Positions 1 through 36,506 of a stretch of DNA of 36,506 bases are shown here, in pieces (the first letter of the stretch is position 1; the number at the start of each line of letters is the position of its first letter). Under the pieces are notes generated by a model. The model searched no databases and was not told the origin of the DNA. It was given only the letters and a program-made list of their open reading frames with translations. Source of the stretch: a virus; IMG/VR virus record IMGVR_UViG_3300029319_000175, positions 1-36,506 of that record; one strand, written 5' to 3'. Both the position numbers and the translations under genes were made by a program.

Positions 1-108
1 GTACTCCTTACGGCTAATCGCTGCCACCTTCTCTGATTGCTGCTTGTGCAGCTTGGAGGCTTTTCTTAGCTGTTGTGAGACTTCCCTTAGTTCTTCCTTT
101 GCGGTCAT
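1..108 (-). CDS. Partial small helical protein, C-terminus beyond the window
   Basis: The ATG at 106-108 opens a frame that runs without a stop to the window edge, giving 36 residues beginning MTAKEELREVSQQLRKASKL. The visible part is rich in Lys, Glu, Gln and Arg with leucine spacing typical of a coiled coil. It starts 3 bases after the stop of the cysteine-rich gene, so the two are probably translated together from the minus promoter at 417-444. I do not recognise a family. The missing C-terminus prevents further assignment. Confidence 0.6.
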   Translation of the reverse strand, partial: MTAKEELREVSQQLRKASKLHKQQSEKVAAISRKEY

Positions 109-111
109 AAC

Positions 112-303
112 TTAACCGTATCTTCCCTGTCTTGTATACATCTTCTTACAATGACAATCTCCACAATCACAATGAGGACACGGCTCTGGGCAATGACACT
201 CCTGTGGCTGACATACACAGGTTAGGCACTGGTCGTCTTCCTGTTTTTCTGGTGTGTGCTGGATCATGTAGAACGCCGCGAACGGTCCTTTATATGCAGT
301 CAT
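112..303 (-). CDS. Cysteine-rich 63-aa protein, probable metal binder
   Basis: Ten cysteines (C26, C29, C31, C36, C38, C42, C45, C47, C50, C52) and four histidines among them fall within about 27 residues. This density fits a zinc- or copper-binding mini-protein, somewhat metallothionein-like, but no named family is recognised. The N-terminal 25 residues are ordinary and the C-terminus is basic (KKMYTRQGRYG). No good Shine-Dalgarno precedes the ATG. Instead a 15-codon frame with a GGAG-type site ends in an ATGA overlap at this start, so expression may depend on coupling. A plus-strand frame covering the same bases (132-410) is judged a shadow, because this strand matches the neighbouring gene and the minus promoter at 417-444. 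Confidence 0.65.
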   Translation of the reverse strand: MTAYKGPFAAFYMIQHTPEKQEDDQCLTCVCQPQECHCPEPCPHCDCGDCHCKKMYTRQGRYG

Positions 304-347
304 TGTTTTATTTTCTGGAGAATACAGCTAATATAATCTTGTCTCAC
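300..347 (-). CDS. Candidate 15-aa leader peptide upstream of the Cys-rich gene
   Basis: A GTG at 345-347 preceded by GGAGAGTT opens a 15-codon frame (MRQDYISCILQKIKQ). Its TGA (300-302) overlaps the ATG of the cysteine-rich gene as ATGA. The Cys-rich gene lacks its own clear ribosome site, so this leader could deliver ribosomes to it. The frame is very short and may be chance. Confidence 0.3.
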   Translation of the reverse strand: MRQDYISCILQKIKQ

Positions 348-416
348 AACTCTCCACTAGAAAAAATCTTATGTTTATTGTTGGAGTGTAGACAGACTAA
401 TAGCTGCTAACTATCT

Positions 417-444
417 ATTATAACAATTATATACATGTTGTCAA
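417..444 (-). promoter_or_regulatory. Consensus sigma-70 promoter, leftward
   Basis: On the minus strand, TTGACA (439-444) is followed after 16 bases by TATAAT (417-422). Both hexamers match the bacterial sigma-70 consensus exactly. It would start transcription near 410, giving a leader of about 105 nt before the Cys-rich gene. It is back to back with the rightward promoter at 475-502; the two -35 boxes are 30 bp apart. Confidence 0.85.
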
Positions 445-474
445 GAAAAAAATACAAACTGCTTCACTTTTTAC

Positions 475-502
475 TTGACAGATTGGAAATGGGCTGTATA
501 AT
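475..502 (+). promoter_or_regulatory. Consensus sigma-70 promoter, rightward
   Basis: TTGACA (475-480), a 16-base spacer and TATAAT (497-502) match the sigma-70 consensus exactly. The start site would be near 509, leaving a 5' leader of about 100 nt before the 2OG-Fe(II) oxygenase gene. This implies immediate use by host RNA polymerase, as in early phage promoters. Confidence 0.85.
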
Positions 503-518
503 AGTATTAACTCTACTC

Positions 519-557
519 CGGGGGGTTAATATATATACTCCCCGTTAATATTAGCCC
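519..557 (+). promoter_or_regulatory. Leader RNA with alternative hairpins
   Basis: Within the leader of the oxygenase gene, CGGGGGG (519-525) can pair with CCCCG (540-544). GGGGTTAATAT (522-532) can instead pair with ATATTAGCCCC near 547-557 with one G-U pair. The two foldings are mutually exclusive, as in attenuators, but no ligand-binding class is recognisable. Confidence 0.35.
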
Positions 558-562
558 CTATT

Positions 563-596
563 GTAATATAATTACCCAAAATTGTAATAATATTAC
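563..596 (+). promoter_or_regulatory. Pair of 13-bp dyads 21 bp apart, operator-like
   Basis: GTAATATAATTAC (563-575) and GTAATAATATTAC (584-596) are each dyad symmetric and sit in near-identical context (ATTGTAAT...). Their starts are 21 bp apart, two helical turns, which suits two dimers bound on one DNA face. They lie between the promoter at 475-502 and the ribosome site at 601-606. They could also act as RNA stem-loops occluding translation. Confidence 0.4.
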
Positions 597-611
597 TCAT
601 AAGGAGTTCCT

Positions 612-1226
612 ATGGAAGAAATTGTAAGGCCGTGGCCCTTATCATCGTACACATTTAACAGTTTTGCACAGTTTATCAATTATTTTAATATTGATGAGTG
701 CAAACAATACATCCGCGATGGAAAAAAGAACGAGAGAACTACCTCTTTAAACAAGGGTAGAGTCGGTAGCCTAGATAATGATTCTGCTTTTCATATAAGA
801 AACTCAGATGTGTCTTTTTTTAAGACACACAGACTTGAAAATAGCCCCTTATTCTCAAAGCTGACTGAAATTATAACAAACGCTAATCAATCTTTCTTTG
901 GATATGATATTTTTGAGATAGAAGCTGCACAATTTTCTACGTATTCTTCTGAATATGAGGGTTTTTACACTAAACACGTTGATGTTATGACTAATTCTTC
1001 TGGAATAGGTGTCAGAAAGCTAAGTTTTAGCATACAATTAAGCGATCCAGACTCATATAAAGGTGGGGATCTTATTTTACACTGCGATACTACGCCTGTT
1101 ACTGCTCCAAAAGAGATTGGAAGCATAATTATATTCCCTAGCTTTACACTTCACGAAGTTACTCCTGTAACAGAAGGCATACGGTATTCATTAGTCGGAT
1201 GGGTAACAGGCCCAGCATGGAAATAA
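612..1226 (+). CDS. 2OG-Fe(II) dioxygenase, prolyl-4-hydroxylase-like fold
   Basis: This 204-aa protein has the double-stranded beta-helix signature of Fe(II)/2-oxoglutarate dioxygenases. The iron ligands are H122-x-D124 in FYTKHVDV and H181 in TLHEVTPV, with R191 (IRYSLVGW) as the 2-oxoglutarate-binding arginine. The stretch YKGGDLILHC before the distal His fits the family's GGxL strand. Such enzymes hydroxylate proteins, nucleic acids or small molecules; the substrate cannot be read here. AAGGAG sits at 601-606 before the ATG. The gene stands alone on the plus strand under a consensus promoter, opposite in direction to the neighbouring clusters, so it is probably expressed early. A second, divergent enzyme of this class is encoded at 35791-36426. 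Confidence 0.85.
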   Translation: MEEIVRPWPLSSYTFNSFAQFINYFNIDECKQYIRDGKKNERTTSLNKGRVGSLDNDSAFHIRNSDVSFFKTHRLENSPLFSKLTEIITNANQSFFGYDIFEIEAAQFSTYSSEYEGFYTKHVDVMTNSSGIGVRKLSFSIQLSDPDSYKGGDLILHCDTTPVTAPKEIGSIIIFPSFTLHEVTPVTEGIRYSLVGWVTGPAWK

Positions 1227-1577
1227 CCCCTAAATTACTGAAAAATAATAAAAAATTATTAAAAAAGGGTAAAAAATAATAAAATTATAGCGGGATTGCA
1301 TACAAGTATACGTATACCCCCCGTGGCCCCCGCGCACCCGCGCAAAACCTTATATTTTTCTATCTCCTTTTTGGAGACTTTGCCGATTGAACCCGACTAA
1401 TACCCCAAACCTACACACTGCACCTATGTCACATCGCGCACGCGCACGCGGGGTTTTACTTAAATACACTTTTTTTACGTTCGTTGGGGTGGGGTGGGCG
1501 TGCAATACAAGCGAGGCAATCCCATTACATATTCTGGATTGTGTAGAGCAACCAACACGCTAGACATTATTCAGAAC
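1227..1577. other. Non-coding, repeat-bearing region between convergent units
   Basis: No supported gene lies here. Bases 1227-1290 are almost pure A/T (short AATAAT/ATTATT dyads). A perfect 12-bp palindrome, GTATACGTATAC, follows at 1306-1317. Next come a tandem 8-mer CCCGCGCA (1329-1344) and a CGCGCA hexamer array (1435-1450). One copy of the ATACACTTTTTTTACG motif is at 1464-1480. An AT-rich, easily melted block beside GC-rich repeats resembles a replication origin or packaging region, but nothing here proves either. Confidence 0.4.
1464..1480. repeat. ATACACTTTTTTTACG motif, copy 1
   Basis: Exact ATACACTTTTTTTACG plus a following T, in non-coding DNA. Other copies are at 3926, 3952, 4858 and 5119. 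Confidence 0.6.
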
Positions 1578-1604
1578 AAAAAAAAGGCCCCAGCAACGGG
1601 GCCT
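1578..1604 (-). terminator. Intrinsic terminator for the left minus-strand cluster
   Basis: Read on the minus strand, AGGCCCC (1598-1604) pairs with GGGGCCT (1585-1591) around a six-base loop and is followed by a run of eight T (1578-1585). It lies 25 bases after the stop of the 1629-1853 gene and closes that transcript. Confidence 0.85.
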
Positions 1605-1628
1605 AAGTTTATTCTGGAGGGTTGTTGT

Positions 1629-1853
1629 TTAAGCTGCGGTGCAACTTGGGTATTTAATGTGATTAGTCTCAATTACCATGTCGTCGAGCGGCTCGCAACC
1701 ACGCTCCACAAAGCAAGTTAAACGAGTGCGCGTCCCAGTCTTATCTTCCGCCGTAATATTCACAACGGTAAAACCATCATGGTTTGCGGATGAGTCAAAC
1801 ACCTCACGAGAGATGGTGATGTCTGTGACGTGATGAATAGATAACTTGTTCAT
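1629..1853 (-). CDS. Hypothetical 74-aa protein
   Basis: The ATG at 1851-1853 follows AAGGAAA with suitable spacing. The product begins MNKLSIHHVTDITISREVFD and has alternating hydrophobic and polar residues through residue 50 (TISREVF, FTVVNITAE, RTRLTCFVE), suggesting a small beta-rich fold. Two Cys (C47, C70) do not form a recognisable metal site. It is the last gene of its cluster, followed by an intrinsic terminator, and lies 12 bases after a 30-aa membrane peptide gene. No family is recognised. Confidence 0.7.
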   Translation of the reverse strand: MNKLSIHHVTDITISREVFDSSANHDGFTVVNITAEDKTGTRTRLTCFVERGCEPLDDMVIETNHIKYPSCTAA

Positions 1854-1865
1854 TAGTTGGTTTCC

Positions 1866-1958
1866 TTAAATGTCTTTGTTGAACTCATGCGCGATCCATA
1901 CGAAGATCCCGCAAGCGATGAAAGCAAGGCTTAGAATGATCCAATCACTTAATACCAT
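1866..1958 (-). CDS. 30-aa single-pass membrane peptide
   Basis: The frame reads MVLSDWIILSLAFIACGIFV and then WIAHEFNKDI. Residues 6-23 are a continuous hydrophobic helix, so this is a tiny inner-membrane peptide. Its ATG overlaps the TGA of the preceding gene (TGATG), and AAAGGTG lies at a usable distance upstream, which supports real, coupled translation. Such peptides in phages can be holin accessory or superinfection-exclusion factors, but no specific role can be claimed. Confidence 0.6.
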   Translation of the reverse strand: MVLSDWIILSLAFIACGIFVWIAHEFNKDI

Positions 1959-2242
1959 CACGCTGCACCTTTGTAAGGGCGAAGATCCCAATCTTCGACT
2001 TCGTTGATATCTTGCCAATCATCAATGCCGCAGGCTTCAAAAAACTTATCGGCATCATAGCGGGGATTGTCTAAGCGAAATACGTTGTGAAAGTCTACCG
2101 CCACATCTCTCAGCGCAACGCGGCAAGCGCCGTCAATTTCGATGTCGTCAACATCCTTGCTGTTGTCGTACTTGTAGTTGAAAAGATTGGTTCGCAGTAC
2201 ATACGCCACAGTCTCGAAGTGCTGTTTTGTGTATTTAGGCAT
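1958..2242 (-). CDS. Hypothetical 94-aa acidic protein
   Basis: The frame is open further upstream, but the start chosen is the ATG at 2240-2242 because TAGGAGA precedes it and because the longer form would run through the terminator hairpin at 2268-2297. The protein (MPKYTKQHFETVAYVLRTNL...) has a helical N-terminus and many Asp and Glu residues (DDIEIDGACR, FEACGIDDWQDINEVEDWD). Small proteins opening with this KQHxExVAxxLR pattern are familiar among phages of marine bacteria, but their function is unknown to me. It overlaps the following membrane-peptide gene by one base. Confidence 0.75.
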   Translation of the reverse strand: MPKYTKQHFETVAYVLRTNLFNYKYDNSKDVDDIEIDGACRVALRDVAVDFHNVFRLDNPRYDADKFFEACGIDDWQDINEVEDWDLRPYKGAA

Positions 2243-2267
2243 TAGGTCTGTTCTCCTAATTAAGGTT

Positions 2268-2297
2268 AAAAAAAACCGCCCCCCGTGAAGGGGACGG
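2268..2297 (-). terminator. Intrinsic terminator inside the left minus cluster
   Basis: On the minus strand CCGTCCCC (2290-2297) pairs with GGGGGCGG (2276-2283, one U-G pair) and is followed by eight T (2268-2275). It separates the 77-aa gene from the three genes downstream, so those are expressed only by read-through or from an unseen promoter. This would set a step-down in expression. Confidence 0.8.
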
Positions 2298-2327
2298 CTT
2301 ATTATTAGTCTATATAGGCTAAACCAG

Positions 2328-2561
2328 TCAACTAGTTTTTTCAGACAGGCTTTCCGCACCGCCTCTCACGGCAAGCGCACTCTTAGCAAGCTCCTCGATT
2401 ACCAAAGACTTGCCACCTCTCCCACCATACTTCTGCATGGCGCTGGGGGATTGGCTAGCCATACGAAACTGGATCTCCGCGATAGCGTCTTGCGCGTCTT
2501 GCGACAAGAATATTTGAGACCCGCCATTGCTGGTTGTGGTTTCTTTTTTCTTAGTAGCCAT
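2328..2561 (-). CDS. Hypothetical 77-aa protein
   Basis: AAAGGAAA precedes the ATG at 2559-2561. The N-terminus is basic and Ser/Thr rich (MATKKKETTTSNGGSQ) and looks disordered. It is followed by one or two helices (AQDAIAEIQFRMASQ, SLVIEELAKSALAV) with a Gly-rich turn (KYGGRGGK) between. This layout, a flexible basic tail plus short helices, resembles small DNA-binding or antitoxin-like proteins, but there is no clear ribbon-helix-helix or HTH signature, so this is only a suggestion. It is followed at once by an intrinsic terminator. Confidence 0.7.
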   Translation of the reverse strand: MATKKKETTTSNGGSQIFLSQDAQDAIAEIQFRMASQSPSAMQKYGGRGGKSLVIEELAKSALAVRGGAESLSEKTS

Positions 2562-2576
2562 TAATCGATTTCCTTT

Positions 2577-2657
2577 TTAGTTAAAGATAAAAACAGCCGC
2601 GCAGATAAACGCGATTACTACGCAACACTTATACGCAAGTAAAATAAAGTTTTCTAT
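2577..2657 (-). CDS. Candidate 26-aa membrane peptide with AUA start
   Basis: Directly after the DUF932 gene stop there is an excellent ribosome site (GGGAGGAGGAGC) followed by ATA (2655-2657) and 25 more sense codons ending in TAA just before the next gene's ribosome site. The product would be MENFILLAYKCCVVIAFICA followed by AVFIFN, a hydrophobic transmembrane helix. No ATG, GTG or TTG is available in this frame near the site. AUA is a very rare start codon, so the call rests on the strong ribosome site, the gap it fills and the membrane-like peptide. Confidence 0.35.
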   Translation of the reverse strand: MENFILLAYKCCVVIAFICAAVFIFN

Positions 2658-2670
2658 AGCTCCTCCTCCC

Positions 2671-3738
2671 TTAGTTGATTGACTGCCAAGCGGGACCGGA
2701 CATAATTAGCCACAAGCCCCGCGCACGTTCCATTTGTTCATTTAGCGTGTAGCCGCCGTTATCAGTCTGGATCATGTGAATAGACTTCCTACCCAGCGTG
2801 TGAGTTTTCTCCTCGCCGTTAATCTCGAAGGTGCGACTATCGTGAGTATGAGTAGCGTAATGGGTAAGGACATTGTACAAGGCCCATTTGTTTTTACCCA
2901 AACCGCCACCTTGTGAGTAGTCGCGGCTATACTCTTCCCACAAGTCATAAAGCGCGTGAAACTTCTTTAAATTAACCGACTCTTCACGTTCAATACCGTG
3001 TGCTTTTTCCCGCTCTAGTTTCTTCCGTCCCACAGTTTCTTTGGGACAAATGATCGTAAGAAAAGCGCCAGCTTTAGCATCGCTAACGGGGGTATTTTTC
3101 CAAACCTTGAACCGCTCTACATTTTCGCGGAATGTTTCAAACACGGTATTGGCGGTGCGAAGTAGGCTAGCCGCATCAAAATGCTTAGAGTGTTTCACCT
3201 TGTTGTACACCGCCTTGTCGCCACCAAACACCATTGAGTTCTCGCAGTAAGAACGATACGCCCCGGCAAATTGCTGGAAAGCCCATTTCGAATTAACTGA
3301 ATTGATCTGATCCGAACGACAGTAAACCATGTCGCCACCGCCGGTCATGTCGTGTGCTTCGTCCAAATACTGAATAGAGCGTTTAGCCTTCATTCCAAAG
3401 TCTGTGTACTCGTCACGCACTAAAACATTGTCAGTGGGGAGATTACTTTCCCTTAAAATGTCAGCATGTTTGCCAAACAAGTCTACATGATTTTCTAATG
3501 TGTAGGTGGCGGAGACCGCGCTGGTATCTGCGAGACTCCCATCATGCATATAACGGAGCGCCTTACTGCCCACAAGCTCTGTTCCGTCAGTATCAAACAC
3601 TGAGTCTTTGTACACCTCAAGCGGCGCAAAAAAGTCTAGATCAAATATATTGTCATGCTCTCTAACGGCGGACGCGGGAACTTGTCCCGTCGCGTTGATT
3701 GCGATCTGTCGCGGGTTAACTTCTATAACTTGGTTCAT
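2671..3738 (-). CDS. DUF932-family phage/plasmid protein, 355 aa
   Basis: The sequence resembles the DUF932 (phage/plasmid-like) family, with the region WALYNVLTHYATHTHDSRTF followed by a C-terminal helix. Members are common in phages and plasmids and their biochemical function is not established. The frame is open to 3777, but MNQVIEVNPRQ (ATG at 3736-3738) is preferred: AGGAAA lies upstream and the promoter-like -10 at 3773-3778 would start RNA near 3766, inside the longer form. Codon use is less AT-rich than in neighbouring genes (many GCG, GGC), which may point to separate acquisition. It heads the transcript that ends at the terminator 2268-2297. Confidence 0.8.
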   Translation of the reverse strand: MNQVIEVNPRQIAINATGQVPASAVREHDNIFDLDFFAPLEVYKDSVFDTDGTELVGSKALRYMHDGSLADTSAVSATYTLENHVDLFGKHADILRESNLPTDNVLVRDEYTDFGMKAKRSIQYLDEAHDMTGGGDMVYCRSDQINSVNSKWAFQQFAGAYRSYCENSMVFGGDKAVYNKVKHSKHFDAASLLRTANTVFETFRENVERFKVWKNTPVSDAKAGAFLTIICPKETVGRKKLEREKAHGIEREESVNLKKFHALYDLWEEYSRDYSQGGGLGKNKWALYNVLTHYATHTHDSRTFEINGEEKTHTLGRKSIHMIQTDNGGYTLNEQMERARGLWLIMSGPAWQSIN

Positions 3739-3772
3739 TTCTGGTTTTCCTATGTGAATTAAAAACGGGAGA

Positions 3773-3801
3773 CCCATACAGCATATTTAAGGTAGTGTCA
3801 A
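3773..3801 (-). promoter_or_regulatory. Sigma-70-like promoter upstream of the DUF932 gene
   Basis: TTGACA (3796-3801), a 17-base spacer and TATGGG (3773-3778) on the minus strand. The upstream bases GCAGATTAAAAAAGT are nearly identical to those above the promoter at 4715-4743, which argues that both are genuine. Confidence 0.5.
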
Positions 3802-3828
3802 ATACTTTTTTAATCTGCACAATATAAA

Positions 3829-3873
3829 TCCGGCGGGAGCAAAGAACAGGGAGGAAACTTGGCCCCCGCCGGA
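3829..3873. repeat. Perfect 9-bp GC-rich inverted repeat
   Basis: TCCGGCGGG (3829-3837) and CCCGCCGGA (3865-3873) enclose 27 bases. It sits between the 4001-4528 gene and the DUF932 promoter. On the minus strand it is followed by ATTTATATT rather than a clean T run, so it may be a weak terminator or a protein-binding site. Confidence 0.5.
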
Positions 3874-3925
3874 GAGGTGCAGGGAAGGAGAACCAGAAAA
3901 CCCCGCACAATCTATGGAGTAAAGA

Positions 3926-3967
3926 ATACACTTTTTTTACAAGTGTAAACGATACACTTTTTTTACG
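3926..3967. repeat. Tandem pair of ATACACTTTTTTTACG motifs
   Basis: ATACACTTTTTTTAC occurs at 3926-3940 and again at 3952-3966 (the second continues with G), a 26-bp period, in the gap upstream of the DUF932 gene. The joint also forms ACACTT...AAGTGT dyad symmetry. Further copies are at 1464, 4858 and 5119. Confidence 0.7.
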
Positions 3968-4000
3968 GTAAGTACCGCAACACGTCATCCCATGCTAACA

Positions 4001-4528
4001 TTATGCAGCTTCCCACTGTGCATACCAGTGTGGTATGTCACGGTTTTTCCAATCAGCGAACTTGGACTTCTCACCTATGTAGTATGACCTGTAAGCTAAT
4101 ACAGTATCGTCAAGCGATGCCGAGTTTGGATTACATTTGTACTCGTCAGGCATACACTGAGGTGGCGGTGAAGTTAATCCTGTAAGAAGTGTTTTCTTTG
4201 GTATGTTATCAGGTGAATAGTGTAGCCACTCTAGTGTAGCTGCTTTGTGTATCTTGCCATACCTATGCGTGTACTCTATTCCTAACCATGCCCACAAGTC
4301 CGACAAGTAATTGTAGTTACCACGTCCTAGTCTTGCCCACGCCGTTGAGGGGTGGTTCTTGTAGGCAATCTCATACAATCCACGCTCATCACCAGCCTCA
4401 TCACCATCTATTATTCTGTGTGCAGTAGATAGTATCTGTGCGTACTCTAGCACCATTTTAATTACATGTTTGTTGCAATGCATTTCTGCAGCAACCTTTG
4501 GGTTCTTATCTAAATAGAATATATTCAC
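4001..4528 (-). CDS. Conserved phage protein of unknown function, 175 aa
   Basis: The start chosen is the GTG at 4526-4528 (VNIFYLDKNPKVAAEMHCNK), because GGAGGAA precedes it and it overlaps the upstream gene's TGA (GTGA). The opening NIFYLDxxPxxAAxxxCxKHVxKMxLEyAQxLSTAHR is a pattern I recognise from many phage proteins annotated only as hypothetical. Other conserved-looking stretches are NHPSTAWARLGRGNYNYLSD and a C-terminal YRSYYIGEKSKFADWKNRD. The clustered His, Cys, Lys and Trp residues suggest an enzyme or nucleic-acid binder, but this is not proven. It is co-translated with the 54-aa gene from the promoter at 4715-4743. Confidence 0.75.
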   Translation of the reverse strand: MNIFYLDKNPKVAAEMHCNKHVIKMVLEYAQILSTAHRIIDGDEAGDERGLYEIAYKNHPSTAWARLGRGNYNYLSDLWAWLGIEYTHRYGKIHKAATLEWLHYSPDNIPKKTLLTGLTSPPPQCMPDEYKCNPNSASLDDTVLAYRSYYIGEKSKFADWKNRDIPHWYAQWEAA

Positions 4529-4689
4529 TCTTGTTCCTCCACATAAGCCTCTATAAAGCACCACGCACTCTCGTAAGCATGGTCCCAGTCTGAACATTCA
4601 CCAGTTTCTACCGAATGATCTGCAAGATTTTTTGCCCAATGATCTAAACTAGGCTCGTGGTCTATAGGCAAATCTAATTGCTCTAACAT
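4525..4689 (-). CDS. Hypothetical 54-aa acidic protein
   Basis: The ATG at 4687-4689 follows ACGGAGAACC. The product, MLEQLDLPIDHEPSLDHWAK and onward to EAYVEEQE, is strongly acidic with several Trp and His residues and no metal motif. Its TGA overlaps the GTG start of the conserved 175-aa gene by four bases, which supports translation. A promoter-like site lies 26 bases upstream. The family is unknown. Confidence 0.65.
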   Translation of the reverse strand: MLEQLDLPIDHEPSLDHWAKNLADHSVETGECSDWDHAYESAWCFIEAYVEEQE

Positions 4690-4714
4690 TTTGGTTCTCC
4701 GTTATGAGATTTTG

Positions 4715-4743
4715 GTCCTAGCATAAACAGACGCAGGGGTCAA
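4715..4743 (-). promoter_or_regulatory. Extended -10 sigma-70-like promoter
   Basis: Minus strand: TTGACC (4738-4743), a 17-base spacer ending in TGC, and TAGGAC (4715-4720). The TGC directly before the -10 fits an extended -10 promoter. It shares TGCTAGGA at the same spacing with the plus promoter at 6296-6324. Confidence 0.5.
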
Positions 4744-4765
4744 TAACTTTTTTATTCTGCTTAGA

Positions 4766-4945
4766 CTAATCCTCTACGTTTTCTACCAGCGGTCCTAAGT
4801 AAGCAACCATGCGGTGGTGATCTACGAGTAAACTGGACAACAATCTTTTTGATATGGTTACACTTTTTTTACGTCCGCCGCCGTCTACAATTTTATGTGC
4901 TTGATGTAGTTCTGACTTTGAAGTCTCTAAACTTATCTGTCTCAC
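4766..4945 (-). CDS. Hypothetical 59-aa protein
   Basis: A GTG at 4943-4945 directly follows the preceding gene's TAA, with GAGGT eight bases upstream. The frame gives MRQISLETSKSELHQAHKIV, then a glycine turn and basic patch GGGRKKSVTISKRLLSS, then VDHHRMVAYLGPLVENVED. The RKKSV residues are encoded by copy 4 of the repeated ATACACTTTTTTTACG element read on the minus strand. Helix, basic loop and helix could bind nucleic acid, but no family is recognised. Confidence 0.65.
   Translation of the reverse strand: MRQISLETSKSELHQAHKIVDGGGRKKSVTISKRLLSSLLVDHHRMVAYLGPLVENVED
4858..4874. repeat. TACACTTTTTTTACG motif, copy 4 (in coding sequence)
   Basis: TTACACTTTTTTTACGT, in which one base differs from the ATACACTTTTTTTACG form. 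It lies inside the 59-aa gene and encodes RKKSV. Confidence 0.6.
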
Positions 4946-5155
4946 TTACTTTACCTCAGTGATAACCCAACGTCCACGTTCTGCTAAGTGAGGAAAACGT
5001 CTAGCCCAATCTTTAGGATAGATACCTAACTCACCCTCATACTTCCATTCCCATCTAACAGTCTTACCGTCATAGGCGCGAGTGCTATACTCAGGCGGCG
5101 GTCTCTTGCTTTTACGGAATACACTTTTTTTACGGTTTACAGTTTTTTCTGACAT
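4946..5155 (-). CDS. Hypothetical 69-aa basic protein
   Basis: The ATG at 5153-5155 overlaps the end of the nuclease gene by 19 bases and follows GGGGAATT. The first 20 residues are very basic (MSEKTVNRKKSVFRKSKRPP); the remainder (EYSTRAYDGKTVRWEWKYEG...) looks like a small beta-strand domain rich in Trp, Tyr and Arg. Residues RKKSVF come from copy 5 of the repeated AT-rich element. It may bind nucleic acid, by inference from charge only. Confidence 0.7.
   Translation of the reverse strand: MSEKTVNRKKSVFRKSKRPPPEYSTRAYDGKTVRWEWKYEGELGIYPKDWARRFPHLAERGRWVITEVK
5119..5134. repeat. ATACACTTTTTTTACG motif, copy 5 (in coding sequence)
   Basis: Exact ATACACTTTTTTTACG at 5119-5134, inside the 69-aa gene, encoding RKKSVF on the minus strand. 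Confidence 0.6.
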
Positions 5156-5445
5156 TTTAATTCCCCAGTGTGTATATTGTAATACACAAGCTCTACTCCC
5201 AGTTTCTTCTGCACAGGACTTAGTTGTCTGTTAATCATTGTACCCGGCTTCCAATTAGCAGACTTAGAACGAAAAGACATAGTTTTAACTTCAACTAATC
5301 TAACATCCTTTGTCTCAGGATTTATAGCTACAAAGTCTACAGGGCCAGTATTGTTAGTTTCGTTATAAACATGGTAACCGTTATCTGCATAGTAACGCAT
5401 CACACCCAGCTTTGACTGTAAACCCTTTTGTTCTTTTACGTTCAT
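5137..5445 (-). CDS. PD-(D/E)XK nuclease, resolvase-like, 102 aa
   Basis: The core GPVDFVAINPETKDVRLVEVKT contains the catalytic pattern D37 ... E52-x-K54 of the PD-(D/E)XK fold, preceded by an N-terminal helix (KGLQSKLGVMRYYADNGYHV) as in archaeal-type Holliday junction resolvases and VRR-like nucleases. The length matches a single-domain nuclease. It probably cuts branched or damaged DNA, but the substrate is inferred. It lies one base after the GcrA-like gene in a cluster of small accessory genes. Confidence 0.75.
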   Translation of the reverse strand: MNVKEQKGLQSKLGVMRYYADNGYHVYNETNNTGPVDFVAINPETKDVRLVEVKTMSFRSKSANWKPGTMINRQLSPVQKKLGVELVYYNIHTGELKCQKKL

Positions 5446-5446
5446 G

Positions 5447-5851
5447 CTAATATCTCACACTGTAATCTTCTACCGCAGACTTGTAACCTTTGCTGGATTT
5501 ACAAGTATCACATATGAACATAACTTTGTGCAACAGTTTTTCTTTTCCACAGCATAGACACTTTTTCACTCTGTACTGATCTTTATTCTTCATACTCTGT
5601 CTTGCTTCTTCTAACTGTTCCACAACTGTGGAAAAGTCTATACGCTCCGGTTTCTTTTTACCTATGTGAGTAAACATTTTACTGTATCTGTTTAATATAC
5701 TTATTACAGAGTTTCTTGTCATGTCCACTCCGTTGTAGCCCCTGTACTCAGGGGACATTACCTCTGCTATCTGACGGGCTGACAAACCACGCTCTCTGCT
5801 TAGTTGAAATATCTTCTCTATAAAATCCTCTGAATGTCTTTTCATACCCAC
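5447..5851 (-). CDS. GcrA-like HTH regulator with C-terminal zinc ribbon
   Basis: Residues 8-55 (EDFIEKIFQLSRERGLSARQIAEVM ... MTRNSVISILNR) match the helix-turn-helix of GcrA-type proteins, with the characteristic LSARQIA and TRNSVI elements. A second module has C98/C100/C101 and C114xxC117 (CLCCGKEK ... ICDTC), a zinc ribbon. GcrA controls sigma-70-dependent cell-cycle genes in alphaproteobacteria, and their phages often carry versions. It may redirect host RNA polymerase or act on phage promoters. GTG at 5849-5851 is preferred (AAGGAG 10 bases upstream); ATG at 5843-5845 is an alternative. It overlaps the zinc-ribbon frame 5748-5960 by 104 bases. Confidence 0.7.
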   Translation of the reverse strand: MGMKRHSEDFIEKIFQLSRERGLSARQIAEVMSPEYRGYNGVDMTRNSVISILNRYSKMFTHIGKKKPERIDFSTVVEQLEEARQSMKNKDQYRVKKCLCCGKEKLLHKVMFICDTCKSSKGYKSAVEDYSVRY

Positions 5852-5960
5852 CTACACCTAACTCCTTATCGAACCAACAACGCGCACAAAGTCTTTTATT
5901 ATGTCTTACTACGACTGCCATATGATCACACTCTTCACATGAACTCATGTCTGATACCAT
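5748..5960 (-). CDS. Small zinc-ribbon protein overlapping the regulator gene
   Basis: The N-terminal part has two CxxC knuckles, C8xxC11 and C25xxC28 (SCEECDHMAVVVRHNKRLCARCWF), a classic zinc ribbon. The remaining 40 residues lie over the GcrA-like gene in another frame and have no recognisable features. The real product may therefore be short, or a ribosomal frameshift near 5850 could fuse the knuckles to the HTH protein. The start at 5958-5960 lacks a strong ribosome site and overlaps the preceding gene by 26 bases. Confidence 0.5.
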   Translation of the reverse strand: MVSDMSSCEECDHMAVVVRHNKRLCARCWFDKELGVGGYEKTFRGFYREDISTKQRAWFVSPSDSRGNVP

Positions 5961-6225
5961 CCACTGTAAGTGAGCTAACTGTTGACAGATTTACATTCCT
6001 ATACCCTTTGGCATAGTTGTCATACACAGTCATCATTTGTTTATTGGTGTTACAGTCTCTGCCACCTTTCTTGTGCTTCTCAACACCTAGACGACCATTA
6101 ATTTTGCGGAGACTACCATCCGCCTTAACAAACTCGATTGTAAAGAATTTATCCTGCACTGTGGCCTCGATTATCCGGCGCATCATGTCTGGATTCTCTG
6201 ACCTGCTTCCGTATAGAGTGATCAT
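5935..6225 (-). CDS. SH3-like beta-barrel phage protein, 96 aa
   Basis: The sequence from residue 25 (DKFFTIEFVKADGSLRKING, then RLGVEKHKKGG ... MTVYDNYAKGYRNVNLSTVSSL) follows a pattern I know from cyanophage and marine phage proteins annotated as SH3 beta-barrel fold proteins. Their function is unknown; they are usually encoded near early or replication genes. AGAGGT precedes the ATG. It is first in the minus-strand cluster, read from the promoter at 6255-6283 that faces away from the replication module. Confidence 0.7.
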   Translation of the reverse strand: MITLYGSRSENPDMMRRIIEATVQDKFFTIEFVKADGSLRKINGRLGVEKHKKGGRDCNTNKQMMTVYDNYAKGYRNVNLSTVSSLTVDGIRHEFM

Positions 6226-6254
6226 GGCTGACCTCTGCTGTGAATGGAGATTGC

Positions 6255-6283
6255 ACCTTACACCATGCTACTTCGATAGTCAA
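6255..6283 (-). promoter_or_regulatory. Leftward promoter of the small-gene cluster
   Basis: Minus strand: TTGACT (6278-6283), a 17-base spacer and TAAGGT (6255-6260). It is back to back with the rightward promoter at 6296, with 12 bp between the -35 boxes. Confidence 0.5.
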
Positions 6284-6295
6284 GTCATAATTCAT

Positions 6296-6324
6296 TTGAC
6301 ACGGAAGTCAATACGTGCTAGGAG
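6296..6324 (+). promoter_or_regulatory. Rightward promoter of the replication module
   Basis: TTGACA (6296-6301), 17 bases ending in TGC, then TAGGAG (6319-6324). The -35 is perfect; the -10 is weak but has an extended TGC. RNA would start near 6331, so the AGGAGG at 6320-6325 would not be in the mRNA, which favours the primase start at 6363. Confidence 0.55.
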
Positions 6325-6362
6325 GTTTTTTGCCGTGTCCCGATATTGAGGATATTATATTA

Positions 6363-7151
6363 ATGACTAATATAATTAAAGATTATATTTATAATCTAGA
6401 TATACCTTTAGGTACTTCTAAAAGATTAGATTGTCCTGTATGTGGTGGTAATAATACATTATCTGTAACACAATTCTCTGATTGTATAAAGTATTATTGT
6501 TTTCATGCTAGCTGTTCTGTAGCTGGTGTAATGAAAGAAGGACTAGGTGAAACATCATTCACTGCAACAAGCGATTTTTTAAATAAAAACAGTTGTGTGG
6601 GTTTAGAATTAGAGAAACAGAACTGGCGTAAGCACAGTTTTCCTGTTCATTTTTATAATTATTTGAAAGATAACAATTGTACGATTGCGTTATTAAAAGG
6701 ATTAGCGGACATACGCTATGACTACAAACGAGATAGGGCTGTATTTGTTGTAAAAGATAGAATGAAGATTGTGGATGCTGCTGGTAGATACATTGGCGGT
6801 GAGTCGCATAAAGGACCAAAGTGGTACAGATACGGTGGTAGTAAGCTACCTTATGTTTGTGGCAAACATAGACATGCAGTTATTGTAGAGGACTGTGCTT
6901 CTGCTACTGCTGTGTCTAGTTTTGCAACGGGTGTGGCGCTACTCGGCACTTTCTTACAAGAAGATATGATACCATGTTTAAAGGGTTTTGATAAGATTAC
7001 TGTAGCATTAGATAAGGACGCATCAGATAAATCTGTAGACATAGCTATGAGATTAAATGCTGCGTATGGAGACATTGTAGGTGTTTCTGTATTAGAGAGA
7101 GATTTGAAAAGATTAACAGAGGATCAAGCGAAGGAGGCACTTAAAGTATGA
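6363..7151 (+). CDS. DNA primase, T7 gp4 N-terminal type
   Basis: This 262-aa protein makes RNA primers for lagging-strand synthesis. An N-terminal zinc ribbon (C24xxC27 ... C46x4C51) precedes a TOPRIM domain with the glutamate E176 (AVIVEDCASA) and the DxD pair D217/D219 (ITVALDKDAS) that bind magnesium. In T7 this domain is fused to the helicase; here the helicase is the next gene, overlapping by four bases, so the two probably act together. The start is ATG 6363 (GAGGA ten bases before); the frame extends to a GTG at 6315, but that would overlap the promoter. An early TTG at 6330 is a less likely alternative. Confidence 0.85.
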   Translation: MTNIIKDYIYNLDIPLGTSKRLDCPVCGGNNTLSVTQFSDCIKYYCFHASCSVAGVMKEGLGETSFTATSDFLNKNSCVGLELEKQNWRKHSFPVHFYNYLKDNNCTIALLKGLADIRYDYKRDRAVFVVKDRMKIVDAAGRYIGGESHKGPKWYRYGGSKLPYVCGKHRHAVIVEDCASATAVSSFATGVALLGTFLQEDMIPCLKGFDKITVALDKDASDKSVDIAMRLNAAYGDIVGVSVLERDLKRLTEDQAKEALKV

Positions 7152-8338
7152 TTGATAAGGCTGTGCTTGTAGCCTGTCTACAGAAAGACAACTTTAATCG
7201 CGTATCTGGTTTAATTAAGAAGGAGTATTTTTCTAAGGAGGTAGCTACGATTGTTGAAACAATTAGCCACCTACATAAAACATATGAAGGAGACTTATCA
7301 TTAGCTGACTTAGCATTAGCCCATGATGAGAGATACCCTGCTATGCCTGAAGCTACAAAGCAAAGGGCTGTACAACAAATAGAAGAGTTGAAGGGTGTGG
7401 TAGTGAACCCAGAGCTAGCAGGTAATGTTCTGCATAGTTTTTGGAAACGAGCCAAAGCAAAAGAGATAGGAGAAGAAGCACTTGATATTTTTCTTGGTAA
7501 GTCTAGCGATACTTATTCTCTACTAACTAGTGTAGAAGAATTAAAGAACAATGACGTAAAGGGATCAAAGACATATACTGTGCTTGAGGATAGTATAGCA
7601 GATAGTCTTGAGGAGTTTGAAAGAGATCCTGAGTTTATCTTTCCAACACAGATACGTGACTATGTACCCGGTATTGATCGACAAAATCTTGGTGTAATAT
7701 TTGCACGTCCAGAGATTGGCAAGACAAGTTTCTCGGCTTGGTTGTCCGGCTGGTATGTGCGGAACAAGTTTAATGTAGCATACTGGGGCAATGAAGAGCC
7801 TGTAAAGAAAACAAGAATGAGAGTGGCTAAATCTATTACAGAACGCTCTAGATTAGAAGTGCTACAGGACAAAGATGGTTTCATACAGGATTATCAAGAC
7901 AACATACTGCCTTACATATCTTTCATGGATTGTGTTGGTACATCAATACAAGAGATAGAAGATTATTGTTCTCGCAATGAGGTGGACGTTATTTTTATTG
8001 ATCAACTCGACAAGATAAGAATAGATGGTGAGTTCTCACGCGGGGATGAGCGACTAAAGGAGTTGTACTGTAGGTCCAGAGAACTAGCCAAACGACATAA
8101 CGTGGCGGTATGGGCTGTATCACAAGCGTCATACGATGCACACGGAAGAGAAAGTATAGATTATTCTATGCTAGACGGCAGCAAAACAGGTAAGGCTGGA
8201 GAGGCTGATATTATTGTAGGTATCGGTGTAGCAGAGCATGAAGAGTTTAGAACTATTAAGTTTTCAAAGAACAAGATTAACGGTTGGCACGGGTCGTTGG
8301 TTTTACGGCGAGACGGTGATAGAGATATCTTCTCATGA
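7148..8338 (+). CDS. Replicative DnaB/T7 gp4-type helicase
   Basis: The C-terminal half (residues 165-396) is a RecA-like hexameric helicase core. The Walker A is ARPEIGKTSF (K192, T193), the catalytic NEEP lies at 215-218, the Walker B is VIFIDQLDK (281-289), and motif KFSKNKINGWHG (371-382) follows the pattern of the DnaB arginine-finger region. The first Walker A residue is Ala instead of the usual Gly, a small deviation. Residues 1-130 resemble the helical DnaB N-domain, which would dock the primase. It overlaps the primase upstream (ATGA type) and the exonuclease downstream by four bases, consistent with coupled synthesis of replisome parts. Confidence 0.88.
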   Translation: MIDKAVLVACLQKDNFNRVSGLIKKEYFSKEVATIVETISHLHKTYEGDLSLADLALAHDERYPAMPEATKQRAVQQIEELKGVVVNPELAGNVLHSFWKRAKAKEIGEEALDIFLGKSSDTYSLLTSVEELKNNDVKGSKTYTVLEDSIADSLEEFERDPEFIFPTQIRDYVPGIDRQNLGVIFARPEIGKTSFSAWLSGWYVRNKFNVAYWGNEEPVKKTRMRVAKSITERSRLEVLQDKDGFIQDYQDNILPYISFMDCVGTSIQEIEDYCSRNEVDVIFIDQLDKIRIDGEFSRGDERLKELYCRSRELAKRHNVAVWAVSQASYDAHGRESIDYSMLDGSKTGKAGEADIIVGIGVAEHEEFRTIKFSKNKINGWHGSLVLRRDGDRDIFS

Positions 8339-8889
8339 TCACTGTGCTTGACATAGAAACCACAATGGACTTTGAAACATCAAGCTCTTCACCTTATGAT
8401 GGTCAACAGATTGTGTTTGTAGGTTACAGGAGTTTTGTTGAGGACTTATCTGTTGTTGAAACAAATCAACTGTTTTTCTTCCACAACCAATGCGAACCTA
8501 CGCCACATGCTAAAGATAAGCTACAACGTAAATTAGATGAAACGACATGTTTAGTCGGTCATAATCTAAAGTTTGATTTGCAGTGGTTGAGAGAGTGTGG
8601 TTTTAAATACGATATGTTTTTGTGGGATACTATGGTAGCAGAGTATCTACTTAGTAGAGGTGTTAAAACATCTATCAGTCTTGCAGAGTGTGCTAGACGT
8701 AGAGGTTTATCTGAAAAACGTGTAGACCTTACAGAAAAATACATTAAGGATAAAGTATCTTATGAGGATATGCCATCTGATATTGTAAGAGAATATTGCA
8801 TGGCTGATGTAAATACCACATCAGAGCTAGCACATCAACAGCTAAAAGAATTAAAAATGTCTTGGCCTAATAAGGAGAGTCTTGTTTGA
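8335..8889 (+). CDS. Stand-alone DEDDy 3'-5' proofreading exonuclease
   Basis: The three exonuclease motifs are present: D6-I-E8 (LDIETT), D81 in GHNLKFDLQWL and Y154xxxD158 (YCMADV), the DEDDy arrangement of Pol I-type proofreading domains. The 184-aa length fits just this domain. The polymerase gene starts in the overlapping TTGA directly after it and has no exonuclease of its own, so the Pol I-like proofreading unit is split into two adjacent proteins that probably assemble. Split versions are known in some podoviruses. Confidence 0.88.
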   Translation: MITVLDIETTMDFETSSSSPYDGQQIVFVGYRSFVEDLSVVETNQLFFFHNQCEPTPHAKDKLQRKLDETTCLVGHNLKFDLQWLRECGFKYDMFLWDTMVAEYLLSRGVKTSISLAECARRRGLSEKRVDLTEKYIKDKVSYEDMPSDIVREYCMADVNTTSELAHQQLKELKMSWPNKESLV

Positions 8890-10424
8890 AACAAGTAGTA
8901 AAACTGAGCATGGATATGCTAGACGCTCTCATAGACATAGAAAGAGCGGGGATAAAAATATCAAATGAAAAGCTGGCAAAAATTAAAGAAGACTATCAAA
9001 CAGAGTATGATCAGTTGTACAGTGACCTTATGGATATCGCTGAGATTGCTATGGGCGACACTCCAATCAACCTCGATAGTCCTGATGATCGTAGCAAACT
9101 ACTATACTCTAGAGAAGTGGTGGATAAAACTGCGTGGAAAGAAGCGTTCAACATAGGAACTGAGCAACGCGGCCACACTAAAAAACAAAAGCGTAAGACA
9201 AAGATGTCTCCTACAATGTTTAAGGAGACAGTAAAACAATTAGCTCCTGTGTTTCGCAAAACTAGAGGACAAAGGTGCGAAGACTGCGGCGGCACAGGGC
9301 GCAAGAGAAACAGATTAAAGTCTGGAGAACTAAGTAAAAACTATGTGAAGTGTAAAACTTGTGGCGGAACTGGTGTTGTATATGTGCAGTTAAGAGAGCC
9401 AGCAGGATTACGGGTAATACCTCGCGGACCTCAAGATACAGCGGCTGCTGGATTTAGAACAGATAAAGAAACCTTGTCAGAGATACGGCTTGAGCTTGAA
9501 GGTAAAGCAAGAGAGTTTGTAGATAAGTATACACGTTATTCGATGATAAGAACTTACCTTAATACTTTTGTAGATAGCTTGGAGAAATATCAAGATGCTA
9601 GAGGCTTTATACATCCTAACTTTAATCAATGTGTCACCGCAACTGGTAGGTTATCCTCTAGCAGACCAAATTTTCAGAATATGCCTAGAGGCGCAACTTT
9701 CCCTGCGAGAGAAGCTATCGTGTCAAGATATGATGGTGGCTTTATACTAGAAGGTGATTACTCGCAACTAGAGTTTCGTGTGGCAGGTTACCTATCAAAA
9801 GACCCTGTAATATATGAAGAGGTAAAGAGTGGTTTCGACGTTCACTCCTACACTGCTGAGATCATGGGTGTTAGTCGTCAGGATGCCAAGGCCCATACCT
9901 TTAAGCCATTATACGGCGGAGTCCTTGGGACTAATCGTGAGATGGCATACTACTCTGCCTTCCGTAACAAATACCAAGGCGTAACTGAGTGGCACGATAA
10001 ACTACAGGAAGAGGCGGTAACTACAAAACAAATAGCCTTACCCTCTGGTAGGGAATATGCTTTTCCCTATGCAAAGTACACTAGATATGGTACAACTGTG
10101 GGTGCAACATCAATAAAAAATTACCCAGTGCAGGGGTTTGCCACGGCAGACCTACTACCATTAGCTCTCATAAGGCTTCACAAGTCTCTGAAGGCTATGC
10201 AGAAACCAGTGCCAAAAAGCAAAATCATCAACACTGTTCATGACTCAATCATTATGGATGTTCATCCAGATGAGAAGGATTGGATGATTAATTTATTGAA
10301 AAGGAGTATGTTGTGTATACCTGAAGAATGTAAGGAACAATTTGGTATTGACTTTGATATGCCTATAGAGATAGAACTAAAGATAGGCAAAGATTGGCTT
10401 AATCTAGAGGAGCTAGAAATATGA
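8886..10424 (+). CDS. Family A DNA polymerase with DnaJ-type zinc module
   Basis: Polymerase motifs are complete: TATGRLSSSRPNFQN (251-265), motif A D291YSQLEFR, motif B R331xxxK335xxxF339xxxY343G and motif C H452DS. The residue equivalent to E. coli Pol I Phe762 is F339. Residues 131-163 carry two CxxCxGxG knuckles (C131, C134, C156, C159), like half of the DnaJ central zinc domain, inserted before the palm. This insertion is the reported hallmark of HMO-2011-type marine phages. No 3'-5' exonuclease domain is present; it is the preceding gene. Translation begins at TTG 8886 behind AAGGAG, overlapping the exonuclease stop. It replicates the phage genome. Confidence 0.95.
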   Translation: MKQVVKLSMDMLDALIDIERAGIKISNEKLAKIKEDYQTEYDQLYSDLMDIAEIAMGDTPINLDSPDDRSKLLYSREVVDKTAWKEAFNIGTEQRGHTKKQKRKTKMSPTMFKETVKQLAPVFRKTRGQRCEDCGGTGRKRNRLKSGELSKNYVKCKTCGGTGVVYVQLREPAGLRVIPRGPQDTAAAGFRTDKETLSEIRLELEGKAREFVDKYTRYSMIRTYLNTFVDSLEKYQDARGFIHPNFNQCVTATGRLSSSRPNFQNMPRGATFPAREAIVSRYDGGFILEGDYSQLEFRVAGYLSKDPVIYEEVKSGFDVHSYTAEIMGVSRQDAKAHTFKPLYGGVLGTNREMAYYSAFRNKYQGVTEWHDKLQEEAVTTKQIALPSGREYAFPYAKYTRYGTTVGATSIKNYPVQGFATADLLPLALIRLHKSLKAMQKPVPKSKIINTVHDSIIMDVHPDEKDWMINLLKRSMLCIPEECKEQFGIDFDMPIEIELKIGKDWLNLEELEI

Positions 10425-11257
10425 GCGATATAATTACTATGGAAGATCTGAACGAAGAGAACATGGCTAAACTCGCAGCTATGGTCGGTCAGACAGAAAC
10501 ACGCGCTACCACCACACAAGGGTTACCGCGTTTAGCTATCGAACAACAAGCAGACAATGATGATGGTGAGCCGCTACCAAAAGGCAGCTTTCGTATTCGT
10601 CTAGACAATAGCACTGTATATGCAAAAGAGATTACCGTGCGAATGTTTGTTCGTTACTACTCCTATGATCTGTGGAATCAAAGCTCACCAGAAGATAGTA
10701 TAAGGACCGTTCTTGCACCGTCTTTGAGTGATGACTTCCCAGACACAAGCGGTGGTATGAAGTGTGGTAAGTTAAGTAAGCAAGAAGTAGAGAACCTTGC
10801 ACCTAACTCTCTTGAACATGCTAAACAGAAAAGCATTAAATGCACACAGGTTGTATATGGTGTGATTACTGGAGCAAAAAATGCCACGGACAACGCTGGT
10901 GACACTGTTGATTTAGCTGGCACTCCGTTTATTTGGTCAGCCCGTGGCTCTGCATTTATGCCAGTGGCTAACTATATCCGTGAGGTTCCTTCGAACAAGA
11001 TTATCTTTGGTCAAAAGGTAAACATTGCCACTAAGCGTAATAAGAACGGTGGTATCACTTATTACACGCCTGTGTTCGATAAGCCTCAAGCGGTGAAGAT
11101 ATCTGATGAGGATGTTGAAACTCTTAATACTTTCATACAAGATATTGAGAGGGCAAACGAGCGCGTTCTAAAGATGTACAATGAGCGCAAAGAAAATGTT
11201 CTAGCTATGGATGATCTTGATGTAGCAAAAGCATTGGAAAACGCAGAGGCCATCTAA
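10421..11257 (+). CDS. Unknown 278-aa protein, candidate ssDNA-binding protein
   Basis: The gene overlaps the polymerase stop by four bases and precedes the recombination nucleases, the place where T7-like phages encode the single-stranded DNA-binding protein. The sequence has an acidic N-terminus and a central beta-rich region (GSFRIRLDNSTVYAKEITVR) with aromatic residues (FVRYYSYDLW), then a helical acidic C-terminus (MDDLDVAKALENAEAI), broadly like SSBs with acidic tails. No OB-fold signature could be confirmed by eye, so the SSB role is inferred from position and layout only. Confidence 0.6.
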   Translation: MSDIITMEDLNEENMAKLAAMVGQTETRATTTQGLPRLAIEQQADNDDGEPLPKGSFRIRLDNSTVYAKEITVRMFVRYYSYDLWNQSSPEDSIRTVLAPSLSDDFPDTSGGMKCGKLSKQEVENLAPNSLEHAKQKSIKCTQVVYGVITGAKNATDNAGDTVDLAGTPFIWSARGSAFMPVANYIREVPSNKIIFGQKVNIATKRNKNGGITYYTPVFDKPQAVKISDEDVETLNTFIQDIERANERVLKMYNERKENVLAMDDLDVAKALENAEAI

Positions 11258-12147
11258 TGACCTCAATGCTGTTACATCAAGTACAGCATTTCCTAGAAAA
11301 AGCGTCGAGGGGTGAAGGCGAAGGTCTTCCCCCTCATCTCATCAACGAATTTAAGGAGATGTGTGGCTCCGCTATAGAACGTCAGTTTAGTGAAAAGCGT
11401 GGTTCAAAAGTACGTATGTCTGGTGTGGGTAAGCCCCTATGCCAGCAGAAGTTATCCGCAAGAGATGACATAGAAGAAGATGTAGATTATACCTTGGTTA
11501 TGAAGTTTCTGTTTGGAGACATCATAGAAGCTATAGCAGTTACAGTTATGAAAGCTGCAGGTGTAAACATACAGAGCGAACAGGAAGGTGTAAGTCTAGA
11601 GATAGGCGGCACAACATTAAGTGGCACCTACGATGTAAAAATAGATGACAAGATATATGACATAAAGAGTGCCGCTCCCGGTGCATTCTCTATGAAGTTC
11701 GCGGCTAATCGTGGCTACAACAACATCAAGAAGGATGATGTATTTGGCTACGTGCCTCAAGGTTATCTGTACGCAGAGGCTGCTGGTTCAACATTTGGTG
11801 GTTGGATAGCTATCAATAAAGCTACAGGTGAGTGGGCTGTATGTGAGACGCCGCTGGTACAGGATGAGGATAGAGCAGCGGCTCTACAATTAGCCGATAA
11901 GAACATACGCAGTGTTCTTGGCGAAGAAAAGTTTGAGCGGTCTTTTGCTGATATACCTGAGACCTACAAAGACAAAGCAACAGGCACATTGAAAAGAACA
12001 GGTAACAGACTAATGGATAGAACTTGTTCTTACTGTGGTTTTAAAATGCACTGCTGGCCTAACGCTGCATACAAACAGAAAACAACTTCTACAGCAAATA
12101 CTCGACCAAGAGTATGGTATACAAAGCATGTAAAGGATGAAATCTGA
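11257..12147 (+). CDS. Cas4/RecB-like PD-(D/E)XK exonuclease with Fe-S cysteines
   Basis: The nuclease core GTYDVKIDDKIYDIKSA gives D126 and D135-x-K137, and YVPQGYLYAEA (165-175) matches the QxxxY motif of RecB-type nucleases. Cysteines C257, C260 and C266 near the C-terminus (TCSYCGFKMHCW) together with C62 near the N-terminus (GKPLCQQK) reproduce the one-plus-three spacing of the 4Fe-4S cluster in Cas4 and AddB nucleases. It probably acts as a single-strand exonuclease in recombination or in processing of replication intermediates, taking the place of T7 gp6. It overlaps the neighbours by one base on each side. Confidence 0.75.
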   Translation: MTSMLLHQVQHFLEKASRGEGEGLPPHLINEFKEMCGSAIERQFSEKRGSKVRMSGVGKPLCQQKLSARDDIEEDVDYTLVMKFLFGDIIEAIAVTVMKAAGVNIQSEQEGVSLEIGGTTLSGTYDVKIDDKIYDIKSAAPGAFSMKFAANRGYNNIKKDDVFGYVPQGYLYAEAAGSTFGGWIAINKATGEWAVCETPLVQDEDRAAALQLADKNIRSVLGEEKFERSFADIPETYKDKATGTLKRTGNRLMDRTCSYCGFKMHCWPNAAYKQKTTSTANTRPRVWYTKHVKDEI

Positions 12148-12563
12148 TGCCACTATATATTACAGAAACTGTCACTGACTTTGAAACTATGCACAATCCT
12201 AAAGCTAGTTTTGTGTACTTTGATACACAGAAAGGTGACAGCACTCACACAGAGGCACTAAGAATAAAAGCTTTACCTGATGACGTTCAGTTTCCAATAA
12301 TATACAAAAAAAATATGTCTGCAGAGGGCGATTGGACTGCGGAAGAGTTTAATTATAAAGGCTCTATGATAATGGCTCGTTGTTTCGATGCCATACGTTC
12401 TATGCTAAGGCAAAGCAGGTTGGTAGTGTTTCCGTCTAGAAGTTTTTCTATTGTAAGAGATACATCCCCTGAGTATGTGCAAAAAGATTTAGCAGAGGGT
12501 TACATACAGATAACGAACACTAACCCTGAAAATAAAAACAAGTTTGATTACTATGCGTTTTAG
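12147..12563 (+). CDS. Hypothetical 138-aa protein
   Basis: The ATG overlaps the TGA of the Cas4-like gene by one base (TGATG). The sequence (MPLYITETVTDFETMHNPKA...) contains mixed beta-strands and a helix (GSMIMARCFDAIRSMLRQS) with no metal or nucleotide motif that I recognise. It lies between two nuclease genes, so a role in recombination or as an accessory subunit is possible but unsupported. The endonuclease I gene begins inside its last codons. Confidence 0.7.
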   Translation: MPLYITETVTDFETMHNPKASFVYFDTQKGDSTHTEALRIKALPDDVQFPIIYKKNMSAEGDWTAEEFNYKGSMIMARCFDAIRSMLRQSRLVVFPSRSFSIVRDTSPEYVQKDLAEGYIQITNTNPENKNKFDYYAF

Positions 12564-12912
12564 ATCAAAGTTTGAGTCAGAGGTAGCTGTGGCTCTAGGG
12601 CGTATGGGTATTAGTTGGGAGTTCGAGCCTGACAAGATATCATATCAGCCTGAACCTAAAGTATACATACCTGACTTCTACATACCTCGTAATGACATAT
12701 ACATAGAAGTAAAGGGACGACTAACACAGCAGGACAGAGTAAAGCACCTTCTTGTTAAGAAACAGAACCCAGACACTGAAGTGAAGTTCTTCTTCGCTAA
12801 CGCTAATAAAAAGATATACAAGGGTTCAAAGACTACCCACGCAGAGTGGGCAGAGCGTCATGGATTTGATTGGGCGCATAAAAAATTACCCGTGGAGTGG
12901 TTTGATGAGTGA
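12553..12912 (+). CDS. T7 endonuclease I-like Holliday junction resolvase
   Basis: The 119-aa sequence aligns well by eye to T7 gp3: FRSKFESEVAVALGRMGISW matches the N-terminal helix, and the catalytic residues are present as E8, D41 (YIPDFYIP), E52 and K54 (IEVKGR). The C-terminal end KIYKGSKTTHAEWAERHGFD and PVEWF also parallels T7. It should resolve branched DNA and help degrade host DNA to nucleotides. ATG 12553 is chosen over an upstream TTG (12544). No ribosome site is evident, so it is probably coupled to the overlapping upstream gene. Confidence 0.93.
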   Translation: MRFRSKFESEVAVALGRMGISWEFEPDKISYQPEPKVYIPDFYIPRNDIYIEVKGRLTQQDRVKHLLVKKQNPDTEVKFFFANANKKIYKGSKTTHAEWAERHGFDWAHKKLPVEWFDE

Positions 12913-13279
12913 TGATGGTTTTACGTTTGATCCAGAGGATGATCTTATAAATGATGAGATGCGAGACAGAATAGAAGAAGAGACATTCTTTTTATCTCCA
13001 AACAGACTGTACATTGTCTTTGACCCTGAAGGGTTTGACAAGGTTAGCGTCCGTGCATATGATACATCAGATACGAAAGACGTGTCTGCCGCGCACATTC
13101 TTCAACAGGGGATGCTCAGTCTTCTCGAAACAGATTATGACTATCTAATGCAGTTAGGACACGAAGCCACGCTGGAACAGATAGTAGAAAAATCAAAAGA
13201 GAAAGAAGAAAGCAATAAGCTGATAGTAGAAGATGTGTATGACAATGTTATTAAGGTAAAGTTTAGCGAGGACAACTGA
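12905..13279 (+). CDS. Hypothetical 124-aa acidic protein
   Basis: ATG 12905 is chosen (MSDDGFTFDPEDDLINDEMR): GTGGAG lies upstream and it overlaps the end of the resolvase gene by eight bases, while the longer frame from 12860 would overlap more. The protein is very acidic at its N-terminus and has a helical C-terminal half (EQIVEKSKEKEESNK). The region LYIVFDPEGFDKVSVRAYDT looks like beta-strands. No family is recognised; an accidental DNA mimic or a structural partner of nearby enzymes are both possible. Confidence 0.7.
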   Translation: MSDDGFTFDPEDDLINDEMRDRIEEETFFLSPNRLYIVFDPEGFDKVSVRAYDTSDTKDVSAAHILQQGMLSLLETDYDYLMQLGHEATLEQIVEKSKEKEESNKLIVEDVYDNVIKVKFSEDN

Positions 13280-13536
13280 TGCCAAACGAAAAAAAGTACC
13301 TTGCACAATTACAAGAAGCTGTTAACAGCCCTTCGCACTATACGCAGGGCGGTATGGAAACTATAGATATGATCAAAGAATCTCTTACAGAAGAAGAGTT
13401 CAGCGGATATCTAAAAGGCAACATACTCAAGTATGTATGCAGATACAAACATAAGGGGATGCCACTAAAAGACCTGATGAAGTCGCAGTGGTATCTAGAA
13501 AGGCTAATGAGGGAACAAAAAACAAATGAAGAATAA
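13279..13536 (+). CDS. DUF3310-family protein (often called nucleotide kinase)
   Basis: The sequence matches DUF3310: VNSPSHYTQGGMETIDMI, then FSGYLKGNILKYVCRYKHKG and DLMKSQWYLERL. Phage annotators often call this family a nucleotide kinase, but it lacks a P-loop and that label is doubtful; the family's role is unresolved. It overlaps the preceding gene by one base (TGATG) and the ribonucleotide reductase by 11 bases. This fits a link to nucleotide supply during replication. Confidence 0.88.
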   Translation: MPNEKKYLAQLQEAVNSPSHYTQGGMETIDMIKESLTEEEFSGYLKGNILKYVCRYKHKGMPLKDLMKSQWYLERLMREQKTNEE

Positions 13537-15442
13537 CTACTTTCCAACAGACTACCAAGAGTTCATTCATCTTTCACGTTATGCACGTTGGTTGGGCAGT
13601 AGGCGTGAGACTTGGGCAGAGACTGTTGAGCGGTATTTTGACTTTATGGACAACACGCTACAAGAGCGGTTTGGTCATGAGATACCTAATAGAGATGAGC
13701 TTGAAGAGGCTGTGCTTAGTCTTCAAGTAATGCCATCTATGAGAGCTTTGATGACTTCAGGATTAGCATTAGAGCGTGATAACACTGCTGGCTACAACTG
13801 CTCATACATTCCTGTAGACTCACCCCGTGCATTTGATGAGATACTGTATGTTCTCATGTGCGGCACTGGTGTAGGTTTCTCTGCAGAAAGACAATATGCT
13901 TCAAATCTACCAACAGTAAACGAACACTTTGAAGAGACTGAAACAACCATTATTGTACAGGATAGTAAGGCAGGATGGGCTAGGGGCCTCCGTGAGTTGA
14001 TTGCCTGTCTTTACGCTGGTCAGGTGCCAAAATGGGACTTGTCTCGTCTACGCCCCGCTGGAGCGCGTTTAAAGACATTTGGCGGCAGATCGTCTGGCCC
14101 AGCGCCTCTTGACGATCTTCTTAAATTTACAGTCAATCTGTTTAAGAATGCTGCTGGTAGGCAGCTATCTCCGTTGGAGTGTCACGACCTTGTATGTAAG
14201 ATAGCCAGTGTAATTGTTGTAGGTGGTGTGCGTAGGTCAGCACTAATATCTCTGTCTGATCTTAATTCAAACAGAATGCGAGTTGCTAAGTCTGGCGAGT
14301 GGTTCAGAGACTATCCTCACCGTGGGCTGGCAAATAACTCTGCAGTATATTCAGAGCGTCCTGACATGAACACGTTCTTGAAAGAGTGGTACTCTTTGTA
14401 TGAGTCAAAGTCTGGAGAGAGAGGTATTTTTAATCGTGAGTCAGCGAAAAACAAAGTTGCTAGTCTTCGTCGCCGTGATCCTGATCATGAGTTTGGAACT
14501 AACCCTTGCTCTGAAATTATTCTACGTCCCTACCAGTTCTGTAATCTTACAGAGGTAGTTGTCAGAGCTTCAGACACAGTGTCGTCTCTCACTAAGAAAG
14601 TCGAGTGGGCCACACAGCTTGGCACCTATCAATCTTGTCTAACTGATTTTAAATATCTCAGAAAGATTTGGAAACAGAACACAGAGGAAGAAAGGCTGCT
14701 AGGAGTTAGCCTAACTGGTATTCTTGACAACGAGATGCTTTCTACAAACAATCATAAACTTGTGGAACTGCTTGTAGGTTTTAAAACTGTTGCAATAAAA
14801 ACAAATGAGAGAATAGCCAAAAAGCTCGGTATCAGTCAGTCTGCAGCTATCACCTGTGTTAAACCGTCTGGCACAGTATCACAATTAGTCGATAGTGCAT
14901 CTGGCATACATCCTCGTCACAGTGAGTATTACATTCGCACAGTTAGAGGTGACAACAAGGACCCGCTAACACAGTTCATGATACAGTCTGGCATACCTGC
15001 AGAACCTGCTATTGGTAATGAAGATAACATGACTGTATTCTCATTCCCTGTAAGATCACCAAAGGGTGCGTTGACCCGTGATAGCTTAACAGCGGTAGAA
15101 CATTTAGAACTGTGGAAGACATACGCAGAAAGCTGGTGTGAGCATAAACCTTCTATCACTATCTCTGTAAAAGAAGATGAGTGGCTTGAGGTAGGTGATT
15201 GGGTGTACAAAAACTTTGACCACATCTCTGGTGTGTCGTTCTTACCTCACTCAGATCATACCTATCAACAGGCACCTTACACAGAGTGCAGTAAAGAAGA
15301 TTATGAAAGCTTAGTAGCTAAGATGCCTGACTCAATAGATTGGGAAGGGCTAAAAGAGATTGAGGTAGAGGACACAACAACAGGTTCTCAAGAACTTAGC
15401 TGCACAGGTGAAGTCTGTGAAGTTGTGGATATAGGTGCATAG
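13526..15442 (+). CDS. Adenosylcobalamin-dependent class II ribonucleotide reductase
   Basis: This 638-aa enzyme reduces ribonucleotides to deoxyribonucleotides for phage DNA synthesis. The active-site finger loop has N326-x-C328-x-E330 (GTNPCSEIILR) with redox cysteines C92 (GYNCSY) and C339 (QFCNLTEV), and a C-terminal relay pair C626/C631 (SCTGEVCE). The layout fits monomeric class II RTPR-type enzymes (about 740 aa), which need vitamin B12 and no small subunit. No NrdA/NrdB genes are nearby. The host must make or import cobalamin. It starts inside the DUF3310 gene (11-base overlap). Confidence 0.9.
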   Translation: MKNNYFPTDYQEFIHLSRYARWLGSRRETWAETVERYFDFMDNTLQERFGHEIPNRDELEEAVLSLQVMPSMRALMTSGLALERDNTAGYNCSYIPVDSPRAFDEILYVLMCGTGVGFSAERQYASNLPTVNEHFEETETTIIVQDSKAGWARGLRELIACLYAGQVPKWDLSRLRPAGARLKTFGGRSSGPAPLDDLLKFTVNLFKNAAGRQLSPLECHDLVCKIASVIVVGGVRRSALISLSDLNSNRMRVAKSGEWFRDYPHRGLANNSAVYSERPDMNTFLKEWYSLYESKSGERGIFNRESAKNKVASLRRRDPDHEFGTNPCSEIILRPYQFCNLTEVVVRASDTVSSLTKKVEWATQLGTYQSCLTDFKYLRKIWKQNTEEERLLGVSLTGILDNEMLSTNNHKLVELLVGFKTVAIKTNERIAKKLGISQSAAITCVKPSGTVSQLVDSASGIHPRHSEYYIRTVRGDNKDPLTQFMIQSGIPAEPAIGNEDNMTVFSFPVRSPKGALTRDSLTAVEHLELWKTYAESWCEHKPSITISVKEDEWLEVGDWVYKNFDHISGVSFLPHSDHTYQQAPYTECSKEDYESLVAKMPDSIDWEGLKEIEVEDTTTGSQELSCTGEVCEVVDIGA

Positions 15443-15444
15443 CT

Positions 15445-15930
15445 TTGATAAAAGAAATCCAGATAACTGAGGAGATGCGTCAAAAGGCGGATCACAAAGC
15501 TTTCATGCTAGGTGAGTTGAACAACTCAATAATGCGTGGGAACGGATCTCATTCTGGATATCTTGGGGAGATGATAGTCGTAAGCGTTCTGGGTGGTAAG
15601 GCATCAAACACCTTTGATTACGATATTGTTCTTGATGACGGCACAAGAGTAGATGTGAAGACTAAAAGAACTTCATCTCCCCCACTACCCCATTACTCCT
15701 GTTCAGTGGCAAAGTTTAACACTAGACAAGATTGTGATGTTTACGCATTTGTGCGGATAAAATATGATTTGTCTGTGGGTTGGTATTTAGGTCACATAAG
15801 TAAGAATGACTTTTACCTCAGAGCTACAGAACATAAGAGGGGAGAACACGACCCTAGTAACGGGTTTGTGTTTAGGGCAGACTGTTATAACCTGCCAATA
15901 CAAGACCTAGAGAGTTATAATGTCAACTAA
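15445..15930 (+). CDS. Putative PD-(D/E)XK endonuclease, 161 aa
   Basis: Residues SGYLGEMIVVSVLGG followed by FDYDIVLDDGTRVDVKTKR give a helix with a glutamate, then D60 and D69-x-K71, the pattern of restriction-endonuclease-fold nucleases. The rest (DCDVYAFVRIKYDLSVGWYLGHIS) is compatible with the fold's later strands. It may degrade host DNA or act in repair. The start is uncertain: TTG 15445 has a weak ribosome site, while the ATG at 15475 would lose ten residues. It lies three bases after the ribonucleotide reductase stop. Confidence 0.65.
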   Translation: MIKEIQITEEMRQKADHKAFMLGELNNSIMRGNGSHSGYLGEMIVVSVLGGKASNTFDYDIVLDDGTRVDVKTKRTSSPPLPHYSCSVAKFNTRQDCDVYAFVRIKYDLSVGWYLGHISKNDFYLRATEHKRGEHDPSNGFVFRADCYNLPIQDLESYNVN

Positions 15931-16147
15931 ACGTGACGCTCTGTTGTACAAAATGTCAGTATTGCTGACACAAGATGGCAACATAGCGATTGACTTTGAG
16001 GGTCCACCATCTGCAAAAGACATAGAAGAAGCTTTTGATAGTTGGAACTCAGACTTTGAAAACACAAAAAAAATAGTCTCGCTGGTAGAATACCTACGAG
16101 ACTATAGTGATAAACAGTACGAAGATTTAAGAAGCTTTATTCTTTAG
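15920..16147 (+). CDS. Hypothetical 75-aa protein, last replication-strand gene
   Basis: The frame starts inside the nuclease gene (11-base overlap) and encodes a helical acidic product (MSTKRDALLYKMSVLLTQDG ... VSLVEYLRDYSDKQYEDLRS). It ends overlapping the convergent o-spanin gene by 11 bases. Its coding sequence also holds the hairpin at 16066-16104 that terminates minus-strand late transcription, so this segment has a double function. No family is recognised. Confidence 0.65.
   Translation: MSTKRDALLYKMSVLLTQDGNIAIDFEGPPSAKDIEEAFDSWNSDFENTKKIVSLVEYLRDYSDKQYEDLRSFIL
16066..16104 (-). terminator. Intrinsic terminator of the late operon, inside an opposing gene
   Basis: On the minus strand TAGTCTCG (16097-16104) pairs with CGAGACTA (16074-16081), with an inner GGTA/TACC stem, and is followed by eight T (16066-16073). 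It lies 33 bases past the last late gene and within the coding sequence of the plus-strand 75-aa gene. No matching T run exists for plus-strand transcription. Confidence 0.85.
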
Positions 16148-16529
16148 GCGTTTCTTTCTTCTCTTTTGGTTCTATTGCTTTTTCGTAATAGACTATAAGT
16201 TCTTGTTGTTGCTGTATGTATCTTTTTATCTCTGCCATGTTGAGAGCTAGAGTTTCATAGTCACGCACACTCACTGCGTAAAATACTAAGTCCCCGTTCT
16301 CCTTCTCAAACTTCTGCTTGAACTCTTCAAAGTTTCTGTCTGTAACCACGTAGAAGTATATGTCATTCAGGCTAATACTCTTTGGTCTAGTCTGTGCAGG
16401 AATCTTACGCTCTACCTCAATCGTCTTTACTTCTAGGGGCAGGACTTTTTGGAAGCTGCTGCACCCCGTCGCTAGGAGGGGTAGCACCAGAAAGAGCTTC
16501 CAAAGATTTAAAAAGTTTCTTTGTTCCAT
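16137..16529 (-). CDS. Outer-membrane spanin lipoprotein (Rz1-like)
   Basis: A short basic start and hydrophobic core end in a lipobox-like ATGC with C23 (LLATGCSS), so the protein is probably acylated at C23 and anchored in the outer membrane. The mature part has a helical C-terminus (YIQQQQELIVYYEKAIEPKEKKE). The central IYFYVVTDRNFEEFKQKF ... DLVFYAVSVRDYETLALNM resembles proteins beside Rz genes in other marine phages. Its start lies inside the inner-membrane spanin gene in another reading frame, the usual overlapping Rz/Rz1 layout. Together they would fuse the two membranes at lysis. Confidence 0.75.
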   Translation of the reverse strand: MEQRNFLNLWKLFLVLPLLATGCSSFQKVLPLEVKTIEVERKIPAQTRPKSISLNDIYFYVVTDRNFEEFKQKFEKENGDLVFYAVSVRDYETLALNMAEIKRYIQQQQELIVYYEKAIEPKEKKETPKE

Positions 16530-16857
16530 TGTTTATTCTCTTCTCTACAAGCTGTGGCTTCTGCAGACTAAGAACTAATAGATTGTGCTTACGCAGCTTA
16601 CCTATCAACGTGTCCCTGTAATCATTAGCCGCCTGTAGTTTACTGTGCAAATCTTTGTTTAGCTGCTCAAACTTCTTACGATCAGCTATCATGGTGTTGA
16701 TAGTATTGTCTTGCATCTTCTTTGCAGTCTCTAGCTTGGCATTGTTTGCAGTAAGAACCTGTATTCTTTCCTGCGTATCTTTATAGTAGTAATACGCACC
16801 GTAGCCAACACCACCAAGTAACCCAACAACTATTAATATTATATATACTTTTGTCAC
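16417..16857 (-). CDS. Inner-membrane spanin (Rz-like)
   Basis: One N-terminal transmembrane helix (VYIILIVVGLLGGVGYGAYY, residues 4-23) is followed by a long periplasmic coiled coil (residues 28-95, ERIQVLTANNAKLETAKK ...) and a Pro/Ser-rich tail. This is the standard inner-membrane spanin architecture. The last third overlaps the lipoprotein spanin in another frame (16417-16529). It starts four bases before the end of the holin-like gene. The pair acts in the final step of lysis of a Gram-negative host. Confidence 0.78.
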   Translation of the reverse strand: MTKVYIILIVVGLLGGVGYGAYYYYKDTQERIQVLTANNAKLETAKKMQDNTINTMIADRKKFEQLNKDLHSKLQAANDYRDTLIGKLRKHNLLVLSLQKPQLVEKRINNGTKKLFKSLEALSGATPPSDGVQQLPKSPAPRSKDD

Positions 16858-17168
16858 TTCTTAGCACTCATGTATGCAGTCATTCCCATGTACGCTCCAA
16901 CCACACCTGCTTGTCCAATGTAAAAAAGCCCGAACAAATCGGAAAGTGCTTTGATCCTTGCGTCAGGAAAGATAGGTAGAAAGACTAACGCAGTGAAGAC
17001 AATCATGGATATCATAGCTACCCACGCCATCCTCTTCTGCGCCTCCATCTTTTCTTTTTTTTCTAGAGCCTCCACTACGGCTAGCTCATTGTCACTTACT
17101 ATGCCATCATTGTCTAGGTCCAGAGCATTGTACTCACTGTCTGGTTCTAGCTTCTTCTGTTCTCCCAT
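16854..17168 (-). CDS. Holin-like membrane protein with EF-hand loop
   Basis: Residues 17-28 (DLDNDGIVSDNE) satisfy the calcium-binding EF-hand loop with acidic groups at positions 1, 3, 5 and 12 and Gly at 6. A helix of Lys/Glu follows, then two membrane segments (about 47-68 and 78-100). Two transmembrane helices, a charged N-terminus and the position next to spanins suggest a holin. Similar EF-hand plus two-helix proteins are common in marine phages. Calcium control of lysis timing would be a novel inference. GAGGTG precedes the ATG. Confidence 0.65.
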   Translation of the reverse strand: MGEQKKLEPDSEYNALDLDNDGIVSDNELAVVEALEKKEKMEAQKRMAWVAMISMIVFTALVFLPIFPDARIKALSDLFGLFYIGQAGVVGAYMGMTAYMSAKK

Positions 17169-17352
17169 GTGACACCTCGACTGTCTCTATCACAGCCTCT
17201 ATATTCTCATGCCAGTGATTAAGAAAGCGGTGTACTCTCGGATACTCAGGTACGACATCGTTTAGCTGCCACATAAACTCTTGCAGTATATTGTTGTAGT
17301 CTGGCATCCAGTAGTACACTCGCAAAACCACTGGCTGTATTTTTATAATCAT
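17134..17352 (-). CDS. Conserved 72-aa phage protein of unknown function
   Basis: The pattern RVYYWMPDYNNILQEFMWQL ... PEYPRVHRFLNHWHENIEAVIETVEVSH is familiar from several marine podovirus and myovirus genomes, where it is annotated as hypothetical. It is rich in aromatic residues and has no membrane segment. It overlaps the holin-like gene by 35 bases and shares an ATGA with the upstream 57-aa gene, so it belongs to the lysis block, but a lysis role is not proven. Confidence 0.65.
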   Translation of the reverse strand: MIIKIQPVVLRVYYWMPDYNNILQEFMWQLNDVVPEYPRVHRFLNHWHENIEAVIETVEVSHGRTEEARTRQ

Positions 17353-17522
17353 TTAGTAAGTTTATTTTTAGCCTTTAGAACATTCATTCCTAGAGTGTTT
17401 ATTGCAGTTAGTATTGCTTGCACTTTCTTATTGTCGGCTTCGTTAGGTGTGATAGCTGCGAGAATGGAGAAACCTCCAAACACTGCAAGTGCTAACACGA
17501 TGATAGTAATAATTAGTCCCAT
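17349..17522 (-). CDS. 57-aa single-pass membrane protein
   Basis: AGGAGAAAACT precedes the ATG. Residues 2-23 (GLIITIIVLALAVFGGFSIL) form one membrane helix, followed by a cytoplasmic or periplasmic basic tail (NKKVQAILTAINTLGMNVLK). Its TGA overlaps the ATG of the 72-aa gene. It sits between the large virion protein gene and the lysis genes, so it may be a holin partner or antiholin; this is inference from size and place. Confidence 0.65.
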   Translation of the reverse strand: MGLIITIIVLALAVFGGFSILAAITPNEADNKKVQAILTAINTLGMNVLKAKNKLTK

Positions 17523-17531
17523 AGTTTTCTC

Positions 17532-20500
17532 CTACTCAAAAGGTGTGTAATCTGGCATTCTGGTTTGTGGCGCAAGATCACCACCAATACCTGCTCTGAA
17601 CGCCATAATATTCTGCCCAAACTGTTGTATTTCTTCTTCTGTATCTAAGCCTGTCTTTTCAGGGTCTTTGCCTTCGTTTATATTGTGAGCTATTGCTCTT
17701 CTTAGTGCTAAATTAAATTTACTGTTTGCCTCTTTTGGAAGCACGTTTCCAGTGCGAAGAATAGAATCCATATAATATAAAAGCTCTGGGTCACGCAAAA
17801 CTGCCTCTAAGTCATTACCTGCTTGCATTCTCAATCTAACTAAAAGAGCTTCAGTTATAACATATCGTGGAGATACCACATTACGATCAACAGCATAGAT
17901 TCGGCTAATCCAACTTGACGGGCTAAGAGCTTTTGTAGAGTAAGCCATGATACCTTCAGGGGCTTGTTGTCTTGAAGCTGCAGAAAGAAATTGAATTGAC
18001 TCAGCAAAATCTGATAATAAACCTAAATAATTCTCTTTCAAAACGCCTAGAGTTTCTCCTTTAAGTTCCGGCGAAACTATACGGACTCTTTTAGGAAGAA
18101 GTTGTTCAATTAATCTTTCATTATTTCTTACAAACTTTGTAAATTCTTCTGGTTTGAAAGCCTCATCTTGAATAACTTGTGCAGAATCATCAGTTTTTAT
18201 TCCAAAAGAATCGTTTCTAACTTTCCGTATCATTCTTTCATAAAATGCTTCTTTAAGTTGTTCAATTAATTCTTCATTTTTTACATTCTTATACTTATCT
18301 TGAGTTTTTAAAGATTGAGCTAGCTCATCAAAAAATCTTGGAAGATCATCAGTTAAAGCGTTGTCTACCCCCCCATACGTATCCATAAATTTTTCTATAT
18401 CTGTAATTTTTTTGTCTATAAACATTGAGGTTGCAGTTATTTTGAAAGCATCGTCACCTAACTCTTGTATTTCTTTTTGCACATCTCTAGTGTTAGAGGC
18501 CAGTATGTTAATTTCAGATCGAGCTTTTTCAAAAGCTTTCTGAACTGCTCCTGAACTTTCAATCAATTTTTGTAAGGACAATTTAAAATCTTCTGACCCA
18601 ACATCTTTGAACATGCCTCCAAGCCTATCTGCTCTACCGTCAAGTAGTGCTAATCTCTCTACAGCTTCAGAGTTTAAAGGAGTAATATTTTTGTATAGAT
18701 TATTTCTTGTATCTGCCATGTTATTGTAACCAGCGATGCCGTTTACATTTAAGTTAGTATTTTTTAATATACTGCTTTGCAACATAGCTGAGTGATTCAT
18801 AGCTGTAAATATAGCCTGTAAGTTTTCACCAACTCTAATATTATTTTTCCTTTGACCTGCCTCTACAACTGTATTAGGAGTAAGAGTATATTTAGGAGCC
18901 TGTAAGCCTACTCTTTCACCAGCAGTTCCAAAATACCTTTCTAAACTTTCAACAAAAGTTTCAAACTCATTTGCATTGCCATACAAAGTCTTGTTAAGAT
19001 CAAATCTCTTAATTAATTCTCCCTCGTTCAACATGCCACCAGCGCGTCCACGGGCCTCATGCACCAATTTCCCGATTGCACTTTCATACATACCACCCCG
19101 AACTTCATCCCTGTATCTGGCCCGTAACGCATCTCGTTTTTGAACTGCAGCCTCTCCTCCCGCTCTTCGTAATTCACTGGTGATGGTTTCGTTTATGTTT
19201 TCTGACAGGTTTAATAATTCTTGTCTGCGATTACCATCAAGATTAGATGCTCTGTTATTTAAACTTCTTCTTAAAAGATCAAGATCATTTAAGTTCCACT
19301 TTAATCCTTCTTTTATCTCTCCTGCTTCTTTCAGTGTATTTAACATCAACCAATTATATATAGGGGCATCTTCTCCAAATTGATTTCTATACTGTTCGAT
19401 GATCTCTGCCCTTGCGATAGGTCCGTTCTCTCCAAGACTTTCAAAGTACTCATCTAATTTTCTTGCAGAGGCCCCTTCGATGGCACCAACCACAGGTCTA
19501 AGATCAGACGGTATAACCTGTTGTTTTGCAAGTTTTTGCATTGTCACCGCTAAATCTTCACCGTAAGATATCTCTGTCCATTTGGCAAAAATATCTCCTA
19601 TAAAACCACTATCATCAATATCAACCTCTATACCTTTGTATAGGTTAGCAAACTGTGCATTAAAAAAACTGTCTTTAGCGTTTCTAACATTCATGGCTAA
19701 TTCAAATAAAGCTTTTTCAGGCTCACCACTTTCAATGTAAGACCTAACTACAGTGTTTGTATTGTCCTCTCTTACTCTAGGAACAGTTACGTTATCTCTC
19801 ATAGTTTCTGCAGTAACAGCGGCAACAGATAAATCTTCATCTTGTTGCCTGACTGCAGACTCAAGTTCACTGACGCCCTGTCTAGCTGCTGCAAGTTGTT
19901 CTTCTGCAACAGAAATTCTAGCATCTTCTCCCGCTCTTTCTACAGTGATACCAGCGTCATCTCTTAATTTTTGAATCGTAGCTTCCATCTCATCCAACGC
20001 GGCTGCTGCATAGGATATATCACCGTCCCTGTCTTTAAAAGATTTTGGGCTATCCTTAAATTGAGCATCTAATCTTTTTAATTCATTATCTATTCTTTTA
20101 ATGACACCGCCTAATGTAGACTCAGCTTGTCTTCTCATTTCTATTAGACCGTTAACAAAATCAAGTAAATCATCATCTCCCTCAATTTGTTTCAACCTTT
20201 GAGGAGTTAGATTATCAAAACCTACTTTAGCTTTGTTAAGAATATCTAAACTTGTCATAGCTAAATTAATGTGTTCTTGTAACTTTTCAATTTTGACTCC
20301 GCCAAGCATTTTTGTAAGAGAAATTTTTGTTGTATCCTGTAATGCCATAAGAGGTTGTAAAGCAACTATAGCTGCAAAACTTGTATCAAAACTGTCAGGG
20401 TCCCCTGTAACTTTTCCCCAATTTGTTCTGTATTTATCTATTTTGTCAAGTTCATCAAGAACATTATCGCTAGCTCCCCCTAATTTTATGGCGCTTGTAA

Positions 20501-22427
20501 TTCGCATAATATTTCTTCTTACATTTTTTGGAGCTATTTTAATTTCGCCAGATTCCTTAACTCCAGAAATATAGTTAGTTTTATTTGCAAAAATAGGCGC
20601 TGTTTGTAGCGCGGCTGTTTGATCTAAAACTATTCTTCTTTCAGGTGGAAATGCTTGTATGGTGGTTTCAATAGCGCGTCGCCCTCTTAACTTTGCACCT
20701 TCCTCTGTTTTTGCTCTGACTGCGGAGGGGGCAAGCCAAGAACTATTCTTTAGCCAAATAAAGGCGTTCATATATGTCTCTCTTACATAACCCTCCAATT
20801 GTAAAGCAGATCTCGGCACAGCCCTTTGACCAGCAATAATAGTTCCTATACCTGCCACAACACTAAAAGGATTGTCAGTGCCTTTATAGTTATTATTTTT
20901 AGTAGCTATGTCATATCCTGCAGCACCTGAAGCAAAAAGTATCTCTGCAACAGCTTCTTCTCTAGTGATGTTGTCATAGATGCCAAATCGCCTACCCATG
21001 TAATTTCTTAAAGCCATGTCCTCCATTTCTTTTTTAGCTGCTAGACGTTCAGCTTTAGACGATTTAGGATTTGACCAAACTTTGTTGTAGTTTTCAACTA
21101 AAGGTTTTAATCTATTTTCCATGACGTTTCTAACGCTTACTTTTCGACCTGTTAGTTTTGAATCCCTTTCCGCTTTAGCTTGTAAAAATTTTCTTTCAGC
21201 CATTCTAGCAGCTTGAAATTCACTTTGAACAATTCTACCACGGGCAAAAGTACCTCTTACATTGTCAAAAGCGTTAGCAACAACACCGGGCAGCGGAAAC
21301 TTACTTACCGATCTACTTTCTACAAAGTCATCAACTAATTTACCAAAACTAGTGCCATCCATTTTAGATATATCCTGTATACCTTTAGTTTTTGCAAATT
21401 CTGACATTTTGTAATATGTTGTATTGCGTAATCCTTTTCTAATCATAGTGACTGCAGCAGCAGGTCCAAAACCTGTCGCAAGGTAATGAGTTAAATAACT
21501 AATAAAGTCTGCATCTGGATTTTTTGTAGAAAGAACTATAGCAGCAATATCTGGAGGTAATTCTAAATCTTCTCTTCTAAGTAAATCAATAACAAAAGGT
21601 CTTAGATTATGTCCAGCAAATACGCCATCACCGTACACTGCATCATCAACTTTTTTAAATCTGTCCACAAATAAAGTAAAAGGATTTTTACTCTGATCCC
21701 CATACATCTCTTTCATATCTTTGTCTGAAAGATAACCAATTTGGTTAACAATGTTACCAACACCCCTACGAAAAGTTCTTCCAACAGCATCTAATGCTGA
21801 AAAAGCAACATTAGCCGTTGTAATAGGTAATTTTGGTAGCTCTGTAAGAGCCATTCCAACACGTTCTACCGTAGGATCTTTAGGAAATTGTTGAGCAAGA
21901 AATACGGCAGCATCTTTTATATACTTCTGAGTATTTTGATCTAAAGGGTTTTTTCCTCTTTGTGAAAAAAGACTATCAAGCTCTCTATAAAAATAGTGTC
22001 CTTGGTTCATTTCTCTTAGAGTTATCTGTCTATCACTAACAGGATCGTAAAATTCTCTATCCTTATTTTTGTCTATAATTTCTCTTATAGATTTAGTTTG
22101 ACCTCTAGTGTCTACAGTTACAGATTCTACATCAACATCAGGCATATCTAATTGAGGAAGTCCAGCAACGTCTGCAGGAGGCAGAGCTTGTTGTTCAGTT
22201 TTTTTAGCTCTTTCTGCTAAAGTAGGTTCTGATGCAGGTGTTTTACTAATCTCTTCAAAAACAGTTTGCTCTAATCCACCACCGTAAAGAACAGGATTGC
22301 GAGGATCAATAAAACTACGCGCAGTCACAGGGGAGCCTACGCCAATATCAGATTGTGTTTGTAAAAATTTATTTTCTTCTTCTGCGTCAGGCATATCTAA
22401 TAGAAGATCAACAGTTATATTACCCAT
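17532..22427 (-). CDS. Giant virion or ejection protein, 1631 aa
   Basis: This is the largest gene. The protein opens MGNITVDLLLDMPDAEEENK and has long helical stretches, including predicted coiled coils near residues 820-860 (EEQLAAARQGVSELESAVRQ) and 1080-1130. No transglycosylase, peptidase or other catalytic motif could be seen. Podoviruses such as T7 carry one protein of this size (gp16, 1318 aa) that is injected into the cell to form a DNA translocation channel; the late, minus-strand position after tail genes and beside two other large helical proteins suggests an equivalent ejection protein. This assignment is by size, composition and position only. Confidence 0.75.
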   Translation of the reverse strand: MGNITVDLLLDMPDAEEENKFLQTQSDIGVGSPVTARSFIDPRNPVLYGGGLEQTVFEEISKTPASEPTLAERAKKTEQQALPPADVAGLPQLDMPDVDVESVTVDTRGQTKSIREIIDKNKDREFYDPVSDRQITLREMNQGHYFYRELDSLFSQRGKNPLDQNTQKYIKDAAVFLAQQFPKDPTVERVGMALTELPKLPITTANVAFSALDAVGRTFRRGVGNIVNQIGYLSDKDMKEMYGDQSKNPFTLFVDRFKKVDDAVYGDGVFAGHNLRPFVIDLLRREDLELPPDIAAIVLSTKNPDADFISYLTHYLATGFGPAAAVTMIRKGLRNTTYYKMSEFAKTKGIQDISKMDGTSFGKLVDDFVESRSVSKFPLPGVVANAFDNVRGTFARGRIVQSEFQAARMAERKFLQAKAERDSKLTGRKVSVRNVMENRLKPLVENYNKVWSNPKSSKAERLAAKKEMEDMALRNYMGRRFGIYDNITREEAVAEILFASGAAGYDIATKNNNYKGTDNPFSVVAGIGTIIAGQRAVPRSALQLEGYVRETYMNAFIWLKNSSWLAPSAVRAKTEEGAKLRGRRAIETTIQAFPPERRIVLDQTAALQTAPIFANKTNYISGVKESGEIKIAPKNVRRNIMRITSAIKLGGASDNVLDELDKIDKYRTNWGKVTGDPDSFDTSFAAIVALQPLMALQDTTKISLTKMLGGVKIEKLQEHINLAMTSLDILNKAKVGFDNLTPQRLKQIEGDDDLLDFVNGLIEMRRQAESTLGGVIKRIDNELKRLDAQFKDSPKSFKDRDGDISYAAAALDEMEATIQKLRDDAGITVERAGEDARISVAEEQLAAARQGVSELESAVRQQDEDLSVAAVTAETMRDNVTVPRVREDNTNTVVRSYIESGEPEKALFELAMNVRNAKDSFFNAQFANLYKGIEVDIDDSGFIGDIFAKWTEISYGEDLAVTMQKLAKQQVIPSDLRPVVGAIEGASARKLDEYFESLGENGPIARAEIIEQYRNQFGEDAPIYNWLMLNTLKEAGEIKEGLKWNLNDLDLLRRSLNNRASNLDGNRRQELLNLSENINETITSELRRAGGEAAVQKRDALRARYRDEVRGGMYESAIGKLVHEARGRAGGMLNEGELIKRFDLNKTLYGNANEFETFVESLERYFGTAGERVGLQAPKYTLTPNTVVEAGQRKNNIRVGENLQAIFTAMNHSAMLQSSILKNTNLNVNGIAGYNNMADTRNNLYKNITPLNSEAVERLALLDGRADRLGGMFKDVGSEDFKLSLQKLIESSGAVQKAFEKARSEINILASNTRDVQKEIQELGDDAFKITATSMFIDKKITDIEKFMDTYGGVDNALTDDLPRFFDELAQSLKTQDKYKNVKNEELIEQLKEAFYERMIRKVRNDSFGIKTDDSAQVIQDEAFKPEEFTKFVRNNERLIEQLLPKRVRIVSPELKGETLGVLKENYLGLLSDFAESIQFLSAASRQQAPEGIMAYSTKALSPSSWISRIYAVDRNVVSPRYVITEALLVRLRMQAGNDLEAVLRDPELLYYMDSILRTGNVLPKEANSKFNLALRRAIAHNINEGKDPEKTGLDTEEEIQQFGQNIMAFRAGIGGDLAPQTRMPDYTPFE

Positions 22428-22430
22428 GTG

Positions 22431-24770
22431 CTATTTTTCCTCTTTTTGTAAATTTTTTAATCTATCTGATATAGGTATAGGACCGCCTGTTGCTCTAAAC
22501 TGCACATTAGTTTGACCTTCAAAAGCTTTTATGGCGTCCTCTTCATCTGTAAATAAAGATATGTTATTTATAGCCATTCTTCTCAATTCAAAACGTGTGC
22601 GGCTTTTTCTTATTTTTGCAAAAGGTACATAACCAAGGTTCTTTACATGAACCACTTTTACGCTTACAAAATTGTCATTTTGTTTTACATTCTCAGGAAG
22701 TCTATCATATATTTTTGAACTTAAATCATTAGTTTCTCGCGTGTTTCCTGTCAAAACAAAATTAAGGTATTGTGTTTTTAATTGACTATATTTTTGTCGG
22801 TTACTATTTTTAGCGTTAACAAGTTGTCTATATACGTTTACATAATCTGGAGGGTTTACACCACTTTGAGGTTGATACGTTGAAGCCGATTCTCTAAGAG
22901 CGCCTTCTAAAGAAGCCCATAACGGGGGTATTTGATCAGTCGCGTTTTCAGAGGCTACAAAATTAAAGTCATCATCTGTTTCTCCATATTTTCTCCAGAT
23001 GTTATAGCCACCTGCAAAGTTTGAGGTACGATTCTCAATCTTATCAACTGCACGTCTAAAAGAAATCGTGCTGTTAAAGGATGGAAAAGCTTCTCTTATG
23101 AACTTGTATTGTTGATTAGCAGCTATGTAATCTCCAAAGTCTACAGGTAAACCTGTTGAACTAGGACGCGCAGTTACATATCCTTCAAGGCTCATAAGAT
23201 TTTTAAGAGCCATTCTTCTAATAGCATCAATGGTTGCAATTTGCATCCCAGTGCTAGAAAATGAGCTAGCTAATGCAGCTTTCATGTTCTCTACGTCAGC
23301 GTTTGATATTTTATCTGCACCAGTTTGCACAATCTGCGCTAAAGCAAAAGCTACTATTTGATTTAAAGAATTAAATACAGCACCTGCCTCGGTAGCGTTC
23401 AATTGTTCAAGATCTCTCCCTGCAAGACCCATTAATCGCGCTTGCGCTTCACCATACATTCCTGCATATTCTGATGTAAATTTACTTGTATCTATAAAAT
23501 CACCTAATATTTGTCCAAGCCCACCGACCTTTAATCTTAATTGTTGTAAAAAGTTTCCACCAACACCAATACCTTGACCTCTAAAGTCTTCAAGAATTTG
23601 TTGCATATTGCCAAGTAGGTTAACAACTTTTCGATTAGCCTCTGCTGATCTCTTTCTATCAACAAATTCTTTTTTACCTGCTGGGTTTCTAGATTTTTGA
23701 TCTCTATAATATTGAGTCGCCTCTCCGGGTAATAATCTTGTTATAGGAGACATCGTTCCAGCTTGATCAACTGCTTGTTCTTCTATTACATCTTGACGAA
23801 GAGTAGTGAGTGAGAATGCTCTAAAAAGATTGGAAACTTGAGAAGCTGCAGCAGCTTGGTTTGCTAACGGCTGAGATTCTACATAACTGGCAAGCGCGTT
23901 ACCAAACGCTTTTCTTGCTTCAGACGTAGAGGGTTTTGTTTCGTCTAAAATATCAGCAGCATAATAGTTTAAGGGGGTTCCATCTGAGCGTGTTAGAGGT
24001 TTAGTAAGAACATCTAAAAGTTCTTCAAAAGTATCAGCGTTTCTTGCGCCTTGACTTAGTTTAGATTTAGTCTTTTTATTCCACAAAGCTGCTAATCTTT
24101 GAGCGCCGACTTTTACACTTTGATCCGTGCTGTTTTCATATTTTTTAATTATGAAAGCTCCACTTTTATTTGATTCTTCTTGTGGAGGTTGATCTGGAGT
24201 TGGCTCTTGATTTACAGGAGTATTATTTATACTTGCCACACTTGGTCTAAGAGCTTGAGCAGGTAAAATTGGTGGTGCGGTAGGATTAATTCTTCTAAGC
24301 GCGTCAAATATGTTAGCAAATTTTTTCTCTGTGGGCATGGTTATCCCCTCTGCACCCTCAGACATTTTTATTGTTTGTGTTTCATCACTTTGATGAGCTT
24401 TAAAAATAGACCTTACCCGTGTATAAAAATCTGATAAAGTCCCCTCTCTTTGCATTCGCTTTACAAAGTCATTAAAAGTATTGGGGTCACTTTGTATGCC
24501 AGCGTTTAACGTGGTAAGATACTGCAGATTGTAGCCTTTAGAACCCTCTTGAAGGTCAGACTGAAATGTGTAAGGCCCAGCACTTTTTGTGTTTCCGCCC
24601 TTTTTTAAAGTAGCTTCGTAATTTGCAAGTCTTTTCTTACTCTCAAAATCCAACTTGTACTTCTCAGCTAGCGCAGCTTTTTCAGCGTCAGTCTTAGCTT
24701 TGAAGTCAATCATATCCTCGCCAGCTTCAGCGGCACCTTTAACAAACGCAGCAAACAAAGGTAAAACCAT
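22431..24770 (-). CDS. Large internal virion or ejection protein, 779 aa
   Basis: The protein starts MVLPLFAAFVKGAAEAGEDM and continues with a charged helix (DAEKAALAEKYKLDFESKKR). It is mostly helical with Ala, Gln, Asn and Ser, has a proline-rich stretch around residues 170-200 (PTAPPILPAQALRP ... QEPTPDQPPQEES) and lacks enzymatic motifs. It lies four bases upstream of the giant 1631-aa gene. The set of three adjacent helical large proteins parallels the T7 ejection proteins gp14-gp16. Function by analogy only. Confidence 0.7.
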   Translation of the reverse strand: MVLPLFAAFVKGAAEAGEDMIDFKAKTDAEKAALAEKYKLDFESKKRLANYEATLKKGGNTKSAGPYTFQSDLQEGSKGYNLQYLTTLNAGIQSDPNTFNDFVKRMQREGTLSDFYTRVRSIFKAHQSDETQTIKMSEGAEGITMPTEKKFANIFDALRRINPTAPPILPAQALRPSVASINNTPVNQEPTPDQPPQEESNKSGAFIIKKYENSTDQSVKVGAQRLAALWNKKTKSKLSQGARNADTFEELLDVLTKPLTRSDGTPLNYYAADILDETKPSTSEARKAFGNALASYVESQPLANQAAAASQVSNLFRAFSLTTLRQDVIEEQAVDQAGTMSPITRLLPGEATQYYRDQKSRNPAGKKEFVDRKRSAEANRKVVNLLGNMQQILEDFRGQGIGVGGNFLQQLRLKVGGLGQILGDFIDTSKFTSEYAGMYGEAQARLMGLAGRDLEQLNATEAGAVFNSLNQIVAFALAQIVQTGADKISNADVENMKAALASSFSSTGMQIATIDAIRRMALKNLMSLEGYVTARPSSTGLPVDFGDYIAANQQYKFIREAFPSFNSTISFRRAVDKIENRTSNFAGGYNIWRKYGETDDDFNFVASENATDQIPPLWASLEGALRESASTYQPQSGVNPPDYVNVYRQLVNAKNSNRQKYSQLKTQYLNFVLTGNTRETNDLSSKIYDRLPENVKQNDNFVSVKVVHVKNLGYVPFAKIRKSRTRFELRRMAINNISLFTDEEDAIKAFEGQTNVQFRATGGPIPISDRLKNLQKEEK

Positions 24771-25418
24771 TTACTCCTCCATTTCCATGAAAGGCTTCTC
24801 ATCAGCAAACATAAGTTCTTCTCTCATGGACTCATCTATAACTGGCATCTCAGTGGCTGCGGATAGCTCACTCAAAAACTGTATGCCCTCTTCTGCCCTA
24901 TCAAATGCTTCTGGGTTGTTCTGTCTCATCAGTGTTAGTAGAGTGTCAGAATCCATACCTTCTCCCTGTTCTTTTCTTTTTACTGTGTTGTCACTAAATA
25001 CTTTCACTGGTATATTTTCTTCTACAGCCATACTGGCTAAGTGCATGAGAACAGGAAACTTAATTAACTCAGCTAAATCCACACTCCATTGCCCCTCTGT
25101 AAAACCACCAAAAGATATTGTATTGACAATTTGCTCTAACGGTATGCCAGCCATCATTAGCTTTAGCATTTCATCCCTGCTTTGCTCATCTTTTTCTATC
25201 TGGTCAACAACATGGAGAAAACAATCTTCTACAGTGTTATATCGCGCAGGTCTTTCCCACGCCCACTTTCCCGGCTCATCAGTAAAAGACTGACCCGGAA
25301 TAGGAACATCTAACTTGTCTCTCTGTTCCATAGTCCTTGTAGAAGGATCATCCATTGGCTCCTCATCCATACTAGGATCATAATTGTCCAACAGTGCTTG
25401 ATAGTCTACTTTTTCCAT
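24771..25418 (-). CDS. Conserved virion-region protein, 215 aa
   Basis: The pattern DVPIPGQSFTDEPGKWAWERPARY, followed by MLKLMMAGIPLEQIVNTISF, then GGFTEGQWSVDLAELIKFPV, resembles a protein found in structural regions of T4-like and T7-like marine phages (opening PGQSLT ... PW). The N-terminus is acidic and the C-terminus ends FMEMEE. It is directly adjacent to the ejection-type genes, so it is probably a minor virion protein or assembly factor. No enzyme motif is present. Confidence 0.7.
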   Translation of the reverse strand: MEKVDYQALLDNYDPSMDEEPMDDPSTRTMEQRDKLDVPIPGQSFTDEPGKWAWERPARYNTVEDCFLHVVDQIEKDEQSRDEMLKLMMAGIPLEQIVNTISFGGFTEGQWSVDLAELIKFPVLMHLASMAVEENIPVKVFSDNTVKRKEQGEGMDSDTLLTLMRQNNPEAFDRAEEGIQFLSELSAATEMPVIDESMREELMFADEKPFMEMEE

Positions 25419-25427
25419 TATATTTTC

Positions 25428-26078
25428 CTATGTGAGTTTTGAGTAAGCTCTACGTCTTCCAGAGGTAGTTCCTATATTTCCTGACGGTATGGTTACAGAG
25501 GGGCTTTTTGGAATATTGCTTAACACAATTGGTCGGACATCAATTCCTGTTCTACGAACTTGACCATATACAGTATCTAAATTTCTACGTTGGATACCAT
25601 CAAATCGTGTCTGTGTTGCGCCCTCATTGCTCTGCCCAAAACCGGGAGGAATAGACCCCGATTGTGCCTGAGCAAAACGCTCTCGATCTCGTCTGTCTCT
25701 TGGCCCACCAAAGGCAGGATTCATTGCTTGATTTGAAGCAACTTGACCAACAGTCTGTGCAATACGTGCTAAGGTGCTAAGGTAATCATCTTCAGCCGTT
25801 GGTGTGTAAAGGTCACCAAATTCTTGATCTGACATGTTAAGAAAACTTATGCCAGAATCCTCGCCGTATATGCCCATATCTCTATACTGTGCAGGAGGGG
25901 TTCCAACTTCCACGTTAGGCGGTAATTCACTTACATTTCCTATAAAATCTGCCGCACTACGGCCTAATATTTCTTCTGGAGCGTAAACCTGTTGTACTCC
26001 AAAATCATCTTCTTCTTCAAAATACGTTTCTTCATAAAGCTCATCACCTGAACCCCATAATTCCCATAAATCAGCCAT
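25428..26078 (-). CDS. Hypothetical virion-region protein, 216 aa
   Basis: The first 60 residues are highly acidic (DLWELWGSGDELYEETYFEE then EDDFGVQQVYAPEE). The C-terminal third is basic and rich in Arg, Ser, Thr and Gly (GNIGTTSGRRRAYSKLT). The middle is low in complexity with Gln, Asn and Gly. Such a charge-split, flexible protein could bridge virion parts or bind DNA. It is in the late operon, nine bases from the next gene. I recognise no family. Confidence 0.65.
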   Translation of the reverse strand: MADLWELWGSGDELYEETYFEEEDDFGVQQVYAPEEILGRSAADFIGNVSELPPNVEVGTPPAQYRDMGIYGEDSGISFLNMSDQEFGDLYTPTAEDDYLSTLARIAQTVGQVASNQAMNPAFGGPRDRRDRERFAQAQSGSIPPGFGQSNEGATQTRFDGIQRRNLDTVYGQVRRTGIDVRPIVLSNIPKSPSVTIPSGNIGTTSGRRRAYSKLT

Positions 26079-26089
26079 CAGTTATCTCC

Positions 26090-27484
26090 TTAAAACGGAT
26101 TTCGTGGATTACTAAATCCTTCAGTTGCAAAGTTAGGAAAGATAGTTTTCATCACACTACTTCCTAGTGATTGAAATGTCTGCACATACAAATCTTTGTC
26201 ATACATCTCTTCTCTATCTTCCTGTTGCTGTGCATACAAAGCAATCTGATGCTCACGATTAATTGCATTCTCTGCAGAGTTGTATACGAATGAAGCGTCA
26301 TCTCTATACTTCATCCACAGACGATTGAGAGCGTCCTGACTAAGGTTTAGTCGGTTCATCACATTCTGTCTGTTTAGTTCGTTCTGTTGTGCAGTGTTAG
26401 CGGTATTAACCTGTCTACGCCACGTAGCGTTTGATTGATTTATCTGTGCTTGTAACTTTGTGTTAAATGAGTCTCTTGCTGAAGCTAACTGAGAAAAGTA
26501 TCTGGTGTTTGCGTTTTTCTCTCCTGCATTTATCTGGCGAATAGCAGCTTGTCTTGCAATGTTTGCAGACTGTATCTGTGTCCCTAGCTCTTCATAAAAC
26601 TCATTTACTTGGTTTTGTGTTTTAGCGTTAAACTGTGCTGCAGCGTTCTGTGCCGCTGAGTCTGATGTTAGTTTTTGAAACTTTGCCTGTAGATCAATTG
26701 CTTGTAGTTGCTGTCTATTAGTTAGGTTTGCAGTATCAATAGAAAGAAAAGCTCTAGCGTTATTTACGGCTGCTTGCATACGCGCATCTAGATTTGCCTT
26801 GTCCATAGCAGCGTAAGTGGCTGCATTTTGCAGAGTAGCCTGTTGCTGGTTGTTAAGGTTCTGCATCTGGATGGTAGCGTAGGATTTAGCGTCCTGTGCA
26901 GCTATGGGAATACCAGACTCCATGATGGCTTGTGTGATGGCTGCAGCAGCCATAGAGGAGGCACCCAGACCTCTTTTAGCCATCTCCGCGCCTACAGTTC
27001 TAACCGCAGGTGCCGCCCATGCAGGGAGAGGTTTGCCCTCTTCTAGTGAACTAAACAGATCACCCAGTTGATACTTGACCGTTGCCCTCTGGTCTAATTC
27101 TCCAGTAGCAGCTTGTGCCACAGACTTTTCAGATACTGCGCCTTGAATGTCGCCTACAACAGATTGTGCAGAAACTTGTCCCTGCGCCGCTGTAAATTCA
27201 GGAGTGTTAGGACTAACAAAAGCTTGATACGTGTTTGCTTGCTGCCGACTAGGAACAGGCACATTTAAATCTGCAGCCTGTACCTCTGTCACGGGTCCAA
27301 GAGGAGTCTCAGGCATTTGCACATCAGCTTCTAACTCTTTTTCTTGAACCTGTTGTGCTATAGGCTCTAACGTACCTCCTGCAGGAAGTTGAGGTGCTGT
27401 AATACGGGACTCTGCAACATCTAACAGTTGTTCATACTGTTGTGGCCCTGTCGTATCAATTGTCTCTTGGTTTTCCTCTGCCAT
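26090..27484 (-). CDS. Ala/Gln/Asn-rich helical virion protein, 464 aa
   Basis: The first 120 residues are proline- and glutamine-rich and look extended (PAGGTLEPIAQQVQEKELEA). Residues 180-430 form a long Ala/Gln/Asn helix or coiled-coil array (NLNNQQQATLQNAATYAAMD ... QNELNRQNVMNRLNLSQDAL). This composition is typical of internal virion proteins that are ejected with DNA in podoviruses. With the 779-aa and 1631-aa products it makes a three-protein set as in T7 (gp14, gp15, gp16), though no sequence match is claimed. Confidence 0.7.
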   Translation of the reverse strand: MAEENQETIDTTGPQQYEQLLDVAESRITAPQLPAGGTLEPIAQQVQEKELEADVQMPETPLGPVTEVQAADLNVPVPSRQQANTYQAFVSPNTPEFTAAQGQVSAQSVVGDIQGAVSEKSVAQAATGELDQRATVKYQLGDLFSSLEEGKPLPAWAAPAVRTVGAEMAKRGLGASSMAAAAITQAIMESGIPIAAQDAKSYATIQMQNLNNQQQATLQNAATYAAMDKANLDARMQAAVNNARAFLSIDTANLTNRQQLQAIDLQAKFQKLTSDSAAQNAAAQFNAKTQNQVNEFYEELGTQIQSANIARQAAIRQINAGEKNANTRYFSQLASARDSFNTKLQAQINQSNATWRRQVNTANTAQQNELNRQNVMNRLNLSQDALNRLWMKYRDDASFVYNSAENAINREHQIALYAQQQEDREEMYDKDLYVQTFQSLGSSVMKTIFPNFATEGFSNPRNPF

Positions 27485-27487
27485 GTC

Positions 27488-27655
27488 TTATTCCTTGTTT
27501 GTGAACAAATCCTCGGCCTGTTCTTTATTTTCGTACTCAGCTAACTTTTGACTAACAGTTACTAGCTTCGCCTCTAGCTCTGCACACTTAGTCATTGCAA
27601 CATCACGCTGACGCACCAGCACCTTCATTAGATTTTCTGTAATATTAAGTTCCAT
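27488..27655 (-). CDS. 55-aa coiled-coil protein
   Basis: The ATG at 27653-27655 (MELNITENLMKVLVRQRDVA) is chosen because GGAAGAG precedes it; a longer frame would overlap most of the preceding membrane gene. Residues 10-45 form a Leu/Ala/Glu/Lys heptad pattern, and the C-terminus is acidic. It overlaps the upstream membrane-protein gene by 11 bases. Small coiled-coil proteins beside holins occur in many phages; the function here is unknown. Confidence 0.65.
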   Translation of the reverse strand: MELNITENLMKVLVRQRDVAMTKCAELEAKLVTVSQKLAEYENKEQAEDLFTNKE

Positions 27656-27842
27656 TCTTTTTTCTCTTCCTTTCTCTAAGCATAGCCCAAAGCCTAAAAA
27701 CCAATAGCACAGAGCCGCCAACTAACATGAATAGTTGGAGGCCCTGCTCTACCCATTGCAACCAAATAGGTGTAGATACTAAACTAGTAGAAAGTGCAGT
27801 ATCTGTTACATTCTTTATTTTTTCAGTTGTTTTTAGGTCCAT
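27645..27842 (-). CDS. 65-aa holin-like membrane protein
   Basis: An N-terminal polar segment is followed by hydrophobic residues 24-52 (STPIWLQWVEQGLQLFMLVG then GSVLLVFRLWAM) and a very basic tail (LRERKRKKNGT). One long or two short membrane helices with a basic C-terminus match small holins such as T7 gp17.5 in outline. It is far from the spanin cassette, so the window holds two holin candidates. The AAGG ribosome site overlaps the -10 box of a strong promoter. Confidence 0.6.
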   Translation of the reverse strand: MDLKTTEKIKNVTDTALSTSLVSTPIWLQWVEQGLQLFMLVGGSVLLVFRLWAMLRERKRKKNGT

Positions 27843-27845
27843 AGT

Positions 27846-27874
27846 ATTATACCTTATTTAAAAGAAAAAGTCAA
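27846..27874 (-). promoter_or_regulatory. Strong internal late-operon promoter
   Basis: Minus strand: TTGACT (27869-27874), exactly 17 bases, TATAAT (27846-27851). Only one of 12 positions departs from consensus. The -10 ends three bases before the ATG of the holin-like gene, so RNA made here would begin within or just after that start codon. It would feed the coiled-coil, virion and lysis genes downstream. Confidence 0.7.
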
Positions 27875-27879
27875 GATAT

Positions 27880-28173
27880 TTATTTGTTTAGTTGTTGTTT
27901 TATAAAGTCTATTTCTGCTTTTATACGTTCTATTTCTCTAGTCCTGCGCTCTACGATATCAGGACTCATCATACCAACTAGCACGTTTACTCTGTTTGAT
28001 AGTGTGTCTACTGTAGCATCTAATTTATTTACTCTGACATCGAGGTTACGAATGCGGCCCTCTGCATCCTCTAGATGCTCCATCATATTTTTTATTTGGT
28101 TTTTAGCTATTGCTGCAGCAGATACAACAGATACAAGCATACCTCCTATGGTGACAAGTAAAGATACATCCAT
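27880..28173 (-). CDS. 97-aa membrane-anchored coiled-coil protein
   Basis: An N-terminal membrane helix (VSLLVTIGGMLVSVVSAAAI) is followed by a long coiled coil (KNMMEHLEDAEGRIRNLDVR ... ERRTREIERIKAEIDFIKQQ). The layout resembles an inner-membrane spanin or a tail/lysis accessory protein, but a clear spanin pair is already present at 16137-16857. It lies between the PP-loop gene and the holin-like gene, upstream of the internal promoter. Family not recognised. Confidence 0.7.
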   Translation of the reverse strand: MDVSLLVTIGGMLVSVVSAAAIAKNQIKNMMEHLEDAEGRIRNLDVRVNKLDATVDTLSNRVNVLVGMMSPDIVERRTREIERIKAEIDFIKQQLNK

Positions 28174-28175
28174 AG

Positions 28176-29057
28176 TTACTCTACACGCTCACCATTTTCA
28201 TCAATAACAACTTCAGGCCCCCATGTGTCGTCTGCATAGCCTTCTTTCCAGAGAGGATAGCTCATGGGTTCATCCATAAGCTCTCCAAATTTTGTGTATG
28301 GGTAGCCTCTATATTCATAAGTTTTTGGATCAGCTTCATTTCTGTATTTTCCATATGAACCGTGTTTTGCAAATATGTCATCTAATTCTGCACCTGATAT
28401 GTCTGGTTGTGCCTTACGCACTCCTACATATCCACAAATTATACAAGACCACTTCATATTTTCAGCGATATCACAATCACATTCTACATCTGATATAGCT
28501 TGTAACTCTGCAGGTATAGATTCAAGTTGTTCAAAACGACCCGACAGTGTGGCTGAAACAGCGTCCCAATCAATAGGATATTCTATAGGGTCTAATGTTC
28601 GTGATCCGCCAAATATAACTTGCATCCCGTCCCGTACAAAATAGTTATGAAAAAGCGGTATTTGATCTATACAGGTGTTTTCCAATGACACGCCGGGAAC
28701 AAAAATGTCTGGTGTATACTCATCTATTATCTTTGAATATCCTTGGTATCTAGCGTGTAAAATGCCGTAGTCTAAAGTATTAGAAAATCCGGCTCGAATT
28801 GGACGTAAGTCTTCAAAAACAACAGGCCAATCAGATTTTATTTCAAAAGTAAAATCGCGCACATTACTTTTCAACCAATCAACTTTAGCGTTTGCTATTC
28901 GCGTTTCACGGCTTTGTCTCCAAGGATCACGGGGTTTGTTAACCCAACTTTCTTTTGCATATATTGCTATAATGTCGTGTGATGTTTCAGATAAAAATCT
29001 GTGCAAAGCATACGTGCTATTTACACCGCCAGAAAAAGGTATAAGAACTTTACTCAT
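28176..29057 (-). CDS. PP-loop ATPase, QueC-like, with Cys4 cluster
   Basis: The N-terminus KVLIPFSGGVNSTYALHRFL carries the pyrophosphatase P-loop SGGxxS (S9-S14) of adenine-nucleotide alpha hydrolases; the usual Asp of SGGxDS is Asn13. Further in, C193, C195, C205 and C208 (ECDCDIAENMKWSCIICGYV) form a zinc-type cluster as in QueC (7-cyano-7-deazaguanine synthase), though spacing differs. These enzymes adenylate a substrate before nitrogen or sulfur transfer. No other queuosine genes are visible, so the product is unknown. It is an auxiliary gene inserted among tail and lysis genes, joined to the adhesin gene by TAATG. Confidence 0.65.
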   Translation of the reverse strand: MSKVLIPFSGGVNSTYALHRFLSETSHDIIAIYAKESWVNKPRDPWRQSRETRIANAKVDWLKSNVRDFTFEIKSDWPVVFEDLRPIRAGFSNTLDYGILHARYQGYSKIIDEYTPDIFVPGVSLENTCIDQIPLFHNYFVRDGMQVIFGGSRTLDPIEYPIDWDAVSATLSGRFEQLESIPAELQAISDVECDCDIAENMKWSCIICGYVGVRKAQPDISGAELDDIFAKHGSYGKYRNEADPKTYEYRGYPYTKFGELMDEPMSYPLWKEGYADDTWGPEVVIDENGERVE

Positions 29058-29860
29058 TAACTTGTTGCTCCATTATATGTTCCTCCGCCACCTGTTGTAA
29101 CGGTAAGTCCTCCCTTATTTACAGCTTTACCTGCAGTTCCTCCGGGTCCTCCGGGTCCTCCTGCTCCTGTAGCCCAACTAGGATAGCCACCTGAAGGTGG
29201 TCCTGCACATATAGGATAAGGTCCGTATGTACCTGCTGAACCTGCTGAACCTGCTGATCCATTTTGTCCTACACCACCTGCTGAACCTGCTGAACCTGCA
29301 CTACCATTACTACCTGTTACAGATGGACTACCACAACCTTCAAGATTACCATACTTGTTATATATTGGAGTATAAGTTCTACCAGCAGCACCAGCACCAC
29401 CACCACCGCCGCCGCCTCCGCCACCACCAGATACTGTACCTTCATTGTTTACTACATAAGTACCAGTACCACTAGATATTTCAAATTTAATAGCATCACC
29501 GCCAGTTCCTCCAGTTCCGCCTGTTCCTCCGGGTCTTCCGGGGTTAGGAGAACCCGTGGCACCTGTAGCACCAACTTGACCACGAACAGTTGCACCACTT
29601 GCAACATTAATAGTTAGTGGGCTAGCTGAATTAAGTGCGCCTGTACGAAGTGCTACTGCACCCGTGCCACTAGAATTAAATACAGAGACACCGCTTGCTA
29701 TATTTACAACTATTGGAGTGGTATCCGTGCTTGCGTTATAGCCTGCAGCCGTTGCCAGAGTAAGAACATTAACTGAGTTAACATTTGATGTAACATCCAA
29801 AACTATTTCTCTTGAGGCTGCGCTAGAACCAAAACCTAGAACCTGATATCCAAAACTCAT
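29057..29860 (-). CDS. Glycine-rich tail adhesin-like protein, 267 aa
   Basis: After an opening MSFGYQVLGFGSS common to tail-tip proteins of marine phages, residues 95-260 are dominated by Gly, Ser, Ala and Thr repeats: GGTGGTGGTGG, an 11-Gly run near 145-155, and two GSAGSAGSAG blocks. This resembles the polyglycine II sandwich of T4-like gp38 receptor-binding adhesins. Its position directly downstream of the tail fibre gene also fits. The repeat DNA is made of in-frame 9-base units (29236-29306), so repeat number could vary and change host range. Function is inferred from composition and position. Confidence 0.65.
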   Translation of the reverse strand: MSFGYQVLGFGSSAASREIVLDVTSNVNSVNVLTLATAAGYNASTDTTPIVVNIASGVSVFNSSGTGAVALRTGALNSASPLTINVASGATVRGQVGATGATGSPNPGRPGGTGGTGGTGGDAIKFEISSGTGTYVVNNEGTVSGGGGGGGGGGGAGAAGRTYTPIYNKYGNLEGCGSPSVTGSNGSAGSAGSAGGVGQNGSAGSAGSAGTYGPYPICAGPPSGGYPSWATGAGGPGGPGGTAGKAVNKGGLTVTTGGGGTYNGATS

Positions 29861-29872
29861 ATCTTACTCCAG

Positions 29873-32197
29873 TTAAGCGTCGTTAGCTGCATCAGTTGTG
29901 AAGAACAGCTTTATGCCAATTAACCGTGCGTCTTCTGCCATATCATCGTTACTGTCAGAAACGTCTCTAAATATTCTAAAGAAACACATATCTCCAGCGG
30001 CAGGACTTCCTGCAATTGTTATTGCACCACTCTCTGCAGTTACACAAAGGTCCTCTGCAGCGCCTAGAGCATCGTCTGTTACAACCACCGCAGTGCCGTA
30101 TGCAACATCAATGGTGTCGTTATCAGAGACTGCTACGCCCTGCAGACCCCAAGCAACACCATCTGTATCTGTTGCGGCAGTTGTCCAGAAAGCTTGGAAA
30201 GTAACCGTGCCTTCATTCCAGCTTTTTGGAAATGCAATTTGAAACTGAGCATGTTCATCTGATGAAGCATCAAAGTCTAGAACATTCATGTCAGGACGAC
30301 CAGAGGTTGTCTCTGCTGTGGCTAGTGCCGCACATCCGTTTGATGCGGTTGGAGTCATAGCCGCTGCAGGTACAAAAATAGTCTCCTTACCTGCCGTCTT
30401 AATTGCTGCACTTGAAACTGTAGGGGCCTGTGTAAAGTTGACTACGCCGCCAGAGGAAATTGATAGCGCATCTGTATCTGATGCAGAGCCAATAGTGCCA
30501 GCATCCTTAATAACAATATCATCCTTAAATGTAACAATACCTGCAGAAGATATGGTCATCGCATCAGTTGCAGATGCAGAACCAACCGTTCCGTCATCGG
30601 GCACAGTAACACTAGTTCCTGTAAGTGCCAGTGTTCCGGCGCTAGAGGGCAGAGTTACTGTAACATCTGCAGTAGATGCGGGTCCAATGAGAGTGACAGC
30701 GTTTGTGCCGTTGTCACTGTCTTCAAAAAACTTTACAAAGCCAGCACTGGTTGCGCCGTTTTTAAGGTCAGCACCTGCGTTAATTACAGGAGTTGTAAGT
30801 GTTTTATTTGTTAGTGTATCTGTTGATACCAAAGATACTAAAGTTGAACTGGAACCTGCAGGTAACAACATAGTGTTAGTAACACCAGCAGAGTGGGGCT
30901 GTGCTTGTAGTATCTGACCATGTGTATTGACCTCACAGTTTAACTGTATAGCACCAGAGTTGCTATTGCCTCGCACTGTAAGATGCCCTGTGCCTTTTGC
31001 TTCTAACTCAAGGTCAATGTTTGAGTCGTCACCAGTTGCAGATAGCTTCGGTGCGTTGCCTGTAGCTGCGTTTGTTACGTCAAACTGGTTGACTGCAGAA
31101 GAAGTGGTTTGAAAAATAATCTGCTCATTGCCGTTTTCATCTGCAATAAAATGTGCATCATCAATAAGAATGTTATGAGAATTAGTGTCTAGATTAGCGC
31201 CCAATTGTGGTGAGGTGTCTTCAACAAGATTGCTAAGACCAGATGATGTAGCAAGACCTGCAGTTAGAGTGGACTTTGTAATTCTCTTCAGACCGCCGCC
31301 GGAAGTGTCAACAGCAAGAAGAACATCATCATCCGCAACACTGGATATTTCAGATAGATCACCTACAGCTTTTTCCTCATAGCTAGTGCCGTCAGCAATT
31401 AGTAACTTACTAGCTGTGTTATCGGGCATACGTAACTGAGCGCCAAGAGTTACATTGCCTGTCAATGTAGAAGCACCAGATACGTCTATAGCACCGTTGA
31501 TATCTACGGTTGTCGCTGCGATCTGTATTTCTGTGTCGGCAACAAGATCAAGCTGCCCATCAGTGGAGGAATTAATGTATATTGCTGTATCACGGAACTG
31601 TAGCTTTTCTGTGCTAGCCACTAAGATGTCATCTGAAAACTCAAAATAATCCTCATCTTCCATCCATTTTAACACTCCATCGCTTGTGTTTGCGTTGAAT
31701 GTTAAAACAATATCAGTATCACCACCTTCACCAAGAGTTACTGAGTCAGACTCAAGAGTGATTGCCGTGGAGGCTTCTACATTTACAGTGGGTGCAGTAA
31801 CCTGAATTACACTATCAGCAACAAGATCAGCTTGCCCATCTGCACTAGAGTGTAAGAAGATTGCAGTATCTCTAAGCTGAAGCTTTTCTGTGGTGGTTAG
31901 CAAGATGTCATCAGAGAACTGAAAGTAATCTTCATCTTCCATCCACGTTAATACACCGTCTGTTGTATTAGCGTTAAATGTTACCGATATGTCTGTATCA
32001 GCACCTGTGCCAAAAGTGATGGTGTTGCTCAACAGTTTTTCAATGGCACCACCTTCACCATCAGTACCGTCATGCTGGTGGCCCCCTGTCTCAAAAGCCG
32101 CGTCAATCGCATTAAACTCTGTAGTAAAATCGGAAGCCTGAATGACTTCGCCATCTACAAAGTTAGTGGGATCAGTTTTTGTATACCCTGTGCCCAT
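29873..32197 (-). CDS. Tail fibre protein with duplicated module, 774 aa
   Basis: The opening TDPTNFVDGEVIQASDFTTE ... FETGGHQHDGTDGEG is typical of podovirus and marine phage tail fibre N-termini that dock to the tail. Residues about 66-140 and 159-232 are duplicates (TFNANTTDGVLTWMEDEDYF / TFNANTSDGVLKWMEDEDYF). Two further short repeats around VGSASATDAMTISS and IGSASDTDALSISS follow, suggesting a long repetitive beta shaft. The C-terminal 150 residues are non-repetitive and could be the receptor-binding head. No chaperone domain is seen. TAATG joins it to the upstream gene. Confidence 0.85.
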   Translation of the reverse strand: MGTGYTKTDPTNFVDGEVIQASDFTTEFNAIDAAFETGGHQHDGTDGEGGAIEKLLSNTITFGTGADTDISVTFNANTTDGVLTWMEDEDYFQFSDDILLTTTEKLQLRDTAIFLHSSADGQADLVADSVIQVTAPTVNVEASTAITLESDSVTLGEGGDTDIVLTFNANTSDGVLKWMEDEDYFEFSDDILVASTEKLQFRDTAIYINSSTDGQLDLVADTEIQIAATTVDINGAIDVSGASTLTGNVTLGAQLRMPDNTASKLLIADGTSYEEKAVGDLSEISSVADDDVLLAVDTSGGGLKRITKSTLTAGLATSSGLSNLVEDTSPQLGANLDTNSHNILIDDAHFIADENGNEQIIFQTTSSAVNQFDVTNAATGNAPKLSATGDDSNIDLELEAKGTGHLTVRGNSNSGAIQLNCEVNTHGQILQAQPHSAGVTNTMLLPAGSSSTLVSLVSTDTLTNKTLTTPVINAGADLKNGATSAGFVKFFEDSDNGTNAVTLIGPASTADVTVTLPSSAGTLALTGTSVTVPDDGTVGSASATDAMTISSAGIVTFKDDIVIKDAGTIGSASDTDALSISSGGVVNFTQAPTVSSAAIKTAGKETIFVPAAAMTPTASNGCAALATAETTSGRPDMNVLDFDASSDEHAQFQIAFPKSWNEGTVTFQAFWTTAATDTDGVAWGLQGVAVSDNDTIDVAYGTAVVVTDDALGAAEDLCVTAESGAITIAGSPAAGDMCFFRIFRDVSDSNDDMAEDARLIGIKLFFTTDAANDA

Positions 32198-33726
32198 TAC
32201 ATTCTACCTCCCGGTGTAAATTCTAGTGAAAAACCTTTTATTGTGTATGTTGGATTTGTGCTGCTATCGTCAAATCTTACAGCAACAGCAAAACCAGAAC
32301 CTTCTACTGATTGTCTATACAAAGGTGTGTATGCTTCAGTGCCGTACTCTGCAGTTGCGTATGTACTTGTTCCGTAAAAAGCTGCGCCCTGCGGGTTTGC
32401 AAGATCATAAGCTGCAGGAGTGGCTGCAGTTACATCGCCATAGTCATATATCAAACTCATATCTACGTCTGTTACAATGCCTGTTGGGTCATAATTTAGA
32501 ATGATTCTTTGCATATTTTTTCTTATGCCAACATCACCCATATTGTAGTCAGTGGTTTGATATCTACAGACTATGGCTGTTCCGTCAAAGTCCACGCCAC
32601 TCTCTTGTTGAAAAACGTATCCGTTATCAAAACCACCATGCAATACCTTTTCAACATCAGAGATATCGCCAAATGCTGCAGATGCAGGTTTTATGCCTTT
32701 TATATCAGCGTACTCCCAAGCAATTTGTCCTGTAGATGTGTTGCGTTTTAAAACAGCGGCTAAACCTAAAGACACCGCGTCAGTATCGCCAGACGTTGGA
32801 TAAAACAATCTGTACTGTGATTTTGACTTAATAACTAACGAAGAAATATTGCTTATTTGGTTTGCTGATAAACCGTTAAGCCTTGCCTGAACCTGCTTAG
32901 ATATCGTGCCAAGTTCTGTATCACCAATCTTTTCAGTACCAGCAACAGTTCTAAGCCCGTCAGGTGCAAGGTAGATAAGATCACCTCCTATTTCCTGTAT
33001 GCTAAATCTAGATAGACATCCTATATTTCTTGCAACAGGTTGCAGAACAAAATCTGAAACACTAGAACCTGCTAATCTAAATATACTGTCTTTACAAAAT
33101 ATAACCAAAGTCTCACGAAACTGTTTCATACCAACAATTTCATCGCCTACGGATATCTGTCCTGCGCCGGATGCTGCACTAAAATCATTCTCGCTGTACG
33201 GGGCGCTAAACTGTATTATCTGGCGGTTGTTTGTCATTCCAGAAAAGAACAGGTGGTTTTTATGTTCAACTACAACTTCTGGCGCTGTTGGTTTAGTTCC
33301 TGCGCCTGAACCCGCACCACCAGTTAAGGCTGTATAGGTGCTGCCATCAAAGATAGCTGCATCATTAACTCCGTCTGCCATCGCAATCTTCTCAGTGCCT
33401 GTCCAGTTGTACACTGAAAAAGTGTACCTTTCTGCACTGGTGCGATTAGTAACAAAGTTTGTCCACCCAGAACCTGTGCTTGTTGCAACATTTGCACCTC
33501 TCGCTGCAACAACTTTATCTTGAAAAATAGCTATGCCTAGAACCCCACCAGAACCTGACAACTGATTGCTATCAAACTTTGTAAAGCCTCTTAGTTTAGA
33601 GTATCCACCCTCAACAGCAGGTTCAAAGTTTTGTAGCACAGTGGCTTCTCCCGGCTGCATAACAAAAATGCTTTTGTCGAGAACAAGACCACCGTCACAG
33701 TTTACAGGTAAAGCTTGCACTGGCAT
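32197..33726 (-). CDS. Tail tube/hub-like virion protein, 509 aa
   Basis: The start MPVQALPVNCDGGLVLDKSI is followed by PGEATVLQNFEPAVEGGYSK, typical of podovirus tail proteins with a beta-propeller body (P22 gp10-like and related tubular proteins). Repeated blade-like strands (AIFDGSTYTALTG, HLFFSGMTNNRQIIQFSAP, LVIFCKDSIFRLAG, DLIYLAPDGLRTVAG) run through the chain. It probably closes or extends the portal-adaptor tail. Family assignment is by pattern and order between the adaptor and the fibre genes. TAATG couples it to both neighbours. Confidence 0.7.
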   Translation of the reverse strand: MPVQALPVNCDGGLVLDKSIFVMQPGEATVLQNFEPAVEGGYSKLRGFTKFDSNQLSGSGGVLGIAIFQDKVVAARGANVATSTGSGWTNFVTNRTSAERYTFSVYNWTGTEKIAMADGVNDAAIFDGSTYTALTGGAGSGAGTKPTAPEVVVEHKNHLFFSGMTNNRQIIQFSAPYSENDFSAASGAGQISVGDEIVGMKQFRETLVIFCKDSIFRLAGSSVSDFVLQPVARNIGCLSRFSIQEIGGDLIYLAPDGLRTVAGTEKIGDTELGTISKQVQARLNGLSANQISNISSLVIKSKSQYRLFYPTSGDTDAVSLGLAAVLKRNTSTGQIAWEYADIKGIKPASAAFGDISDVEKVLHGGFDNGYVFQQESGVDFDGTAIVCRYQTTDYNMGDVGIRKNMQRIILNYDPTGIVTDVDMSLIYDYGDVTAATPAAYDLANPQGAAFYGTSTYATAEYGTEAYTPLYRQSVEGSGFAVAVRFDDSSTNPTYTIKGFSLEFTPGGRM

Positions 33727-35096
33727 TAGACGGCTCTCATGTATTCTTTTTGGTTAGTTAGCTCAGTTCTCATTCTACGCACTCCGTTCTCATAGTCACG
33801 GAAAGCAAACTGTGCTGCCTGATCATTACCACGTAATATATGTATGTAGTATTTTACACGGGCTACAATTACATCATGATATCTAGAAGGTATCTTTGGT
33901 TTATCCGTAAATACAGACAGTTCTGGAGATGAGTCATAAAAGTCAAACTCTACCTGATACTGTGTGTTTTCGGGTATGGGCGTAATACCAAAAGCGTTGT
34001 CATTCTTAACACGGTATACACACTGCGGCGCAGTAAAACCATCATCAGGAGAGTTGAGAGCTAAGAACTCGTTTTCTCTGTATGACGAATGGTAACGACC
34101 TCTGCCCTCATGATACTCATCAACCGACTTATATTCTAAGGTTTTTGCAGAAGCATCTTCTTCAAACACCTCGATAAAGTCTACGTCTAGGTTTGTTGAC
34201 GCTGTATTACTAAGACTAATAAAAGTTTGTTGCGTAGACGCAGTAAATGTTGCTGTTTTAATCTCACCGTTACCTACTGTATCTATTGTAAATGTAGTTG
34301 ATAGGTCAGAGTCTTTGTCACTGCTAGAACCTGCGAACACATTTAGTGTTTCTGATGTTGAAGATATTGTACCAGAGGCTATTCTTGCAGTAACTCTGTA
34401 TACTCTATTTTCAACTGTAGGTAGGGCTTGATCTACACAACCAGCGTTCAAACGCAAAACACCCGCCGCGTAGGTTCTGCCACTCACAGAGTTGCTAAGT
34501 GCGGGGGTGCCGGATGTGCTTGTTCCTGCAGGGTCGGAGCTTCTGCTATCCCAGTATGACCCTAGAGTAAAAGTCTTATCAAAGTTACCTTGTCTAATCA
34601 GGTTTTGTGGGCGTAAAAAGAATGTGTCGTAGTCTACGTCAGTGCAAAATGTTATATCCCCTGACGTAGCGGTAAAGGTAGAGGATACGCCTGTAAGAGT
34701 TTCTGCAGATTGAAAAGTGCCTTCTATTGGCTCAATCAGCATAAACTGTTCTTCGGTGTGGCCCCCATGCGGCGGCACTCTACGTAAAATACCTTTTGCA
34801 GATGAGGTGCCGCCTGTAATCGTTTCGTTAGGAGTAAAACCCCCACTAACACTGGATACCTCTACCTTTACAGGATACGTGTATTTGCCTCTACCACCAA
34901 ATAGGGTATAGTTCGCGCTAAGAAAATTCCAAGGCCATTGTATATACTCAGCTTCAATGTCTCGTATGGCTTTGTTTATAGCTCTTTTAGTTGTTGTTTG
35001 AATACCGCGTGTCCCTGACAAACCCGCTGCAGTCTCCGCAATCGTAGTCTCATTGAGGTCTAATAACACGGCGTTAATAAGTTCTACATAATTCAT
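33726..35096 (-). CDS. Tail adaptor protein with two inserted modules, 456 aa
   Basis: The ends match podovirus adaptor (gp11/gp4-type) proteins: an N-terminal helical part (MNYVELINAVLLDLNETTIA ... AIRDIEAEYIQWPWNF) and a C-terminal part with IPSRYHDVIVARVKYYIHIL and AQFAFRDYENGVRRMR. Between them lie residues 78-150, with two copies of a GFTPNETITGGTSSAKG / GTFQSAETLTGVSST repeat, and residues 165-313, a beta-sandwich rich in Ser/Thr (NLIRQGNFDKTFTLGSYWD ... VDFIEVFE) resembling carbohydrate-binding modules. Canonical adaptors are about 200 aa, so the extras may bind host surface sugars. It connects portal to tail. Confidence 0.75.
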   Translation of the reverse strand: MNYVELINAVLLDLNETTIAETAAGLSGTRGIQTTTKRAINKAIRDIEAEYIQWPWNFLSANYTLFGGRGKYTYPVKVEVSSVSGGFTPNETITGGTSSAKGILRRVPPHGGHTEEQFMLIEPIEGTFQSAETLTGVSSTFTATSGDITFCTDVDYDTFFLRPQNLIRQGNFDKTFTLGSYWDSRSSDPAGTSTSGTPALSNSVSGRTYAAGVLRLNAGCVDQALPTVENRVYRVTARIASGTISSTSETLNVFAGSSSDKDSDLSTTFTIDTVGNGEIKTATFTASTQQTFISLSNTASTNLDVDFIEVFEEDASAKTLEYKSVDEYHEGRGRYHSSYRENEFLALNSPDDGFTAPQCVYRVKNDNAFGITPIPENTQYQVEFDFYDSSPELSVFTDKPKIPSRYHDVIVARVKYYIHILRGNDQAAQFAFRDYENGVRRMRTELTNQKEYMRAV

Positions 35097-35108
35097 GGCT
35101 TGCCTAAC

Positions 35109-35465
35109 TTATGCTTGGTTGGCTAAGAAGAGTTCGTCTACCGTTAGAACTGCTTCTATTCGATCAGCAGTCCCTGCAGTTAACTTGATAGCATCACCCT
35201 CGTTAAGATTTAGCTCTAGCAACAAAAGCAGGTGGTCATTTGCTGCTATGCTTTTACTGCCTAATAATTTAAAAGTTGCACTAGCACTTGCATCTGTAAA
35301 CTCTAAGGTTACAGGCGTAGCGTTACCTGAAGTTTCACAAATCTGTATAGTTTTTAAAACAGCGTCATGACCTGCAGGAACAGTGTACACAGTCGTTTGA
35401 TTAGTGCTGTTAAGAGCAACCGCTGCGTTACGAAGTCGTACTGCTCTGGCTAGTGTTGAGGTCAA
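35109..35465 (-). CDS. Small virion protein, 118 aa
   Basis: The sequence (ARAVRLRNAAVALNSTNQTT, then YTVPAGHDAVLKTIQICETS) has regularly spaced strands and few charged residues, like small beta-sandwich proteins found in podovirus structural regions, where they decorate the head or tail. The motif TVYTVPAG is a familiar phage phrase. It overlaps the secreted-protein gene by four bases and lies 12 bases before the adaptor gene. Decoration role is inference. Confidence 0.65.
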   Translation of the reverse strand: MTSTLARAVRLRNAAVALNSTNQTTVYTVPAGHDAVLKTIQICETSGNATPVTLEFTDASASATFKLLGSKSIAANDHLLLLLELNLNEGDAIKLTAGTADRIEAVLTVDELFLANQA

Positions 35466-35791
35466 GAATCTAGTCCTTTAATTTTTTTCTTTTGCGGAAT
35501 AAAATCAAAATCTCCTCCAATAGCTGCTACACATTCTATTGAAGGATTTACATCTGCAACACCTGCTAAAGTAAAAGTTCTAGTTTTTGGATTTATATAC
35601 ATAGTAAAGTTTACAAAAAACTCTCTATCTCTAAATTTAAGTGTAGCAACTTCTCCATGTTGTGCAGCTTGCTTTGCAAGAGTGCCGAGTGGAAAGCACA
35701 TGGTGCCAAAGGCTTGAGCTTTAACAAAAGTCATACCGCAAAACAAAATACCAAAAACATACAGTGAAAATAAAAACACTCGTATTATCAT
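35462..35791 (-). CDS. Secreted 109-aa protein with signal peptide
   Basis: ATG 35791 (MIIRVFLFSLYVFGILFCGM) is chosen because it overlaps the preceding stop as TAATG; a longer frame runs to 35803. Residues 1-25 are a signal peptide with a probable cleavage site after VKAQA. The mature part is beta-rich (EVATLKFRDREFFVNFTMYI, TRTFTLAGVADVNPSIECVA) with one pair of Cys (C33, C85) that might form a disulfide in the periplasm. It may act at the cell surface, for example in superinfection exclusion, but this is a guess. Confidence 0.65.
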   Translation of the reverse strand: MIIRVFLFSLYVFGILFCGMTFVKAQAFGTMCFPLGTLAKQAAQHGEVATLKFRDREFFVNFTMYINPKTRTFTLAGVADVNPSIECVAAIGGDFDFIPQKKKIKGLDS

Positions 35792-36426
35792 TACATACCC
35801 CAAACTTTCTTTAAATATGTCTGAACTAATGTTGACTTTGTAAACATATCTTTCTGTGCTTTCATAAGATAAGCATTTACCTCATACATATTTTGTAAGA
35901 TGAAAGATTGTTCATATGATACATTAGAAGACATCCACCCTATTATGTTTTGTCTAAATCCCTTAGTGACCTTTTCTACACCATGTGGATATATTATAGG
36001 AAAGATTACAGCTTCACCTGCGTTTAACTTTTTACCTATTCTTCCTACTGGTGTAGCTAAAGTAAACTCTCCCCCTTCATAATCATCTGTCAGATTTATG
36101 CTCCAGCCGTAGTCAAAAAATACGTTGTTTGATTTTGGCTGCGCTTTAAAAGCGTCTACGTGTAAATCGTAGTAATCACCCTCAAGATATTTGTTATAAA
36201 AATTTACTGATACTCTGGTAGGACAATATACACTGTCTATGTAGTGTGTATCGTATAGCTTATCTGTGATTAGCTTCCTTACCTCGTCTGGAACATTCTT
36301 TGACTCTTTATTACTTTTTATGTCCTCTAGATCAGGAGCAGTATCTCCCCCATTCTTAAACGTGTTTGAATCAATCTTATCCAAACAAAAATTTACTTCG
36401 TCTTCAGTTAGTAGCTTGATAAACAT
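35791..36426 (-). CDS. 2OG-Fe(II) oxygenase, PKHD-like, 211 aa
   Basis: The iron ligands are H89-x-D91 (YYDLHVDAF) and H148 (YPHGVEKV), and R158 (GFRQNIIGWM) binds 2-oxoglutarate. WSINLTDDYEGGEFTL before them matches the family's GGxF strand. It is a different lineage from the enzyme at 612-1226. ATG 36426 is preferred, as GGAGG lies five bases upstream; a TTG at 36441 would contain the ribosome site. It is the first late gene in the window, just after the hairpin at 36463-36487. Oxygenases in tail regions may hydroxylate virion or host surface proteins; the substrate is unknown. Confidence 0.85.
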   Translation of the reverse strand: MFIKLLTEDEVNFCLDKIDSNTFKNGGDTAPDLEDIKSNKESKNVPDEVRKLITDKLYDTHYIDSVYCPTRVSVNFYNKYLEGDYYDLHVDAFKAQPKSNNVFFDYGWSINLTDDYEGGEFTLATPVGRIGKKLNAGEAVIFPIIYPHGVEKVTKGFRQNIIGWMSSNVSYEQSFILQNMYEVNAYLMKAQKDMFTKSTLVQTYLKKVWGM

Positions 36427-36462
36427 ATGTGCCTCCGTCAATTCAATATCAAAGCAAGAAGG

Positions 36463-36487
36463 GTGGGGTTTTTAAAAGGAACCCCAC
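36463..36487. repeat. Stem-loop upstream of the late oxygenase gene
   Basis: GTGGGGTT (36463-36470) pairs perfectly with AACCCCAC (36480-36487) around a nine-base loop. On the minus strand it is followed by CCTTCTTGC, not a T run, so it is at most a weak terminator or an RNA-stability or processing element at the boundary with upstream late genes. Confidence 0.5.
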
Positions 36488-36506
36488 AAAACCTTTAGTA
36501 CAATTA

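Follow-up and report, generated by a model that had tools for sequence, protein, structure and literature searches.

A repeated 14-mer at two non-coding slots of an HMO-2011-like marine podophage: putative operator-like sites with switched sequence

A short motif that recurs within 3.7 kb of a phage genome, partly inside and partly outside genes, raises the question of whether it is a DNA site read by a protein or an accident of coding sequence and simple composition. HMO-2011-type phages are a dominant marine group and, to our knowledge, the control of their transcription and replication is largely undescribed. The window, as we call the whole 36.5-kb stretch of DNA analyzed here, is judging by its sequence an HMO-2011-like marine podophage, of which 36.5 of about 53 kb are covered. 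HMO-2011-type phages are defined by a family A DNA polymerase with a partial DnaJ domain and two CXXCXGXG repeats (PMC9038755), and a polymerase of this kind is encoded at 8886-10424 of the window, with the repeats CEDCGGTG and CKTCGGTG. Similar to Puniceispirillum phage HMO-2011 and HMO-2011-type phages, the window carries the DnaJ-zinc polymerase, primase, helicase and ribonucleotide reductase in the shared order. It differs from the HMO-2011-type isolates in that its polymerase is just 35–48% identical to its best phage matches (isolates HTVC033P, CRP phages and HMO-2011) and in the leftward direction of its small early genes. From about 6.3 kb onward the replication genes point rightward, and the small early genes extend leftward to about 1.6 kb, where a terminator (1604-1585) follows. 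Beyond the corresponding gap (slot A, below), the leftward strand of relatives carries late genes, with small- and large-terminase-like ORFs among them as judged by eye.

Two other regions of the window were noted. Two divergent perfect sigma-70 promoters (TTGACA, 16 bp, TATAAT) are found at 417-502, and the leftward one probably serves late genes. The large virion genes at 17532-22427, 22431-24770 and 25428-26078 are largely or wholly unmatched in four related contigs in which the flanks are mostly well conserved; 17532-26078 looks like a replaced virion module, perhaps an ejection-protein module.

Motif copies in the window

The 14-mer GTAAAAAAAGTGTA (TACACTTTTTTTAC on the strand used in the preliminary description of this DNA) occurs in five exact copies that span 1464-5134 and are limited to 1.5-5.1 kb of the 36.5-kb window. 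In a window-wide motif scan all five were on the minus strand, which is the direction of the local genes. The preliminary description had listed five 16-bp copies at 1464, 3926, 3952, 4858 and 5119 and had found the motif nowhere else. These coordinates proved correct: the match is 16/16 at 1464, 3952 and 5119, with one terminal mismatch at 3926 and 4858. The sequence given there, ATACACTTTTTTTACG, is complementary to the coding direction, and the minus-strand site reads CGTAAAAAAAGTGTAT. The absence elsewhere was also borne out, as allowing up to two mismatches to GTAAAAAAANTGTA returned just three weak, scattered sites in the rest of the window. Markov models of order 1, 3 and 4 predicted 0 to 0.02 occurrences when up to one mismatch to the 15-mer was tolerated, where 5 were observed, and dinucleotide shuffles predicted 0.67 (up to three mismatches) against 6 observed. 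The five copies are a non-homogeneous set: three are non-coding (1464, 3926 and 3952), and the copy at 4858 is older and coding.

Non-coding slots A and B in relatives

Relatives were retrieved from IMG/VR by polymerase and DUF932. The 26-bp tandem pair had been described as preceding a DUF932 gene, and it does lie upstream of a Pfam PF06067 match, in a region that we term slot B:

3952-3967, minus strand: site B1, first copy of the 26-bp tandem pair
3926-3941, minus strand: site B2, second copy of the pair, 119 nt from a conserved TGTNNAGAT box (start to start)
3830-3908, minus strand: a pair of conserved RNA hairpins that separates site B from the DUF932 promoter region
3773-3801, minus strand: likely sigma-70 promoter of the DUF932 operon (TTGACA, 17 bp, TATGGG)
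2671-3738, minus strand: DUF932 gene, downstream of site B (PF06067, E=3.8e-13)

A 12-codon ORF, which looks like a shortened version of a small gene of the relatives, has its stop codon (3963-3965) within site B1. The hairpins show compensatory base changes among relatives and belong to a strong fold (z = -4.6 for 3793-3930); a family search gave no significant match to known RNA families. At the candidate promoter, TTGAC is kept in relatives, the -10 box of the window is weak, and a stricter promoter scan omits it. The DUF932 gene itself has no match in phage isolates (tblastn, E 1e-5).

Slot B of nearly all relatives holds two or three tandem copies of TTGTCGGCC with a period of 16–17 bp, located directly 3' of the small-ORF stop codon and upstream of the hairpins, the TTGAC box and DUF932. 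In the 50-53-kb relatives, TTGTCGGCC is limited to this slot. The distance from the last TTGTCGG at B to the conserved TGTNNAGAT box is 107–108 bp in 9/13 relatives and holds even where the hairpins in between have unrelated sequences; in the remaining four it is 113, 113, 101 and 81. TTGAC occurs 20–27 bp beyond the box in relatives. Among the relatives recovered, GTAAAAAAAGTGTA is present at slot B only in the window and L067/L002. A third form, AATTTGTAAC ... AATTCTGTAAC, occupies the slot in L074/L010 and is perhaps related to the other motif forms.

The closest comparison is provided by L090, which has TTGTCGGCC at slot B and is on the same contig as L006, with a polymerase 97% identical to that of the window. 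Because so close a relative keeps TTGTCGGCC, the change at slot B is either recent or was gained by recombination. The preliminary description had held that loss of the motif in close relatives would speak against a DNA site. Taken literally, the motif is indeed absent from slot B of this relative, but the loss consists of replacement by another repeated motif, which points in the opposite direction. As a separate observation, L084 (8561-8710) and L040 (5784-5900) carry a third TTTGTCGGCC copy, with a tRNA-Arg(TCT) gene and a DUF932-like promoter after it, a layout of site, structured RNA and promoter as if it were a repeated cassette.

The remaining non-coding copy is found in the early/late gap:

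1464-1479, minus strand: site A, a single non-coding CGTAAAAAAAGTGTAT flanked by the early-leftward terminator (1585-1604) and by the late leftward genes
1292-1507, minus strand: slot A region, flanks kept in relatives, interior replaced in the window

The conserved blocks of slot A are TATTGCACGC (1498-1507), GGGCCAC (1323-1329) and TATGCAATCCC (1292-1302), and a conserved AT-rich block adjoins at about 1230-1290. All TTGTCGG-type contigs that span the gap carry TTGTCGG at a position 52–53 nt after TATTGCACGC and, though the sequence between drifts, about 165 nt before GGGCCAC. In the window, GTAAAAAAAGTGTA is instead 29 nt after TATTGCACGC. The new motif at slot A is represented by one record, the window; L067 and L074/L010 end before it. 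From TTGTCG to TATTATG the distance is 105–109 bp, both in TTGTCGG-type contigs and in the distant L091 and L093. No RNA fold was detected at slot A (z -0.65 to +1.8), so an RNA element was rejected here and site A appears to act as DNA. Slot A has no homology in isolated phages.

Dif-like (XerCD) sequence, ..TGTATATTATGxATA.., is also present at slot A in L089 (13065-13092), L091 (5733-5760) and L084 (12384-12411) and absent from the window. HMO-2011-type subgroups without an integrase might exploit host XerCD.

Coding copies C and D

The two remaining copies lie within genes:

4858-4873, minus strand: copy C, inside the small gene 4766-4945, encoding DGRKK(S/T)V
5119-5134, minus strand: copy D, in the variable, repeat-rich basic N-terminal tail of gene 4946-5155

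As claimed previously, both are read in frame as RKKSV in two different small minus-strand genes. The conclusion drawn from this, that a motif kept across coding and non-coding sequence reflects selection on DNA, is not supported. DGRKK(S/T)V stays conserved in proteins as little as about 56% identical, and the DNA of copy C is found in relatives of both site types, including L089, L070, L073 and L075, which have TTGTCGG slots. Because the copy tracks a conserved peptide that TTGTCGG-type relatives share, it is probably incidental, a chance product of what the gene encodes. At KKSV, codon identity reaches 0.87, compared with 0.57 on average over the gene, and ranks 203 among 4586 windows. Lysine codons leave little room for change, and the evidence for constraint on copy C as DNA is suggestive at most and too weak for a DNA-site claim. 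Copy D is present only in the window and its sister contig L067/L002, and L074 has its own AAAAANTCTGTAAACC repeat at this place in the basic tail.

Candidate functions and binding factors

We consider it likely, with a probability of about 0.75, that the locus contains a real cis-element whose sequence was switched. The main evidence is the replacement of both slots by an identical new 14-mer in a single phage, which argues that the sites are recognized as sequence; parallel replacement at A and B supports a sequence-specific recognition site. The selection on a DNA site proposed in the preliminary description is plausible for the three non-coding copies, whose syntenic slots in relatives hold repeated, position-conserved TTGTCGG. 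Additionally, the elements keep a distance of about ten helical turns, a regularity that suggests a nucleoprotein arrangement and would fit transcription, replication or recombination alike.

Our leading interpretation, which we put forward tentatively and at somewhat less than even odds, is that the non-coding copies are operator-like sites governing leftward transcription. Site A (1464) and the tandem B sites (3926/3952) would be asymmetric targets of a putative sequence-specific DNA-binding protein, placed at the boundaries of leftward transcription units. TTGTCGG(CC) would specify both slots in most relatives, and the lineage of the window and L067 would have switched to GTAAAAAAAGTGTA. 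We infer that the protein would be a transcription regulator, operator- or stoperator-like in its mode of binding, and that one factor would read both A and B. Tandem B would act on the DUF932 unit, some 120 bp downstream of it, and A would mark the boundary between the early-leftward unit and the late leftward region. Several findings stand against this interpretation: the slot A evidence comes from one record, in which the spacing is altered (29 vs 52–53 nt); the nearest strong leftward promoter (444-417) is about 1 kb away from site A; none of the early genes distinguishes the types through an evidently altered specificity; and the exact match of A and B to the older coding copy C has no explanation.

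The tandem direct repeats at B would also suit iteron-like replication-initiator sites, with A as the origin, B as an auxiliary cluster and an exchange of initiator-site specificity in the window lineage. Slot A is non-coding, its conserved blocks keep near-constant spacing despite drift, and it adjoins the AT-rich block; moreover, the sole match to the tandem motif in the genome collection was an iteron-like array beside Rep-/ParA-like genes on a Lactococcus contig, and iteron switching is documented in the PLE satellites that parasitize phage ICP1 (PMC8263062). However, the copies are divided between A (one) and B (two or three), 2.4 kb apart, and the features of an iteron origin, tandem repeats at B and the AT-rich block beside A, are not together. 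No initiator gene was recognized in the window, and neither primase nor helicase tells the types apart (95–98% identical in L006). We regard initiator sites as a serious but less likely alternative. That the copies share no function at all, C and D being coding and A and B being AT-rich coincidences or local duplications, we consider improbable. The conserved peptide does explain C, D lies in a repeat-prone basic tail and the composition of the motif is simple, but the chance expectation is at most 0.02 and the motif falls in both slots where relatives hold another repeated motif.

Slot A could alternatively be a site for site-specific recombination or resolution, TTGTCGG being accessory to a dif-like (XerCD) core about ten helical turns away and the module having been replaced in the window lineage. 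In its favor are the 105–109 bp between TTGTCG and TATTATG and two further findings: in 8 contigs, nothing else along the whole contig matches the dif consensus better than the dif-like sequence at slot A, and TTGTCGG and the dif-like core are jointly missing from the window and L257. The dif match is modest, however, at 19–21 of 27 positions in TTGTCGG-type relatives (with none in slot A of the window), when unrelated matches reach 18–20; slot B is without a dif-like core and no recombinase was found in the window. Such a role seems to us improbable, although we take it as a serious rival. It is a long shot that an abundant marine phage lineage carries an early/late-gap module of two elements, TTGTCG and, about ten turns away, dif-like TGTATATTATG, with extra TTGTCGG repeats before DUF932, and that this module was exchanged as a whole in the window lineage. 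If so, the exchange would be expected when a nuclease, satellite or competing phage selects for changed recognition specificity.

Two other candidates were rejected. Tandem TTGTCGGCC also occurs in unrelated contigs, and ends of IS21-like or other transposons were considered; these occurrences are mostly coding ADKA-type repeats, with no transposase nearby where checked. Promoters for a phage RNA polymerase were discarded given the restriction of TTGTCGGCC to slot B in the 50-53-kb relatives, and no such polymerase was seen. Separately, the TACACTTTTTTTACTAATA and TACACTTTTAGTACTTCTAAG arrays of the Lactococcus contig (L256, 3559-3881), beside ParA-/Rep-like genes, are probable plasmid iterons whose resemblance to the phage motif is likely convergence. 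One phage contig (L001, 6224-6662) has three adjacent short tandem arrays (17, 17 and 15 bp), one of them consisting of about seven copies of TTTACACTTTTTTTACA.

All window genes were compared with TTGTCGG-type contigs to seek a type-specific factor. The only early genes strongly divergent in L006 were 4946 and 5137, beside copy D, and the exonuclease-like 8335, and the changes in these three do not look like altered DNA specificity. A helix-turn-helix/zinc gene (5447-5851) is disfavored as an allele-specific binder, being 94% identical in the TTGTCGG-type L006 and having weak structure matches only. The product of 5137-5445 (102 aa) has a predicted PD-(D/E)XK fold like that of Hjc resolvase and the homing endonuclease I-Ssp6803I (best Foldseek E 1.2e-3); as a binder it is unsupported, the types differing by scattered substitutions only. 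No repressor family was matched among the window genes scanned, in a record that covers 36.5 of about 53 kb. The factor may be encoded in the missing part of the genome or by the host.

The nearest known cases are stoperators and PLE iterons, and we liken the window sites to both and assign them to neither. Cluster A mycobacteriophages (L5, Bxb1) have asymmetric stoperators of ~13 bp that mostly share one orientation with respect to transcription, many of them away from promoters, and whose sequence varies among related phages in step with the repressor (PMC6550527). The window sites are likewise asymmetric and in one orientation relative to transcription. In contrast, they number 3–5 rather than up to about 30 spread over the genome, the motif is replaced entirely in the window lineage rather than varied, and there is neither a repressor gene identified among the window genes scanned nor evidence of lysogeny. 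PLE iterons, at origins targeted by ICP1 Odn, are similar in that they are repeated targets of an initiator and have been exchanged in sequence among close relatives (PMC8263062), but they are three semi-palindromes of ~30 bp at one origin with a known RepA, and the window has short asymmetric sites in two places.

Syntenic non-coding sites that switch between phages with 97% polymerase identity offer a direct handle on the factor that reads them. If confirmed, they would represent a natural experiment in which a phage changes the specificity of its control or replication sites, in at least two places at once.
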